Below, piece by piece: positions 1 through 64,000 of a stretch of 64,000 bases of DNA. A program made the translations under genes and the position numbers. The notes below the pieces were generated by a model. That model was not told the DNA's origin. It worked only from the letters and a program-made list of their open reading frames with translations, and ran no database searches. The stretch lies in the NCBI GenBank assembly GCA_945870425.1, contig CAMBSD010000001.1, positions 62,001 through 126,000 on the forward strand. The letters are read 5' to 3'. Source of the stretch: Chitinophaga pinensis (lineage in GTDB: Bacteria > Bacteroidota > Bacteroidia > UKL13-3). The number at the start of each line of letters is the position of its first letter. Within the stretch, counting starts at the first letter, position 1.

Positions 1-1509
1 CTTAGCAAAGGGCATGTGGTGGAAGTAGATAGAAGTGATATAGTTGCTGAATACATTGGTCAAACAGCGCCAAAAACCAAAGAGGTTATTAAGAAAGCCA
101 AAGGAGGCATTTTGTTTATAGACGAGGCTTATGCCTTAGCCAGAAAAAATGACGACTCGAAAGATTTTGGTAAGGAAGCCATTGAAATATTTCTTAAAGA
201 AATGAGCGATGGTGATGGTGATATTTCTATAATTGTAGCTGGTTACCCAGATGAAATGACTGGATTTTTAGAATCAAATCCAGGGATGAAATCTCGTTTC
301 CAGATGTTTTATGATTTCCCTGACTATACTCCGCAAGAGTTGATGCAAATTACAGATTATACAGCCCAAAAACGTACTATAAAATTTAGTGGTGAAGCAC
401 GTGAAATGATGTATAAAAAATTGGTAGACGCTTACAGAAACAGAGATAGGATGTTTGGCAATGCCCGTTATGTAAACTCATTGATAGACGAGAGCAAAAT
501 GAATATGGGATTGCGATTGATGCAAAATACCAACCCCAGCGAATTGAGCAATGAAGAATTGAGCACCATTGAATCGATTGACATTGAAAAAATATTCAAC
601 TCTAAAACAAAAATGATTGCCGATATTCCTGTGGATGAAGAATTATTAAGATCTTCACTCAATTCATTGCATGCTATGATAGGTTTGCAAACCGTAAAAA
701 ACGAGATTGATGAATTGGTAAAATTGGTTCGTTTTTATAAAGAAATTGGCAAGGACATTCGTCAATCCTTCTCCTTACATGCAGTGTTTACTGGTAATCC
801 AGGAACAGGTAAAACTACTGTAGCACGATTGCTTGCTCAAATCTATAAAGCCTTAGGTATTCTAGAAAGAGGTAATTTAGTAGAGTGCGATAGACAAGCT
901 TTAGTAGGAGGATACGTGGGTCAAACAGCCATAAAAACAAATGACATTTTAAATAGAGCCATGGGTGGTGTTTTGTTTATTGACGAAGCATATGCCCTAA
1001 GCGAAGGTGGTGAAAATGATTTTGGAAAAGAGGCTATAGAAACCATCTTGAAACGTATGGAAGATTATCGTGGTGAATTTATTGTAATTGTTGCTGGTTA
1101 TACTGAAAACATGATTCGCTTCTTGGAATCAAATCCAGGTTTGCGTTCTCGATTTGATAGAGAAATGAATTTTGCTGATTACGATGCCGCCCAATTGTTT
1201 GATATCGCTGTAAAAATGTTGGCAGCCAATAGTATCAAAGCGGATGAGGCTGCATCTAAACACTTGAAAGAATACATGGAATTTTTATCAAAAGGCAGGA
1301 ATGAATTCTTTGGAAATGCCCGTCATGTCAGGAAAATTGTGGAAGAATCAATCAAAAACCAACATTTGAGATTAGCTATTTTAGAACCAGAAAAGCGGGA
1401 CAAAGAAATGATTCACGAACTCACTTATGATGATGTAAAAGAGTTTGAAATTGATTACAGCAAAATTGTTGAAACGCGCAAACCATCAATTGGGTTTAAG
1501 TTGAATTAA
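1..1509 (+). CDS. Tandem CbbX/SpoVK-like AAA+ ATPase, 5' end outside window
   Basis: The frame is open from base 1, so the gene begins upstream. Two AAA+ modules of the CbbX/SpoVK type are seen. The first lacks its Walker A here but keeps Walker B ([12 protein letters not shown]) and the sensor/arginine region (NPGMKSRF). The second is whole: Walker [10 protein letters not shown] near residue 265 of the visible part, Walker [13 protein letters not shown], and NPGLRSRF. Each module is followed by an FGNAR helix typical of this family. The family remodels protein complexes with ATP (CbbX on Rubisco; EccA beside type VII secretion), but no partner is visible here. The GTG at 16 is internal to the frame and is not taken as the start. 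Family call is firm, role unknown. Confidence 0.88.
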
Positions 1510-1631
1510 AGTATACAAATCCAATATCATATTAACTAAATTTAGAATTAACATTCATTCATGAATTCAGAATGGCAGTTATTCACTAAACATAGAAAAT
1601 ATTGCCATTCAAGTTTTCAATACAATTTTCT

Positions 1632-1639
1632 TACATTTG
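1632..1639 (+). promoter_or_regulatory. Possible -7 box of the lspA promoter
   Basis: TACATTTG matches the Bacteroidota -7 consensus TAnnTTTG exactly. It lies six bases before the lspA ATG, so transcription from it would give an almost leaderless mRNA. No well-spaced -33 TTG is visible, so this may be chance. Confidence 0.3.
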
Positions 1640-1645
1640 CCTCAC

Positions 1646-2257
1646 ATGAACAATAAGTATATTACCCCTTTAGCCATTGTTTTGTCGATACTTGTTATAG
1701 ACCAATGGGTTAAATATTATATAAAAACACATTTCTTTTTAGGTGAAGAAGTAAATGTAATGGGTGAATGGTTTAAAATACATTTTACTGAAAATTACGG
1801 AATGGCTTTTGGCCTTGAGTTTGGCGGAAAAAGTGGTAAAATCTTTTTAACTGTTTTCAGGTTGATTGCTGTTAGTTTTATCGGTTGGTATATTCATACA
1901 CTTATAAAAAGTAATGCTCACAAAGGCTATATCACAAGTTGGACATTGATTTTAGCGGGTGCCATTGGCAATATCCTTGATAGTATTTATTATGGGGTTA
2001 TGTTTCACTACGACTCATGGTTTCACGGCCGTGTAGTTGATATGTTCTATTTCCCTCTTATCAATACTACCATACCCGAATGGTTTCCTATTTGGAAAGG
2101 TGAAGAGTTTGAATTCTTCAGACCTGTATTTAATGTAGCGGATGTTGCTATTTCAATTGGCTTTATTGCCATCATTATCTTCCAGAAAAAATTTTTTGCT
2201 GAAGAAAACAAGAAAGAAACAGAAAGTATTGAAAGTGCAGAAGAAAGCGTTTCATAG
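1646..2257 (+). CDS. lspA: Lipoprotein signal peptidase (signal peptidase II)
   Basis: This is a 203-residue polytopic inner membrane aspartic protease that removes the signal peptide from prolipoproteins after lipidation. Four hydrophobic segments fit LspA. The catalytic aspartates lie in the conserved contexts GNILDSIYYG and FNVADVAISIG, and an N-terminal IDQWVKYYI matches the family DQ/K motif. The protein is longer than proteobacterial LspA (about 165) and carries a periplasmic insertion with a charged C-terminal tail, usual in Bacteroidota. The ATG at 1646 is chosen over an in-frame TTG at 1637. Many lipoproteins in this window would be its substrates. It converges on the FAD oxidoreductase gene with a 47-base gap. 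Confidence 0.93.
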   Translation: MNNKYITPLAIVLSILVIDQWVKYYIKTHFFLGEEVNVMGEWFKIHFTENYGMAFGLEFGGKSGKIFLTVFRLIAVSFIGWYIHTLIKSNAHKGYITSWTLILAGAIGNILDSIYYGVMFHYDSWFHGRVVDMFYFPLINTTIPEWFPIWKGEEFEFFRPVFNVADVAISIGFIAIIIFQKKFFAEENKKETESIESAEESVS

Positions 2258-2304
2258 AAATCACACGTTAGCTTTCTGACGCCTTCCTTCTCTCAACCCC
2301 TAGC

Positions 2305-3441
2305 TCAATCGTCTGACAGCAGTATATCAGCCAAATCCTCTGCGATTTTACTTCCTAAGGCCACACCCATTCCATTTAGCCTCACTCCCATTGCTATTCT
2401 ATCACTCATGCTTTGTAATAAGGGCAATTTATTAGGACCAAAAGCCATGATGCCTGTCCATGTTTGTTCAATGGTATAAGAATAATTGGGGATAATCATT
2501 TCGCTTAAATATTGCTGCAATTGGGCAATAATCTTTTCATTGGTTTCAAAACTAGTTGTGGCTTCCTTCTCAAAATCAAGATTGCGGCCACCACCAAAAA
2601 TAATACGGTTTTCAAAATTGCGGAAATAGTAAAAACCTTCATCAAAACTAAAAATACCTTTTACTTTTAAGTCTGATATTGGCGAAGTAACAAGCACTTG
2701 TCCCCTACCTGGATTAATCTCTAAATGCGGAAATAATTTACGGGTAAAGGCATTTGTACAAATGGCTACTTTGCTTGCCTTAAAAGCAATGTTATTATAT
2801 GATGAATTGGCATGAACCAAAACATAATTATCATTCTCTTCAATCACTGAAACATCTGCACCAGTAATGATTTTTATTCCCAATGAGGATGCATATTGAT
2901 GAAGCGCGTTCATCATTTTGCCTGTATTTATCTGCCCTTCGAGCGAATTAACCACCATGCTTTGAAGCTTGTTTGCGTTAAAACCAAAAGTACCTATTTT
3001 GCTTTTATCTTCCTTGAAAACGTCTTGCTTAAAAATCTGTCTAAGCCTATCGTTCATGGAGGACAATTGCTCCAAATGTAAATTTGATTCATGGCTCAGA
3101 ATCAATTCATAGCCGCCATTGTTTTGAAAATCGATAGCAGTATCTCCTAATCGTTTACGCAGGAGTTCCAAACCAATCCATCGGTTTTCGATAAGTTGAA
3201 GAAGCTTTTCTTCGCCCATCAAAGCAAGGTCATACACCTTCTCACTAAGTGAACCTATGCAAGCAAAACCAGCGTTTTTGGTACTAGCACCGGTTGGTAA
3301 AAGTCCTCTTTCCAACACCAAAATATGGGCATTAGGCTTACGTTCTTTTATTACACAAGCCGTTGAAAGCCCTGTTATTCCTGAACCTACAACAATATAA
3401 TCGTAATGAATGAGTTCTTTTTGCTCCCAAAAACTTAGCAT
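2305..3441 (-). CDS. FAD-dependent amine/amino acid oxidoreductase (DAO family)
   Basis: A 378-residue flavoprotein of the DAO fold. A dinucleotide-binding motif VGSGITGLST lies near residues 18-27, followed by the FAD-contacting acidic strand end ILVLERG and the GASTKNAGFAC segment typical of glycine/sarcosine oxidase-like enzymes. The C-terminal part has the FAD closing motif (MGVRLNGMGVALGSKIAEDLA). The family oxidises amino acids or other secondary amines. The substrate cannot be read from sequence, and the sequence is divergent from biochemically known glycine or D-amino acid oxidases. It stands alone, leftward, between lspA and a repeat array. No signal peptide is seen, so it is likely cytoplasmic. 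Confidence 0.8.
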   Translation of the reverse strand: MLSFWEQKELIHYDYIVVGSGITGLSTACVIKERKPNAHILVLERGLLPTGASTKNAGFACIGSLSEKVYDLALMGEEKLLQLIENRWIGLELLRKRLGDTAIDFQNNGGYELILSHESNLHLEQLSSMNDRLRQIFKQDVFKEDKSKIGTFGFNANKLQSMVVNSLEGQINTGKMMNALHQYASSLGIKIITGADVSVIEENDNYVLVHANSSYNNIAFKASKVAICTNAFTRKLFPHLEINPGRGQVLVTSPISDLKVKGIFSFDEGFYYFRNFENRIIFGGGRNLDFEKEATTSFETNEKIIAQLQQYLSEMIIPNYSYTIEQTWTGIMAFGPNKLPLLQSMSDRIAMGVRLNGMGVALGSKIAEDLADILLSDD

Positions 3442-3499
3442 GATTTTTAGTGGATTTATTCCAAATATAAGGAATTGAGTATGTATTCAAACACATAGG

Positions 3500-3848
3500 A
3501 CGAAGAGGTTTTTCAAAGAGTAAACTAAGTTTTGCTTTGTGAGCTTCGCACCTACTTCGTGGGCTCGATTGTTAAAAAATAACCGCAAAGAACCCAAAGA
3601 TAATTCGCAGAGAACGCTTGGTTTTCTTTGAGAACTTTTTGTCTACTTCGTAAACATTGTAATAAAAAGCAATTAACCCCAGAGAGCACAGAATTATTTC
3701 ACAGTGGACACAAAGTTTACTCTGTGAACATTATGTCTACTTTGTGAACTCTGTGCTAAAAAATCGCAAAGAACGCAAAGGTTTTCGCAGAGAACATTAA
3801 GTCTTCTTTGTGCACTTTGTGCCTACTTAGTCAGCTTAGCGGTTAAAT
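3500..3848. repeat. Degenerate ~88-bp tandem repeat array filling an intergenic gap
   Basis: The 408-base gap between the FAD oxidoreductase and DUF4340 genes is almost entirely repeat. Units begin near 3500, 3581, 3675 and 3762, each built from short words such as CGCAAAGAACGCAAAG, TTCGCAGAGAAC, CTTTGTGAACT and GTCTACTTTGTG. Copies are diverged from one another. No open frame or promoter is recognised in it. Confidence 0.7.
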
Positions 3849-3849
3849 A

Positions 3850-4863
3850 TTACTTACTTGAAGTATTAAACTCCCCCAAAGTCTTAAACAACCTACCGAA
3901 ATTGTATTTTTGCATCACAAAAAGGTTGGTATCATTGTTTAAAAAACCCCAGTATTTTTCGCGGTCGATAATGAGTGGATTACCTTGTTCGTCTTCTTGC
4001 TGTTTGGTTTGGCTATCCACTTTTTTGTAATAGGTATAAAGTTTGGTTTCTGTATTGTTTTTATCATTAAGTGTAATCACACAATATGGTGTGCTATGAC
4101 GCACAGAGTCTTTGAAACCCGCTGGCAATCCTTCTTTATAGCCTTCAAAAAACAAATTGGCAAAGCCACTCAAATAGTATTTGGCAAAGCCCTTTTCAAT
4201 GGGAATGATTTGTCCTTTGGCATCTTTCAAAACAGGTGTTTCACCATTTTCTACACTAAAACCATCTCCAGGGTTTTGTGGGTAGCTTAAGCTTACTTTG
4301 CTAATATCCTTCTCGGTTTGTCTAAATACCAATTTTGTTTGCCAAGCCAAAGCATGAGAGAAAAAACGTGGTGTCAAATAACCTACAAAACCAGGGATAT
4401 GACAGACAAATGGCGTTGAGGAGCCCTCAATCAACATGAATGTGCCTGTTTGTTCTGGTGTAGCAGTTCCTACATAAATCGTTTTGATGATATCATTATT
4501 CTTGTCATACAGCTCAACCTTAATACCCTCAGTGCTCATGAAAGCAATGGTTGAGTTAAACTCGTTTTGAGCTACTGGTCTTAGCACTTGCACATCTTTT
4601 AAAGTGCTCAAGAGCAAGTTTACTTTATTTATATCAGCTTCAATATTATTATTTACCAACCATACCTTGTTCTCCGTTTTGTTGAGAGTTACCTTCCCTC
4701 CACGTTTATCAGCTATAAATACTTTATACACCGAAGCTGTGTCTTGCACTGAAAAATCTTTCAATTCAGACTTCAAGGTGGTCCAAGGTTTGCGGTTGAT
4801 AAAGTAATAGAACACCCCTGCTATCAGCGCTACTACAAGTAATATTTTTAATGTTTTATTCAT
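3850..4863 (-). CDS. DUF4340 membrane-anchored protein linked to GldFG
   Basis: A 337-residue protein with one N-terminal membrane anchor (residues 5-23: LKILLVVALIAGVFYYF) and a periplasmic body matching DUF4340. That family is often found beside ABC exporters of the GldF/GldG type and may act as an accessory extracytoplasmic subunit. It is the last gene of the leftward gldF-gldG set, 89 bases after gldG. That gap contains a CCACAGATTACACAGA-type repeat word, so co-transcription is likely but not proven. No catalytic motif is visible. Domain assignment rests on my recognition of family-like features, not on a search. Confidence 0.72.
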   Translation of the reverse strand: MNKTLKILLVVALIAGVFYYFINRKPWTTLKSELKDFSVQDTASVYKVFIADKRGGKVTLNKTENKVWLVNNNIEADINKVNLLLSTLKDVQVLRPVAQNEFNSTIAFMSTEGIKVELYDKNNDIIKTIYVGTATPEQTGTFMLIEGSSTPFVCHIPGFVGYLTPRFFSHALAWQTKLVFRQTEKDISKVSLSYPQNPGDGFSVENGETPVLKDAKGQIIPIEKGFAKYYLSGFANLFFEGYKEGLPAGFKDSVRHSTPYCVITLNDKNNTETKLYTYYKKVDSQTKQQEDEQGNPLIIDREKYWGFLNNDTNLFVMQKYNFGRLFKTLGEFNTSSK

Positions 4864-4952
4864 GATATATTTTTATGCCACAGATTACACAGAAATTATT
4901 ATTTAATACGAAGTCAAAAATTATAAAAAAATAAACGATGAACTGTCAACTC

Positions 4953-6650
4953 TTAACTGTATTTCCTGTTACGAATCATTCTATTAATGAGTCCAAACAA
5001 AAGAATAATGGTAATTGGCAAAGCCATATTGATTACTTGCCACATCAATTTTTCTTTTTTGATTTTGCCTTTGTCTAATAATCGTAAGGTGATTTCTTTA
5101 GCACGTACTTCAATAATGCCGCTATCGTCACACATATAGTCCATACAATTTAGGATGAAACGGGCATTACCAAATTGTTGGTTTGTATACCTATCATAAC
5201 CCAAAGGAAATACTTCACCAGTTGATTTTTTATATTGATTTCTTATCACATCCCCATCAGCTACCACTATCATTTTGTTATTATCAATATGGTCTTTAAA
5301 TGCCAATGTAGGTTGCTTGCTAGCATCATATCTATAGCGGTAAGTTGAATTAAAAGCACCTTCTAATAATATTGCGGTAATATGATTGCCCTTTCCTCTG
5401 AATAAAGCTGGCTCAGGGTTTAAGCGGGCTATGGTTAAATCAACCCTTACTGGTGCATTCACAACCCTTGAATATTCTGAGCTTTGAAGCAGGACTGTTT
5501 TCTTTACATTTTTATTTCCAGTGGTATCTATGGATGCTGTAAACTGATGCCATACAGGGTCTATATTCTTAACTATCGGATGGTCGGTACTTGGAGAAAT
5601 AACAGGATAAAACATCCAAGGCAGAATCTTCTGTTGAGGTGTACCATTACTCAATCCACTTAGCACAGGAATACCATTGCATTGAAGGTCTTGAACAATG
5701 TTTTGGTTCACCCTAGCTCCATAACTAAACAACATTTCTTCGAGCCCATGAGGATAACCAGGTGTCACATACATATTGCGACTGTATAGGCTATCCATTT
5801 CAGCTAATTGTGTTTCAACCAGCCAAAGCACTTTGCCACCATTCATGATGTATTGATCAATTTTAAATTTATCAAAATCGTTTACAGGCAATGCAGGGCG
5901 GGCAATAATGATGCCTGCGTATTCCTTTAGTTTTTCAGGAACTTGAATACTCAAATCCACATCTTCAATGGTATAGTATTGCTCCAATTCGCGTTTGGCT
6001 TCAGCTATATCCCATTTATCTAACTCACCATGTCCATGAATAAATCCTATTTTTTTAACACTTTTTTCAGTCGCCTTTCTCAATACATTGGCAAACTCAT
6101 ATTCCATTAACTCGATAGAAGAATTGATGGTTTCTTCTGGAGCTGCGCCAAATTGGCTCTTTAATAAATTAACTGCAAACTCACGTCCATTGTAAAAAAA
6201 GATAGCACCTGGCACGATGATTTTTTGAGAGAATTCATCATCACGTTTTATTTGCACATTGGTTGGCTGCAGGCCTTTAGAGCCCAATTCTTGAATAATG
6301 TCATTTGATTTCTTCTCATCAGCATCCTTAAAAGGATCAATAAACTCATATTGAATATTGTTGTTTGAATACACCCTGAATTCATCCAACATTTCTTTGG
6401 TTGATTGACGCAAACGCTTGAATCCTGAAGGAAATTCGCCTTCGAGATATACTTTTACAAACATGGTTTGATTCACTTTTTCGGCAAGTGCAATACTTGA
6501 TTTTGAAAGCTTAAATCTTTTCTCTTTGGTTAAATCAATCCTAAAAAAATAATTAGACAATATTAGATTAGCCAATACGATAATAGCCAACACCAAAAAG
6601 AGTTCAGTTATACTTTGATATTTAATACTTTTCTTCTTCATCGTTACCAT
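4953..6650 (-). CDS. gldG: Gliding motility ABC transporter auxiliary subunit GldG
   Basis: A 565-residue protein with an N-terminal membrane segment (about 15-38), the conserved opening YFFRIDLTKEKRFKLSKSS, a long extracytoplasmic GldG/ABC_transp_aux domain, and a C-terminal membrane segment before RNRKYS. GldG works with GldF and GldA in an inner membrane ABC complex needed for gliding in flavobacteria. The start overlaps the end of gldF by seven bases; an ATG nine bases further in (6641) is an alternative. The overlap points to translational coupling. DUF4340 follows. Confidence 0.9.
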   Translation of the reverse strand: MVTMKKKSIKYQSITELFLVLAIIVLANLILSNYFFRIDLTKEKRFKLSKSSIALAEKVNQTMFVKVYLEGEFPSGFKRLRQSTKEMLDEFRVYSNNNIQYEFIDPFKDADEKKSNDIIQELGSKGLQPTNVQIKRDDEFSQKIIVPGAIFFYNGREFAVNLLKSQFGAAPEETINSSIELMEYEFANVLRKATEKSVKKIGFIHGHGELDKWDIAEAKRELEQYYTIEDVDLSIQVPEKLKEYAGIIIARPALPVNDFDKFKIDQYIMNGGKVLWLVETQLAEMDSLYSRNMYVTPGYPHGLEEMLFSYGARVNQNIVQDLQCNGIPVLSGLSNGTPQQKILPWMFYPVISPSTDHPIVKNIDPVWHQFTASIDTTGNKNVKKTVLLQSSEYSRVVNAPVRVDLTIARLNPEPALFRGKGNHITAILLEGAFNSTYRYRYDASKQPTLAFKDHIDNNKMIVVADGDVIRNQYKKSTGEVFPLGYDRYTNQQFGNARFILNCMDYMCDDSGIIEVRAKEITLRLLDKGKIKKEKLMWQVINMALPITIILLFGLINRMIRNRKYS

Positions 6651-7372
6651 TTTCTACTTCCAAACACCATTTTAGTTGCCCAAACAAAGGCAAGAATTAA
6701 ACTTACAAAATAGAGCACATCACGCGAATCAATCACACCTCGGCTGATGGACTGATAATGACTGTTGATACCCAAAGAAGCCACAACACTATCATATGAA
6801 CCAAGCAATTTAAAATCAGCAAACAAGTCGAATACATTATAAAAACAATAACATAAAAACATCGAAAGAATGAAGGATACAATTTGGTTATCGCTAACTG
6901 CTGATGAAAAAATACCTATAGCAGCAAAGGCAGAGGCTAAGAAAAACAAGCCAATGTATGATCCAAGAATTGCACCTGAGTCAAGGTTTCCTTTAGGTGC
7001 ACCCAATTGATAAATGGTATAGTAATACAATAATGTAGGAAGCAAAACAAACAATACCAAAACTACTGAAGCAAAGTATTTACCCAAAATGATTTGCAAA
7101 TCGCTGATGGGTTTGGTAGTAAGTATTTCGATAGTGCCTGTCTTCTTCTCCTCACTGAAACTACGCATGGTTATGGCTGAAATCAGGAGAATAAATACCC
7201 ATGGAGCCATATCAAATAGGGTGTCAAGGTTGGCATAACCTAGGTCGAGCACATTATAATCGGGAAGCACCCACATAAATAAGCCAATGGCAATTAAGAA
7301 CACTATCATCACCACATAAGCAATGAGTGAACTTAAAAAACTTCGTATTTCTTTTTTGAGTATTGTTAGCAT
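6644..7372 (-). CDS. gldF: Gliding motility ABC transporter permease GldF
   Basis: A 242-residue ABC-2 type permease with six hydrophobic segments. The cytoplasmic loop MRSFSEEKKTGTIEILTTKPISDLQIILGKY is split by the usual permease signature for contact with the ATPase. It forms the inner membrane channel of the GldAFG complex. It is followed at once by gldG (seven-base overlap) and is preceded by gldA on the same strand across 313 bases of repeat-bearing DNA, so gldA may have its own transcript. Length and topology agree with GldF of other Bacteroidota. Confidence 0.88.
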   Translation of the reverse strand: MLTILKKEIRSFLSSLIAYVVMIVFLIAIGLFMWVLPDYNVLDLGYANLDTLFDMAPWVFILLISAITMRSFSEEKKTGTIEILTTKPISDLQIILGKYFASVVLVLFVLLPTLLYYYTIYQLGAPKGNLDSGAILGSYIGLFFLASAFAAIGIFSSAVSDNQIVSFILSMFLCYCFYNVFDLFADFKLLGSYDSVVASLGINSHYQSISRGVIDSRDVLYFVSLILAFVWATKMVFGSRKW

Positions 7373-7685
7373 TTATATTTTTTTTATTGGCCACAGATTC
7401 CAGAGGTTACACTGATAAATGCTGTGCTTTCATTTTGCTTTTATTTTACCACAGAGTTCACTAAGCAGGCGCAAAGCTCACAGAGAAAAATTTAGTGTTC
7501 TTTGCGAAAAAACATTGTGTCTTTCTGGTTCATTTGCATCTATTATTTACATCCCCCTGCCCCCTTCATACTTCGACTTCGCTCAGTAACCAGGGGGAAT
7601 TTCCATATGCACAAATCCTTTTCATTTTTATTTTACCTTTCAAATTCAATCACTCTTCGACTCCGCTCAGAGTGACATTAGCTCA
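7373..7685. repeat. Repeat-filled gap between gldA and gldF
   Basis: These 313 bases hold no gene. They carry a CCACAGATT word at 7386, a diverged unit of the cacagag/cgcaaag family (about 7435-7510), an ACATCCCCCTGCCCCCTT element closed by CAGGGGG, and two copies of the CTTCGACTCCGCTCAG hairpin: 7570-7589 and 7651-7677 (stem CACTCT/AGAGTG). Confidence 0.65.
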
Positions 7686-8585
7686 TCAATTTGTTAAATT
7701 TTGAAACACTTCTTCCAATGATTTTTCTTCTAAACTCATAGACAGGATAAGCCAATTGTTTTGTGAAGACAAAGCAGCCAAATATTCTCTCACATCCCTA
7801 GATGCAAAAATGATGTATTTTTTGTTTTCAGCTTTCACATTGGTAACCCCTTCAATATTCATCAAAAGGTTTTTATCTATTTCTGATTTTAGTTCCAATG
7901 AGATAATAAATTCCTTGACCATACTTTTTTGCAAATTGGCAATATTATCATCGGCTACAATTTTGCCTTTGTTAATAATTACCACTCGGCTACACATGGC
8001 TTCCACCTCTTGCATAATATGAGTAGAAAGAATAACGGTTTTATCCCTGCCAATTTCCTTTATCAAGTTTCGCATATCCCCAACTTGGTTAGGATCCAAT
8101 CCGCTTGTAGGTTCGTCAAGTATCAACACCTTTGGATTATGAAGCATCGCAGCAGCCAAGCCAACACGTTGCTTATAACCTTTAGATAATTGACCAATAT
8201 ACTTTTTACGCTCACGGGTAAGGCCAGTCTTGTCAATCATTTCCTCTACAGCTCTATTGGCAGATTTACCAAGTCCTTGCGTTTCGGCAGCAAACAACAA
8301 GTATTCCTTCACAAACATATCTGTATATAATGGATTCAACTCGGGCAGATAGCCAATGTTTTTTCTTACCTCAATAGATTGTTCATTTACATCAAAACCG
8401 CAAACACTTGCCTTTCCTGAGTTTTGGGGAAGGTAGCCTGTCAGAATTTTCATGGTAGTAGATTTACCAGCACCATTAGGACCAAGAAAACCTAGTATTT
8501 CGCCCGGCTTAACCTCGAAGCTAATGGCATCTAAGGCTTTCTGCTGCCCATATATTTTAGTCAACTGATTAACGCTAACGCTCAT
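7686..8585 (-). CDS. gldA: Gliding motility ABC transporter ATP-binding protein GldA
   Basis: A 299-residue ABC ATPase. Walker A is GPNGAGKST, the Q-loop is YLPELNPLY, the signature is LSKGYKQRVGLAAAML, Walker B is VLILDEPTSGLDP, and the switch histidine is in STHIMQEVEAM. It would power the GldFG permease in gliding motility. The ATG at 8585 gives MSVSVNQLTKIYG, matching the usual start of the family; a TTG six codons upstream is less likely. The gene diverges from the mraZ promoter region. GldA calls depend on context, since other Bacteroidota ABC-2 ATPases look alike; gldF and gldG directly downstream support it. Confidence 0.87.
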   Translation of the reverse strand: MSVSVNQLTKIYGQQKALDAISFEVKPGEILGFLGPNGAGKSTTMKILTGYLPQNSGKASVCGFDVNEQSIEVRKNIGYLPELNPLYTDMFVKEYLLFAAETQGLGKSANRAVEEMIDKTGLTRERKKYIGQLSKGYKQRVGLAAAMLHNPKVLILDEPTSGLDPNQVGDMRNLIKEIGRDKTVILSTHIMQEVEAMCSRVVIINKGKIVADDNIANLQKSMVKEFIISLELKSEIDKNLLMNIEGVTNVKAENKKYIIFASRDVREYLAALSSQNNWLILSMSLEEKSLEEVFQNLTN

Positions 8586-8691
8586 TTTTATTAATAAAGT
8601 CAACGAAAATAATAAAAAGGTTGGGTTTGCTAATGCTTAATTTTTTTTAGAAGCAACGCTAAGAATTTTCGAAAAGGGAAATTTGGCGAAA

Positions 8692-8839
8692 AATCCCCCA
8701 CTTTTTTTATTCACATCACTTTTCCAACTGCGACAAGGGTTTCAGTTTTATTCTTTCCCATATATCAACCATGATTTAAAACGATTTTTCCACAAAAGTG
8801 GGGGATTGTGGTGAAAAGTGGATTTTTGTTTTATTTTTA
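8692..8839 (+). promoter_or_regulatory. mraZ promoter with MraZ direct-repeat boxes
   Basis: Three TGG-boxes sit at exact 10-bp spacing: TGGGG at 8799, TGGTG at 8809 and TGGAT at 8819. This is the form known for the MraZ operator (TGGGN boxes separated by five bases). They overlap a plausible Bacteroidota promoter, TTG at 8806-8808 and TATTTTTA at 8832-8839 (spacer 23). An upstream inverted copy, AATCCCCCACTTTT (8692-8705), is a perfect complement of AAAAGTGGGGGATT (8794-8807). The layout predicts autorepression of the dcw operon by MraZ. Confidence 0.7.
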
Positions 8840-8860
8840 CAACGAAATCAAAATCAGAAA

Positions 8861-9319
8861 TTGTTGAATCTAAACGGAGAATATGAATGTAAGCTTGATG
8901 CCAAGGGGAGACTAATCATCCCTGCGGTACTTAAGAAACAGCTTCCAAAAGAGGCCAAAGACTCCTTTTTTATAAATCGAGGTTTTGAGAAATGCTGTGT
9001 TCTATATCCCTCAAATGAGTGGGAAAGCATTGCGGGTGAAATCAATAAGCTAAGCGACTATATAGCCAAAGAGAGACAGTTTAAACGCTATTTCTTAAGA
9101 GGTGCAAGTAAGCTTGATATGGACTCAGCAGCACGTATCCTTTTGCCTAAGCCTTTGCAAGAATATGCGGAGTTGAAGACAGAGGTGGTTCTGTTGGCTT
9201 ATGGAAATAAAATAGAAGTATGGGGCAAGGCAGAATACGATAGAATGTTGAGTGAAGAGCCAAAAGATTTTAGCGCATTGGCAGAGGAAGTGATGAGCAA
9301 GAGAAATACAGAAGGATAA
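8861..9319 (+). CDS. mraZ: Transcriptional regulator MraZ
   Basis: A 152-residue protein with two AbrB/SpoVT-like halves. The first begins NLNGEYECKLDAKGRLIIPA and the second carries the matching LDMDSAARILLPKPL. MraZ forms a ring that binds TGG-box direct repeats upstream of its own gene and represses the division operon in other bacteria. No ATG lies near the conserved N-terminus. TTG at 8861 (or 8864) fits the family start, while the GTG at 8798 would run through the MraZ boxes and is rejected. It is the first gene of the dcw cluster, followed after 114 bases by rsmH; the gap holds a dispersed repeat. Confidence 0.9.
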   Translation: MLNLNGEYECKLDAKGRLIIPAVLKKQLPKEAKDSFFINRGFEKCCVLYPSNEWESIAGEINKLSDYIAKERQFKRYFLRGASKLDMDSAARILLPKPLQEYAELKTEVVLLAYGNKIEVWGKAEYDRMLSEEPKDFSALAEEVMSKRNTEG

Positions 9320-9330
9320 TTTGAAAATAT

Positions 9331-9380
9331 GCGATTGTATAAATGTGCGAGTGTCAATCTGAGCGGAGTCGAAGAGTAAT
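9331..9380 (+). repeat. ATGTG words plus GAGCGGAGTCGAAG hairpin repeat
   Basis: Between mraZ and rsmH lies a run of ATGTG-like words and then the dispersed hairpin element (9351-9380) with core CTGAGCGGAGTCGAAGAG. Relatives are at 7570, 7651 (opposite strand) and 19643. Confidence 0.65.
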
Positions 9381-9433
9381 CTGAATAGAAACTAAAGTCA
9401 ACAAAAATATTAAATAAGCCTAGGCTAAAATAT

Positions 9434-10348
9434 ATGTACCATCTACCAGTCATGTTAAAAGAGTGTATTGAAGCATTAAACATCAAAGAAGATGGTGTTT
9501 ATGTGGATGTGACTTTTGGAGGTGGTGGACATAGTCGTGAGATATTAAAAGGATTAGGAAAACAAGGGCGATTGGTGGCATTTGATCAAGATGAAGATGC
9601 CAAACGAAATTTACCTGAAGACGAAAAGTTGGTTTTTATCGACCAAAACTTCGAATTCATTAAAAATCACTTGATGTATCAAGGCATTTGTCCAGTTGAT
9701 GGTCTATTGGCAGATTTAGGGGTTTCTTCTTATCAATTTGATACAGATGATAGAGGTTTCTCCTATCGATTTGATGATGCCTTGCTTGATATGAGAATGA
9801 ATGCAAATGCTAAGCGCAGTGCTGCGGACGTATTAAATACATATACAGAGGAAAACCTGGCAAATGTTCTTTATCAATATGGAGAGTTGACACAATCTCG
9901 CAAACTAGCAGCCGATATTGTTTCATTTAGAATTGCTAAGCCTATCCAGACTGTGGCAGACTTAAAAAAAGCACTTGATAGACATGCACCCAAATTCAGG
10001 GAGTATAAATTTTACTCTCAGGTTTTTCAAGCCTTACGAATAGAGGTGAATGAAGAATTAGAGGTTTTAAAAAAGCTTTTGCTTCAATGTATTGATATTA
10101 TTAAACCAGGTGGAGTGATTGTGATTATGAGCTATCATTCATTAGAAGACAGATTGGTGAAAGACTTTATAAACAGTGGCAATTTTGAGGGTGAGCTTGA
10201 AAAGGATTTTTTCGGAAATGTGATAAAGCCTTTCACTGCCGTACAAAAAAAAGCCATCGTTGCAAGTGATGAAGAAATAGAGCAAAACCCAAGGGCAAGA
10301 AGCGCCAAATTAAGGATTGCGAGACGATGTGAGCATAAGAATATGTGA
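9434..10348 (+). CDS. rsmH: 16S rRNA (cytosine(1402)-N(4))-methyltransferase RsmH
   Basis: A 304-residue SAM-dependent methyltransferase that N4-methylates C1402 in the decoding centre of 16S rRNA. Family hallmarks are the start YHLPVMLKECIEAL, the SAM motif VDVTFGGGGHSREIL (about 24-38), LADLGVSSYQFD, RGFSYRFDDALLDMRM, VFQALRIEVNEEL, and the C-terminal NPRARSAKLRIARR. It is second in the dcw operon, as in most bacteria. Its 3' end runs into ATGTG-rich repeat (10327-10364), so the last residues (EHKNM) may be repeat-derived. The ftsL-like gene starts 70 bases on. Confidence 0.96.
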   Translation: MYHLPVMLKECIEALNIKEDGVYVDVTFGGGGHSREILKGLGKQGRLVAFDQDEDAKRNLPEDEKLVFIDQNFEFIKNHLMYQGICPVDGLLADLGVSSYQFDTDDRGFSYRFDDALLDMRMNANAKRSAADVLNTYTEENLANVLYQYGELTQSRKLAADIVSFRIAKPIQTVADLKKALDRHAPKFREYKFYSQVFQALRIEVNEELEVLKKLLLQCIDIIKPGGVIVIMSYHSLEDRLVKDFINSGNFEGELEKDFFGNVIKPFTAVQKKAIVASDEEIEQNPRARSAKLRIARRCEHKNM

Positions 10349-10418
10349 GCATTTGTGAATGTGTTGTTGCAATTAAAAACAAATAGCCAAGAGGAAAATA
10401 GCTTGGTGCTTAAAAATA

Positions 10419-10796
10419 ATGAACAGAATAATAACTGATAGCGAAGAGCCAAAAATTGAAAAAGCGGATACCTCAAAACTGAGTGATACAGTAAAAAAGG
10501 TAGCTGATTTCGATTTTAATATTTCTCGTGAAATGTTATTAAAACAATTGCCTTTTGCATTGTTCATCTGCTTTCTTTTGGTCTTGTTAATATGGAACGG
10601 ACATACCACTGAAAAGCTAATCAGAAGTATTGATAAAGTAAACAAAGAGAATAAAGAATTAAGAAGTGAATATACAAGCATAATGAGCGAAATGATGAAC
10701 CAAAGCAGACAATCATCCATTGCAAAAAGGCTTGAACATTTAGGAATAAAAGAATCAAAAAATCCGCCACAGAAAATAACGATAAATGGCAATTAA
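10419..10796 (+). CDS. ftsL: FtsL-like cell division protein
   Basis: A 125-residue bitopic protein. It has a cytoplasmic N-tail of about 46 residues, one membrane segment (about 46-62, FALFICFLLVLLIWNG) and a periplasmic heptad-like coiled coil (RSIDKVNKENKELRSEY). This is the size and topology of FtsL, which links FtsQ and FtsI/FtsW in the divisome. Sequence conservation in FtsL is poor, so the call rests on topology and on position between rsmH and ftsI. Its end overlaps the ftsI start by 11 bases, suggesting coupled translation. Confidence 0.83.
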   Translation: MNRIITDSEEPKIEKADTSKLSDTVKKVADFDFNISREMLLKQLPFALFICFLLVLLIWNGHTTEKLIRSIDKVNKENKELRSEYTSIMSEMMNQSRQSSIAKRLEHLGIKESKNPPQKITINGN

Positions 10797-12912
10797 TACC
10801 AACATACGAAAAGTAATACTCATACGCACATACAGCGCTTTTGGCGGTATGCTTGTATTTGCATGCTTTATTATTTGGTACCTTATAAAAATTGACTTCA
10901 TCGAACGAAAAAAATGGCTCAATATGGCAGATAGCTTGAGTACTAAAGTGTTTGATGTAGCGCCTGTGCGAGGAAATATTTTTGATTGCAATGGAAACCT
11001 ATTGGCCACTTCAATGCCAATTTACGACATCATTATTGATGCGGTGGCGGCAAAGGACGAGGAATTTGAAACTGGTATAGACAGCTTATCAATGGGCTTG
11101 TCAAACATATTTAAAGATAAAAGTAAGGATAGCTATAAAAAATTAATTACTAACCTACGTCAAAGAAAAGAACGTTATCATGTGCTACACAAGAAAGCGA
11201 GTTTCAAGCAAATGCGTAGGGTACAACAACTACCTATTTTGAGATTAGGAAAATACAAAGGTGGACTTATAGTTGAGAATAAAAACAGAAGAGAAAAGCC
11301 TTTTGATTACTTAGCAGAAAGAACCATTGGGTTCACCCAAGAGAATGTTGCCAAAGTGGGTATTGAGGGGGCTTATGATAAATACTTAGCTGGTACTAGT
11401 GGAAAAAAAGCCATGCAGCGCATTGCCGGTGGCACTTGGATTTCGTTAAATGAGGATGATGAAATAGAAGCACAACATGGTAATGATATCATCACAAGCA
11501 TAGACATTAATTTACAAGACGTGGCCACTCATTCATTAATGAATGTGTTGAAGTTGAACGATGCTGAGTGGGGAACAGCCATACTGATGGAAGTTCAAAC
11601 AGGCGAAATAAAGGCCATCGCCAATTTAAGTAGAGTGAGCGAGGGAGAATACAAAGAACGCTTTAACTATGCAGTGGGTGAATGTTTAGAGCCAGGTTCA
11701 ACTTTCAAATTGGCATCTGTTATGTCTTTGTTGGATGATGGAGTAATTGATAATAACGATTTGTTTGATACCGAAGATGGTTCGCACCAATATTGTCCGA
11801 ATGCCACCATTCATGAGTCTGAAGGCAAAGGAAGTGGATTGATTAACATTCAAACTGCATTTGAGAAATCATCCAATGTGGCTATTTCAAAGGCTGTTTT
11901 CAATAACTATAGAGGCAAACCTGAACTGTTCTATAATCACTTAGAAAAACTTCATTTAACCAAAAAATTAGGCCTGCAAATTCAAGGTGAAGGAGTGCCA
12001 TTGATTAAGCACCCATCAGATAGAGCTTGGTCATGTACCACGCTTCCTTGGAGTAGCATAGGATATGAAGTGTTAGTAACACCCTTGCACATAGCTACTC
12101 TATATAATTCAGTAGCAAACAATGGCAAAATGGTAAAGCCACTGTTTGTTAAAAAGATAGTTAATAATGGCAACACTGTAAAAGAATACAATACAGAAGT
12201 ATTGGTTGAAAAAGTATGTAATAATGAAACGCTTACTTACTTAAGAAAAATGCTTGAAGGTGTTGTAATTCGTGGCACTGGATCGAAGCTAAGAAGTCCA
12301 TACTATACCGCAGCTGGTAAAACAGGAACCGCTTTGGTAGCAGATAGAAAACATGGCTATAAAAAGAAAATTTATCGTTCATCTTTTTGTGCCTATTTCC
12401 CTGCTGAGAATCCAAAGTATACCTGTTTTGTTATGGTTAACGCACCAAGTAAAGGTGTGTTTTATGGAGCTGCTGTAGCAGGACCCGTCTTCAAAGATTT
12501 AGCTGATAAAGTGTATGCCAACTCGATTCAACTTCATAAAGAATTAAAGTTTACTCATAATCATTTCAGCAATGATTTGCCTTCTATACAAGTTGCAAAT
12601 ACAGAGGATATAAAACAAGTTTTAGATAAAGTTAGCATTTCATCTCATATGCATAACGATAGTATAAACGAATTTGAAACAGATTGGATGCAAGCAGAAA
12701 TGCAGGATAATTCGTTGGCCATTCAACCAGTAAAAACTTTAAAAAGTATCATGCCAAATCTTCAAGGCATGAAGGCAAAGGATGCGGTGTATATGCTTGA
12801 AAAATCAGGAGCTAAAGTATTAGTGGAAGGATTCGGAAAAGTAAAGAAACAATCAGTAAAAGCAGGAGAAAGAATTAATAGAGGTATTACCATTAAACTA
12901 CAGTTAAGCTAA
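10786..12912 (+). CDS. ftsI: Septal peptidoglycan transpeptidase FtsI (PBP3) with PASTA domain
   Basis: A 708-residue class B penicillin-binding protein that cross-links septal peptidoglycan in the periplasm. One N-terminal membrane anchor (about 18-38) is followed by a PBP dimerisation domain opening with APVRGNIFDCNGNLLA, and by the transpeptidase domain. Its active-site motifs are SxxK in PGSTFKLAS (Ser near 305), SxN in SSNVAISK (about 362) and KTG in AAGKTGTALV (about 512). A C-terminal PASTA domain starts at SIMPNLQGMKAKDA. About 100 residues linking the two are low in similarity to anything I recognise. The gene overlaps ftsL, and the murE GTG follows its stop with no gap. Confidence 0.95.
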   Translation: MAINTNIRKVILIRTYSAFGGMLVFACFIIWYLIKIDFIERKKWLNMADSLSTKVFDVAPVRGNIFDCNGNLLATSMPIYDIIIDAVAAKDEEFETGIDSLSMGLSNIFKDKSKDSYKKLITNLRQRKERYHVLHKKASFKQMRRVQQLPILRLGKYKGGLIVENKNRREKPFDYLAERTIGFTQENVAKVGIEGAYDKYLAGTSGKKAMQRIAGGTWISLNEDDEIEAQHGNDIITSIDINLQDVATHSLMNVLKLNDAEWGTAILMEVQTGEIKAIANLSRVSEGEYKERFNYAVGECLEPGSTFKLASVMSLLDDGVIDNNDLFDTEDGSHQYCPNATIHESEGKGSGLINIQTAFEKSSNVAISKAVFNNYRGKPELFYNHLEKLHLTKKLGLQIQGEGVPLIKHPSDRAWSCTTLPWSSIGYEVLVTPLHIATLYNSVANNGKMVKPLFVKKIVNNGNTVKEYNTEVLVEKVCNNETLTYLRKMLEGVVIRGTGSKLRSPYYTAAGKTGTALVADRKHGYKKKIYRSSFCAYFPAENPKYTCFVMVNAPSKGVFYGAAVAGPVFKDLADKVYANSIQLHKELKFTHNHFSNDLPSIQVANTEDIKQVLDKVSISSHMHNDSINEFETDWMQAEMQDNSLAIQPVKTLKSIMPNLQGMKAKDAVYMLEKSGAKVLVEGFGKVKKQSVKAGERINRGITIKLQLS

Positions 12913-14379
12913 GTGAAAACGATACAAGAACTCATATCGAATATCCCACAAGCAAATATTTTAGGCGATGCCAATCTTGTTATTAAAAAACTATGCTTTG
13001 ACTCGAGACATATTGGAGGTTCAACCTTATTCTTTGCCATTAAAGGCACAAGTGTTGACGGTCATTCATATATTCAAGATGTAATTGAAAAAGGCGCAAT
13101 TGCCATTGTTTGTGAAGTGTTACCAAGCGAATTAAACAGCAAGGTTACGTATATTTCTGTTGAAAACTCAACTGCTGCCATGGGTTTAATGGCAGCAGCT
13201 TTCTACAACTATCCATCACAAAAAATGAAATTAACAGCAGTAACTGGCACCAATGGGAAAACCACTGTTGCTACATTATTGCACAACCTATTTCGTTCAT
13301 TTGGTCACAATGTAGGTTTATTATCAACCGTTCAAAATCAAATAAACGAAACGGTTATTCCTTCAACCCATACCACACCTGATTCGATAAAAATTAACGA
13401 ATTACTTAGCGAAATGTTGGAGCAAGGATGTGAGTATTGTTTTATGGAAGCCAGCTCACATGCCATTGACCAAAATAGAATCAAGGGCTTGCACTTTGCA
13501 GGTATCATATTTACTAATATCACACACGACCATTTAGACTATCACTTGACTTTCGATAATTATATCAAAGCAAAGAAAAAACTATTCGATGAGGTGAATG
13601 AAGAGGCCTTTGCATTAACCAATAAAGACGATAAAAATGGAATGGTGATGATGCAAAATACCAAAGCTTCTCGTTACACCTATTCATTAAAAAGTATGGC
13701 CGATTTCAAAGCCAAAATTGTAGAGAGTGATTTCAATGGCATGTTGCTTAATATAAATGAACAAGAGGCTTGGTTTAGATTGGTTGGTAATTTCAATGCT
13801 TACAACCTTGCAGCTGTATATGGTGCTGCATTTTTATTGGGCAAAGAGAGAGATGAAATTATAACCCACCTAAGTAATATATCAGCTGTAAAAGGTCGAT
13901 TTGAATATTATAGATCAAACAACGGAGTGATAGGCATAGTTGATTATGCGCATACCCCAGATGCATTGAAGAATGTATTATCTACTATCAACGAATTACG
14001 CACTAGAAACGAAGAGTTAATAACCGTAGTGGGTTGCGGTGGAAACAGAGATGCAGCAAAGCGCCCAGTAATGGCTGATGTAGCATGTGAGTTGAGCACC
14101 AAAGTTGTATTTACATCTGACAACCCACGCAACGAAGAGCCTGAAGCCATTTTAGATGATATGCAAAAGGGAGTAAAACCCCTGCATTTCAAAAAGACCT
14201 TACGAATTAGTGATAGAAAGGAAGCCATTAAAACAGCTGTAAGTATTGCAAAAAAAGGAGATATCATTTTGATAGCTGGCAAAGGGCATGAAAACTACCA
14301 AGAGGTAAAAGGAGTGAAACATCATTTTGATGATAAGGAAGTGTTGTTGGAAATTTTCAAAATGTTTGAAGGTAGTTAG
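12913..14379 (+). CDS. murE: UDP-MurNAc-L-Ala-D-Glu: meso-DAP ligase MurE
   Basis: A 488-residue cytoplasmic Mur ligase that adds the third stem residue to the peptidoglycan precursor, using ATP. The P-loop is TGTNGKTTVATLL (about 112-124), with the family EASSHAIDQNRI and THDHLDYH segments. The DNPR motif (SDNPRNEEP, near residue 402) marks enzymes that use meso-diaminopimelate rather than lysine. The GTG start at 12913 follows the ftsI stop codon directly, which implies coupling. murF, which usually follows, is absent and mraY comes next. Confidence 0.95.
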   Translation: MKTIQELISNIPQANILGDANLVIKKLCFDSRHIGGSTLFFAIKGTSVDGHSYIQDVIEKGAIAIVCEVLPSELNSKVTYISVENSTAAMGLMAAAFYNYPSQKMKLTAVTGTNGKTTVATLLHNLFRSFGHNVGLLSTVQNQINETVIPSTHTTPDSIKINELLSEMLEQGCEYCFMEASSHAIDQNRIKGLHFAGIIFTNITHDHLDYHLTFDNYIKAKKKLFDEVNEEAFALTNKDDKNGMVMMQNTKASRYTYSLKSMADFKAKIVESDFNGMLLNINEQEAWFRLVGNFNAYNLAAVYGAAFLLGKERDEIITHLSNISAVKGRFEYYRSNNGVIGIVDYAHTPDALKNVLSTINELRTRNEELITVVGCGGNRDAAKRPVMADVACELSTKVVFTSDNPRNEEPEAILDDMQKGVKPLHFKKTLRISDRKEAIKTAVSIAKKGDIILIAGKGHENYQEVKGVKHHFDDKEVLLEIFKMFEGS

Positions 14380-14422
14380 ATTAAAAACTAGATATAGAAA
14401 GTAAATTTTCAAATTAGAAACT

Positions 14423-15679
14423 ATGTTATACTATTTATTTGAGTATTTAAAGAAAGAAATGAACTTCCCAGGGGCAGGTTTATTTCAGTACATTTCATTC
14501 AGAGCAGCTTTAGCCATTATCACATCTTTGTTAATTTCAATGGTATTTGGTAAAAACCTTATTGACAAACTTAGAAGCTTGCAAGTAGCTGATGAAATTA
14601 GAGATTTAGGTTTGGCTGGTGAAAAGCAAAAACAAGGTACTCCAACCATGGGTGGACTTATCATACTAGCAGCCATATTGATACCTACTTTGCTGTTTGC
14701 GCGCACTAACAATGTATATATTATTCTATCAATAGCAGTAACGGTATGGCTTGGCGCAGTAGGGTTTATGGATGACTATATCAAAGTATTTAAAAAGAAT
14801 AAAGAGGGTTTAGCAGGAAGATTTAAGATTGTAGGTCAAGTAGGCATAAGTGTTATAGTTGCTACAACATTATACTTCAATGTGAATGTTAAAACAAAAG
14901 AATTCTACAAACCAAGTGAAGTTACTGATGAGTTTATTAAAGCAAACAATTTACAACCACAAGTAGTAGATGATCAATTGGTATTGGTAAAAGACGAACA
15001 CTCCACCATCACTACCATTCCATTCTTTAAGTCAAGCGAATTTGACTACGCTGACCTTGGAAGGTTTTTGGGGGATGGTTTTAGAAAATACAACTACTTG
15101 ATATTTTTATTAGTGGTTACTTTCATTATTACAGCTGTTTCAAATGGTGCCAACATCACCGATGGGATAGATGGATTAGCCGCAGGCACCTCAGCCATTA
15201 TAGGAACAGTATTGGGCATTTTTGCTTACATCAGTGGTAACTTAGTATTCTCTGATTATCTAAACATCATGTATATTCCTCACTTGGGTGAAATGGTGAT
15301 TTTCGCAGGAGCCTTTGTAGGAGCATGTGTAGGATTCCTTTGGTACAATGCATTTCCAGCACAAGTATTTATGGGTGATACAGGTTCATTAGCCTTGGGA
15401 GGAATCATTGCCACATTTGCCATTATGGTTCGTAAGGAATTGCTAATACCTATTCTATGCGGAATATTTTTAGTTGAAAACATCAGTGTAATCATGCAAG
15501 TATCTTACTTCAAATACACTAAGAAGAAATATGGAGAAGGCAGAAGAATTTTCAAAATGTCTCCTTTACATCATCACTATCAGAAATCGGGATACCATGA
15601 ATCAAAAATCGTTACCCGCTTTTGGATTATTGGAATAATGTTGGCCATTGTAACCATCATTACATTAAAAGTAAGATAA
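14423..15679 (+). CDS. mraY: Phospho-MurNAc-pentapeptide transferase MraY
   Basis: A 418-residue polytopic inner membrane enzyme that moves phospho-MurNAc-pentapeptide onto undecaprenyl phosphate, making lipid I. Active-site motifs are [36 protein letters not shown] and the [10 protein letters not shown] cytoplasmic loop. It is about 60 residues longer than E. coli MraY. The extra part (about 150-215, hydrophilic, [16 protein letters not shown]...) sits between membrane segments and is common in Bacteroidota MraY. It is followed by murD with a single base between them. Confidence 0.96.
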
Positions 15680-15680
15680 A

Positions 15681-17024
15681 ATGAAAAGACTCGTTATACT
15701 CGGTAGCGGTGAAAGCGGAGCAGGTGCAGCCATACTAGCCAAACAAAAAGGCTATGATGTGTTGGTGTCTGACGCTGGACTTATTCCTGAAAAATACAAA
15801 GAGGAATTAAACGAGTATGGCATTGCTTATGAAGAAAAGCAGCATACAGAAGGACTTATTCTGAATGCAGATGAAATTATTAAAAGTCCAGGTATTCCTG
15901 AGAAAAATGAACTTATCAAAAAAATTCGTTCTAAGGGAATTCAAATCATCAGTGAAATTGAATTTGCTTCACGTTATACCAATGCCATTAAAATTTGCAT
16001 AACAGGAACCAACGGCAAAACAACGACCACTTCTCTCATTTACCATTTGATGCTTCAAGCAGGATTGAATGTAGGCTGTGGAGGCAATATTGGAAAGAGC
16101 TTCGCAAGGTTAGTTGCTACTGAAGAACACGACTATTATGTATTAGAACTAAGCAGTTTTCAATTGGATGATATGTATGACTTTAAAGCTGAAACAGCCA
16201 TTTTGTTAAACATCACACCAGACCATTTAGACAGATACGAATACGATATTCAAAACTATATAAACGCGAAATTTAGAATTACCCGAAATCAAACTGAGAA
16301 TGATTATTTCATTTATTGTTCAGATGATGAAATAATAAACAAACAGATGTTAAGTGAAGATATAAAAGCTAAAAAGATACCTTTTTCAATCAACAACAAA
16401 TTGGCTTTAGGTGCCTTTTTAGATGATGATAGCATCAACATTAAAACAGAAATCAATCAATCAAATCCATACACTATGTTAACTTCAGAATTAGCCCTAA
16501 GAGGCAAACACAATACCTACAATTCAATGGCTGCGGCTATTGTGGGGCAGGTATTCAACATCAGAAAAGATGACATTCGCGAAGCACTTACGAATTTCCA
16601 AAATGTAGAACATCGCCTTGAAAAAGTAGCGATGGTTCGTGGTGTCGAATTCATCAATGACTCAAAAGCAACCAATGTAAACTCTGCATGGTATGCATTA
16701 GAAAGTATGGACAAACCTGTTGTTTGGATTGCTGGCGGCACCGACAAGGGGAATGACTATACTATGCTAAAAGAACTTGTTAAAGACAAGGTACGTATTA
16801 TTGTTTGTATGGGACTAGACAATCATAAAATACATGAAGCTTTTGGTAAAGATGTAGACATGATACTAAATACAACAAGCGCTCAAGAAGCAGTTCATGT
16901 GGCATTTAAACTAGCTAAACAAGGTGAAGCGGTTTTATTGTCTCCTGCTTGCGCTAGTTTTGATTTGTTTAAGAACTACGAAGACCGTGGAAGACAGTTT
17001 AAGACTGCGGTAAGGAATTTATAA
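15681..17024 (+). CDS. murD: UDP-MurNAc-L-Ala: D-Glu ligase MurD
   Basis: A 447-residue cytoplasmic ATP-dependent ligase adding D-glutamate to UDP-MurNAc-L-alanine. The N-terminal Rossmann part opens LVILGSGESGAGAAILA, the P-loop is CITGTNGKTTTTSL (about 110-123), and further marks are LELSSFQLDD, LNITPDHLDRY, and FINDSKATNVNSAW in the C-terminal domain. The start lies one base after the mraY stop. The 209 bases after it are repeat DNA rather than the tight spacing found before it. Confidence 0.96.
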   Translation: MKRLVILGSGESGAGAAILAKQKGYDVLVSDAGLIPEKYKEELNEYGIAYEEKQHTEGLILNADEIIKSPGIPEKNELIKKIRSKGIQIISEIEFASRYTNAIKICITGTNGKTTTTSLIYHLMLQAGLNVGCGGNIGKSFARLVATEEHDYYVLELSSFQLDDMYDFKAETAILLNITPDHLDRYEYDIQNYINAKFRITRNQTENDYFIYCSDDEIINKQMLSEDIKAKKIPFSINNKLALGAFLDDDSINIKTEINQSNPYTMLTSELALRGKHNTYNSMAAAIVGQVFNIRKDDIREALTNFQNVEHRLEKVAMVRGVEFINDSKATNVNSAWYALESMDKPVVWIAGGTDKGNDYTMLKELVKDKVRIIVCMGLDNHKIHEAFGKDVDMILNTTSAQEAVHVAFKLAKQGEAVLLSPACASFDLFKNYEDRGRQFKTAVRNL

Positions 17025-17057
17025 TCAGGACTCTTAAACTTCGAATGCCGAATTGCC

Positions 17058-17124
17058 GATGTTGGCGTACCCGCCAACATCAAATGTATAAAATTCTTGC
17101 AGGCGAGGACGCCTGCAAGGGCAA
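17058..17124. repeat. Two perfect palindromes between murD and ftsW
   Basis: Two hairpins stand side by side. GATGTTGGCG-TACC-CGCCAACATC (17058-17081) has a 10-bp stem, and TTGCAGGCG-AGGA-CGCCTGCAA (17097-17118) a 9-bp stem. The 19 bases at 17106-17124 recur without change at 25560-25578. A related fragment, GGCGTCCTCACCAACATC, is at 40079. These are dispersed repeat elements; an attenuator role inside the operon cannot be excluded. Nothing else is recognised in the gap. Confidence 0.75.
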
Positions 17125-17233
17125 TAGCAACCTTAGTCATGGTAAGGTACGAAGCCATCTCTTTTGATTGCTTCACTTTGTTCGCATTGACGATAATAAA
17201 TAATAAAATCATTCAACATTTATAAATTAAAGA

Positions 17234-18448
17234 ATGAATCAATTTTGGAATAACATAAAACCTCGTGGAGACCAATTTATGTGGCTAATTATATTAGCCT
17301 TGTCTGTTTGGGGACTACTTGCTGTGTATAGCTCTGCTAGCGGCTTAGCTTACAAAAAGGCATCAGGCGATACGGAATTATATTTATTTCAACAATGCTT
17401 TTACCTACTAATGGGTTTTTGCATTATGTTAATTGTTCATTCATTTCATTATCGTTATTTCATGGGTCTTTCAAGGTTTCTCTTGTATGTATCATATGCT
17501 TTATTATTATATACCCTGTTTTTTGGCGTTGAGATAAATGGAGCCAGAAGGTGGATTGGGCTGATGGGCTTTACAGTTCAATCTTCTGATTTTGCAAAGG
17601 TGGCAATCATTCTTTATGTTACCAGAACTTTAGCGAAAAAACAAGATGACATTAAAGATTTTAAAAAAGGATTTTTACCCATACTTATTCACGTTTCACT
17701 CACCTGCGCCTTAATTGCACCTGCCAATTTCTCAACAGCTGCCGTACTATTCTCGACTTGTCTTTTAATCATGTTTATTGGAAGGGTAAGTTTAAGGCAT
17801 TTAGGGATATTAACACTGGTATTAGGGGTCTTGCTTAGTATTATGGTGCTTGTGGTGATGAGTACCCCAGAAAAATACTTGCAACATCTAGCAAGGTTTC
17901 TAACCTGGAAACATAGGATTGAAAACTTTAGTAAACCACCACAAAACGACCCTGATGTAACCTACCAAAATGATCATGCAAAAATAGCGATTGCATCAGG
18001 TGGAATTTTTGGTAAATTCCCCGGAAACAGCACAGAGAGAAATTTCCTACCTGAAGCCTATTCAGATTTTATCTATGCCATCATAGCTGAAGAATATGGT
18101 TTCATAGGAGCCATCATTTTGTTAATGCTGTATTTATTTTTCTTATACCGAGCTATGCGTATCATACTTAAATCGCCACAAGCATTTGGGGCACTGATAG
18201 CAGTTGGATTAAGCTTTGCCTTAGTTTTACAAGCATTAATCAATATGGCTGTGGCAGTAAATTTATTTCCGGTAACTGGACTAACCTTACCTTTAGTGAG
18301 TAAGGGTGGTACATCTATCTTCTTCACAAGTTTGGCATTTGGAGTAATCATGAGTGTAAGCCGACATATTGAAGAAGGCGAGGAAAGCTTAGATATTAAG
18401 GAAGAGGTAAAAAGCAATAAAATAAACGAATTATCAGAAATTGTGTAG
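17234..18448 (+). CDS. ftsW: Septal peptidoglycan polymerase FtsW (SEDS family)
   Basis: A 404-residue polytopic SEDS glycosyltransferase that polymerises lipid II at the septum with FtsI. Family marks are VYSSASGLAYKKASGD in the first extracytoplasmic loop, GARRWIGLMGFTVQSSDFAKVAIILY, LPEAYSDFIYAIIAEEYGFIGA (the catalytic-region motif), and LPLVSKGGTSIFFTSLAFGVIMSVSR. Its place between murD and murG is the standard dcw order. The C-terminal tail is cytoplasmic and charged. murG begins 32 bases later. Confidence 0.95.
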   Translation: MNQFWNNIKPRGDQFMWLIILALSVWGLLAVYSSASGLAYKKASGDTELYLFQQCFYLLMGFCIMLIVHSFHYRYFMGLSRFLLYVSYALLLYTLFFGVEINGARRWIGLMGFTVQSSDFAKVAIILYVTRTLAKKQDDIKDFKKGFLPILIHVSLTCALIAPANFSTAAVLFSTCLLIMFIGRVSLRHLGILTLVLGVLLSIMVLVVMSTPEKYLQHLARFLTWKHRIENFSKPPQNDPDVTYQNDHAKIAIASGGIFGKFPGNSTERNFLPEAYSDFIYAIIAEEYGFIGAIILLMLYLFFLYRAMRIILKSPQAFGALIAVGLSFALVLQALINMAVAVNLFPVTGLTLPLVSKGGTSIFFTSLAFGVIMSVSRHIEEGEESLDIKEEVKSNKINELSEIV

Positions 18449-18480
18449 CAATAAGCTGGCAAGTAAATGCTATTAGTAAA

Positions 18481-19596
18481 ATGAAGAAGCTAAAAATAAT
18501 AATAAGTGGAGGAGGAACTGGAGGTCATATCTATCCAGCCATAGCGGTTGCTCAAGCATTACAAAAACGACTTAACAACCATGTTGAGTTTCTATTTGTG
18601 GGTGCGAGTGATAGAATGGAAATGGAGAAAGTGCCCAAAGCAGGCTATCCAATCGTGGGCTTATGGATAAGTGGATTACAAAGAAGCTTATCTACTAAAA
18701 ACTTACTCTTCCCTTTCAAAGTAATAAACAGTGTTTTTAAATCATTAGGCATTTTGAAAAGCTTCAAACCTGATGTGGCTATTGGATTTGGAGGTTATGC
18801 TAGTGGAGCCATGCTTTACGCATCCACCATGAAAAAAATCCCTTCTTTAATACATGAACAAAATTCATACGCAGGTATTACGAATAAAATATTAAAAAAT
18901 AGGGTGAACACTATTTGTGTGGCATATGATGGTATGGAAAGATTTTTCCCATCAAACAAAATTATAAAAACAGGCAATCCCATCAGGCAGGATTTGCTTG
19001 ATATTTCGGGTAAAAGGGCAGAGGCCATTTCATTCTTTAAATTGGATGCTAGCAAAAAAACAATTCTGATCATTGGAGGAAGTCTTGGCGCAAGAACCAT
19101 AAATGAAAGTATTTTCGAAGGTATTGATAAACTCAAAGAAGCCGAGGTGAATGTAATTTGGCAAACAGGTAAGAACTTTGACAGTTCAAAGTTGACCATT
19201 CACAGTTCACATTCAGAAACACTGTCGACTATCAATATTCAACAATTCATTTATGAAATGGATTTAGCCTACGCAGCTGCGGATATCGTTATTTCTCGAG
19301 CAGGAGCTTTATCTATTGCAGAGTTGGCACAAGTAAATAAACCCGTGATATTAGTACCATCACCTAATGTATCTGAAGACCATCAAACCAAAAATGCGAT
19401 AGCATTGGTTGATAAACAAGCTGCGATTTTGGTAAAAGATATAGATGCAAAAAGTAAGTTAATAGATGAGTTGTTAGCATTAATAAATGATGAACAAAAG
19501 CAAAATGAACTGATTAATAATATCAGTCGCTTTGCCATACCAGATGCGGCAGAGAGGATTGTGGATGAGGTACTGGCTATATGTGCGCATAGGTAA
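18481..19596 (+). CDS. murG: UDP-GlcNAc: lipid I GlcNAc-transferase MurG
   Basis: A 371-residue GT28 enzyme, peripheral on the inner membrane, making lipid II from lipid I. The N-terminal acceptor site motif is SGGGTGGHIYPAIAVAQAL; later marks are GFGGYASGAMLY, HEQNSYAGITN, TGNPIRQD, IIGGSLGARTIN and the donor-site ISRAGALSIAELA. A stretch at about 234-252 (FDSSKLTIHSSHSETLSTI) replaces a short, variable linker. Its DNA (19180-19211) resembles the dispersed CAGTTCA/GTTGAC words found between genes, so a repeat may have entered the gene. The 3' end also runs into ATGTG words. Confidence 0.95.
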   Translation: MKKLKIIISGGGTGGHIYPAIAVAQALQKRLNNHVEFLFVGASDRMEMEKVPKAGYPIVGLWISGLQRSLSTKNLLFPFKVINSVFKSLGILKSFKPDVAIGFGGYASGAMLYASTMKKIPSLIHEQNSYAGITNKILKNRVNTICVAYDGMERFFPSNKIIKTGNPIRQDLLDISGKRAEAISFFKLDASKKTILIIGGSLGARTINESIFEGIDKLKEAEVNVIWQTGKNFDSSKLTIHSSHSETLSTINIQQFIYEMDLAYAAADIVISRAGALSIAELAQVNKPVILVPSPNVSEDHQTKNAIALVDKQAAILVKDIDAKSKLIDELLALINDEQKQNELINNISRFAIPDAAERIVDEVLAICAHR

Positions 19597-19670
19597 ATGT
19601 GCAGATGTGGGAATGTGAAAATGTGTGAGTGTTAAACTAGTTGTCATTCTGAGCGGAGTCGAAGAATGAT
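19578..19670 (+). repeat. ATGTG iterons and GAGCGGAGTCGAAG hairpin between murG and murC
   Basis: A run of ATGTG-type words begins in the last codons of murG. It is followed by GTCATTCTGAGCGGAGTCGAAGAATGAT split here as a hairpin (19643-19670, stem TCATTCT/AGAATGA). This is the clearest copy of the dispersed hairpin in the window. Confidence 0.7.
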
Positions 19671-19685
19671 TAGGAAATAAATGAA

Positions 19686-21068
19686 ATGAATTTTAAAAAT
19701 ATAAAATACGCGTATTTCCTTGGTATTGGGGGCATTGGAATGAGTGCCATAGCTCGCTATTTCAATCACCTTGGTATAAAGGTGATGGGATATGATAAAA
19801 CCGAAACCAATCTCACCAAGCAATTGGTAGCTGAAGGAATAGATATACATTACGAAGATTTAGCAGATAAAATCTCTATCAACCATCAACTATCAACCGA
19901 CAACTGTTTGGTAATACTAACTCCAGCAATTCCTTCCAATCACCAAGAATGGGAATGGTTTAAAAACAATGAATTCAATATCCTAAAACGTTCACAAGTA
20001 TTAGGACTAATTAGTGAGCAAAGCAAAACGTTGGGTGTGGCTGGTACACATGGAAAAACAACTACCTCTACCCTATTGGCTCATATACTCAAACAAAGTC
20101 ATGTAGATTGCAACGCATTCCTTGGAGGAATATCAAGCAATTACAATACAAATTTGCTTTTGAATGAAAAGTCGAATGAGAATATTGAACAATCTATAAT
20201 GGTTGTGGAAGCAGACGAATTTGATCGTTCTTTCTTAACGCTACATCCATTTATTTCTATCATTACCTCAACGGATGCTGACCATTTAGATATCTATGGG
20301 GAGCATGATGAACTGAAAAAATCTTTTCTAGATTATGCAAATAGACTTGTAGAAGGCGGTACCCTTATTATTAAAAAGGAATTGGATTTAATAGCTAACC
20401 TTAGTGTACCCTATATCACCTACTCAACAAAATCAGAAGCAGGTGCTTATGCATCCAACATACAAATCATAAAGGGCAATTATCATTTTGATTTAACCTT
20501 TAAAGAACAAACAATATCTGGTCTACAACTAGGTATTCCTGGCCTACATAATGTTGAAAATGCAGTGGCTGCCTCGGCTGCTTGTTTGCTTTTAGGTGTA
20601 ACCGAAGATGAACTTCGCGCTGCACTGCTTAGTTTTAAAGGTGTTAAACGCAGGTTTGAATACATTATCAAATCAGATAATCAAATATTTATTGATGACT
20701 ATGCACATCATCCTGAGGAGTTAAGAGCCATTATTTCTTCAGTAAAAAATATGTATCCTGACGAAAAGGTATGCGTTGCCTTTCAACCTCATCTTTTTAC
20801 GCGTACCCGCGACTTTGTGGATGGCTTTGCAGAATGCCTTTCTATTGCAGACGAAGTGTATTTATTAGACATTTATCCAGCCAGAGAGCTACCTATTGAA
20901 GGTATAACATCCAAGATTATCTATGATAAGATAACGAGCAAAAAACACTTAGTGGGCAGACAAGAACTCTTGGACATGTTAGGACAATCAAAGCCGAAGG
21001 TATTTTGCACACTAGGCGCAGGTGACATTGATTTACTAGTGCAACCCATCAAGGATATCCTATCGTAA
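19686..21068 (+). CDS. murC: UDP-MurNAc: L-alanine ligase MurC
   Basis: A 460-residue cytoplasmic Mur ligase, the first of the amino acid-adding enzymes. It opens YFLGIGGIGMSAIARYF (Rossmann nucleotide fold), has the P-loop GVAGTHGKTTTSTLLAH (about 117-133), then EADEFDRSFL, STDADHLDIYG and the C-terminal DDYAHHPEEL. A variable stretch near residues 61-77 (ISINHQLSTDNCLVIL) is encoded by DNA made of the CAACTATCAAC/GACAACT words seen as dispersed repeats. The ftsQ ATG lies three bases after its stop; ddl, which often sits here, is absent. Confidence 0.96.
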   Translation: MNFKNIKYAYFLGIGGIGMSAIARYFNHLGIKVMGYDKTETNLTKQLVAEGIDIHYEDLADKISINHQLSTDNCLVILTPAIPSNHQEWEWFKNNEFNILKRSQVLGLISEQSKTLGVAGTHGKTTTSTLLAHILKQSHVDCNAFLGGISSNYNTNLLLNEKSNENIEQSIMVVEADEFDRSFLTLHPFISIITSTDADHLDIYGEHDELKKSFLDYANRLVEGGTLIIKKELDLIANLSVPYITYSTKSEAGAYASNIQIIKGNYHFDLTFKEQTISGLQLGIPGLHNVENAVAASAACLLLGVTEDELRAALLSFKGVKRRFEYIIKSDNQIFIDDYAHHPEELRAIISSVKNMYPDEKVCVAFQPHLFTRTRDFVDGFAECLSIADEVYLLDIYPARELPIEGITSKIIYDKITSKKHLVGRQELLDMLGQSKPKVFCTLGAGDIDLLVQPIKDILS

Positions 21069-21071
21069 TAA

Positions 21072-21863
21072 ATGAAACTATTTAATGATAAAACCCTGCG
21101 CATCATAAAGAAAATCGGAATACTATTATTCTGGTCTTCCATGCTATGCAGTATGCTGATATCATTAATCTATGTCAATCGAAATTTAGATGACAAAGAA
21201 ATAGAGAAGGTAAACATCAAAATCATTCCTGAAAATGTGCAATTCTTCAATAGACAAAAAGTACTTGAAGAAATCAGAAAAACAGGTCTCAACAGAAACA
21301 TAGTTGGAAGCACTGCGGACGAAATTGATGCCGATAACATGGAACTGAAACTACTAACTAACAGGTACATCCGAAATGCCAAAGTATATCATGACATGAT
21401 GGGCAATCTGAACATAAAAATCGAACAAAGAGAGCCACTATTGCGGGTTTACAGGTTCGACAACAGTTCATTTTATATCGACAAAACTGGAATTAAAGTA
21501 CCTCTTTCAATGCAATTTACCAGTAGGGTTTTGGTGGCCAATGGCAATATTTTCGAAAGGTACAAAAACCACGATAGCGTGTACTCATATATAGGACACC
21601 AATTGTACAAAATTGCTTCATATGTTGATAAACACGAATTCTGGAAAGCACAAATAGAGCAGATATTTGTAACAAGGGATAATGAGTTTATATTGATACC
21701 AAAAGTGGGTAATCACATCATCCTTTTTGGAAATGCGGAAGAAGGCGATGAGAAGTTTGAAAAATTGTTCGTTTTCTATAAAGAAGGCTTAAACAGAGTA
21801 GGTTGGAACAAATATTCGAGCATCAATATCAAGTACAAAGGACAAGTAATTTGTAAGAAATAA
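21072..21863 (+). CDS. ftsQ: Cell division protein FtsQ/DivIB
   Basis: A 263-residue bitopic protein: a short cytoplasmic tail, one membrane segment (about 13-34, KIGILLFWSSMLCSMLISLIY divided by charged flanks) and a periplasmic POTRA-like then beta domain. FtsQ joins FtsL and FtsB and brings late divisome proteins to the septum. Conservation is low. The call uses topology, the pattern KVNIKIIPENVQFFNRQKV followed by NLNIKIEQREPLLRV, and the murC-ftsQ-ftsA order. ftsA starts 13 bases downstream. Confidence 0.88.
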   Translation: MKLFNDKTLRIIKKIGILLFWSSMLCSMLISLIYVNRNLDDKEIEKVNIKIIPENVQFFNRQKVLEEIRKTGLNRNIVGSTADEIDADNMELKLLTNRYIRNAKVYHDMMGNLNIKIEQREPLLRVYRFDNSSFYIDKTGIKVPLSMQFTSRVLVANGNIFERYKNHDSVYSYIGHQLYKIASYVDKHEFWKAQIEQIFVTRDNEFILIPKVGNHIILFGNAEEGDEKFEKLFVFYKEGLNRVGWNKYSSINIKYKGQVICKK

Positions 21864-21876
21864 ATTATAAAAAAAA

Positions 21877-23211
21877 ATGCAAAACGATGCAGTAATAGTT
21901 GGCTTAGATATCGGAACCACAAAGGTTTGTGCCATTGTTGGTAAACGTAACGAGTTTGGCAAAATAGAAGTGTTGGGCATGGGCAAAGCTGAAAGCTTAG
22001 GCGTGATTAGAGGAGAGGTGCGCAACATCGACAAAACTGTAAAATCAATAAATGAGGCCATTGAGAGAGCAAAGCAATCAATGGAGAAAATAAATAATAT
22101 CCGTTTGGAGATTGCTAGCGTGCATGTGGGAATTGCTGGTCAACATATCAAAAGCCTTCAACACCGCAACAGCGTAAGTCGTCCTAACAATGATGACGAA
22201 ATTAGTTATGGTGATGTAGATAGACTTATCGAAGATACATTTAAATTGGCATTACCTCCGGGTGATAAGATTATTCATGTGTTACCTCAAGAGTATTCAG
22301 TAGATGATTTTGCAGATGTAATTGATCCTGTGGGTATGGCAGGTGTAAGACTTTCGGGCAACTTCCACATCATTACAGGAAATGTGGATGCTATCAAAAA
22401 TATTTATAAATGCGTTGACAGAGCTGGTTTAGATGTAGCAGGTTTGATTTTAGAGCCACTATCATCCGCTGATGCTGTAATTACTACAGAAGAAATGGAA
22501 GCGGGTGTTTGCTTAGTGGATATTGGAGGCGGAACAACGGATGTGGCCATCTTCAAAAACGGTGTTATCAGACATACAGCAGTTATTCCATTTGGAGGCA
22601 ATATCATCACAGAAGATATCGTTGAAGGATGTTCGGTATTGCGTAACCAAGCTGAATTACTTAAAGTGAAATTCGGTTCGGCATTGGCTGAAGAAAATAA
22701 AGAGAATGAGATTGTTTGTATCCCAGGATTTCACGGAAGACCAGCCAAAGAGGTTTCTGTAAGAAATCTTGCAAACGTAATTCAAGCTAGGGTTGAAGAG
22801 ATTTTCGAAGCTGTTTTATACGAAATAAAAAGTTCAGGATTAGAACGTAAGTTAAATGCAGGTATTGTTATAACTGGTGGTGGTTCTCAGTTGAATCACT
22901 TAGATAAATTAGTAGAATATGTAACGGGCTTCGATTCAAGAATAGGTTATGCCAATGAGCATTTAGCAAAAACTAAAATTGACGATATGAAAAGTCCCAT
23001 GTATGCCACAGGTGTAGGATTGGTGCTTAAAGGTTTTAGGGCATTGGAGGATGAAGAGAACAAAGGCAAAGTAAAAAACAAAGCTCCTGAATTGGCTGAG
23101 GCTAAACCAGCAAAACCTGGTGTAAAACTAGGAGGATTCTTAAACGATATAGTTAAAAAAGGTAAAGATTGGCTTTACGAAAAAGGAGACATGGAAGACT
23201 TTAGCGGTTAA
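21877..23211 (+). CDS. ftsA: Cell division protein FtsA
   Basis: A 444-residue actin-like ATPase that tethers FtsZ filaments to the membrane. ATP-site motifs are VGLDIGTTKVCAIVG (phosphate 1), LVDIGGGTTDVAIF (phosphate 2) and GIVITGGGSQLNHLD (adenosine). The SHS2 1C domain lies between about 85 and 165. The C-terminus (GGFLNDIVKKGKDWLYEKGD) is an amphipathic helix, the expected membrane-targeting sequence. A poly-A stretch just before the ATG makes the ribosome site weak by Shine-Dalgarno rules, as is common in Bacteroidota. Confidence 0.95.
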   Translation: MQNDAVIVGLDIGTTKVCAIVGKRNEFGKIEVLGMGKAESLGVIRGEVRNIDKTVKSINEAIERAKQSMEKINNIRLEIASVHVGIAGQHIKSLQHRNSVSRPNNDDEISYGDVDRLIEDTFKLALPPGDKIIHVLPQEYSVDDFADVIDPVGMAGVRLSGNFHIITGNVDAIKNIYKCVDRAGLDVAGLILEPLSSADAVITTEEMEAGVCLVDIGGGTTDVAIFKNGVIRHTAVIPFGGNIITEDIVEGCSVLRNQAELLKVKFGSALAEENKENEIVCIPGFHGRPAKEVSVRNLANVIQARVEEIFEAVLYEIKSSGLERKLNAGIVITGGGSQLNHLDKLVEYVTGFDSRIGYANEHLAKTKIDDMKSPMYATGVGLVLKGFRALEDEENKGKVKNKAPELAEAKPAKPGVKLGGFLNDIVKKGKDWLYEKGDMEDFSG

Positions 23212-23249
23212 TAACAATAAACAAGGCTTCGGCATTAAATGAATTAACA

Positions 23250-24902
23250 ATGGAATCAAAAATTAAATTCAACTTACCTAAAGAAAAATCATCTATTATT
23301 AAAGTAATAGGTGTTGGTGGAGGCGGTAGCAATGCTATCAACCATATGTTTGAACAAGGAATCAAAGGAGTTGATTTTATTGTTTGTAATACCGATTTGC
23401 AATCTCTTGAAGCAAGTCATATTTCAAACAAGATACAATTAGGTGCAAACCTAACACAAGGTTTGGGTGCTGGAGCAAATCCTGAAGTAGGTAAAAAAGC
23501 GGCAATGGAAACCATCGAGGATATTATTGATATGCTTGGGGTAAACACCAAAATGCTTTTTATTACAGCAGGAATGGGTGGAGGAACAGGTACAGGAGCA
23601 GCTCCTATTATCGCTAAAACCGCAAAAGAAATGGATATCTTAACCGTGGGTATTGTTACTACTCCATTTGGCTTTGAAGGAAAACGCAGAAAAGAATTTG
23701 CAAGCGAAGGCATCGAAAATCTTAAGCGTGCAGTTGATTGTTTGCTTATTATCAGCAACGATAAAATAAAAGACATGTATGGCAACTTGCCATTACGCGA
23801 AGCTTTCAGCCATGCCAATAATATATTAACTACTGCAGCTAAAGGTATTGCCGATATCATTACACAATCTGGTTATATCAACGTGGATTTTGAAGATGTG
23901 AAAACGGTAATGAAAGGTAGTGGTGTGGCATTGATGGGTAATGCAACTGCCGAAGGACCAGATAGAGCCTTGGTAGCTGTTAAAAATGCATTGGCTTCTC
24001 CCTTACTAAACGACAACCAAATCCTTGGTGCTAAAAATATTTTATTAAATATTTCATCTGGCAACAGTGAAGTATTGATGGAAGAAATTGGACAAATATC
24101 AGAATACATTCAAGAAGAAAGTGGCTTGAGTGCAGAGATGATATTTGGAACCAGCTTCGATGCTAGTTTGGGTGATAAAATATCTGTAACCCTTATCGCT
24201 ACTGGCTTTGAAAGTAAACCTCGCGAGAACAAAATTATTGTTGGTTCTACCGAAACGGGTTTTATTAAGCAAGACTTAGTAAAGCCTGTTACACCGGTAG
24301 TTAATCAAATACCAGTTTCAGAAAATCCAATAGATCAAGAACCTGTAAAAAAGGTATTGTTGGAAGATGTGGAAGCTGTAAAATCTATTGAAGAAAATCC
24401 TTCAGATATCAAATTCGAGTTGCGCATAGCTGCAGAAGAGGAAATGAACTACTTTGAAAACAATAGTATTCAAGAGCCTGAAATCAGTTTTGAAGCTGAG
24501 CCAGAAATCATGAATCTATACGAAGAAGAAGTAGAGGAAAGCAAAGAAGAACATGATATGATAAACATGGATATGCAAATATCAGAATCGTTTGAGTTGA
24601 AAACAGTGCCACAAAATGAAGAGATATTTAACAATGTGGTAGAGGATGAGGAACAAACCAAAAAAATTGAAAGACATATCCAACGTATCAAAGAATTGAA
24701 AAATTTAAATGTGACTATCAATTTCCCAGGTGGCATACGTGAGATGGAAAGAGAACCTGCTTACAAGCGCAGGAATAAAAAACTGGAAGATGTGCCACAC
24801 TCATCTGAGACACAAATATCGAGACTGAGTTTGTTTGAAGATGCCAGTGGCAAACCAGAATTAAAGAGCAACAACTCATTCTTACATGATAATGTTGATT
24901 AG
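23250..24902 (+). CDS. ftsZ: Cell division GTPase FtsZ
   Basis: A 550-residue tubulin-like GTPase that forms the Z-ring. The GTP-binding T4 loop GMGGGTGTGAAP lies near 108-119, with the N-terminal VIGVGGGGSNAINHM and the T7-region NVDFEDVKTVM. The core ends near residue 330. It is followed by a very long acidic linker (about 335-510, rich in E, with few hydrophobic residues) and a terminal LKSNNSFLHDNVD tail, which in Bacteroidota replaces the usual C-terminal peptide for FtsA/ZipA. Standard FtsZ is about 380-400 residues, so the linker is the source of the extra length. It is the last gene of the dcw cluster; a strong terminator follows. Confidence 0.96.
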   Translation: MESKIKFNLPKEKSSIIKVIGVGGGGSNAINHMFEQGIKGVDFIVCNTDLQSLEASHISNKIQLGANLTQGLGAGANPEVGKKAAMETIEDIIDMLGVNTKMLFITAGMGGGTGTGAAPIIAKTAKEMDILTVGIVTTPFGFEGKRRKEFASEGIENLKRAVDCLLIISNDKIKDMYGNLPLREAFSHANNILTTAAKGIADIITQSGYINVDFEDVKTVMKGSGVALMGNATAEGPDRALVAVKNALASPLLNDNQILGAKNILLNISSGNSEVLMEEIGQISEYIQEESGLSAEMIFGTSFDASLGDKISVTLIATGFESKPRENKIIVGSTETGFIKQDLVKPVTPVVNQIPVSENPIDQEPVKKVLLEDVEAVKSIEENPSDIKFELRIAAEEEMNYFENNSIQEPEISFEAEPEIMNLYEEEVEESKEEHDMINMDMQISESFELKTVPQNEEIFNNVVEDEEQTKKIERHIQRIKELKNLNVTINFPGGIREMEREPAYKRRNKKLEDVPHSSETQISRLSLFEDASGKPELKSNNSFLHDNVD

Positions 24903-24919
24903 TTTATAGTTATACAAAG

Positions 24920-24950
24920 AACTCTCTGCGAAGGCAGGGAGTTTTTTGTT
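24920..24950 (+). terminator. Rho-independent terminator after ftsZ
   Basis: AACTCTCTGC-GAAG-GCAGGGAGTT gives a 10-bp stem with one G-U pair and a four-base loop, followed by TTTTGTTTT. It lies 17 bases after the ftsZ stop and closes the dcw operon. Confidence 0.9.
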
Positions 24951-24966
24951 TTAATACAAACCCTAT

Positions 24967-25536
24967 ATGAAAATAGCCAAGTCGTATCAAAAAGATGTAT
25001 TCTGCCTTGAGGGTGATTGGAACAGCAATCTACTCAAGCAAAACAGTGTGATTGGGGCATTGGAGTTTTTGAAAATCAACCGAAAGATTGATTTCATACA
25101 TAGGCATTGCGGCACCAGAGAGAACTTGGCCTTCTATTTAAAACAATGGCAATTAAAACGCTACTCAAACTACAGCATCTGTTATTTGGCATTTCATGGC
25201 AAGCCACAGCAAATCATGATCAATAAAGAACCTGTTACGCTTGACGAATTAGCCGAAATGATGGGAAACCAATGCCATAATAAAATCATTCATTTGGGAA
25301 GCTGCCAAACACTAAATACCGACAAAAGACATATCAAAAGATTCCTACGAAAAACAAATGCACTTTGCGTTTGCGGATTTGAAGAAGAAATAAAATTTGT
25401 AGAAGGATCCGCATTCGACATTCTGTTGATTGATCTGTTTCAAGAGTTCTTAGATGTAAGCCGTGTTGAAGCCCATATTCAAAAATATTACAAGACCTTT
25501 GCTGAAAAATTGCAGTTTAAGTTGATACATTTATAA
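24967..25536 (+). CDS. Caspase/CHAT-like orphan protein (DUF6642-like)
   Basis: A 189-residue soluble protein with no signal peptide. It opens VFCLEGDWN and has a His in CYLAFHGKP (His77) and a Cys in IIHLGSCQTL (Cys113). These follow predicted beta-strands as the catalytic dyad does in caspase/CHAT (clan CD) folds. The layout resembles what I recall of DUF6642, whose function is not known to me. If active it would be a cysteine protease, but no substrate or partner gene is adjacent. It lies directly after the ftsZ terminator, and no promoter is evident in the 16 bases between, so low read-through expression or a promoter inside ftsZ is needed. Catalytic reading is inference. Confidence 0.65.
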   Translation: MKIAKSYQKDVFCLEGDWNSNLLKQNSVIGALEFLKINRKIDFIHRHCGTRENLAFYLKQWQLKRYSNYSICYLAFHGKPQQIMINKEPVTLDELAEMMGNQCHNKIIHLGSCQTLNTDKRHIKRFLRKTNALCVCGFEEEIKFVEGSAFDILLIDLFQEFLDVSRVEAHIQKYYKTFAEKLQFKLIHL

Positions 25537-25559
25537 AAAAACGTATGATGCAAAGCTAA

Positions 25560-25578
25560 AGGACGCCTGCAAGGGCAA
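25560..25578 (+). repeat. Second copy of a 19-bp dispersed repeat
   Basis: AGGACGCCTGCAAGGGCAA is identical to 17106-17124 in the murD-ftsW gap. Here only half of the palindrome is kept. Confidence 0.7.
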
Positions 25579-25725
25579 AAAATTTCTCTGCTCATTTAAA
25601 ATATTCCATGCAGTGTATTGGCATGTCTTACTCATCTATTGAAAATATATTTTATAAAGTCCTCCTCCCATCGAACTAAATCAAATAAATGATTTTATTA
25701 TCTTAGAATAGCTACAAAGTATTGC

Positions 25726-25733
25726 TATATTTG
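25726..25733 (+). promoter_or_regulatory. Possible -7 box for the K+ channel gene
   Basis: TATATTTG is an exact TAnnTTTG match 48 bases before the ATG. No clear -33 TTG at the right spacing is seen. Confidence 0.35.
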
Positions 25734-25781
25734 AATAGGCTTTAAATGGCTATTTTGACTAAAACTTAATCAGACAAGGAT

Positions 25782-26492
25782 ATGAGAAAGGTCCTAAGAA
25801 AATTGTTGCTGGGTAGCAATTCCGAAACTATCAAACCAAGCATCAGCCCTATACAGAGGCGGATAAACAATATTAAAGAAGTGTGGAACAACCACCACCA
25901 AGATGATAGTGGTATTGAAAAAATTTTTAGACTATTTCTATCTTCTTCTCAACTCCTTTTTCCGGGCATTTATCTAAAAACATTGGCAAGTAAAAAAGGC
26001 CACGAATACCAAGATTTGATTTTGGATTTGTTCGTACTTTTCAAAGTGGCCTTTCCTATTATAATTTTACTAAACAACGGGCAACATAATCCATATTTAC
26101 TTTATGTTTTGGTGTATTTTATGCTTGAAACCATTTTGTATATACCAACGTTGATTTTTGCTTCAGACTCCTTTTTACGACCAAGGTCCTATAAAAGATC
26201 CATACTGCTACTATTTTTAAACTATATGGAAATTGTGTTTACCTATAGTGTACTATATGCCAATGGAAGTTATATGAATAACGACTTTAGTCATTGGTTT
26301 GATGCTATCTATTTTAGCACGATTACAGCGTCTTCAATTGGATATGGAGATTATTTTCCGGTGACACCAATAGGTAAATTTTTAGTGAGCACACAAGCCT
26401 TATTGTCTGTATTTTTCATGGTGTTGTTCTTAAACTTTTTCTCAACCCGCATCAAATCTAAAGGCTATTTTGATCATGATAATGAGAATTAG
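25782..26492 (+). CDS. Potassium channel with C-terminal pore domain
   Basis: A 236-residue membrane protein. After a basic N-terminal region of about 80 residues there are hydrophobic segments near 83-97, 104-126, 141-161 and 196-215. The pore helix and selectivity filter TASSIGYGD (182-190) lie between the last two, matching the ion-channel-2 pore. The filter reads SIGYGD where TVGYGD is usual; V to I is tolerated in known K+ channels. Four-membrane-segment layout without an RCK domain means no cytoplasmic gating domain is visible. A hairpin terminator follows. The gene has no functional neighbour. Confidence 0.83.
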   Translation: MRKVLRKLLLGSNSETIKPSISPIQRRINNIKEVWNNHHQDDSGIEKIFRLFLSSSQLLFPGIYLKTLASKKGHEYQDLILDLFVLFKVAFPIIILLNNGQHNPYLLYVLVYFMLETILYIPTLIFASDSFLRPRSYKRSILLLFLNYMEIVFTYSVLYANGSYMNNDFSHWFDAIYFSTITASSIGYGDYFPVTPIGKFLVSTQALLSVFFMVLFLNFFSTRIKSKGYFDHDNEN

Positions 26493-26496
26493 GAGT

Positions 26497-26527
26497 TAAG
26501 TAATAGAAATATGTTTTCTATTGCTTA
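26497..26527 (+). terminator. Hairpin after the K+ channel gene
   Basis: TAAGTAATAGAAA and TTTCTATTGCTTA pair over 13 bp with one G-U, around the loop TATGT. AT-rich and without a long T-run, so termination is probable rather than sure. Confidence 0.55.
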
Positions 26528-26622
26528 TTAATCCTCTTACATCATTCATTATAATATTATTTTGTAGTCTTGGCCTATAGTTCGAAGTAGATGAAGTCAT
26601 CTGATTTCTGAGAGATTGCTTC

Positions 26623-26651
26623 ATCCCGTTCCGACAAATCTGAAACGGGAT
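26623..26651. repeat. Inverted repeat inside a dispersed element
   Basis: ATCCCGTT and AACGGGAT are perfect arms with 13 bases between. The flanks (GAGATTGCTTC... and TTCGCAAAGACG) look like halves of a dispersed Bacteroidota repeat interrupted by the palindrome. The rest of the 26493-26736 gap shows nothing else. Confidence 0.5.
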
Positions 26652-26736
26652 TCGCAAAGACGTTCAATTTTGAGAGACTAATAATAATTGAAACTCATAT
26701 GTTGAGATCAACATAAATCTGTCTGTCGGGTTATTG

Positions 26737-27369
26737 TTAAGTCTGTGTGGTTTTATACAAGGCTGCCAAAAAAGTTTCGCTTTGCTGTGCGCCTGAAATG
26801 GCATATTTGTTATCGAACACAAAGAAAGGCACACCTTGCACCCCAATTTGTTGCGCTTGGTAAATGTCGGATTCTACATCAATAGCAAAGGCATCTGAGG
26901 ACAGCATATCTAAAATGGCATCTGAATGAATACCCAACGACAAGCCTAATTCGAGCAGTACATCATTATCATCAATGTTTTTACCATAAATAAAATAGGC
27001 TTCAAACAACTTTTCTTCACACTCATTCTGCACTTGGTTTTGTTTTGCCAAATGCAACAAACGATGAGCCTTGAAAGAATTGGCCACTATGGCTTTTTCG
27101 AAATCATAATTCAAGCCCAGTTCTTTTGCCATATTAACCACATAATCGGTGGTTTTTCTTGTATACTCCATATCCCAACCTTTGCTTTCGGCCAAGTGTT
27201 CAATGGTATTCTTACTTGGGTCTGTTTGCAAAGCTGGGTTCAATTGAAAACTTCGCCACACAATTTCTACTTCATCTTTGTTTTCAAACTGAGCCAAAGC
27301 ATTCTCAAATCTGCGTTTCCCAATATAACAAAAGGGACACATCACATCACTCCAAATTTCTACTTTCAT
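26737..27369 (-). CDS. DsbA-family oxidoreductase (FrnE-like)
   Basis: A 210-residue thioredoxin-fold protein with an inserted helical domain and the redox motif CPFC at residues 11-14 (SDVMCPFCYIGKRRFE). The cis-proline loop is GVQGVPFFVF, and AISGAQQSETF closes the fold, which together are typical of the cytoplasmic FrnE/DSBA-like subgroup. No signal peptide is present, so it is not a periplasmic DsbA. It may isomerise or oxidise thiols in the cytoplasm; the substrate is unknown. Its ATG directly follows the stop codon of fhs with no base between, implying coupled translation. Confidence 0.87.
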   Translation of the reverse strand: MKVEIWSDVMCPFCYIGKRRFENALAQFENKDEVEIVWRSFQLNPALQTDPSKNTIEHLAESKGWDMEYTRKTTDYVVNMAKELGLNYDFEKAIVANSFKAHRLLHLAKQNQVQNECEEKLFEAYFIYGKNIDDNDVLLELGLSLGIHSDAILDMLSSDAFAIDVESDIYQAQQIGVQGVPFFVFDNKYAISGAQQSETFLAALYKTTQT

Positions 27370-29034
27370 TTAGCTCAGACCCGTTATTTCTCCGTTTACA
27401 ACATCAATTACCATAGCAGCTGGGTCTTTAGGTAAGCCTGGCATACGCATGATTTCTCCTGCCACAGCTACAATAAAACCAGCACCATTGTTCAAAATTA
27501 GGTTTTCAATATGTAGGGTAAAACCCTCTGCTGCAGCCACACGCGAAGCATCATCACTAAAACTAAATTGCGTTTTAGCGATACAAATTGGCAAATTGGA
27601 TGCACCTAAATCATTGATTTTTTTCAAAGCAGCTTTCGCATTTTTACCCAAGGTTATGCCATTGCCTTTGTATACGGTTTTTACAATTTGAGTGATTTTT
27701 TCTTCAATACTTTGGTTTACATCATAGGTATGATTGATAGGTTTTGAAGGTTTATTCTCAATCACCTCTACCACCTTTCGAGCCAATGACACTGCTCCAT
27801 CTCCACCTTTGGCAAAGCCCTCATTGATGGCAAATTCAGCACCTTTTTCTTTGCACCAGTTCTCGATAAATGCTACTTCTTCATCGGTATCAAAACCAAA
27901 TTTATTCAATGCTACAATTACAGTTTGACCAAATTTTTGAAGGCTTTCAATATGTCTTTCAACATTTTTAATACCTTCTATCAAACCTTCCATATTGGGT
28001 TGTTTGATAAGCTTCTCGTCCACCTTGCCATGCAACTTGATAGATTGCGTGGTAGTAACCAATACAGTTGCCTTTGGAGCAATACCCGCAGCACGACATT
28101 TGATATTCAAAAATTTCTCTCCACCCAAATCACTTCCAAAACCCGCTTCGGTGATGGCATAATCAGCATATTGCATTGCCGATTTGGTCGCCATGATACT
28201 GTTACAACCATGCGCAATATTGGCAAAAGGACCGCCATGAATAAAGGCTGCACCCTTTTCGATGGTTTGCACCAAGTTGGGTTGAAAAGCATCTTTCAGC
28301 AATGCCACCAAAGCACCTGCTGCACCAAGGTCTTTCACATAGAAAGGTGAATTATCAAGGCGATAGCCAAGTAGAATATTTTCCAATCTTTTTCTTAAAT
28401 CATCCAAAGAAGTGGCTAAGCAAAATATAGCCATAATTTCAGAAGCAGGGGTAATATCAAAACCTGTTTCTGTAGGAATGCCATTGCTTGAGCCATTCAA
28501 TCCTGAAAGCATATAACGCAAGCTGCGGTCGTTCACATCCAATACCCTGCGCCACAAAATTTGTCTAAGACCTTTTCCATTGTTTTTGTTATGGTATTGG
28601 TAATTATCAACCAAAGCCGCTAAGGTATTATTAGCAGAGGTGATGGCATGAAAATCTCCTGTAAAATGCAGGTTGATATCCTCCATAGGTAGCACTTGGC
28701 TATATCCACCACCGGCAGCACCGCCTTTCATTCCAAAGCAAGGACCAAGGCTTGGTTCACGCAAAGCTACAATGGCTTTCTTTCCAATTTTATTCAAGCC
28801 TTGTGCTAAGGCCACTGAGGTAGTGGTTTTACCACTTCCGCTCTTATTGGGTGTGGTGGCAGTTACCAATATCAAATTTGATTGGGCAATTTTTGCTTCA
28901 TCAAAACTTACATTTACTTTGGCTTTGTATTTACCGTATTGCTCCAGTTGGTCTTCATGTATGCCAACCGATGCAGCAATTTTTTGGATGGGTGATAATT
29001 GTGTTTCGTGCGCTATTTCTATATCTGATTTCAT
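27370..29034 (-). CDS. fhs: Formate-tetrahydrofolate ligase
   Basis: A 554-residue cytoplasmic enzyme joining formate to tetrahydrofolate with ATP, giving 10-formyl-THF for purines and one-carbon transfer. Marks are the P-loop ATTPNKSGSGKTTTSVALAQ, ALREPSLGPCFGMKGGAAGGGY, FTGDFHAITSANN and LYxGNGITLG near the end. Length matches the family (about 555). The ATG at 29034 (MKSDIEIAHETQLSP) is chosen over upstream codons that add an unrelated 14 residues. It is followed without gap by the DsbA-like gene. Confidence 0.95.
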   Translation of the reverse strand: MKSDIEIAHETQLSPIQKIAASVGIHEDQLEQYGKYKAKVNVSFDEAKIAQSNLILVTATTPNKSGSGKTTTSVALAQGLNKIGKKAIVALREPSLGPCFGMKGGAAGGGYSQVLPMEDINLHFTGDFHAITSANNTLAALVDNYQYHNKNNGKGLRQILWRRVLDVNDRSLRYMLSGLNGSSNGIPTETGFDITPASEIMAIFCLATSLDDLRKRLENILLGYRLDNSPFYVKDLGAAGALVALLKDAFQPNLVQTIEKGAAFIHGGPFANIAHGCNSIMATKSAMQYADYAITEAGFGSDLGGEKFLNIKCRAAGIAPKATVLVTTTQSIKLHGKVDEKLIKQPNMEGLIEGIKNVERHIESLQKFGQTVIVALNKFGFDTDEEVAFIENWCKEKGAEFAINEGFAKGGDGAVSLARKVVEVIENKPSKPINHTYDVNQSIEEKITQIVKTVYKGNGITLGKNAKAALKKINDLGASNLPICIAKTQFSFSDDASRVAAAEGFTLHIENLILNNGAGFIVAVAGEIMRMPGLPKDPAAMVIDVVNGEITGLS

Positions 29035-29564
29035 TGGATGATATCTTTTAAAATGCAAAATAATCAAATTACTCACTAAAAAAAATGTGCTTGCTTAACT
29101 TCTGCTGTGATTATTTGTTTAAAAATTGACGTCTATGGTTTTGATTTATTTGCCAAGCATAACTTGAAATTTATAAAAGTAAATATATTTGTTTCAGTCC
29201 CCACTGTTCGGAGTCTTGTGTGCTGGGCAATAGCGAAGCTGACTCCGAATAAATAAATGAAAAATGAGTTTGCAACTCATCTATTCTTATAGGTTTCCAA
29301 CAACAACATCTAACCCCATGCCCAAAAACCACCCCACCCCCAAACATCATAAAAAAAAAACAAATACTCATACCAATTATATGGCAGCATACACAAAAAC
29401 ATAACTTGCTTTTGTGCTATAATATTTTTAATATTGGTTAAAACCTTAAAAGATGAGATTATGCTAATACTAATTTACATAGTATTTTTAGCTAGCATAT
29501 TTCATGCTTGTAAATAATATGCACCCACCAAGAATATTTTTTGATATACCTGCTAGTGTATTAG
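29035..29564. other. Intergenic stretch upstream of fhs and the T9SS pseudogene
   Basis: About 530 bases without an intact gene. It holds a 9-bp perfect inverted repeat, TTCGGAGTC/GACTCCGAA (29207-29249), and a small hairpin ATGAGTT-TGC-AACTCAT (29264-29280). An ATG at 29519 opens a 22-codon frame that ends at 29587 and could be the frameshifted front of the next pseudogene. No RNA gene is recognised. Confidence 0.5.
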
Positions 29565-30173
29565 CTCTCATGCCCAACTATGCAATGGGATAGCTCGGCA
29601 TATTTTACAAATGCTACAAGTCCATCAAGCAGCACTAATACCTATCTTTGGGATTTTGGTGATGGTTCGGCAAAATCAACAGATGTAAATCCTTTCCATA
29701 CTTTCCCTGCTTTTGATAGCAATTATGCAGTGTGTTTAACTGCTACAAATAGATGTGGAAGCTATACTTATTGCGATACAGTTTGGATTGATAGTTTACA
29801 TATTGGAGGAGGCTTTAAGGAAATAGCAATGGGTCATCCTGAACGCAGTGAAGAATCTAAAGATGCTTCGGAACACAGCAAGACGAATGCGAGCAACAAT
29901 CATCAACCGACAACAAACAACTGCCAACTAAGTAACTATCCAAATCCATTTGACCAATCAACCATAATTGATTATGAGATATGGCAAACATATAGCAAAG
30001 CGTAATTGAGAATTAGCAATGTTTTAGGACAAGAAGTGTATAGCCAAAAACTAAACAGACCTATGTACAAGGTTCAAATAGATGGTTCTGCGCTGCATGA
30101 TGGTTTGTATTACTATTCGCTAGTTGTAGATGGTGTAGTGAAATTAACTAAAACCATGAGTGTGATTAGGTAG
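29565..30173 (+). pseudogene. Remnant of a T9SS-secreted PKD-domain protein, stopped by TAA
   Basis: The frame encodes a piece of a PKD domain (TYLWDFGDGSAKSTDVNPFHTF), a linker, and a type IX secretion sorting domain opening YPNPFDQSTIIDYE. TAA at 30003-30005 cuts the sorting domain, but the same frame then continues as LRISNVLGQEVYSQKLN and ends GLYYYSLVVDGVVKLTKTM at the TAG of 30171. The usual family sequence has Glu where the stop is, so one G-to-T change explains it. The front of the protein (signal peptide, rest of PKD) is missing. The linker at 29833-29880 is encoded by a dispersed repeat (HPERSEESKDASEHSKT). It is inferred to be a dead surface or adhesin-type gene. Confidence 0.8.
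29833..29880 (+). repeat. Dispersed repeat lying inside the T9SS pseudogene
   Basis: GTCATCCTGAACGCAGTGAA followed by GAATCTAAAGATGCTTCGG is a known style of Bacteroidota intergenic repeat related to the hairpin at 19643. Here it is read in frame as HPERSEESKDASE. Confidence 0.6.
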
Positions 30174-30352
30174 TTATATAATGTTATCCTCCAAAGAAAA
30201 GAGAATATAGCTATCCCTTAATATAAACCTATTATAAAATGTTAAACGAATACTATGCACATGAAAATGGCAGAAATAATTTTATATTTTCTCATAAAAG
30301 ATAGATTTACTCATTGACGCTTCAAAATTGTGAATTTCAAATTATAAGTTTT

Positions 30353-30392
30353 AATTTATCTTTATAATGTGAACCATAAAAAAAATTTATGA
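30353..30392 (+). repeat. Diverged copy of the LysR promoter/start region
   Basis: Bases 30365-30392 match 32629-32656 at 25 of 28 positions (shared core AACCATAAAAA), and the preceding 12 bases match at 9 of 12. The second copy covers the -7 box and ATG of the LysR gene. The two copies flank the three-gene envelope operon. Confidence 0.7.
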
Positions 30393-30412
30393 CTCACATT
30401 ATCAATTTTTTT
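30364..30412. terminator. AT-rich dyad between convergent genes
   Basis: ATAATGTGA and TCACATTAT are perfect arms. Inner CATAAA and TTTATG also pair, so the 39-bp dyad (30364-30402) can fold as one long hairpin, followed on the plus strand by CAATTTTTTT. It lies between the T9SS pseudogene and the end of the leftward operon, and may serve both, or be an operator. Confidence 0.55.
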
Positions 30413-31496
30413 ATGGACTCACCAAGTGAATTCCTATTTGAAAATACATGGCACCAGTAAGATTATTGATCATCGCATACTCCCTTTTCCCAAAAAAACC
30501 TCTATAAAAATCATTTCCATCATCAAGATAGTCTGCTTTGTATGAGTAATTGTGACGATATCCTAATTGCAAGCTGCCCCAAATAAATCCAAATAATTTC
30601 TTTTGAAATTCAGTTCTCAATCTAAGTTCGCCTCTTCTTAACTCTAAGCTTCGATTTTGATCTGACAAACCATTTAATCGATAAGATTGACCCTCTAATT
30701 CGTATCCAATAAGCATTAAATTGCTAGGATTGAATTTTTTGCGAACATGGGCTCTAGCCGGAAAAAGAATTTCTGTTCCCCATTTCCTGCTCGAAGAAGT
30801 CCAATTGAACATAAAAACCGGTATGTAGTTCATTTCGCCCACTCTATATGTTCTAGATATTCCAATTGCCCATTGTTTTCTATCTGAAGGTCTTTTACCC
30901 CACAATAGAGCTGCAGAATACCTAAGATAATTTAAGGACTGAGGATTAGCAATAGAATAATTGCCATTTAAATCAGCTGATACCTGTAACAAAATAAATT
31001 GTTTTTCATTCAAAGGCTTATAAAGTGTGGAGTGCAATCCTGCTGTTGTTAGGCCTTTTTGAATTTCATCAATACTTGAATTACTTACTGCACCATTTTT
31101 GGTTCTATCCTTTACTTGATAGTTTACATCCCAATAATTTAAACCTACCTGCCACACAATACTATTTTTAGAAATTACTGGAATATTTGCAAACAAACGA
31201 AGACCTCCGACATAATTCAACTCAGCCTTTTCATTTATATCCCCTTCTTTTAAAGAAGTTGAATATTTTCCTATTTCTGATACTGATAAAGTATGTGGAA
31301 GTTGAGCATCAAAGGCCACTGAAACAAACCTCTGTGGAATTAGATCCAGAATTTTTGGATTGCAAAAAACTTTGGATTTAGTATCTGTATAGGTTACGTT
31401 ATCATATTCACTAAAATCTTCAACGATTGAATCTTGTTGAGCAAATGAATCTGAATTCTGAAACCAAAAAAGGCATAAAAGGAAAAAGTATCTCAT
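30411..31496 (-). CDS. Putative outer membrane beta-barrel protein
   Basis: A 361-residue protein with a signal peptide (about 1-19, ending SFAQQ). The body is rich in alternating hydrophobic/polar strands and aromatic residues (IVWQVGLNYWDVNY, FILLQVSADLNGNYS, WGSLQLGYRHNYSY), ending MYFQIGIHLVSP with a hydrophobic C-terminal strand. This is the pattern of an outer membrane barrel of the DUF6268 kind, though I cannot assign a family firmly. It is the last gene of a leftward set with the DUF2147 and lipoprotein genes, 15 bases after DUF2147. Function unknown; LysR control from the far end of the operon is inferred. Confidence 0.62.
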   Translation of the reverse strand: MRYFFLLCLFWFQNSDSFAQQDSIVEDFSEYDNVTYTDTKSKVFCNPKILDLIPQRFVSVAFDAQLPHTLSVSEIGKYSTSLKEGDINEKAELNYVGGLRLFANIPVISKNSIVWQVGLNYWDVNYQVKDRTKNGAVSNSSIDEIQKGLTTAGLHSTLYKPLNEKQFILLQVSADLNGNYSIANPQSLNYLRYSAALLWGKRPSDRKQWAIGISRTYRVGEMNYIPVFMFNWTSSSRKWGTEILFPARAHVRKKFNPSNLMLIGYELEGQSYRLNGLSDQNRSLELRRGELRLRTEFQKKLFGFIWGSLQLGYRHNYSYKADYLDDGNDFYRGFFGKREYAMINNLTGAMYFQIGIHLVSP

Positions 31497-31511
31497 CCAA
31501 TTAAAAGTAAA

Positions 31512-31970
31512 TTATTTTTTATTAACCATTAATCTTTTCCATACGTCTGTTCTTCCTAAAGCTTTAACCCCTATATAGCCTCTTATATCCAGGGTGTTTT
31601 CATCTTTCATGTTTATGACACAACTGTATAAACTTCCACTCTCAGGATCGTAAATGGTTCCCTCTTTCCATTCATTTTTTTCATTGTAAATAAAATCTTT
31701 TAGCATACGGTACCCCTTCAGAGGAACATTGCGCATTGATTCATCTGGGTTATTTTTATCTAATTTTGGAGCATTCGTTGCAGCATCTAAAGGTTCTTTT
31801 AACCATACAATCTTTCCATAATACTTGGAGCCAATTTTTTCTATTTTAATTCTTGCTTTTCCATTACTTGGTTCCCAAAGACCAATTATTCTATCTCCCT
31901 CATCTGAAGTTAAAGACGTTAACAAAAAAAACAGAAGAGAGGTTGCAAATATTTTTTTAAATGTTTTCAT
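31512..31970 (-). CDS. DUF2147 secreted protein
   Basis: A 152-residue protein with a signal peptide (about 1-22) and a DUF2147 domain: IIGLWEPSNGKARIKIEKIGSKYYGKIVW at the front, then PLKGYRMLKDF, WKEGTIYDPESGSLYSC and LDIRGYIG...TDVWKR. The family is a small beta-barrel, likely in the periplasm, with no agreed function. It sits in the middle of the leftward envelope operon, 20 bases after the lipoprotein gene and 15 before the barrel gene. Confidence 0.85.
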   Translation of the reverse strand: MKTFKKIFATSLLFFLLTSLTSDEGDRIIGLWEPSNGKARIKIEKIGSKYYGKIVWLKEPLDAATNAPKLDKNNPDESMRNVPLKGYRMLKDFIYNEKNEWKEGTIYDPESGSLYSCVINMKDENTLDIRGYIGVKALGRTDVWKRLMVNKK

Positions 31971-31990
31971 AATATCAATGTTTAAATTTA

Positions 31991-32512
31991 TTATTTTAAA
32001 GATAATTCAAGTTCTAAGTTTGCTGTAAATGAAATATTTTGTTCTATCTCATTTAAGAAATTTGCATCTAAAATGAGAGTTCCTCCTTCCAAAAAATAAG
32101 GTACCAAGGCTTTTTGCTCTTTGGCAATAGACAACTGAATGTTTTGACCTCCAATTGGAAGGGGATTTATAAAAGCTAACTTTTGCATACTTTCCTTTTC
32201 GCTTACTACCTGCATAGTTAAGTCTTGAATATTGATTGCCAGGGAGTCTAGGGATATAGATGCCTTTACTATTTTTATTTCTTTAAGTTGCTCCCGTTTA
32301 TATCCTTTTTGTTGCAGAAATTTAATTATATCTGAACCTATTTTTCCTTGAAATGAGTTTGGACCTTCAAAATAGGGCCCTTCAGCAGATAAAGTTATAG
32401 GCTCGAGGACAAGGTTCTCTATGTTTTTTTTGCCACAAGAAGAGAGTAAAAATATAGCTGATATGAAATATAAAAATATATTCATTCTTGCTAATTTCAA
32501 TGATGTTATCAT
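31991..32512 (-). CDS. Predicted lipoprotein, first gene of LysR-divergent operon
   Basis: A 173-residue protein with an N-terminal hydrophobic segment and lipobox LLSSC (Cys26), so it should be lipidated after LspA cleavage. The rest is a beta-rich domain (ENLVLEPITLSAEGPYFEGPN..., ending ISFTANLELELSLK). I do not recognise the family. An ATG nine codons in (32485) gives a more standard signal peptide and is an alternative start. The gene diverges from the LysR regulator with 140 bases between, which carry promoters for both and a palindrome. Confidence 0.7.
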   Translation of the reverse strand: MITSLKLARMNIFLYFISAIFLLSSCGKKNIENLVLEPITLSAEGPYFEGPNSFQGKIGSDIIKFLQQKGYKREQLKEIKIVKASISLDSLAINIQDLTMQVVSEKESMQKLAFINPLPIGGQNIQLSIAKEQKALVPYFLEGGTLILDANFLNEIEQNISFTANLELELSLK

Positions 32513-32544
32513 TTTTGGTTAACTAGGGTTTAAAATTTAAATTG

Positions 32545-32566
32545 ACTCTCATTCTAGAATAAGAGT
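32545..32566. promoter_or_regulatory. Palindromic candidate operator
   Basis: ACTCTCATTCT and AGAATAAGAGT are inverted arms with a single mismatch, centred at 32555/32556 on TAGA. It lies in the intergenic region between the divergent lipoprotein and LysR genes, upstream of the LysR -33 box and within the probable leader of the lipoprotein mRNA. Confidence 0.5.
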
Positions 32567-32587
32567 ATTTTTAGTGTGAACTTTCTT

Positions 32588-32595
32588 CAAATATA
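32588..32595 (-). promoter_or_regulatory. -7 box for the leftward envelope operon
   Basis: TATATTTG read on the minus strand is an exact TAnnTTTG match, 75 bases before the lipoprotein ATG. The -33 element is not clear. Confidence 0.45.
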
Positions 32596-32597
32596 GA

Positions 32598-32628
32598 TTG
32601 GAATAAAAAATTGTATTATTTATTTTTG
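32598..32628 (+). promoter_or_regulatory. LysR gene promoter
   Basis: TTG at 32598-32600 and TATTTTTG at 32621-32628 are separated by 20 bases, a close fit to the Bacteroidota housekeeping promoter. The leftward -7 box lies just upstream, so both promoters could be controlled from one site. Confidence 0.6.
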
Positions 32629-32652
32629 TAATGTAAACCATAAAAATAAATT

Positions 32653-33576
32653 ATGAATTATACTTTAAATCAATTGCAGATTTTTTTGAAAGTGGTACAA
32701 GCACAGAGTGTTACTAGAGCCTCAGAGGAATTAAATTTAACGCAGCCTGCAGTTTCAATTCAACTTAAAAACTTTCAAGATCAGTTTGATATACCTCTAA
32801 CCGAAGTGATTGGTAGGAAGATTTTTGTTACCGATTTTGGGTATGAGATTGCCCACGCTGCTGAAAATATAATTAATCAAGTGTATGCCATTAATTATAA
32901 AACCTTAGCCTATAAAGGACAGCTGAGTGGGCGATTGAAAATCTCAGTTGTCTCAACTGGAAAATATGTGATGCCCCAATTTTTGGCAGATTTCATGAAA
33001 CAACACGAAGGTATAGAATTACTTATGGATGTAACAAACAAAAGCAAGGTGATTGAAAGTATAGAAAACAATGAAGTGGATTTTGCATTGGTTTCTATTT
33101 TACCTGATAAGCTCAATATCGAAAAAATGGACTTACTCCAAAATAAATTGTATTTGGTGGGAAATGGGCAACAAAAGTATAAGATAGGAATCTTTGCAAA
33201 AGAATTATTTAAAGATTTGCCTCTTATTTTTAGAGAAAAAGGTTCTGGTACTAGACAATCTATGGAGAGTTTTTTTGTTAAAAACAAAATTGATGTACTG
33301 AAAAAGATGGAGTTAACTTCCAATGAAGCTGTTAAGCAGGCACTTGTGGCTGGGTTGGGTTATTCTATTATGCCACTTATCGGAATCAAAAACGAATTAC
33401 ATAACAAAGAATTGCAAATTATTCCTATTAGAGGTCTGCCCATTAAAACTACATGGCGTTTAATTTGGCTAAAAGGTAAAAAGCATTCGCCCGTTTCACT
33501 TGCTTTTATGGATTACCTAAAAAAAGAAAAATCAAAAATTGTACATGAAAAATTTAATTGGTATGAGCAGTATTGA
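32653..33576 (+). CDS. LysR-family transcriptional regulator
   Basis: A 307-residue regulator. The N-terminal winged helix (about 1-62) reads LNQLQIFLKVVQAQSVTRASEELNLTQPAVSIQLKNFQ, the classic LysR helix-turn-helix. The rest is a two-lobe effector domain (LKISVVSTGKYVMPQFL, then RLIWLKGKKHSPVS), similar in style to CysB/CbbR regulators, but the ligand cannot be told. It is divergent from the three-gene envelope operon, the standard layout for a LysR protein and its target, so these genes are the likely targets. It converges with folB at an 11-base gap. Confidence 0.92.
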   Translation: MNYTLNQLQIFLKVVQAQSVTRASEELNLTQPAVSIQLKNFQDQFDIPLTEVIGRKIFVTDFGYEIAHAAENIINQVYAINYKTLAYKGQLSGRLKISVVSTGKYVMPQFLADFMKQHEGIELLMDVTNKSKVIESIENNEVDFALVSILPDKLNIEKMDLLQNKLYLVGNGQQKYKIGIFAKELFKDLPLIFREKGSGTRQSMESFFVKNKIDVLKKMELTSNEAVKQALVAGLGYSIMPLIGIKNELHNKELQIIPIRGLPIKTTWRLIWLKGKKHSPVSLAFMDYLKKEKSKIVHEKFNWYEQY

Positions 33577-33587
33577 GGATTTTGCAA

Positions 33588-33944
33588 TTATTTCAAACTC
33601 AATCTCACCTTGGCATTGGCACCATTAAAGTTGCTAGCGGGATTGTGTTTTGTAATATAAACCGTAATATTTTCGACACTGCTAAAAGTCATGTTTATTT
33701 TTCTCAAGATATTGGATGCCACTTCTTCAATTAAATCGCGGCTTATGTCCATTTCTTTTTTCACAATTTCGTAAACTAATTCGTAGTTTATTACCTCGTT
33801 TATGCCCTTAAACTCCTTATTGTCTGAACATTGCTCGTCAATATAAACTGCTACAGTAAATTTCCCACCTTTTACTTTTTCATCTGGGTATAATCCGTGG
33901 TATGAAAAAAATTCCATGTTTTCTAAAGCAGTTTGCAAGTTCAT
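33588..33944 (-). CDS. folB: Dihydroneopterin aldolase FolB
   Basis: A 118-residue cytoplasmic enzyme of folate synthesis that splits 7,8-dihydroneopterin to 6-hydroxymethyl-dihydropterin and glycolaldehyde. Marks are the active-site opening MEFFSYHGLYPDEKVKGGKF, INYELVYEIV and LIEEVASNIL (with the general-base glutamate). Length fits the family. It stands alone on the minus strand; 76 bases separate it from the divergent acyl-CoA dehydrogenase. Confidence 0.93.
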   Translation of the reverse strand: MNLQTALENMEFFSYHGLYPDEKVKGGKFTVAVYIDEQCSDNKEFKGINEVINYELVYEIVKKEMDISRDLIEEVASNILRKINMTFSSVENITVYITKHNPASNFNGANAKVRLSLK

Positions 33945-34020
33945 TTGTTATAATTTTTAAACAAATACAAAAAAGCTACATTCGCAGCAAATAAAAAAGA
34001 CAATTTTATATAAGTAGAAT

Positions 34021-35235
34021 ATGAATACATCGCAAGAATTTTTTCACGCAAACAAGCCTGATTTGTATAACCACCCTGATTATTACTTGATGGATGAATT
34101 GTTAACTGAAGAACATAAATTAATTCGTCAAAGTGTGCGCGATTGGGTTAAAAAAGATCTAAGCCCAATTATAGAAGACGTTGCGCAAAAAGCTACTTTT
34201 CCAATGCACATGATTAAGGGATTGGCAGATGTAGGCGCTTTTGGTCCCCAGTTGCCAGCAGAATATGGTTGTGGTGGAATGGATTATATTACTTATGGTA
34301 TCATTATGCAAGAGCTTGAACGCTGCGATAGCGGTGTTCGTTCTACTGCCAGTGTGCAAGGTAGTTTGGTAATGTATCCTATTTATAAGTTTGGTAGCGA
34401 AGAGCAAAAACACAAATACCTACCTAAATTGGCCAAAGGCGAATTGATGGGTTGTTTCGGTTTAACAGAGCCTAATCATGGTAGTAACCCTGCTGGCATG
34501 ACCACCAATTTTAGAGATGCAGGTGATGGAAAACATGTGATTTTGAATGGTGCTAAAATGTGGATTTCAAACTCGCCTTTTGCTGATATAGCTGTGGTAT
34601 GGGCTAAAAATGAGCAAGGAAAAATAAAAGGAATTATTGTTGAGCGTGGTATGGAAGGTTTTACAACCCCAGAAACACATAACAAATGGAGCTTACGCAC
34701 AAGCGCTACGGGTGAGTTGGTTTTTAATGATGTAAAAGTGCCTGTTGAAAATATTTTACCAAGTGTTGAAGGATTGAAAGGTCCTTTGACTTGTCTTAAC
34801 TCAGCGCGCTATGGTATCAGTTGGGGCGCTATTGGTGCTGCTATGGATTGCTATGATACCGCATTGCGTTATTCTAAAGAAAGAATCCAATTTGGAAGAC
34901 CTATTGCAGGCTTCCAATTGCAACAAAAGAAATTAGCTGAAATGATTACTGAAATTACCAAAGCTCAGTTGTTAACTTGGCGCTTAGGTGTTTTGATGAA
35001 TGAAGGTAGAGCCACCCCTGCACAAATCAGTATGGCTAAACGAAACAATGTGGATTTGGCTTTGAATGTTTCGCGTAATGCACGCCAAATGCTAGGTGGA
35101 ATGGGTATCACAGGCGAGTATTCAATTATGCGCCACATGATGAATCTTGAATCTGTAGTTACTTATGAAGGAACCCATGATATTCACTTGTTAATTACTG
35201 GTATGGATATTACAGGAATTAGTGCTTTCGAATAG
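34021..35235 (+). CDS. Acyl-CoA dehydrogenase, glutaryl-CoA dehydrogenase group
   Basis: A 404-residue FAD flavoenzyme that puts a double bond into an acyl-CoA. Family marks are GCFGLTEPNHGSNPAGM (FAD/substrate loop), KMWISNSPFADIAVVWA, ERIQFGRPIAGFQL and GGMGITGEYSIMRHM. The catalytic glutamate is in VVTYEGTHDIHLL near residue 383. The closing segment and length fit glutaryl-CoA dehydrogenases, which also decarboxylate, but the exact substrate is inferred. It ends in a perfect UUCG hairpin terminator, and no pathway neighbour is present. Confidence 0.9.
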   Translation: MNTSQEFFHANKPDLYNHPDYYLMDELLTEEHKLIRQSVRDWVKKDLSPIIEDVAQKATFPMHMIKGLADVGAFGPQLPAEYGCGGMDYITYGIIMQELERCDSGVRSTASVQGSLVMYPIYKFGSEEQKHKYLPKLAKGELMGCFGLTEPNHGSNPAGMTTNFRDAGDGKHVILNGAKMWISNSPFADIAVVWAKNEQGKIKGIIVERGMEGFTTPETHNKWSLRTSATGELVFNDVKVPVENILPSVEGLKGPLTCLNSARYGISWGAIGAAMDCYDTALRYSKERIQFGRPIAGFQLQQKKLAEMITEITKAQLLTWRLGVLMNEGRATPAQISMAKRNNVDLALNVSRNARQMLGGMGITGEYSIMRHMMNLESVVTYEGTHDIHLLITGMDITGISAFE

Positions 35236-35293
35236 ATGGCATTTTTAGCTAAGGTTTTTATAAACGATTCTAAAGACAGATATAAAGAAATGA

Positions 35294-35320
35294 AAAGCGA
35301 CCTTCGGGTCGCTTTTTTGT
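35294..35320 (+). terminator. Rho-independent terminator with UUCG loop
   Basis: AAGCGACC-TTCG-GGTCGCTT has an 8-bp stem closed by the very stable C(UUCG)G loop and is followed by a T-run. It ends the acyl-CoA dehydrogenase transcript. Confidence 0.93.
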
Positions 35321-35381
35321 TCATTAAAAAGAATTATGCTATTTCACTTTAAACAACTAATGCTGTCATACCATGCTCTAA

Positions 35382-36104
35382 TTCGCTAGTTGCGCTGTTG
35401 TAAGACCTGGAGAAATTGGAGTAAAACAAAGACTCGGAAAACTCTCTGAAAAAAGTCATGCACAAGGTCCTGTTTGGTATAATCCATTTACTACTAAAGT
35501 TATAAAAACAAACATTCAAATAAACGATATTGAATTATCACTGAGTTTGCCGAGTAAGGAGGGCTTAAGTGTTACTGCACAAATATCTATTCTTTACAGA
35601 ATTGATGAAAAGAGTGTTCCGAAAGTCATTAATAGTATTGGTCTTGGGTATGAAACTATTATATCTAATGTATTTAGATCGGCATCTGCAGATGTGTGTT
35701 CTAAATATTTTGCAAAAGATATGCATTCAGGAATGAGATCAGAAATAGAAAATGCCATTAAAATTAAAATGGAGGAAACACTTTCCGAACAAGGAATACG
35801 TGTTCAAGCTGTTCTGATGAAAAGCATTCAATTGCCAGCAGGTTTAGCAAATTCAATCGAACAAAAATTACAAGCAGAGCAAGATGCTATGCGGATGGTT
35901 TTTATTTTGCAACAAAAAAAATTAAATGCTGAAAGAAAAACCATTGAAGCAACCGGGACAAGAGATGCGCAGAAAATACTTTCAGAAGGTCTAACAGATC
36001 AAATTATTAAAATTAGAAGCATTGAAGCTTTTCTAGAATTATCAAAATCTACGAATAGTAAAATCATAATTACTGACGGCAAAGTACCATACCTCATAGA
36101 CTAG
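35382..36104 (+). pseudogene. SPFH/band-7 (prohibitin-like) gene lacking its start
   Basis: The frame is open from 35382 after a stop and encodes FASCAVVRPGEIGVKQRLGK, then WYNPFTTKVIKTN and an SPFH body (VTAQISILYRIDEKSVPKV..., MKSIQLPAGLANSIEQKLQAEQ) with a coiled-coil region after it. SPFH proteins form membrane-bound rings. Its front should be a lipoprotein signal ending near the Cys of FASC. No ATG, GTG or TTG occurs in frame before a TTG at 35547 inside the conserved domain, so the start has been lost or shifted. A shortened product from 35547 (185 residues) is possible but would miss the membrane part. Confidence 0.7.
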
Positions 36105-36120
36105 TTACAAAACAAAAAAT

Positions 36121-37555
36121 ATGACAAGAATAACAGTAGCAAAAGGAGACGGCATTGGTCCAGAAATAATGGACGCAACATTGGAAATAATACTAGCGGC
36201 AGGAGCCCAACTCGAAATTGACGAAATTGAAGTGGGTGAAAAAGTATACTTGGCTGGAAACACCTCAGGAATTGCCAATGAATCATGGGAAACAATAAGG
36301 CGCAATAAAATTTTCTTAAAAGCTCCTATCACCCCCACAAGGTGGAGGATACAAAAGCTTAAATGTCACAACACGCAAATTTTTAGGATTATATTCAAAC
36401 GTAAGGCCTTGTATGAGTTTACATCCATTTGTAAGCACTAAACATCCTGTAATGGATATTGTGATTGTTAGAGAAAATGAAGAAGACTTATATGCTGGAA
36501 TTGAACACCAGCAAACAGACGAGGTAGTGCAATGCTTAAAACTAATTAGCAGACCTGGTTGCGAAAAAATAGTACGTTATGCTTTTGAATATGCTAAACA
36601 ACAAAACCGCAAAAAAGTAACATGTTTTACTAAAGACAATATTATGAAACAAACGGATGGCTTGTTTCACAGAGTATTTGATGAGATTGCCAAAGAATAT
36701 CCTGAAATTGAAAACGAACACTGGATTATTGACATTGGTGCCGCTAAAATGGCTGACACACCAGAATTGTTTGATGTGATTGTAATGCCAAATCTATATG
36801 GAGATGTTTTGAGTGATGTAGCTGCACAAATAACTGGTTCGGTTGGCTTAGCAGGTTCTGCCAATATTGGGGAAGAGTGTTCAATGTTTGAAGCCATTCA
36901 TGGTTCAGCGCCTAGAAGAGCAGGGCAAAATGTAGCCAACCCGTCAGGCTTATTACAAGGAGCTATTATGATGCTTAATCATATTGGCCAAACTGAAATA
37001 GCAGAAAAAGTTCAAAATGCTTGGCTTAAAACATTAGAAGATCGCATTCACACCTATGATATCTTTAAAGAAGGAACAAGTAAGCAAAAGGTGGGAACGA
37101 AAGAATTTGCAAATGCAGTGATTCAAAATCTTGGTCAAAAACCTACAATCTTGAAGTCTGTTTCATATGCAAATAATTCAGCCCTAAACTTACCAAAATA
37201 TAAAAGAAAACCTGCTGCAAAAAAAGAACTTGTTGGAGTAGATATTTTTGTTCATTGGGCAGGTTCAAATCCTAATGAACTAGCAGAGAAAATAAAACAA
37301 ATAGAAAGTAAGGAAATAAAACTATCCATGATTACCAACAGAGGCATTAAAGTATGGCCTGATGGATTTAAAGAAACTTTTTGTACTGACCATTGGAGAT
37401 GCCGTTTTAAACCAACTGGAAATACAGAAATAAATAAATCAAACATCATCGAACTTTTACAAAATGCTATTTCTACAAACATTGATACGATAAAAACAGA
37501 AAACCTATACTCATTTAATGGTGAGGCTGGATATTCATTGGGTCAAGGTCAATAA
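36121..37555 (+). pseudogene. icd: Isocitrate dehydrogenase gene, frameshifted in a C5 run
   Basis: The first frame (36121 onward) reads MTRITVAKGDGIGPEIMDA...RNKIFLKAPIT. At a run of five C (36332-36336) the frame is lost. From there a second frame reads PQGGGYKSLNVTTRKFLGLY, then VRENEEDLYAGIEHQ, MPNLYGDVLSDVAAQITGS and FEAIHGSAPRRAGQNVANPS, to the stop at 37555. One inserted C gives a whole protein of about 478 residues, the size of Thermus-type isocitrate dehydrogenases with an extra C-terminal domain. The enzyme oxidises isocitrate to 2-oxoglutarate in the TCA cycle. Either the gene is broken or the base call is wrong. The gene starts 16 bases after the SPFH remnant. Confidence 0.85.
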
Positions 37556-37613
37556 ACAAAAAAAGACATACAACTCATACAGGTGACCTATAACATATGA
37601 TACATGTTAAAAT

Positions 37614-37781
37614 AAAGTAATAACAAGTTTATTCCTTTTAACCTCCGGTGCTTTTATAATCTTGGCATTGATAACAAAAGATTCGGTAAACAGCCGACTA
37701 TTCGCTTGTATAGGTATTATTATTGGGGCTATTCGTCCACAATATATATCTAAGCAAAACACGCCTATTGAAGAAAATTAA
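37614..37781 (+). pseudogene. Possible remnant of a small membrane protein
   Basis: A frame without an ATG reads VITSLFLLTSGAFIILALI, then a short loop and CIGIIIGAIRPQYISKQ, ending at TAA 37779-37781. Two hydrophobic segments are visible. It could be a tiny protein whose start is lost, or chance. The rest of the gap from 37556 to 37904 shows nothing recognisable. Confidence 0.3.
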
Positions 37782-37904
37782 TTGTGTTGACCAAAAACTA
37801 AGGTCAATTTAATTAATCATTACTAAACAGTAATTTTAGTAATAAAAAAGCGCTTATTCACTAAGCTAATTAAATGGATACTTAATAAATAAAGTGTGGT
37901 CATT

Positions 37905-38741
37905 ATGTTCAAAGGTAGAAAATTAGTAATTGCAACTAAACACGAAAAGGAAAAAGTAATTGCTCCTATCTTAGAAAAAGAGTTGGGTGTAAAATGTTTT
38001 GTTGCTCCAGATTTAGATACAGATTTGCTTGGCACCTTTACCGGAGAAGTAGGAAGAAAAGATGATCCTATTATTACGGCAAGAAAAAAATGCCTTATAG
38101 CAATGGAACTAAGCAATTGCGATTTATCTGTTGCGAGTGAAGGTTCTTTTGGCCAGCACCCATATCTGCCATTTGTTCCAGCCGATGATGAATTTTTACT
38201 CTTTATTGATAAAAAAAATAATGTGGAAATTATTGCGAGGGAATTAAGTACAGAGACCAATTTTAATGGCAAACAAATTAATACTGAAGAAGAATTAAAT
38301 GAATTTGCTACTCATGCGGATTTTCCTTCACATGGATTGATTCTTAGAAAATCAAAAGATGATTTTAAAAATATTATAAAAGGAATAAGGAATGAAGAGC
38401 AACTTCAAATTATTTTTTATAATCTTATCGCCAATGAAGGAACAGCCTATATAGAAACCGATATGCGGGCTATGTATAACCCAACAAGAATGAAAGTAAT
38501 AGAGGCTGCTGCTTTTAAACTGGCAAATAAAATAAATTCCCTTTGCCCTGAATGCCAGATGCCAGGCTTTGGAATTACAGAGGCTAAATCTGGATTGCCA
38601 TGTAAGGCATGCAACTATCAAACAAGTAGCATCATAAGCCACGTCTATACTTGTAAGAAATGTTCCTTCATCCATGAGAAAAAACATCCCAATGGTAAAC
38701 TAACAGAAGACCCAATGTATTGCGATGTTTGTAATCCATAA
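37905..38741 (+). CDS. DUF6671 family protein with C-terminal zinc ribbon
   Basis: A 278-residue soluble protein. The front (GRKLVIATKHEKEKVIAPILEKELGVKC) and the middle (DLSVASEGSFGQHPYLPFVPADDEFLL) match DUF6671 as I recall it. The end has two CxxC pairs that form a zinc ribbon: CPECQMPGFG...CKACNY, then CKKCSFIH...CDVCNP. The family has no known function; the conserved SEGSFG and DDE segments suggest a nucleotide or phosphate site, which is inference. The ATG at 37905 is preferred over GTG at 37896. It is followed after 207 bases by the bicarbonate transporter gene. Confidence 0.7.
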   Translation: MFKGRKLVIATKHEKEKVIAPILEKELGVKCFVAPDLDTDLLGTFTGEVGRKDDPIITARKKCLIAMELSNCDLSVASEGSFGQHPYLPFVPADDEFLLFIDKKNNVEIIARELSTETNFNGKQINTEEELNEFATHADFPSHGLILRKSKDDFKNIIKGIRNEEQLQIIFYNLIANEGTAYIETDMRAMYNPTRMKVIEAAAFKLANKINSLCPECQMPGFGITEAKSGLPCKACNYQTSSIISHVYTCKKCSFIHEKKHPNGKLTEDPMYCDVCNP

Positions 38742-38948
38742 TTATCAAAAAATCCAGAAATGATGGTTAGGTAAAAATAACATAATGCATAGAATCAATC
38801 AGATAAGTCAAAAGTGAAATTCTAAAGGAAAGGGAAGACTAAATTCAAATAAAAACAGTGAGCACGTATTACACATTGATAACAAACAAATAAGATTTCG
38901 TAAATTATTTAATCAATACAATTTAAACCTATACCCAATAAGGAAAAT

Positions 38949-39917
38949 ATGAACTTTAATCTATTACTTGAGAATTTAACAAATCCCGCTTTACTATTTT
39001 TTGTACTTGGGATTATTGCAGTCTATTTGAAAAGCGATTTAGAAATACCACCCAATTCTTCAAAATTTATTTCACTCTATTTATTATTTTCAATTGGATT
39101 TAAGGGTGGGCAAGAACTATCTCATGAAACATTTACCATTGAAATTGCTTGGTCGATGCTGTTTGGTATTGGTATTTCAGCTATTATTCCTCTCTATACC
39201 TTCTTTATTTTAAAACGAAAATTAAATGTATTTGATGCAGGTGCTATTGCTGCTGCATATGGCTCTGTGAGCGCTGTAACTTTTGTAACTGCCGTTTCTT
39301 ATCTTGAATCTCAGCAATTAACACTTCATGGTCACATGGTGGCCATTATGGCATTGATGGAATCACCTGCCATCATTATAGGTTTGGTTTTAATATCAAT
39401 ATTTAAAAAAGAGGACAAGACAACCAATATCAAAATTCCAGCTGTCATCAAACATTCATTAACCAATGGAAGTGTTTTATTAATTTTAGGAAGTTTAGTG
39501 ATTGGTTTATGTGCCAATGCGAAACAAGCAGAAGGAATCAAACCTTTTACAAATGATTTGTTCAAAGGCTTTCTTGCTATTTTTCTATTAGATATGGGTA
39601 TTACAAGTGGCAGAAAATTAAAATCATTCTTTTCAAATGGTTGGTTTCCATTTGCATTTGCGATTTGTGTTCCACTTTTAAATGGATGTGCATTTGCTGC
39701 ATTAAGTTCAATAATTACATCTGATATAACCAATCGATTTATCTTTGCCGTTTTAGCGGCTAGTGCATCATATATTGCAGTTCCTGCGGCTATGAAAATT
39801 ACAGTTCCAAAGGCTAATCCAGGGTTGTTTCTGCCCATGGCCTTAGCGGTAACCTTCCCAATTAATATTACAATTGGAATGCCGCTATACTTTCTTATTG
39901 TGCAAAATGTAGGCTAG
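38949..39917 (+). CDS. SbtA-type sodium-dependent bicarbonate transporter
   Basis: A 322-residue polytopic membrane protein with about ten hydrophobic segments in two inverted halves. It opens NPALLFFVLGIIAVYLKSDLEIPPN and has the family signatures AYGSVSAVTFVTA, MALMESPAIIIGL and AVLAASASYIAVPAAMKI. SbtA proteins import bicarbonate with Na+ in cyanobacteria, and distant relatives occur in heterotrophs. The PII-like partner SbtB is not present on either side. It converges on sdhB, with a bidirectional terminator between them. Family firm, substrate inferred. Confidence 0.87.
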   Translation: MNFNLLLENLTNPALLFFVLGIIAVYLKSDLEIPPNSSKFISLYLLFSIGFKGGQELSHETFTIEIAWSMLFGIGISAIIPLYTFFILKRKLNVFDAGAIAAAYGSVSAVTFVTAVSYLESQQLTLHGHMVAIMALMESPAIIIGLVLISIFKKEDKTTNIKIPAVIKHSLTNGSVLLILGSLVIGLCANAKQAEGIKPFTNDLFKGFLAIFLLDMGITSGRKLKSFFSNGWFPFAFAICVPLLNGCAFAALSSIITSDITNRFIFAVLAASASYIAVPAAMKITVPKANPGLFLPMALAVTFPINITIGMPLYFLIVQNVG

Positions 39918-40009
39918 TATTTATAGCACTATCAAGCAGCTTGCGAGTGAGCCTATTGATATGCCTCTGGCTGTTTTTTTAATCATCAACCGCACTCAAC
40001 AATAAACAA

Positions 40010-40040
40010 AAAAGACTTTCAGGAAAACTGAAAGTCTTTT
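40010..40040. terminator. Bidirectional terminator between sbtA-like gene and sdhB
   Basis: AAAAGACTTTCAG-GAAAA-CTGAAAGTCTTTT has a 13-bp perfect stem with A and T tails, so it works on both strands. Confidence 0.9.
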
Positions 40041-40133
40041 GTATATGTAAATATTTGTGGTGATAGTTGCTGATTTTAGGCGTCCTCACCAACATCATAT
40101 ATACTTACGCGCTGACGTCTGCAGGGAGAATGT

Positions 40134-40892
40134 TTATTCAGCAAACAATTGTGCTGATAAATATTCTCTGTTCATGCGAGCAATTACAGATAATGAAATT
40201 TCTTTAGGGCATTCAGCAGAACATGCGCCTGTGTTGGTGCATGAACCAAAGCCTTCTGCATCCATTTGGTTTACCATAGCTAACACACGTTGAGTGGCCT
40301 CTGGTTTACCTTGCGGCAACAAAGCAAACTGCGTTACTTTAGCACCTACAAACAACATAGCCGATGAGTTTTTACAAGCTGCTACGCATGCACCACATCC
40401 AATACAAGCTGCTGCTGCAAACGATTCATCAGCATCATTTTTAGGGATAGGTAAGCTATTTGCATCTTGTGCATTACCTGTATTTACTGAAATAAACCCC
40501 CCTGCTGCTTGAATTCTATCGAAAGAACTTCTATCTACAGCCAAATCTTTAATAACAGGGAAAGCAGCTGATCTCCAAGGCTCAACTACAATGATATCTC
40601 CGTCTTTGAAACTGCGCATGTGCAATTGGCAGGTAGTAACACCGTTGTTAGGACCATGTGGTCTTCCATTGATATACATACTACAAGAACCACAAATACC
40701 CTCACGACAATCGTGATCAAATGCGATTGGCTCTTTACCTTCAACTATAAGGCGCTCGTTTACCACATCAAACATCTCTAAAAACGACATATCAGGACTA
40801 ATGTTTTCCGCCTTATAGGTTTCAAATTTACCTTTGTCGTTGGTATTTTTCTGTCTCCACACTTTAAGTGTTAAGTTCATATTTCCGCTCAT
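40134..40892 (-). CDS. sdhB: Succinate dehydrogenase/fumarate reductase iron-sulfur subunit
   Basis: A 252-residue subunit carrying three Fe-S clusters that pass electrons from FAD to quinone. The [2Fe-2S] site is CREGICGSC...CQL. The next cysteines [11 protein letters not shown] and [12 protein letters not shown] form the [4Fe-4S] and [3Fe-4S] sites. The ATG at 40892 ([14 protein letters not shown]) is used; 40880 is an alternative. It belongs to the leftward operon sdhC-sdhA-sdhB, but here a four-helix protein gene sits between sdhA and sdhB, which are normally adjacent. Confidence 0.95.
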
Positions 40893-40950
40893 TTTTGTAA
40901 AGGGTTTAGGGAATAGGGATAAGGCAAAAGGGAATGCCAAATTCTATTCT

Positions 40951-41328
40951 TTATTTATCGTTTTTAATATTTAATTTTCCAATTAACGAGTTTAGCATTT
41001 TACTCTCTTCACTTATCATGCTAAACAAATTTTCTAATTCTTTTTCTTTTACAAACTCAAGTTTCTCAGCTAAAATAAATCCAGATTCAAGTTCATTATT
41101 TGAGGAATAAGCTGTAACTAAAAAATTAATATAATTTTTCGTTGTGTGTTTACCATATCCTTCTGCAATATTCAGAGAGATTGAATTGGCTGCTCTTCTG
41201 ACCTGACTTGTCAGTCCAAATATTTCATCATTTGGAAAATGCAACCTAGTTAACCTATAGACCTCAACCGAAATATCTATCGCTTTTTGCCAAACTAATA
41301 AATCTTTATAAGAACTAATTGTATTCAT
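40951..41328 (-). CDS. Four-helix bundle protein (23S rRNA IVS-like family)
   Basis: A 125-residue all-helical protein. It opens SSYKDLLVWQKAIDISVEVYRLT and contains SQVRRAANSISLNIAEGYGK, the two signatures of the four-helix bundle family (TIGR02436) found in 23S rRNA intervening sequences and scattered through Bacteroidota genomes. Function is unknown; relatives act as accessory proteins of diversity-generating retroelements (Avd). No reverse transcriptase is near. The ATG at 41328 is preferred over an upstream start that runs into spacer. It lies between sdhA and sdhB in the same direction, 85 bases after sdhA and 58 before sdhB. Confidence 0.88.
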   Translation of the reverse strand: MNTISSYKDLLVWQKAIDISVEVYRLTRLHFPNDEIFGLTSQVRRAANSISLNIAEGYGKHTTKNYINFLVTAYSSNNELESGFILAEKLEFVKEKELENLFSMISEESKMLNSLIGKLNIKNDK

Positions 41329-41413
41329 TTTTTGGGAGATTCGTGTAATGGATTCAGAGACTATGCAAGTAAAATACACTTGCCCCTATTCCCTGAACCC
41401 TAACTCCTAATTC

Positions 41414-43417
41414 CTACTTATAGCTTCTTTGTGCTATTTTAATGTTTTCATAAATCAAATCTTCTTTATGTAACTCCCAATTCCCTACTTCTTTCATTTC
41501 CCAAGCTGCTACATATTTGTAATTTTCATCATCCCTCATAGCTTCACCTTCTTCTGTTTGGAATTCTTCTCTAAAGTGACCTCCACAACTTTCATTTCTA
41601 TTTAAAGCATCTTTACACATCAATTCACCCAACTCAATAAAATCAGCTACACGATTTGCTTTTTCTAACTCTGGATTAAATTCGTTTGCATCTCCTGGCA
41701 CGCGCACATCTTTCCAAAATTCTTCTCTGATTTTTTGTATTTCAGCAATCGCCCATTCTAATCCTTCTTTGTTACGAGCCATTCCGCATTTTTCCCACAT
41801 TATTTTACCTAAACGCTTGTGGAAATAATCCACAGATTTAGTACCTTTTATGGCAAAGAATTTATTGATTCTATCTTGAACTTCTTGCTCTGTTTTAGCA
41901 AATTCCTCCTTATCAGTTGGAATCGCTTTTGTTCCAATTTCTTTTGATAAATAAGCACCAATGGTATAAGGAATTACAAAGTATCCATCAGCCAAACCTT
42001 GCATCAATGCAGAGGCTCCTAGGCGGTTAGCTCCATGGTCTGAGAAGTTTGCTTCACCCAAAGCATATAAACCTTCGATATTGGTCATTAAGTTATAATC
42101 AACCCAAAGTCCACCCATTGTGTAATGCACAGCAGGGTAAATCATCATCGGAATTTCATATGGATCTTCACCCGTAATTTGTTTGTACATATCAAACAAG
42201 TTACCATATTTTTCTTTTACTACTTCCTTACCAAACTCGGTTAACTGAGCTTCAGTAGGATTGGCAATACCTTTTAAAGTAGCTACCTGTTTGCCATATT
42301 TGTACTTCATGTTGCTAGCAAAATCTAAGTAAACTGCTTCACCAGTTTTGTTAACACCATAACCAGCATCACATCTTTCTTTGGATGCACGGCTAGCAAC
42401 ATCACGTGGTACCAAGTTACCAAATGCAGGATATCTTCTTTCTAAATAGTAATCTCTATCCTCTTCAGGAATATCACTTCCTTTTTTCTTACCTGCTCTA
42501 ATAGCTTCTACATCTTCTTTCTTCTTAGGAACCCAAATTCGTCCATCGTTGCGCAAGCTCTCACTCATCAAAGTTAATTTTGATTGGTGGTCTCCAGAAA
42601 CTGGAATACAAGTAGGGTGGATTTGTGTGTAGCAAGGGTTAGCAAACATAGCACCCCGTTTGTGGGCTTTCCATGCTGCCGTAACATTGCTACCCATAGC
42701 GTTGGTAGATAAGTAAAACACGTTACCATAACCACCAGTACAAAGCAACACAGCATGACCGAAATGACGCTCTAATTTACCTGTAACCAAGTCGCGGGCA
42801 ATGATACCACGGCATTTGCCATCTATATTAACGATATCTAACATCTCATGGCGGGCATACATTTTCACGTTACCCAAACCAATTTGACGATTCAATCCTG
42901 AATAAGCTCCTAAAAGCAATTGCTGACCCGTTTGACCAGCGGCATAAAAAGTACGTTGTACTTGTGTTCCACCAAAAGAACGGTTACTCAACAGTCCTCC
43001 ATATTCGCGAGCAAAAGGTACACCTTGAGCCACACATTGGTCAATAATGCTACCACTTACTTCAGCCAAACGATGAACGTTTCCTTCACGTGCTCGATAG
43101 TCACCACCTTTGATGGTATCATAAAACAAACGATATACTGAGTCACCATCATTTTGGTAATTTTTAGCGGCATTGATACCACCTTGTGCAGCAATCGAGT
43201 GAGCACGTCTGGCACTGTCTTGAAAACAAAATACTTTTACGCTATAACCCATCTCAGCCAAAGTAGCTGCAGCAGATGAGCCTGCTAAACCTGAACCTAC
43301 AACTATCACTTCTAAATGACGTTTGTTGGCAGGGTTTACTAATGGAATAGTTGATTTATACTTGGTCCACTTTTGGTCTATTGGTCCTTCTGGAATTTTT
43401 GAATCTAATTTTGACAT
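41414..43417 (-). CDS. sdhA: Succinate dehydrogenase/fumarate reductase flavoprotein subunit
   Basis: A 667-residue FAD subunit holding the dicarboxylate site. Marks are [18 protein letters not shown] (FAD), the covalent-flavin histidine region [34 protein letters not shown], and [17 protein letters not shown]. The long form is usual for the Bacteroidota type B enzyme, with SdhC as the only membrane subunit. It follows sdhC after 19 bases. Direction (succinate oxidation or fumarate reduction) is not given by sequence. Confidence 0.96.
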
Positions 43418-43436
43418 TGAATGCTAAATTTACTGA

Positions 43437-44219
43437 TTATTTAAACATGAAATAAAGTGGCATAGCCGCGAAACCTATAGGGATGATGATTCCAAAGAAC
43501 CAAACACCTATAAAATGGATAAGACCATTGTATTTCCTGTGGTTGATACCCAAGGTTTGGAAAGCTGATTTAAAACCATGCACCAAGTGGAATGATACGG
43601 CTGCCATTGATAAAACATATAGAGCAACCAACCACCACTCTTCCTTAAACTCTACGCTCACTTCTTTGTATAAATCTTTTACGATTACCGTTCTAACTCT
43701 ACCTTCTATGATTTCTTCCATTTTGTTAGCCATTGTAAAACCTGCTGGCATTTCAGCTACTTCAAGCATTTCGCCTGTTTGGATATCTTCGCTGTAGCGA
43801 GCATAAGGCACATGACCGAATTTGTATTCAGCCCAGAAATTACTCATGTGAACCACAACAAAAACCAAAATGATGGTTCCTAACAATCCCATATTTCTGC
43901 TTGTCCAGTGGCTATTGGCTTTTCCATCAACCATAGCATACTGCACAGGGCGTGCTTTCTTATTGCTAAACACCAACCAAATTCCTTTGAATGCATGAAA
44001 TAGTATAGAGAAATACAATAAATAAGATACCGTTTTGATCAGGGGATTGGTGGTCATGAAAACTGCATATTTATTAAATGCAAGCCCAGAATCCGCTTTG
44101 AATAATTGTAGATTTCCTACCATGTGTATAATAAGAAATGAACATAAAAACAAACCCGTTAAGGCCATGATTAATTTCTGGCCGATGGATGAGTTAAACA
44201 TTTTGGTGAACCAATTCAT
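43437..44219 (-). CDS. sdhC: Succinate dehydrogenase cytochrome b subunit
   Basis: A 260-residue membrane anchor with five hydrophobic segments. Histidines sit in LIIHMVGNLQLF (His32), ILFHAFKG, VVVHMSNFW and SFHLVHGFKSAF, which fits the di-heme type B cytochrome that binds quinone without an SdhD partner. It is the first gene of the sdh operon. A loop of about 60 residues between the third and fourth segments is longer than in some relatives. A TACATTCG sequence on the minus strand at 44253-44260 is close to the -7 consensus and may be its promoter. Confidence 0.93.
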   Translation of the reverse strand: MNWFTKMFNSSIGQKLIMALTGLFLCSFLIIHMVGNLQLFKADSGLAFNKYAVFMTTNPLIKTVSYLLYFSILFHAFKGIWLVFSNKKARPVQYAMVDGKANSHWTSRNMGLLGTIILVFVVVHMSNFWAEYKFGHVPYARYSEDIQTGEMLEVAEMPAGFTMANKMEEIIEGRVRTVIVKDLYKEVSVEFKEEWWLVALYVLSMAAVSFHLVHGFKSAFQTLGINHRKYNGLIHFIGVWFFGIIIPIGFAAMPLYFMFK

Positions 44220-44394
44220 TGTGTTGTATATTAATTAAAATTTTAAGCAGGGCGAATGTAAACGCTTGGTGCTAATTTATAAAAATGATTTAATTCACAT
44301 GAAAGCTATTTAAAATCATTCTAAATAATTTAAAGTACTTAGTCATATTTATAAACCAAACAACAAAAGAAAAGTTTGTTGATGATTGCTAGAA

Positions 44395-44997
44395 TTAATG
44401 CATTCCCGCAAACTCGTATTTCTGACCAGCCTGAATTTCCAAATCTATAGTGTTTTCTTCAGGTGGAATAGGACAAGTGTACCTAGCAGAATAGGCACAA
44501 TAAGGATTGTATGCCAGATTAAAATCTATGATGGCCTTGTTGCCTTCAGGGATGGTGATATCGATGTATCGGCCACCACCATAGGTTTCGTTGCCATTGG
44601 TTTTGTCGACAAAAGGAATCAAAATAAACTTCTCGTAACCCATTTTTTTATTTACTGCTTCAAGCACAGTAAGTTTATAGGGCTTCTCGTTCAACTTAAA
44701 CTTAGCATATCCATATACTCGATAAGGTTTGGTTCTATCGTGGGAATGAGGTAAATCAAAAATAGGACTTTGATTTAGCTTTTCAATAGTGGCTTCGACC
44801 TTGTAGCTTTCATCAATCTCGAAAAACTTAAGTCCAGTGAATTTATCAAACAAATGGCTATCAAGCGGGGTAGTGCTTTTATTAAAAAACTCTTCGTTTT
44901 GCTTCATACGCTTAGAAGCAATTTCTTGTATATATTGTTGATTGCCTTCGCAGGAAATCAGTATCGAAAATAGAATGAGATAAATGTATTTCTTCAT
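44395..44997 (-). CDS. DUF1684 lipoprotein
   Basis: A 200-residue protein with a lipoprotein signal (IYLILFSILISC, Cys about 16). The mature part matches DUF1684: PYRVYGYAKFKLNEKPYKLTVLEAVN, FILIPFVDKTNGNETYGGGRYIDI and FNLAYNPYCAYSARYTCPIPPEENT, the last being the family's most conserved block. Function is unknown. The ATG at 44997 is chosen because it places the signal peptide at the N-terminus. It follows the Omp28-like gene after 108 bases containing a dispersed hairpin. Confidence 0.85.
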   Translation of the reverse strand: MKKYIYLILFSILISCEGNQQYIQEIASKRMKQNEEFFNKSTTPLDSHLFDKFTGLKFFEIDESYKVEATIEKLNQSPIFDLPHSHDRTKPYRVYGYAKFKLNEKPYKLTVLEAVNKKMGYEKFILIPFVDKTNGNETYGGGRYIDITIPEGNKAIIDFNLAYNPYCAYSARYTCPIPPEENTIDLEIQAGQKYEFAGMH

Positions 44998-45028
44998 TAT
45001 AAATATTAATAATTTCAATCACATCCCC

Positions 45029-45060
45029 CTGCCTCCTTTCCCGATACATCGGGAGGGGAA
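45029..45060. repeat. ACATCCCCCTGCC-type hairpin repeat
   Basis: TCCCGAT-AC-ATCGGGA (45039-45054) is a perfect 7-bp hairpin inside an element that begins ACATCCCCCTGCCTCCTT. The same opening occurs in the gldA-gldF gap near 7549. It may also terminate the leftward Omp28-like transcript. Confidence 0.55.
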
Positions 45061-45105
45061 TCCGACACACAAGCCGCTAAGCAAAGTCAACAATATTGAA
45101 ATTTG

Positions 45106-46032
45106 TTAAAGCTTGATATATGTAGCTTTCACTTGTATCACATCCTTCTTAGTGGCATTGCCATGCACAAAAGCAATAACAGCAAGATTATCCGTGTTCC
45201 AGTTCCAGTTTTTCAATTCATCAGCTGTTGGCTTATAAATAAATCGTTTTCTAAAAACACGACCAGGTTCATACTTTGCTTTTAATAAATCACCATACAC
45301 ACCCGTTATTACTTTTCTTAATACATTATCATGTTGATAATCTTCAATGTAAATGGTACTTCCATTTTCATTCTTCTCTTGAATGTCGATGATTTTATTT
45401 TCAAGAATAGCCACTGTTAAAAGATATTGTGAATCAGGCATGGATTGGGTAAAAACCAATCTTAAATCTATGGACAATTCATTGCTCGAAGCATCATACT
45501 TAATACTAAGCGTGTCTATATTTACTGCTGAACTAGTTTGCGCAAGTTCAGTATTAGCATATCCAGACCATGATAAATCAGAGACTAGCCATTTGGTTTC
45601 ACCATTAAACAATTTGCGGTTGATAGAACCAGTAGGCAAACTGTTACTTGAGCCTAAATAAGTTAGCAAATCATCTGCATCTTTGGTTCTAAAATCTCGC
45701 TTGCTAACAAAAGGGGGCTTAAAAATTGGCTCAACAAGCGTTTTCAATGTGGCGTTCAATGGGTGATTGGCAATTGAAAACACCCTGCCCGAATAACTGC
45801 TCTTAAGTGCTTTTAGCGTCTCATGAGCCCTTGGGCAATTCACACATCCTACACCAGTAAAATCCTCAATCAGAATATTCTTGGTTTCGGCAGCAGGTAT
45901 GCTGGTAGTAATAAAAGTGGTATCAAGCACAGAGTTGGAAGGCTTGTAATTTATTAATGGTGGTGTCTCTTGGCATGCACTAAACAAAACCAATAAAGTA
46001 CTTATTGAAAAAAATATTTTTAGACTTTTCAT
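45106..46032 (-). CDS. Omp28-related lipoprotein with thioredoxin-like motif
   Basis: A 308-residue protein with a lipoprotein signal ending LLVLFSAC (Cys20). After a short linker, ILIEDFTGVGCVNCPRAHETLKAL carries a CVNC motif in a thioredoxin-like fold, as in Omp28-type outer membrane proteins of Bacteroidota. The second half is a beta-rich domain. Whether the CxxC pair is redox-active is not known. It begins four bases after the DUF6029 gene, so the two are surely in one operon. Confidence 0.8.
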   Translation of the reverse strand: MKSLKIFFSISTLLVLFSACQETPPLINYKPSNSVLDTTFITTSIPAAETKNILIEDFTGVGCVNCPRAHETLKALKSSYSGRVFSIANHPLNATLKTLVEPIFKPPFVSKRDFRTKDADDLLTYLGSSNSLPTGSINRKLFNGETKWLVSDLSWSGYANTELAQTSSAVNIDTLSIKYDASSNELSIDLRLVFTQSMPDSQYLLTVAILENKIIDIQEKNENGSTIYIEDYQHDNVLRKVITGVYGDLLKAKYEPGRVFRKRFIYKPTADELKNWNWNTDNLAVIAFVHGNATKKDVIQVKATYIKL

Positions 46033-46036
46033 ACGA

Positions 46037-47725
46037 TTAAAAATTAGTTGTTAATGTTACCCTAGCCCCACTAAATGCAGGTTCTACTCTACATACACCA
46101 CCTGTACAATTTACACCCTCTACTTGCTTAATATATCCTGCTGTAAAACGAGTCGGGCCAAATGTATACGCACCAAACACATTCCAATAATGCACTTGCT
46201 CAAAATTTGCAGCGTTGAGATAACCTTTGCTAATATTAAGCATATCACCTACACTAAAAGAGTAATGAGGCGCTACGTTAAACTCGATTAAAGCATTTAC
46301 AAAACTACCGAAATCTTGTTTGGTATCTAGGTATTGTGCTTCCATCCTTATTGATTTGGTTGGCGTTAGTTTATAAGTGGCTTCGCCAAAAAAACATTGC
46401 GCTAATACATAAGGAGTACCTTGCGCTTTATTTTCAAACAAGCGTTGGTTATAGTTGATGTTTTGGTAACCCAATAACATTTTAAATTTCTTGTTAAACT
46501 TATGCGATACATCAATGTAGTATTCGCGGAAATAACGGCTGGTATCGGCTTTAAAGTCTGCTAGGTTAAGAGCATTGCCATCAAAATTAAATGATTGAGG
46601 ACCTGTAACGACTGAGATATTTACATTCACAGTGGTCATATGCTTTTTGAAATAAGCTGTTTGAGGTTTATAACTCACCTCTAATTGTGCAGCATTTTCA
46701 CCCAACTCTTGTGCCACGGCATTGTATCGTGCTAATAACCTATAAGTGTTTTGACGGGTAATACTGGGAAGGTATGTGATTAAACCCAAGTTTTGAATTT
46801 CGAGTGGCGAGGTACGAAAAGAGAAAGATTCAATTTTTTTGAATTGAGTATTGATACCAATGCCTTTGGTTGAATAGGACAAACTTGCATAGTACACCCT
46901 TCCACTTAACAATTGCATTCTATCTAATTGCGAATTAAGAACTGCTTCAGGCGTTTTGTAACAATACTCAGTATATAAACTGATGCGTTTGTAGCTTAAT
47001 GTATTGTAAGCATTAAAAGCATACACATTATAAGTTGGATCAAAACGATTTTTCAAATCGTAATTATTAATGGCTGCTGCAATATTGGACATGGTAGTTT
47101 GATCGATGGTTCTATTAACTGCCGATGCACCCGCATCAAAACCTAGGCTTTCATTGGCTTGAAAATGCCTTTCAGCATTGATACCTTTTAGTACCTCTGG
47201 ACGAATATCGAATCGGTATTTTTGTCTGCCTGTAAATGCCATAATTTTCGTATCATTATTTGGGGTCCAAATGACTCTAGCCCCTTGAATAGCGTAATCA
47301 ATACCCAAGTTTCTATCTTCAAATGAACGGAAAATAGTTCCTGTACCAAATTGATCGTAGAATGAGCCAATGGTTACGTTCAGTTTATTAATGTTTTTGC
47401 TAATGTTCCAAAATCCCAATCCACTTGCTGTATAGGCCTCTTGAGGATTTAATAAAGGTGAATTGTTAAACAAATCATACCTCACATTGAAATTATATCC
47501 GCTGTATTTATAATTCAAAAACAACCAAGCATCAGTGGAGGATAATTCACTTTTATATTGTGTGGTAGTAGCACCAATTTTGTCATCCTTTACATAAAAC
47601 TGACTGGCGGTTTGAAAATTTCCCGACAATTCGCCTTTATCTTCTTTTTTGGGCTCATCATTCTGAGCAAAAACAAATACGGAACTAATGATTAATAAGC
47701 AAGTGAGTAGGTGTTTTGATCGCAT
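46037..47725 (-). CDS. DUF6029 outer membrane protein
   Basis: A 562-residue protein with a signal peptide ending SVFVFAQ. The body consists of many amphipathic beta strands with aromatic girdles (AWLFLNYKYSGYNFNVRYDLF, HYWNVFGAYTFGPTRFTAGY) and ends with a hydrophobic strand (GARVTLTTNF), so it is a predicted outer membrane barrel. It fits DUF6029, which often precedes an Omp28-like lipoprotein gene, as here. ATG 47725 is preferred to TTG 47731. Function unknown. Confidence 0.77.
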   Translation of the reverse strand: MRSKHLLTCLLIISSVFVFAQNDEPKKEDKGELSGNFQTASQFYVKDDKIGATTTQYKSELSSTDAWLFLNYKYSGYNFNVRYDLFNNSPLLNPQEAYTASGLGFWNISKNINKLNVTIGSFYDQFGTGTIFRSFEDRNLGIDYAIQGARVIWTPNNDTKIMAFTGRQKYRFDIRPEVLKGINAERHFQANESLGFDAGASAVNRTIDQTTMSNIAAAINNYDLKNRFDPTYNVYAFNAYNTLSYKRISLYTEYCYKTPEAVLNSQLDRMQLLSGRVYYASLSYSTKGIGINTQFKKIESFSFRTSPLEIQNLGLITYLPSITRQNTYRLLARYNAVAQELGENAAQLEVSYKPQTAYFKKHMTTVNVNISVVTGPQSFNFDGNALNLADFKADTSRYFREYYIDVSHKFNKKFKMLLGYQNINYNQRLFENKAQGTPYVLAQCFFGEATYKLTPTKSIRMEAQYLDTKQDFGSFVNALIEFNVAPHYSFSVGDMLNISKGYLNAANFEQVHYWNVFGAYTFGPTRFTAGYIKQVEGVNCTGGVCRVEPAFSGARVTLTTNF

Positions 47726-47782
47726 ACACAAGTGTAATTTAGCGTACTAAAATACACAAAAATAGGTTGCAACAAAATGTGA

Positions 47783-48133
47783 CTAATATCCCCCTGTAGG
47801 CAGGGCACCATAAACCCTCATTCCATCAACAAAATAGGCTGTTCCTGAAGGCTCAGCACCTCTGATACGCGGCACTTCATTGGCATAGGATTGGACACCT
47901 CCTACCAAATTAGCTATTCTGTTAACATTTCGTGTAGGTAAATTGATGAGTTGCCTTTTGCTGAAAGTATAACCATCAGTAGTTTGAATTACTTGGTTTA
48001 AATCCGTTCGTTTAAAACTGCTTAATATTTCTTGTTTAGCAGTTGTTTGTGTTGGCACCTCTGTTTGAGCTGAGACTCTTTTAAAGGCAAATAAAATTGC
48101 CACAACAAGGAAGGTTTTACATGCAGTTTTCAT
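47783..48133 (-). CDS. Free-standing TonB plug-like secreted protein
   Basis: A 116-residue protein with a signal peptide (ending about residue 23, RVSAQ). The rest resembles only the plug domain of TonB-dependent receptors: INLPTRNVNRIANLVGGVQ, then VPRIRGAEPSGTAYFVDGMRVYG, ending PTGGY. No barrel follows; the next gene is DUF6029, 57 bases on. It could be a relic of a receptor gene or a small protein built from a plug. The start at 48133 is preferred because the upstream codons overlap the TerB-like gene. Plug identity is by eye, not search. Confidence 0.6.
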   Translation of the reverse strand: MKTACKTFLVVAILFAFKRVSAQTEVPTQTTAKQEILSSFKRTDLNQVIQTTDGYTFSKRQLINLPTRNVNRIANLVGGVQSYANEVPRIRGAEPSGTAYFVDGMRVYGALPTGGY

Positions 48134-48153
48134 TAAATAATTGGTTAAAGTAT

Positions 48154-48519
48154 TTATTTCAATCCCCACGCATCATATAATGCGTTAATGTATTTGTTTT
48201 CGGTAGGCTCCATTTTAGCGTCAGCCATCACCAACTTCATAGCAAATGTAATCAACTTATTTCTATCTTCAGGTGAACTCACAATATAAAATTGTTCAGC
48301 CACTTCAATAAAATGATCAAAAAAACCTTCCTGTGGATATGCCTTAAAAAACGCCTGCTCCTTAATTAAGTCCATATTTTCATTGAAATTCTTATTCAAA
48401 AAATCAATTAAAACAGATGCTTCAGATTTGTGTACACTTCCGTCAGCCATTGATAATGACATAAGTAAATGAAAACCGGCTTCGGTCTTATTCAATTTTT
48501 TTATAAACTGGGTTGACAT
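48154..48519 (-). CDS. TerB-like protein
   Basis: A 121-residue helical protein with the TerB pattern: LLMSLSMADGSVHKSEASVLIDFL early and LVMADAKMEPTENKYINALYDAWGL at the end. Both ADG/ADA-(x)-E motifs look like the metal-binding acidic loops of TerB. The family is named for tellurite resistance but is widespread in stress and membrane contexts. No other ter gene is present. It is the first gene of the leftward envelope cluster; the plug-like gene starts 20 bases later. Confidence 0.75.
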   Translation of the reverse strand: MSTQFIKKLNKTEAGFHLLMSLSMADGSVHKSEASVLIDFLNKNFNENMDLIKEQAFFKAYPQEGFFDHFIEVAEQFYIVSSPEDRNKLITFAMKLVMADAKMEPTENKYINALYDAWGLK

Positions 48520-49021
48520 AATCTTAAGTCCTAATTCAGTTGTGAATATAAATCTATTTATGAAAAGCGCAAATTATTGTTGAATGGCAAGGGGAAAGGG
48601 TTTAGGATATAGGGGAATAAGGTTTAGTTGATTATAGTAAAATACGGAATTCGAAATGACAAAATTGCGGAATGAAATAAAAGATTTGGGATCAACTGAA
48701 CTGAAACACCAAAGGTAAAAACTGCCCAAATTATAAAACCTGAAAGGGTTAAATAATAATAGCCTTAGGTGAAAACTAAGGTAAAAAGCGAGCTACCACA
48801 AAGAACCCCAAAGGGGTTCAGTAACCTAAAGAATATTTCGAAAAGTTATGAAAATATATAGTATTAATTGATAAAAGGCGAAATGAAACTTAGGAAAAAC
48901 TTGATGCCAAAGTCCTATACTCTAACAACTGACAACTACCAACCAACAACTAATTTATAAATCATTTCGTAATTTGCTTAATAGAGGTTTCCTTCGCAAC
49001 AAAAATCAATAAAACGACAAT
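48520..49021. repeat. Repeat-bearing gap upstream of the trans-sulfuration gene
   Basis: About 500 bases without a gene. Between 48737 and 48819 lie three hairpins in a row: AACC-TGAAA-GGGTT, CCTTAG-GTGAAAA-CTAAGG (48763-48781) and GAACCCC-AAA-GGGGTTC (48803-48819). Further on, near 48910-48950, are CAACTGACAACT-type words. Otherwise nothing is recognised. Confidence 0.6.
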
Positions 49022-50161
49022 ATGAAATTCGGAACAAAAGCAATACATGCAGGCCAAGAGCCTGACCCAACTACAGGAGCAGTAATGACACCTATTTACC
49101 AAACCAGCACATACTGGCAAGAAAGCCCCGGAAAACACAAGGGATATGCCTATGCACGTGGTAAAAACCCTACCCGTACTGCTTTGGAAAAATGTATAGC
49201 CTCTTTAGAAAATGCCAAACATGGTCTTTGCTTTAGCAGTGGCATGGGCGCTATTGATGCAGTGGCTAAATTACTTCGCCCTGGAGATGAAGTAATAACA
49301 GGTAACGATTTATATGGTGGTACATACCGCATGTTTACTAAGGTATTTGCTCAATTTGGCATCAAGTTTCATTTTATTGATTTGTATGATGCCAATAACA
49401 TTAACAATTATATTAACGAAAACACCAAATTGGTTTGGATTGAAACACCTACCAACCCCACCATGCAAATAGTGGATATAGCTGCATGTGCGGTCATAAC
49501 AAAGAAACATAATCTTACTTTAGCGGTTGATAATACATTTGCTTCACCTTACCTTCAAAACCCTTTGGATTTGGGAGCTGATATTGTGATGCATTCTGTG
49601 ACCAAATATTTAGGAGGACACTCAGATGTGGTAATGGGTGCTTTATGTGTGAATGATGATAAAATTTATGAGCAATTGGCATTTATTCATAACAGTTGCG
49701 GTGCAACCCCTGGCCCACAAGATAGCTTCTTGGTTTTACGCGGTTTAAAAACGCTTCATCTGCGCATGAAAGCGCATTGCGAGAATGGTGAAATCATTGC
49801 TAAGTTTTTGAAAAACCATCCAAAGATTGAGAAAGTATATTGGCCAGGTTTTGCCGATAGTCCTAACCACGATATTGCAAAAAAACAAATGCGTGGTTTT
49901 GGTGGCATGATTTCAATCGTATTGAAAGATGCTACATTAGAAGATACTTTCAAATTTGCCTCTTCTTTCAAAGTATTCACATTAGCTGAAAGCCTTGGTG
50001 GTGTAGAGAGTTTAATCAATCACCCTGCTACCATGACCCATGCCTCTATTCCAAAAGAGGAAAGAGAAAAAGCAGGTGTTGTAGATAGCCTATTGCGATT
50101 AAGTGTGGGTGTTGAAGACATCGAAGACTTGTTGGAAGATTTGAAGAATGTGTTAGCATAG
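49022..50161 (+). CDS. PLP-dependent trans-sulfuration enzyme (cystathionine gamma-synthase/lyase)
   Basis: A 379-residue Cys/Met metabolism enzyme. Marks are YARGKNPTRTALEKCIASLE, CFSSGMGAIDA, ETPTNPTMQIVDI, VDNTFASPYLQNPLDLGAD and the PLP lysine in SVTKYLGGHSD (Lys about 198). The C-terminal ESLGGVESLINHPATMTH fits both cystathionine gamma-synthase and gamma-lyase. These differ little in sequence, so the direction (methionine synthesis or cysteine synthesis) stays open. It stands alone; the following gene is an unrelated broken one. Confidence 0.92.
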   Translation: MKFGTKAIHAGQEPDPTTGAVMTPIYQTSTYWQESPGKHKGYAYARGKNPTRTALEKCIASLENAKHGLCFSSGMGAIDAVAKLLRPGDEVITGNDLYGGTYRMFTKVFAQFGIKFHFIDLYDANNINNYINENTKLVWIETPTNPTMQIVDIAACAVITKKHNLTLAVDNTFASPYLQNPLDLGADIVMHSVTKYLGGHSDVVMGALCVNDDKIYEQLAFIHNSCGATPGPQDSFLVLRGLKTLHLRMKAHCENGEIIAKFLKNHPKIEKVYWPGFADSPNHDIAKKQMRGFGGMISIVLKDATLEDTFKFASSFKVFTLAESLGGVESLINHPATMTHASIPKEEREKAGVVDSLLRLSVGVEDIEDLLEDLKNVLA

Positions 50162-50211
50162 CTCACAATCGATTTGAAATAATTTAACTTTACTGAAATA
50201 AATGTTTCGAT

Positions 50212-51015
50212 ATGATTAAATTATTTCTGGTATTTTCTCTCCTATTTTTATGTTCAAAAAACCTATTGTTAGCTCAAAGTGAGGATTCCAACTTGGTTGT
50301 GAATCCGAGCTTTGAGAACTTTCATTTCAATAAAACTCCAAACAATAAATTCAATCCATATCGTTTTGATTTAGACAAATTATCTTCAAAGTCGGACACT
50401 CTTGGATGGTATAATCCGGGTGGTCGCTTTTCATCAGCTGGTTGGTATCAAATAGGTAACAAAAAAGAGAACAAAAGATTTATAGAATTACATAGCCTTC
50501 TCCCTGAAGATGGCAAGTCCATGATTGGAATGGCATTTAATCTTAAACCATCAGGAGAAAACTACAGAGATTATTTAAAAGGCCATTTAAAAGTAGCTCT
50601 TTTAGAAGGACAAACATATCAAATTAGTTTTTATCTATCGCCCAGAGATGGCTGTGCAGAAGGAGTTTCGGAGATTGGTATTTATTTTTTAACATCAAAA
50701 AATGTATTTGATAATCATTTCAATAATGACTTTTCAATTGTACCTGATATCATCATTCCAATAAAACATATAACTGAAAAAGGTCAATTGTATCACGTTG
50801 ATATACCTTACATAGCAAAAGGCAAGGAGCAATAATTTATTCTAGGTAATTTTAAAAATGATAAGGAAACACAATCTGTAGAATTTGGCAAAAACACATC
50901 AAACAAATTTTATTCAAATGTCGCGAGTATGTCAGAGTATTTACTTGATGTATTCAGCATACATAAAGCAATTGATGTAGAAGAAAAGACGCTTAAAATT
51001 CCGAGCGGTAAATAA
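50212..51015 (+). pseudogene. Secreted protein gene interrupted by an in-frame TAA
   Basis: A signal peptide (about 1-21, ending LLLAQ) is followed by VVNPSFENFHF, the start typical of secreted Bacteroidota proteins with a carbohydrate-binding-like or OmpA-linked domain, then HLKVALLEGQTYQISFYLSP. TAA at 50833-50835 stops the frame after 207 residues (AKGKEQ). The same frame stays open for 59 more codons with protein-like sequence (FILGNFKNDKETQSVEFG) to TAA at 51013. Relatives would be expected to have Tyr or similar at the stop (KEKYFILGNF style), so a single change is enough. The rest of the gene, if it once had an OmpA domain, is missing. Confidence 0.7.
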
Positions 51016-51022
51016 TCAAATT

Positions 51023-51364
51023 TTATAATTGGTTATATATTTTCTGCAAATCAGTATCCAATTGGTCTAGATTATTTTCAATGATTGTCCAAATTATTTG
51101 ATAATCAATACCCATATAATCATGTACAATCCTATTCCTAAAACCCCTTATTCGGAACCACTCTATTTGGGTGTGATTATCCTTAAAATTTTCAGGCAAT
51201 CTATTTGCTGCTTCGCCAATTACTTCAAAATTTCTAATTACGGCATCAATTGTTTTCGAGTCAGCAGTAAAGGTTTCAAAGGTATGAGATTGGGTATACA
51301 ATTTAATTTTGGCGATGGACTCTAAAATATCAGCAACAAGCAGTTTTGCATCTCTTTTAGACAT
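51023..51364 (-). CDS. hepT: HepT-like toxin (DUF86 family)
   Basis: A 113-residue helical protein with the HEPN-family motif Rx4HxY: R76 to Y83 (RNRIVHDY). In known HepT/MntA pairs the toxin is an RNase that its partner inactivates by adding AMP units to the tyrosine of this motif. It overlaps the 3' end of the antitoxin gene by eight bases on the same strand. The conserved residues are all present, so the toxin looks intact. Confidence 0.88.
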   Translation of the reverse strand: MSKRDAKLLVADILESIAKIKLYTQSHTFETFTADSKTIDAVIRNFEVIGEAANRLPENFKDNHTQIEWFRIRGFRNRIVHDYMGIDYQIIWTIIENNLDQLDTDLQKIYNQL

Positions 51365-51647
51365 AGCTTAATTCTTTTTCTATTTGTTGAAAATAAACTT
51401 TCTTTACTCCTTTTTTAGAGACCAAATCAACTTTGTGATTCAAAATATTTTCAAGTTCTTCGGCCAGGTCAATAAACTCAATCCCAATTGGCTTTGAGAA
51501 ATCAACTAAAATATCTATATCACTAAACTCTGATTGCTGACCACGACTATAACTGCCAAAAACAGCAATAAAACTCAGACCATATTTTTTTATGAGTCGA
51601 TTTTTATTTTCAAGTAGTTTCGCTTTTATATCTACCAAACTAGTCAT
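51357..51647 (-). CDS. mntA: MntA-like antitoxin nucleotidyltransferase
   Basis: A 96-residue minimal nucleotidyltransferase. The catalytic motif GSYSRG (31-36) is followed by SDIDILVDF (42-50) with the metal-binding aspartates. In known systems this protein AMPylates HepT and so neutralises it. It is the first gene of the pair, overlapping hepT, which is the standard order. Confidence 0.88.
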   Translation of the reverse strand: MTSLVDIKAKLLENKNRLIKKYGLSFIAVFGSYSRGQQSEFSDIDILVDFSKPIGIEFIDLAEELENILNHKVDLVSKKGVKKVYFQQIEKELSYV

Positions 51648-51695
51648 ACTTCAAATATACTAATTCTAATTAGTTTTAATACGAAAGTGCATTAT

Positions 51696-52184
51696 TTACT
51701 TTACCTCCTCAAAAAATCCTGTCTGTTTGTTTTTGCGGCAATTGTTCCAATCGTAATAGCGACCGTTCATGGCAATATAAACACCATGAGGTAAACTTTG
51801 TGTGAATGCCAATGCACTTCCTAGGTTGAATAAACCATCGCTACTACCAAATTTATAAGGAATCATAGCACCTGTAATCACAATGGTCTTGTCGATTTTT
51901 TGTTCAGCCAAAACCTTGGCCGTGTCAGTCATGGTGTCGGTTCCGTGGGTTATCAAAATATGATCTTCCTCACAACGCTGACAACTCTCTATTATGATAT
52001 TTCTATCAGTATCGGTCATCTCTAAACTATCAATTAGCATGAGTGTTCTTACACTTATATCCAGCCTTGATCGGCCCAATTTTAAGATCTCATTTACATG
52101 GGTGTCTTTAAAAAATAGCTGCCCTGTTAGTTCATTATACTCTTTGTCGAATGTACCGCCTGTAACAAAAATACGTATGCCCAT
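51696..52184 (-). CDS. Short asparaginase-like protein
   Basis: A 162-residue protein that matches only the N-terminal domain of type I/II asparaginases: IRIFVTGGTFDKEYNELTG with the nucleophile threonine region, ILITHGTDTMTDTAKVL with the second catalytic Thr-Asp, and VITGAMIPYKFGSSDGLFNLGSAL. Full enzymes are about 330 residues with a C-terminal domain that completes the active site of the partner. Single-domain forms are seen in other Bacteroidota, so this is probably not a truncation, but whether it has asparaginase activity is unclear. The ATG at 52184 gives MGIRIFVTGG. Confidence 0.82.
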   Translation of the reverse strand: MGIRIFVTGGTFDKEYNELTGQLFFKDTHVNEILKLGRSRLDISVRTLMLIDSLEMTDTDRNIIIESCQRCEEDHILITHGTDTMTDTAKVLAEQKIDKTIVITGAMIPYKFGSSDGLFNLGSALAFTQSLPHGVYIAMNGRYYDWNNCRKNKQTGFFEEVK

Positions 52185-52421
52185 TGTTTGTAATAAAAAG
52201 TACAAAAGTAGGATTTTTAGTTAAGATGAGTATTGTTCGAACAAAATTCGCCTAACAATATGATTTACATCTAGCTATGCATACAAGGTTTAATAGCAAT
52301 GCATGTTAAATCTATAAATCGCCTAATATGACTTAAAACAGCATCTTGTTTTAGAAAAATAATTATGTCTTTAAATGATAAACGTTATTTTCGTGACGTT
52401 TCAAGTGAATAAGATTTTTAT

Positions 52422-54272
52422 ATGGCAAAAACAACAGAAAATGAATTAGAGTCGGTGGTAATTAGGTTTGCGGGCGATAGTGGAGACGGAATGCAGTTAA
52501 CTGGTACTCAATTTAGTAACACCACCGCATTGTTCGGAAACGATATTGCTACCTTTCCAGATTTCCCAGCAGAGATACGCGCCCCAATAGGAACATTAGC
52601 CGGTGTGTCAGGCTACCAAATTCATTTTGGAAGCAAAAAAATAAATACCCCTGGCGACTTGAGCGATGTGTTGGTAGTGATGAATGTAGCTGCCTTAAAA
52701 GCCAACATAAAAGGCTTACGTAAAGGAGGAGTAATCATTGCCAACAGCGATGGTTTCGATTCTAAAAATATGCGTTTGGCCAATGTGCCTGAAGATAAAA
52801 ATCCATTAACGGATGGTTCATTGAGCGAATACGATGTAAAGACAATAGACGTAACCAAAATTACACGTGCAGCCCTTGCAGACAGTGGCATGGGAACCAA
52901 AGAAATAGACCGTTGCAAAAATATGTTTGTATTGGGTTTGATATATTGGATGTATCACCGTGATATGCAAAGTTCAATTGATTTTATCACTAGTAAATTT
53001 AGCAAAAACCAAGCTGTGATGAATGCCAACATCAAGGTTTTGCAAGCAGGCTGGAGTTATGGCGAAACCACTGAAATGTTTGCCAACCGCTACAATGTGG
53101 CTCCTGCACAAATGGAAACGGGTATATACCGAAGCATAATGGGTAACCAAGCTGCGGCTTATGGTTTAATTGCCGCTTCAGTAAAATGTGGCTTGCCATT
53201 ATTCTATGGCACTTATCCAATCACACCAGCTTCTGATATTTTGCATGAATTATCTAAATACAAAAACTTTGATATTAAAACATTCCAAGCAGAGGATGAG
53301 ATAGCAGCTATATGTTCATCAATAGGTGCGGCCTTTGGTGGTAGTTTGGCCATTACAGGTTCATCAGGACCAGGCATAGCCCTGAAGGGTGAAGCCATTG
53401 GTTTGGCTACTATGCTTGAAATGCCTCTAGTAATTGTGAATGTGCAACGCGCTGGGCCAAGCACTGGTATGCCTACCAAAACCGAGCAAGCAGATTTGAT
53501 GCAGGCCATGTATGGTAGAAATGGCGAATGCCCAGTTGTAATTTTAGCTGCTCAAAGTCCTTCAGATTGTTTCACCATGGCTTATGAAGCATGTAGAATT
53601 GCCTTGCAACATATGATACCGGTGTTTTTCTTAAGCGATGGTTATATAGCCAATGGCGCTGAGCCCTGGAAATTCCCTCAAAGCAAAGATTTACCTGAAA
53701 TAAAAGTATCGTTTGCTCCTCAACGTGCAGCAGATGATCCTAAGTTTATGCCTTACCTAAGAGATGAAAAATTATCTCGTCCATGGGCAATTCCCGGCAC
53801 CAAAGGTTTAGAGCATCGAATAGGTGGATTAGAAAAACAAAACGAAACAGGCAATATTAGTTACGATGGAGATAACCATGAGCTAATGACTCATTTACGT
53901 CAAGAAAAAGTAGATACGGTAGCTAATAATATTCCCTTACAAACCATAGATACAGGTGCTGAAACAGGAGATTTATTAATCCTTGGTTGGGGTGGAACAT
54001 ACGGTGCACTAAAAACAGCAACCACCATTTTAAGAGGTGAAGGATTGAATGTTTCTCATGCGCATGTGAGGTATATAAACCCATTCCCAAAAAACTTAGG
54101 AGATATACTAAGAAACTTTAAAACTGTTGTAGTGCCTGAGTTAAACAATGGTCAATTGGTAAAAATTATTAGAGACAAATATTTTGTTGATGCCATTCCT
54201 TACAATAAAATTCAAGGGCAACCTTTTATGAGTGATGAGGTGGTAAGAAAGATTAAAGAAATTCTTGCTTAA
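52422..54272 (+). CDS. korA: 2-oxoacid:ferredoxin oxidoreductase, fused gamma-alpha subunit
   Basis: A 616-residue subunit of the KorAB type. The N-terminal gamma domain opens VIRFAGDSGDGMQLTGTQFS. The alpha domain begins near residue 225 (MGNQAAAYGLIAASVKCGLPLFYGTYPITPASDILHEL) and contains NVQRAGPSTGMPTKTEQADL. With KorB it would convert 2-oxoglutarate (or a related 2-oxoacid) and CoA to the acyl-CoA with ferredoxin reduction. korB follows after 92 bases. The exact substrate is inferred. Confidence 0.92.
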   Translation: MAKTTENELESVVIRFAGDSGDGMQLTGTQFSNTTALFGNDIATFPDFPAEIRAPIGTLAGVSGYQIHFGSKKINTPGDLSDVLVVMNVAALKANIKGLRKGGVIIANSDGFDSKNMRLANVPEDKNPLTDGSLSEYDVKTIDVTKITRAALADSGMGTKEIDRCKNMFVLGLIYWMYHRDMQSSIDFITSKFSKNQAVMNANIKVLQAGWSYGETTEMFANRYNVAPAQMETGIYRSIMGNQAAAYGLIAASVKCGLPLFYGTYPITPASDILHELSKYKNFDIKTFQAEDEIAAICSSIGAAFGGSLAITGSSGPGIALKGEAIGLATMLEMPLVIVNVQRAGPSTGMPTKTEQADLMQAMYGRNGECPVVILAAQSPSDCFTMAYEACRIALQHMIPVFFLSDGYIANGAEPWKFPQSKDLPEIKVSFAPQRAADDPKFMPYLRDEKLSRPWAIPGTKGLEHRIGGLEKQNETGNISYDGDNHELMTHLRQEKVDTVANNIPLQTIDTGAETGDLLILGWGGTYGALKTATTILRGEGLNVSHAHVRYINPFPKNLGDILRNFKTVVVPELNNGQLVKIIRDKYFVDAIPYNKIQGQPFMSDEVVRKIKEILA

Positions 54273-54364
54273 GTATAAATTAATAAAGTCAAAAGAAAAT
54301 TACAAACAATGTGAATCATGGATTTTAAGTAATTCAAACTCCAAGATTCAGAATTTATAATATT

Positions 54365-55390
54365 ATGAATGAAATTGCAGCAAAATTAACGTCAAAAGAT
54401 TTCGCATCAGACCAAGAAGTACGCTGGTGCCCAGGTTGTGGCGATTATAGTATATTAAAACAAGTTCAAACTGTACTACCTGATTTAGGCAGACCACGCG
54501 AAGAGTTTGTGTTTATTTCAGGTATTGGATGCTCATCGCGTTTTCCATATTATATGGACACCTTTGGTATGCACTCGATACATGGCAGAGCCACAGCCAT
54601 TGCAACAGGCTTGAAAGCTACACGCCCAGATTTATCCGTTTGGATTATTACAGGCGATGGAGACTCTATGTCAATTGGTGGCAATCATTTTATACACTTG
54701 TTGCGTAGAAATCCAGATGTGAATGTATTATTGTTTAACAACCAAATTTATGGTTTAACAAAAGGTCAATACTCACCAACATCAGAGCAAGGCAAGGTAA
54801 CCAAATCAAGCCCAATGGGTTCGGTTGATTATCCATTTAACCCTATCGCATTATGTTTGGGTGCAGATGCTACTTTTGTGGCACGTACCATGGACAGAGA
54901 TCCAAAGCACCAACAAGCCATTATCAAAAGAGGTCACGACCACAAAGGAACATCGTTGGTAGAGATCTATCAAAATTGCAATGTGTTTAATGATGGTGCT
55001 TATGAAATATACACCGAAAAAAGCAGCAAGAAAGAAGAAACCTTGATGATGGAACATGGCAAGCCATTGATATTTGGTGAAAACAATGATAAAGGAATCA
55101 AACTAGATGGATTTAAACCTGTCATTGTTAGTTTGAATGATGTGTCGGTGGATGACTTATGGGTGCACGATGAAACAGATTTGGTTAAAGCAACCATCAT
55201 CTCCCGTTTCTATGATGATCCGGGCAAAGAAAACCATTTTCCTCGTCCATTTGGTGTGTTCTACGTTAACAATAATAAAAGGACTTTTGATGATTTATTT
55301 AATGAGCAAATTACAGAAGCCAAAGAAACTAAAGGCCCAGGCGAATTAAACCAATTATTGGCAGGTAGAGAAACATGGGTAGTAAACTAA
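54365..55390 (+). CDS. korB: 2-oxoacid:ferredoxin oxidoreductase, beta subunit
   Basis: A 341-residue TPP-binding subunit. WCPGCGDYSILK gives the cluster/CoA-region cysteines, GIGCSSRFPYYM the conserved Fe-S region, and ITGDGDSMSIGGNHFIH plus NNQIYGLTKGQYSPTSE the TPP/Mg2+ site. It pairs with korA upstream. The extended C-terminus (after residue 290) is typical of the beta subunits in Bacteroidota and other bacteria. Confidence 0.93.
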   Translation: MNEIAAKLTSKDFASDQEVRWCPGCGDYSILKQVQTVLPDLGRPREEFVFISGIGCSSRFPYYMDTFGMHSIHGRATAIATGLKATRPDLSVWIITGDGDSMSIGGNHFIHLLRRNPDVNVLLFNNQIYGLTKGQYSPTSEQGKVTKSSPMGSVDYPFNPIALCLGADATFVARTMDRDPKHQQAIIKRGHDHKGTSLVEIYQNCNVFNDGAYEIYTEKSSKKEETLMMEHGKPLIFGENNDKGIKLDGFKPVIVSLNDVSVDDLWVHDETDLVKATIISRFYDDPGKENHFPRPFGVFYVNNNKRTFDDLFNEQITEAKETKGPGELNQLLAGRETWVVN

Positions 55391-55402
55391 TTGCTTTTAT
55401 TG

Positions 55403-55436
55403 GTTCACAGTTGGCAACTTTAAGTTAACTGTGAAC
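55403..55436. repeat. 10-bp perfect inverted repeat between korB and nth
   Basis: GTTCACAGTT (55403-55412) and AACTGTGAAC (55427-55436) flank 14 bases. The words are those of the dispersed CAGTTCA/GTTGAC repeats also present near 4940 and in murG. It could act as a weak terminator for korB. Confidence 0.5.
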
Positions 55437-55457
55437 TGAAAAAGTTGAGCACAATGC

Positions 55458-56108
55458 ATGACAAAAAAAGAGCGTTACGAAAATATCCTCAATTATTTTA
55501 TTACCAATCAGCCCATAGCTGAAACAGAATTAGAATATGAAAACCCTTATCAATTATTGGTAGCGGTTATTTTATCTGCCCAATGCACCGATAAAAGGGT
55601 AAACATGGTTACCCCTCCCCTCTTCCAAATTTTTCCAACTCCTCAAAAATTAGCACAAGCAGAATTTGATGAGGTTTTTCCTTACATACGTTCCATAAGC
55701 TATCCTAACAATAAGACCAAGCATTTGATAGGCATGGCACAAATGCTTGTAAATAATTTTGAAGCCAAAGTGCCTGAAAGTATAGAAGATTTAGTAAAAC
55801 TCCCGGGAGTGGGAAGAAAAACCGCCAATGTGATTGCATCAGTAGTGTATAACCAACCTGCTATGGCTGTAGATACACATGTATATAGAGTAAGTGCACG
55901 CTTGGGCCTCACAATTGCTGCCAAAACGCCTTTGCAAACCGAGCAACAATTGGTAAAAAACATTCCTCAAGAATATATTGCAACTGCCCATCATTGGCTG
56001 ATTTTGCATGGCAGATACATTTGCTTGGCTCGCACACCTAAATGCGAGGAATGCAAGATTTCGCAGTTTTGTAAGTATTATGAAAAGAAGCTGAAGCCAG
56101 AAAAATAA
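55458..56108 (+). CDS. nth: Endonuclease III (DNA glycosylase/AP lyase)
   Basis: A 216-residue HhH-GPD base excision repair enzyme that removes oxidised pyrimidines. The HhH motif is LVKLPGVGRKTANVIASVV, with the catalytic lysine in VILSAQCTDKRVN (family Lys in the helix-hairpin-helix region) and catalytic aspartate in MAVDTHVYRVSARLGL. The four cysteines CLARTPKCEECKISQFC bind a [4Fe-4S] cluster. Start ATG 55458 fits the family. Confidence 0.95.
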   Translation: MTKKERYENILNYFITNQPIAETELEYENPYQLLVAVILSAQCTDKRVNMVTPPLFQIFPTPQKLAQAEFDEVFPYIRSISYPNNKTKHLIGMAQMLVNNFEAKVPESIEDLVKLPGVGRKTANVIASVVYNQPAMAVDTHVYRVSARLGLTIAAKTPLQTEQQLVKNIPQEYIATAHHWLILHGRYICLARTPKCEECKISQFCKYYEKKLKPEK

Positions 56109-56231
56109 CTACTGCTTAAAGTACTTACATTTAAATTAAGAGAAAACAAGTGAATCTTGCATTTTTCCTTGATTACAATTGTGTTGGCTTATTTGAATTT
56201 CTTCGTAACTCAAGCAGATATATTCCATAAC

Positions 56232-56843
56232 TTATACCCTTACCCATTCTTTTTTATTCGGGTCATACTTTTTGATAACTTTAGCAGGATTCCCAACAGC
56301 AATTGAATACGGTGGAATGCTTTTGGTAACAACAGCACCCCCGGCAACCACTGAGTGTTTGCCAATAGTAACTCCAGCTGTTAATACAGCATTTGCACCA
56401 ATCCAACAATCGTCTTCGATAATAATAGTAGCCATCGTAACTTTTTGTTTTGATATAGGAATATCTATAATTTCATAACCATGATTCAAACCACTTGAAA
56501 CCACATTCTGTGCAAAAATTACATTATTACCAACAGTTACCGGTCCAATAATTACGTTAGACATACCAATACGCGAACCACTACCAATTAATACATCACC
56601 TACACCATTGTTAATGGTACAAAAATCTTCTATGGTAGAATTGGCACCCAAAGTAAATTTATTAAAAGGCAAAACATCAAATCTCACCCATTTTTCAACC
56701 CTTGATCCTTTGCCAAAAGTATGAATAAATGGATTAACCAATTTCACCCAAACCCTTGGCCTAGCTTGACCTTTGGGTATAAGCATCCAATGCACAAATT
56801 TCTTTATTTTAGGATTTCCTTTTATAAAAGAGGCTAAAGACAT
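56232..56843 (-). CDS. Hexapeptide-repeat acetyltransferase
   Basis: A 203-residue left-handed beta-helix acyltransferase: repeated hexapeptides from about residue 65 (GANSTIEDFCTINNGVGDVLIGSGSRIGMSNVIIG split by short loops), then DCWIGANAVLTAGVTIGKHSVVAGGAVVTKSIPPYSIAVGNPAKVIKKY, the closing pattern of the WcaF/LacA/NodL group. It likely O-acetylates a sugar of a surface polysaccharide. It follows the glycosyltransferase gene on the minus strand (22 bases apart) and diverges from the chain-length genes. Confidence 0.87.
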   Translation of the reverse strand: MSLASFIKGNPKIKKFVHWMLIPKGQARPRVWVKLVNPFIHTFGKGSRVEKWVRFDVLPFNKFTLGANSTIEDFCTINNGVGDVLIGSGSRIGMSNVIIGPVTVGNNVIFAQNVVSSGLNHGYEIIDIPISKQKVTMATIIIEDDCWIGANAVLTAGVTIGKHSVVAGGAVVTKSIPPYSIAVGNPAKVIKKYDPNKKEWVRV

Positions 56844-56865
56844 ATTATTAATTTTTTACTTGATG

Positions 56866-58062
56866 TTACTTGCCAACGAAGTTAATGGCTTTATATATTT
56901 CGGCAACACTATTTTCCCAAGTATGAGAGCAAGCAAATTCTATTCGAGCATTTCTTTTCTCCTCATTATCTTCATCCAATGCCTTTTGAATAAAGCTAAG
57001 ATAATCTTCTTTTGTTTTAGCCAAATAGGTAAACTCAGCAAAAATACTCATAGCCTTAGTTTCTGTTGCAACTGTGGCTTTGCCCATGGCAAGGTACTCA
57101 TCTATCTTTCTAGGATAATTCCCAATGGTAGTATCATTCAATATTTGAGGATTGATAGCTACATCGAACTTAGCCAAATAAGCAGGCAATTCATCACCTA
57201 TTTTCAAACCAAGGAAATGAACATTCGCCATATCATGGAGTTTAGATTTTTTAAAAGCATCATCTTCTGGTCCGATCAAAACAATACTCCAATCTGGTCT
57301 TTCAGTCGCTATCATTTCCAATAATTCAATATCCAACCTTAAGGAAAACAAAGCTCCAATATATCCCACAATTGGCGAAGTAATGTTTTTTATATCATCA
57401 GGTATAGATGAGATTTTAGATATATCAAAGGCACTCACATCGCAGCCTTGTCCTACATAAAAGGAATTTGGGTTATGTTCTTTAGCAATTTCAGACAAAT
57501 AAGTAGAATTTGCACAAACAACATCACTTTTTGCCATTAGTTCAGGCTCAAGTTTACTTCCATGCTTATACCAATAATCAACACTCATCATATTGTCTCT
57601 CGTATAATAAATGCTCATAGCTGGTTTCAATAATTCTTTCAGATGATAGCTTCGAAACATATCACTATCATTAAACACAATAATGTCCTTAAAATGAAGT
57701 TTTTCAATAGCAGTCCGAATTTCAGATGCGAAGATTTTATTGTTTTTTTTGTTGATAAACCTAAATAAAAAAGTAAAAGGCAGCCAATTAACCGATTCAA
57801 TTATGCAATTTGGAAACAGATTCCACATATTGCTATTAATTGGTACCAAATTGTTCTTATTTTTATAGATAAAATCTAATCTTTTAATAACAGATTCCTT
57901 ATCCTTATCTCGCTTAATCGTTATACGATCAAGAGGGTAATTTACATAGAGTACACGATTATCTTTGGCAAATTCAGCTGCAATATTTTTACAATTACTA
58001 CCAATATCATTATCCCATGCCTGCAACCCCACAACAACTATATCTCTGCCTTTAATTACCAT
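56866..58062 (-). CDS. Glycosyltransferase (family 4-like)
   Basis: A 398-residue cytoplasmic glycosyltransferase of the GT-B fold. The N-terminal domain opens VVGLQAWDNDIGSNCKNIAAEF; the donor-binding domain has VGYIGALFSLRLDIELLEMIA, WSIVLIGPEDDAF, VHFLGLKIGDELPAYLAKFDVAINP and PRKIDEYLAMGKATVATETKA, the EX7E-like region. It would transfer a sugar to a lipid-linked or protein acceptor in surface polysaccharide synthesis; sugar unknown. The acetyltransferase gene follows. Confidence 0.85.
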   Translation of the reverse strand: MVIKGRDIVVVGLQAWDNDIGSNCKNIAAEFAKDNRVLYVNYPLDRITIKRDKDKESVIKRLDFIYKNKNNLVPINSNMWNLFPNCIIESVNWLPFTFLFRFINKKNNKIFASEIRTAIEKLHFKDIIVFNDSDMFRSYHLKELLKPAMSIYYTRDNMMSVDYWYKHGSKLEPELMAKSDVVCANSTYLSEIAKEHNPNSFYVGQGCDVSAFDISKISSIPDDIKNITSPIVGYIGALFSLRLDIELLEMIATERPDWSIVLIGPEDDAFKKSKLHDMANVHFLGLKIGDELPAYLAKFDVAINPQILNDTTIGNYPRKIDEYLAMGKATVATETKAMSIFAEFTYLAKTKEDYLSFIQKALDEDNEEKRNARIEFACSHTWENSVAEIYKAINFVGK

Positions 58063-58094
58063 GATAAAAAAATATTAATAAACTAATTTCATTA

Positions 58095-58102
58095 CAAACG
58101 TA
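58095..58102 (-). promoter_or_regulatory. -7 box for the glycosyltransferase-acetyltransferase pair
   Basis: On the minus strand TACGTTTG is an exact TAnnTTTG match, 32 bases before the glycosyltransferase ATG. A -33 TTG exists only at a longer spacing (28). Confidence 0.4.
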
Positions 58103-58262
58103 AAATAAATATTTGCTTAATAAAAATGTTCAATTTTTAGACACTCCGACATTGCAGGTTAATAACTATAATACATCCCTAATATATGCAGCATTTACTT
58201 TGTACGAGTTGAAATTAGATAAAATCGTAACCACAAATTTGATATAAACTATATTTAATTTA

Positions 58263-59048
58263 ATGAAAAATACAAGTAAGTTAATGAGGAGTATAATCAG
58301 ACTAACAATAACTCTTTTGGTATTAAGTGTTTTCGGCAAAGAGTTGAATGCACAGAACAATACCAGGGTAAATGCCGACACGGCATTGTTGAATCCATCG
58401 ATTGACATAGAGGACCTGTTACCACCTTTGGATTCACTTTACGTCATTGCATTAAAAAACAATCCTTTACAAAGATTGGAGCAATCGCAAGCAAATGCAG
58501 CGTATTGGAACATCAAGTATGTAAAAGTATTGTGGACACAAGGCCTTGGAGTTTTTTTTAATTATAATTTTGGTAACCTACCATTTTTCTCTGGGCAAAT
58601 TGTGGCAAATAGTGGTGGTACAGAGTTCGTTTCTCAATACCAAGGATACAGGGCTGGAATTAATATCTCATTGACGGTTTTTGATTTCATAGGACGTAAA
58701 CCAAGGGTAAGACAAGCAGAAGAATTATGGGAAGCAACAAAACACAAAAAAGATGTAGAAGCACTTACAACAAAACAAACTATTACCGATTTCTATACAA
58801 ACATGATTGGTTGGCAAAAATTGTGGAAAGCAAGAAACGAGGATATGATTCTTCAATTGGTGGCTGTAGGATTAGCTGAAAAAGAATACAAAGAAGGGTC
58901 GATACAAATGAATGAATTTGCAAGGCAGCGAAATGTATACTCAATTTCTATGGCAGCAGAGGAAGAAGCTAAGAAAAATTTTATAAATTTTTACGAAAGA
59001 CTTCAAGTTATAGTAGGTGTTAAATTAACGACTTTAAAACGAAAATAA
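58263..59048 (+). CDS. Short TolC-like outer membrane protein
   Basis: A 261-residue protein with a signal peptide (about 1-30, ending ELNAQ). The body is TolC-like: DSLYVIALKNNPLQRLEQSQANAAYWNIKYVKVLW, a beta segment (GYRAGINISLTVFDF), then long helices. TolC-family proteins have two such repeats (about 430-480 residues); this one has a single repeat. It lies upstream of the Wzz-like gene with one base between, so it probably helps polysaccharide export through the outer membrane. The match is moderate and partly by context. Confidence 0.68.
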   Translation: MKNTSKLMRSIIRLTITLLVLSVFGKELNAQNNTRVNADTALLNPSIDIEDLLPPLDSLYVIALKNNPLQRLEQSQANAAYWNIKYVKVLWTQGLGVFFNYNFGNLPFFSGQIVANSGGTEFVSQYQGYRAGINISLTVFDFIGRKPRVRQAEELWEATKHKKDVEALTTKQTITDFYTNMIGWQKLWKARNEDMILQLVAVGLAEKEYKEGSIQMNEFARQRNVYSISMAAEEEAKKNFINFYERLQVIVGVKLTTLKRK

Positions 59049-59049
59049 A

Positions 59050-61290
59050 ATGACTTTTACACAGTTCATCAGAATCTTAAAACGTAACCTAATTTGGTTG
59101 ATATTATTTACAACCTTAATCGCTGTTATAGTTTACTTTCTAACACAGAGATTACCCAAAGAATTCGTTTCAGGCACTACAATTTATACGGGTATTGCCT
59201 CTGGCTATAGTATTTCTTCAACTGAAGGGGCACAATCCACGCTAGATTATTTCGCAGTAACGAATGCATTCGATAATTTGATTACAACTGTAAAATCAAA
59301 AAATACGATTGAAGAAGTATCCATAAAGTTGTTGGCTCAACATTTATTGTTGGAACAACCCGATCCATCCATATTAGGACAAGAAGGATTTGAGAAACTT
59401 CGTGGACTAGTATCTGAAGAGGATAGGTCACAAATGATTATTTCTGGAAACTTTGCGGCAACAGTGGATAAAATAACTAAGATTAAAAATTCAAGTGGAG
59501 ATAATATTGTACTTCAATTATTAAATACACCCAAATCATACTATAGCATAGAAACTATCTTATCTAATTTAACCGCGGAGAGAAAATCCAGCTCCGATTT
59601 CATTGATATATCATACAAAGCAGGTGATCCCGGTGTATGCGTAAATACAGTTAAATTTTTATCAGAATCTTTCATCACCAAATACAAATATTTAAAAGGT
59701 GCTGAGACCATAAATGTAGTTAAATGGTTTGAAGCGAGATTAAGAGAGTCAGCAGGTGAACTTAACAATTCTGAGAACAAGTTAAAAGACTTTGGTATTA
59801 GAAACAAAATCATTAATTATAACGAACAATCAAAATTCATTGCTGAAGCCAAAGAAGATAATGAAACAGATTATTATAAAGAGTTGATGAATTACGAAGG
59901 CAAAAAAAGAGCCGTTGCAAGATTAGAAGACAAATTAGAATCAAGAGAAATCTTATTAAAAAACAATTCGGTTTTAAATAAATTAAGAAGAGAACTATCA
60001 GTAGTTAACGAGCAATTGGTTAGATCAAAATTATATTCAAATCCCAAAGAAGATATTACCAGATTGGCCCAAAAAGGAGAAGATTTGAAAAAAGAAATTC
60101 GCCTTTATGTATTACAAGCATACAGCCTAAACAATACCATAGAAGGTGTTCCACAACAAAATTTATTAAACCGCTGGTTGGATGAAATCTTAAGTGCTGA
60201 TGAGGCAGATGCAAGATTGAATGTATATGTTGATAGAAGAAAAGAGTTTGACAGACAATACAACGAATTTGCACCATTAGGTATGCAAATTAGCAGATTA
60301 GAAAGAGAAGTAAGTGTAAACGAAAAACAATATCTTGAGATACTACATGGCTTGCATTTGGCTAAATTACGTCAACAAAACATTGAGTTAAGCAACAACC
60401 TGCAAGTAATGGATAATCCAACTTTCCCTCTAAAACCATTATCTTCCCGTAGATTATTATTAATCATCATATCGTTTGTAACCTCGTTCTTCTTAATCCT
60501 AGCCTACTTTGTTACAAAAGAACTATTGGATTCATCTGTTAAAAACACAGCCAAAGCTGAACAATTAACTGGATTGAAAATATTTAGTGCTTTGCCTGAC
60601 AATATTGGATTAAACAACTTATCAATTAATAAAATTGAAAATACTTTACTTGATTATGCGGTTTCAAATTTAAAAATTGAAATAGAAAGTGGTGAAAATA
60701 TAAGTAATAATTACTTGATTACCATTTTAAGTTCAAGAGAGCAAGAAGGCAAGACTTATGCTGGTCTGAAATTAGCTGAAAAATTATACTCATTGGATAG
60801 TTCAGTGCTATTCATTACTAACGATGAAAGTATTGAAGACTCAGAAACTGATGATAGAAAATTAAGAATAGCTAAATATGATATCACTAGTAAATTATTT
60901 GGAGCAAAATCAGTAGACAATTTATTACCAGAATTTTCAAGAGTAAATGGCTCCAATTACAATTTCGTAATTTTAGAAATTCCTGCAATAAGTATAAATG
61001 CATTGCCAAATCAATTAGTAAAAAACTCAAGGCTGTCACTAATGATGCTTGATGCAAGAAGATCGTGGACCAATTCAGACAACTCAATACTAAACTTATA
61101 TAGAAAAGCTTCAGGTAACGACAACAGAATCATGCTTTGGTTAAATCACGTAGATACTGACAATCTAGAGACATTGATTGGCAGCAGATATATACATCGC
61201 AGCAAAAAAGGAATAAAGAATCCCACGAGATTATTGAACGAAAACTCGAGCCAACAAGAACAAACAACTGAAGAGGTTGAAACTATCTAA
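59050..61290 (+). CDS. Wzz-like polysaccharide co-polymerase with degenerate BY-kinase domain
   Basis: A 746-residue protein with membrane segments near 14-33 and 474-493. Between them lies a Wzz domain followed by a long coiled-coil region (about 220-460). The C-terminal domain (from 525) has the fold of a bacterial tyrosine kinase: LITILSSREQEGKTYAGLKLAEKL in place of the GEGKT Walker A, and VLFITND where the Walker A' Asp-x-Asp is expected. The tyrosine cluster is not seen at the end. It likely controls chain length or export of a surface polysaccharide, and the kinase may be inactive or reduced. It follows the TolC-like gene after one base; the flippase follows 14 bases on. Confidence 0.8.
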   Translation: MTFTQFIRILKRNLIWLILFTTLIAVIVYFLTQRLPKEFVSGTTIYTGIASGYSISSTEGAQSTLDYFAVTNAFDNLITTVKSKNTIEEVSIKLLAQHLLLEQPDPSILGQEGFEKLRGLVSEEDRSQMIISGNFAATVDKITKIKNSSGDNIVLQLLNTPKSYYSIETILSNLTAERKSSSDFIDISYKAGDPGVCVNTVKFLSESFITKYKYLKGAETINVVKWFEARLRESAGELNNSENKLKDFGIRNKIINYNEQSKFIAEAKEDNETDYYKELMNYEGKKRAVARLEDKLESREILLKNNSVLNKLRRELSVVNEQLVRSKLYSNPKEDITRLAQKGEDLKKEIRLYVLQAYSLNNTIEGVPQQNLLNRWLDEILSADEADARLNVYVDRRKEFDRQYNEFAPLGMQISRLEREVSVNEKQYLEILHGLHLAKLRQQNIELSNNLQVMDNPTFPLKPLSSRRLLLIIISFVTSFFLILAYFVTKELLDSSVKNTAKAEQLTGLKIFSALPDNIGLNNLSINKIENTLLDYAVSNLKIEIESGENISNNYLITILSSREQEGKTYAGLKLAEKLYSLDSSVLFITNDESIEDSETDDRKLRIAKYDITSKLFGAKSVDNLLPEFSRVNGSNYNFVILEIPAISINALPNQLVKNSRLSLMMLDARRSWTNSDNSILNLYRKASGNDNRIMLWLNHVDTDNLETLIGSRYIHRSKKGIKNPTRLLNENSSQQEQTTEEVETI

Positions 61291-61304
61291 TTCGATATTG
61301 ATAA

Positions 61305-62627
61305 ATGGAAGGTATCCTTAAACTAATTAAAAGCAAAAGCTTTGCTTCATTAGCTGGTAATGGCATTGGAGCTTTATTAGGGATACTTTCTTTTGCCATT
61401 CTCGCGAGGTCTTTGCCTGAAAGTGATTTCGGTACTTGGATACTTTTTTTGGCTACATATAGCATTTTTGAAACACTAAGATCAGGAATGATACTAAATG
61501 CTTTAATTAGAAATTTTGCTCAAGCGAATGATGATGAAGAGAAAAAAAATATTGTAGGTTCAGCCTTCGTACTTTCATCAATTATTACCACCATTTACTT
61601 AATAATTATTGGGGTATTGTATGCAATTTTTCATGAATTTGACATCCTACTTAAATACCAATACTTTTTTATCTGGTACGCTCTATTCGCAGTAACATCA
61701 CTACCGCACAACTTTTCAAGTTGGTATTTAAATGCTAAACTTGAGATTATTTCGATGAGTGTTGTAAAGCTATTAACACAAGTGATTTTCATTTCTAGTT
61801 GTGTATTTTTCTTCTATAATGGAAGCACATTTTTGTCGGTATTTTGGGCATATTTGTTATCGCAAATAATACCAAGCGTATTGAGTATCCTAAATGGTTG
61901 GGCAGGTGTAAACTCAATTTACCAATACTCTAGAAAAAGGATGAATGAACTTTTTCACTTTGGAAAATATAGTATGGGAACACTTATTGGTGCTAACTTA
62001 ATTAGAAACTCTGATAGTTATATCATTGGCGGTATGTTAAATAGTTCGGCAGTGGCTTTATACAGTATACCAAGTAGGGTAATTGAAATAATTGAACTTC
62101 CTATCAGAAGTTTTGCCATTACCACTTTACCAGTATTAGCAAAAGTATATGCCTTAGGCGATAAAAAACTGCTTAAATATGAATTCGAGCGCAAAGCTGG
62201 TTTTCTATTTTTATTACTATTACCACTTTCTATTGCTTGTTTAATTTTTGCTCCTCAAATCATTTGGCTGATTAGTGGAGATAAATACCAAGACTCAGTC
62301 ATTTTGCTTAGACTGTTTTCTATATACACCGCAATCATTCCTTTAGATAAATTCAGTGGTATCATGCTAGATATAATTAACCGACCAGAAATGAACTTTT
62401 TTAAAGTGATGGTTATGCTATTGGTGAATGTTATAGGAGATTATATAGGTATTTTCAAATTTGGAACTGTAGAATCCGTTGCCATAGTATCAACCTTCAC
62501 TTTTGGAAGTGGAATGATTTTCGGATTCACATTATTAAAAAAATACCTAGACGTTAGTTTTACAAATACAATAAAATTGGGTGTTTTAGAATACAAAGTA
62601 AAATTTAATCAAATAACCAATCGATAA
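61305..62627 (+). CDS. Polysaccharide flippase (Wzx-like, MATE/MOP superfamily)
   Basis: A 440-residue membrane protein with about 12 hydrophobic segments. It opens SFASLAGNGIGALLGILSFAILARSLPESDFGTWIL, the standard Wzx start, with IRNSDSYIIGGMLNSSAVALYSIPSR in the middle. It would flip lipid-linked oligosaccharide units across the inner membrane. The next gene begins with GTG right after its TAA, so the two are coupled. Confidence 0.88.
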   Translation: MEGILKLIKSKSFASLAGNGIGALLGILSFAILARSLPESDFGTWILFLATYSIFETLRSGMILNALIRNFAQANDDEEKKNIVGSAFVLSSIITTIYLIIIGVLYAIFHEFDILLKYQYFFIWYALFAVTSLPHNFSSWYLNAKLEIISMSVVKLLTQVIFISSCVFFFYNGSTFLSVFWAYLLSQIIPSVLSILNGWAGVNSIYQYSRKRMNELFHFGKYSMGTLIGANLIRNSDSYIIGGMLNSSAVALYSIPSRVIEIIELPIRSFAITTLPVLAKVYALGDKKLLKYEFERKAGFLFLLLLPLSIACLIFAPQIIWLISGDKYQDSVILLRLFSIYTAIIPLDKFSGIMLDIINRPEMNFFKVMVMLLVNVIGDYIGIFKFGTVESVAIVSTFTFGSGMIFGFTLLKKYLDVSFTNTIKLGVLEYKVKFNQITNR

Positions 62628-64000
62628 GTGAGACCTCAAGCACAAACATCGGTACTGAGCCAATCGCTTATAAGTTTAGGACTTATAGGTAGCTTTTTAA
62701 TTGCCGGCATTGTAATTGCAGTAGTTCTATCTACAGGCAGCTTAAATACTGGATTACAAGTACTACTCATACCATTTATCATCACAGCTGTTGTGCTGAT
62801 TTTTGCCAACCCTTATTATGGAATCATTATATACTTACACTATAGTTTTATTTTCGTAGCAATTACAAGGTATGTGAGTGGTCCCTTAGGATTGTTTGTT
62901 GATATTATCCTATTCTTAACAGTTCTTTCGACATTCACCAAAATTGAATGGAGGTCTCTAAGACAATTAAATACAGGAATATTTTATCTCATCATTTCTT
63001 GGTTCATTTATACAGTTTTACAGCTATTAAATCCAGAAGCAACAAACCCAACTGCTTGGTTTTATGCTATAAGAGGTATCTCACTATATGCAGCTACTGC
63101 GGTTCCTTTAGCACTTCTACTTTACAATAAACAAAAGGACCTTGAACATTTCATAAAACTAATTCTAGGTTGGTCTGTATTTGCATCCTTCTGGGGAATG
63201 AAACAGATAACGATTGGCTTAGACTTTGGTGAACAAAGGTGGTTTGATACTATTGGAAATGTTACCCACTTTATTGATGGTCGTATAAGAGCATTCTCAT
63301 TATTTTCAGATGCAGGTCAAAACGGAACTACAATGGCCTACGCATCCTTCATTGCTATGGTGATGGCATTAGGGCCATATGAAAGAAAAAAGAAAATAAG
63401 ATACTTATTGATTGGATTGATTTGCTTTATAGGATTCACTATTTCAGCCAGCAGAGGACCCTTATTTGTGGTAGTAACTGGTTTCATTTTGTACCTCTTT
63501 TTAATAAAAAGATTTAGAATACTGGCAGTTGGTTTAGTGATAGGTGCATTTGTATTTGCATTCTTAAAGTTCACATATATTGGCAATAGTAATTACCAAA
63601 TATTTAGGCTTAGAACTGCGCTTGATCCTAATGATGCATCACTTCTAGTTCGTCTGAGTAACCAAAAAACATTAAGACAATACTTAGAAAGTAGACCTTT
63701 TGGTAGTGGAATTGGAAGTTCATATTATTGGGCAAATAAATATTACCCTGGAAGTTTTCTTTCAAAAATACCAGTAGATAGTTGGTTTGTAAACATTTGG
63801 GTAGAAAATGGTGTAATAGGATTGGCCTTACACTTTTTGGCCATATCATATGTAATCGTGATGGGATTTTACAATACCTATAAAACGAAAAATCCTGATT
63901 TAAAACAAAAGCTAATGGCTATTTACGGAGGATTTGTAGGAGTTGTTGTGGCCAGTTTTGGTAATCCTGTGTTTGGTCAAGCGCCACTTGGTGCTTTGAT
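62628..64000 (+). CDS. O-antigen ligase/polymerase-like protein, 3' end outside window
   Basis: The frame starts with GTG at 62628, directly after the flippase stop, and is open to the end (457 codons seen). No in-frame ATG is near the start. The protein is highly hydrophobic with about ten membrane segments: LISLGLIGSFLIAGIVIAVV, VLLIPFIITAVVLIFANPYYG and more. A loop holds RIRAFSLFSDAGQNGTTMAYA, and a later extracytoplasmic loop reads RPFGSGIGSSYYWANKY, then PVDSWFVNIWVENGVIGLAL, the pattern of the Wzy_C/O-antigen ligase (PF04932) domain. It would polymerise or attach the surface glycan. Confidence 0.85.
   Translation, partial: MRPQAQTSVLSQSLISLGLIGSFLIAGIVIAVVLSTGSLNTGLQVLLIPFIITAVVLIFANPYYGIIIYLHYSFIFVAITRYVSGPLGLFVDIILFLTVLSTFTKIEWRSLRQLNTGIFYLIISWFIYTVLQLLNPEATNPTAWFYAIRGISLYAATAVPLALLLYNKQKDLEHFIKLILGWSVFASFWGMKQITIGLDFGEQRWFDTIGNVTHFIDGRIRAFSLFSDAGQNGTTMAYASFIAMVMALGPYERKKKIRYLLIGLICFIGFTISASRGPLFVVVTGFILYLFLIKRFRILAVGLVIGAFVFAFLKFTYIGNSNYQIFRLRTALDPNDASLLVRLSNQKTLRQYLESRPFGSGIGSSYYWANKYYPGSFLSKIPVDSWFVNIWVENGVIGLALHFLAISYVIVMGFYNTYKTKNPDLKQKLMAIYGGFVGVVVASFGNPVFGQAPLGAL

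Follow-up and report, generated by a model that had tools for sequence, protein, structure and literature searches.

Plug domains are the stoppers of TonB-dependent receptors, and a small gene in the window, which is the whole stretch of 64,000 nucleotides analysed here, raises the question of what such a domain could do in a protein without a barrel. The gene (47783..48133, minus strand, ATG at 48133) was defined by its open reading frame and translation and encodes 116 amino acids, described in an earlier note as an exported protein with the plug motif only. The plug-only character was borne out, together with a start (about residues 1-22) which by eye is signal-peptide-like, but the description had to be narrowed to the N-terminal half of a plug: the Pfam Plug model (PF07715) was matched at 22.1 bits (E 2.2e-4; curated cut-off 23.9), with residues 56-109 covering model positions 11-69 of 107. 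The start is followed by a variable linker (about 23-50), the plug N-terminal half (about 51-108) and a short tail, the protein ending 13 residues past the invariant D of the plug motif (DG), with no C-terminal beta-barrel and no CarboxypepD_reg domain. Ahead of the plug, LNQVIQT resembles a TonB box by eye only, in a region which is not conserved in the half-plug family. A profile of 12 relatives, the window protein included, recovers this protein at 7e-41 and a 1269-aa receptor of its own genome, which is not a row of the profile, at 1.7e-22, so that the likeness to a plug exceeds chance. All 17 aligned copies of the conserved hairpin motif NEVPRIRGAEPSGTAYFVDGMRVYGAL (47801..47881, minus strand, or G000:C1:109801-109881), drawn from several protein types, share its T, A, Y, D, G and R. 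AlphaFold gave no confident fold (mean pLDDT 51 with 12 rows and 64 with 40; pTM 0.23 and 0.28), and a fold search of the PDB with this low-confidence model returned no match. Sequence searches of the PDB with the half-plug returned none either, the same searches barely detecting receptor plugs (the sole receptor found had an E of 0.95).

The gene lies in a row on one strand, the minus strand, in the order TerB, half-plug, DUF6029, Omp28 and DUF1684, with gaps of 20, 57, 4 and 108 bp. Pfam confirmed the neighbours first named for it, a TerB-like gene upstream (PF05099, 48154..48519) and, downstream, a DUF6029 protein (PF19494, 444.9 bits, 46037..47725) and an Omp28-like protein (PF11551, 45106..46032), and a DUF1684 gene (44395..44997) also belongs to the group, as the last of DUF6029-Omp28-DUF1684. 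Elsewhere in the window, adjoining frames at 51023-51647 resemble by eye a HEPN/MNT (DUF86 / nucleotidyltransferase) toxin-antitoxin pair.

A gene of this kind could be the relic of a decaying receptor, since it is a truncated relative of one and broken copies occur in two genomes. This alternative is nevertheless highly improbable: no remnant of a lost barrel was found downstream, where the 57 bp before DUF6029 are too short for one, the start and the end of the protein are conserved, gene order is conserved in genus g3, and the half-plug orthologues are under purifying selection. In fact, among 20 pairs compared by the Nei-Gojobori method, five of them saturated at synonymous sites, dN/dS was 0.08-0.22 for most orthologue pairs measured (0.09 for G010/G021, 0.08 for G067/G072, 0.10-0.19 for six other genus g3 pairs, 0.19 and 0.22 for two G006/G034 pairs). 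The pair G000/G001, which includes the genome of the window (G000), gave 0.33 overall with zero replacements in the plug core, constraint is looser in the diverged g5 form (0.22 and 0.29), and paralogues inside G006 and inside G017 gave 0.41 and 0.55.

Moreover, the protein recurs. Searching with the 116-aa protein gave matches in 49 of 58 relatives, many in frames of 120-215 aa, and the 12-row profile matched in all 64 family genomes, mostly also through a receptor of about 1260 aa. Counting intact short frames, stand-alone half-plugs are present in 28 of the 64 genomes and in 10 of 14 genera: 21 have a signal peptide and the half-plug, four carry an added N-terminal domain (G006, G034, G076 and G078; CarboxypepD_reg in the one run through Pfam) and three are diverged (G005, G017, G027). 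Left out of this count were G058 (one stop and a second, diverged frame), G059 (two stops), G080 (a stop) and G030 (doubtful frames). The other 36 genomes have no copy counted intact, two of them (G058, G059) with decayed ones, so the half-plug is dispensable in places. Outside the family, nearly all matches shown from 247 genomes of the class sit in receptor-size frames; a 135-aa frame in G136 (L106) matches end to end, with no Pfam match. A scan of genome contigs gave one locus only. The half-plug is, then, a conserved and selected family of exported barrel-less half-plugs and not a broken gene. In one G006 protein (L041 5066-5668) a second motif, YYIDGVRV, stands ahead of the half-plug.

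It had further been proposed that this protein plugs or gates the DUF6029 barrel in trans, in a two-piece transporter. The two genes are adjacent in G000 and G001 and within 6 kb in G011 and G022 as well, that is, in four of the 12 half-plug genomes among the 58 relatives and in two genera, the remaining ones having DUF6029 on another contig or, in G029, 27 kb off. However, DUF6029 is present in 52 of the 58 relatives, most of which have no half-plug nearby, and 14 of 14 family DUF6029 loci (with 1.5-kb flanks) carry Omp28 and DUF1684 but the half-plug in two only, both of genus g1. The protein is, in addition, half a plug, lacking the C-terminal part. The search for plug-only proteins beside DUF6029 thus revealed no general pairing and no conserved gene pair of the kind that a two-piece transporter suggests; pairing as a rule was rejected, and the half-plug is unlikely to be a DUF6029 gate, trans-plugging of that barrel being scarcely credible on these counts.

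Linkage of another kind is more widespread, since in 16 of 21 half-plug genomes either an Omp28-like cargo gene or DUF6029 lies no more than 6 kb away, the other five (G007, G010, G015, G020, G082) having neither in view. The half-plug might accordingly be an accessory of an Omp28 or type IX cargo system, serving as lid, chaperone or carrier for an Omp28-like protein exported by the type IX secretion system (T9SS), or for DUF6029 plus Omp28. In 12 of the 21 it adjoins a cargo gene of about 700 aa whose Omp28-like product bears a T9SS sorting tail, and four genomes have DUF6029 within 6 kb. At 10 of 16 loci outside the family, DUF6029 has a cargo-like gene for a neighbour, and in all nine read the two are separated by a gene which by eye is thioredoxin-like. 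We consider this role doubtful, however, for cargo homologues occur in 31 of the 58 genomes, many without a half-plug, the genome of the window has none at E<=1e-30, and the Omp28 match of the cargo, 28.6 bits, is below the curated 34.9. In genus g3 the half-plug is flanked at all eight intact loci by a 475-aa gene, by eye fumarase/aspartase-like, on one side and by the cargo gene of about 700 aa on the other; most g3 loci reaching that far also have a gene nearby which by eye resembles dihydrolipoamide dehydrogenase. Simple arithmetic puts chance linkage to DUF6029, at a random place in a genome of about 3 Mb, at about 0.4% per genome. The linkage is above this level and extends to the Omp28-like cargo genes, so that an indirect role with the gene group is conceivable; the linkage could also be an inherited position. 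As a separate observation by eye, DUF6029 proteins end in a cysteine pair (CxGGVCR or alike; window 46037-47725, L051, L056) and their Omp28-like neighbours have a CVNC motif (window 45106-46032; L051, L056), the two together possibly forming a thiol system.

As regards origin, the nearest full-length relative is the TonB-dependent receptor of about 1260 aa, whose copy in the genome of the window (G000:C10, L109 4341-8141) is 44% identical to it over residues 52-114 of the window protein. In a tree of 71 columns including receptors of other families and barrel-less whole-plug proteins, the 21 half-plugs cluster together (85/89; 86% of bootstraps) next to the receptors of their own family; an earlier tree of about 70 columns, without the other-family receptors, had divided the stand-alone copies among three groups (three label changes). 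Counted from the D of DG, all 21 half-plugs lose their similarity to the receptor after 3-12 residues, whereas in all 32 receptors it extends to 67-69. In six of seven rows of half-plugs with an extra N-terminal domain the stop comes at 4-8; the seventh row is a second motif which continues into the half-plug of the same protein. Most likely, the half-plugs have a single origin within this bacterial family, in the N-terminal plug half of the receptor of about 1260 aa. Two other candidates were discarded. An orphan C-terminal half completing a receptor was rejected, as the matches of a C-half profile in G000 are two receptor-size frames of 1269 and 968 aa and no orphan was found there. G015, G082, G045 and G053 all have the ribosomal protein L21 gene close to the plug gene, which had hinted at descent from the barrel-less whole-plug family; this descent is not supported by the 71-column tree, the earlier one having split the copies in three. 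The L21 gene itself is found near plug-only genes in three families (L039 5752-6063, L093 5497-5808, L190 6564-7073, L191 8534-9001), at L190 called by sequence likeness only.

The receptor has a characteristic locus, in which it is followed by a protein of about 1260-1500 aa, a PorV/PorQ-family protein and then, by eye, greA-like and HIT-like genes. Receptor and next gene are together in 14 of 14 loci across the class (L194-L207) and the PorV-like gene is present in all 11 reaching far enough, three being called by NCBIfam (NF033709, above cut-off) and the rest by eye. The genome of the window keeps the order of receptor, middle protein and PorV-like gene (G000:C10, L109 4341-10999 and L208 1-4168); PorZ and a sorting domain were matched weakly in the middle protein.

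The same half-plug piece also occurs in A2M-like proteins (about 2050 aa; L024, L104, L120, L122, L123, L124, L131), in vWA/YfbK proteins and in a loop of MuiA, and this reuse in several unrelated envelope proteins indicates that it probably has a job of its own. The point past the D of DG at which similarity stops is less exact in these carriers (10-40 in A2M, with one at 67; 8 and 20 in vWA; 10, 11 and one at 63 in MuiA). It is conceivable, though in our estimate improbable, that the half-plug is a portable docking module of Bacteroidota envelopes, by which small exported, A2M-like, vWA/YfbK and MuiA carriers would bind a common partner of the PorV/PorQ-linked receptor and so be linked to type IX secretion or its energising machinery. 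The MuiA hairpin is present in three g13 genomes, degenerate in two of g2 and absent from the MuiA of the window's own genome, and the insert appears eroded in several genera, which argues against a strict need for docking in MuiA. The middle loop of MuiA (DUF4139) holds receptor-like segments consisting of the hairpin, CarboxypepD_reg or both (L100, L101, L103, L173, L171, L176). Over 68 codons, the own-genome receptor was the closest in protein for four of six A2M half-plugs (G061, G058, G029 and G033; not G016 and G003), these six being the copies with their own receptor at hand, but codon use was at background level, so that old copying and co-evolution are indistinguishable. Motif gene conversion between copies of one genome was rejected, since DNA identity over 20 codons was 0.633 within genomes (43 pairs) and 0.623 between them (2513 pairs), two copies lacking the anchor pattern (G026 L030, G002 L102) being left out.

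What, then, could half a plug do? That a selected free-standing form exists and that the same half is reused in unrelated envelope proteins means that it can act without the barrel, and the half-plug directs attention to a partner, as well as to a receptor whose gene adjoins type IX secretion genes throughout the class. The best overall explanation, offered tentatively and at somewhat less than even confidence, is that a piece of the plug of the receptor of about 1260 aa became a small soluble periplasmic adaptor or competitor which binds a partner, often together with an Omp28-type system. Freed from the barrel, the half-plug would work as a small soluble protein, presumably in the periplasm, that binds a partner; the GTAYFVDGMRV hairpin would be its docking surface for the usual contact of that face of the receptor plug; once docked it would act as adaptor or competitor, and in many genomes it would do so together with the Omp28-type envelope system. 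We infer docking as the leading reading of its role, and likewise the partner and the periplasmic location, from the module, its recurrence, its selection, its relation to the receptor and its linkage, all of which were observed. A regulatory role, with the half-plug sensing and signalling the state of the envelope or of a receptor as in cell-surface signalling, is brought to mind by barrel-less proteins of seven other families (CarboxypepD_reg plus a whole plug; 241-301 aa; seven loci, L187-L193, two of them run through Pfam), four of the seven loci having an ECF sigma factor and a TPR protein alongside. It is an unlikely role, nonetheless: these proteins group apart from the half-plugs in the tree, the window protein has no CarboxypepD_reg, and no sigma factor caught the eye among the genes listed around half-plugs, few of which were run through Pfam.

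Comparison with known systems drew on passages of PMC10994853, PMC12611786, PMC12618676 and PMC12635249. In the titles and beginnings of abstracts of the literature searched there is no description of a barrel-less half-plug, and within that search the word DUF6029 is absent from the papers found for DUF6029/Omp28. PMC10994853 describes, for the T9SS translocon of Flavobacterium johnsoniae (SprA), a separate Plug protein which seals the barrel in trans; that Plug and the half-plug are both separate proteins, while the half-plug had no sequence match in the PDB, in searches which were weak. With the plugs of PF07715 receptors the half-plug shares the N-terminal half with its IRG...DG hairpin, whereas it is without the C-terminal plug half, the barrel and CarboxypepD_reg; the receptor of about 1260 aa, unlike the half-plug, has CarboxypepD_reg, a whole plug and a barrel (Pfam-supported in L196). 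The whole-plug barrel-less proteins of other Bacteroidia families are, like the half-plug, exported plugs without a barrel, but they possess the whole plug and an extra N-terminal domain, stand on a separate branch and are in part accompanied by ECF sigma factors.
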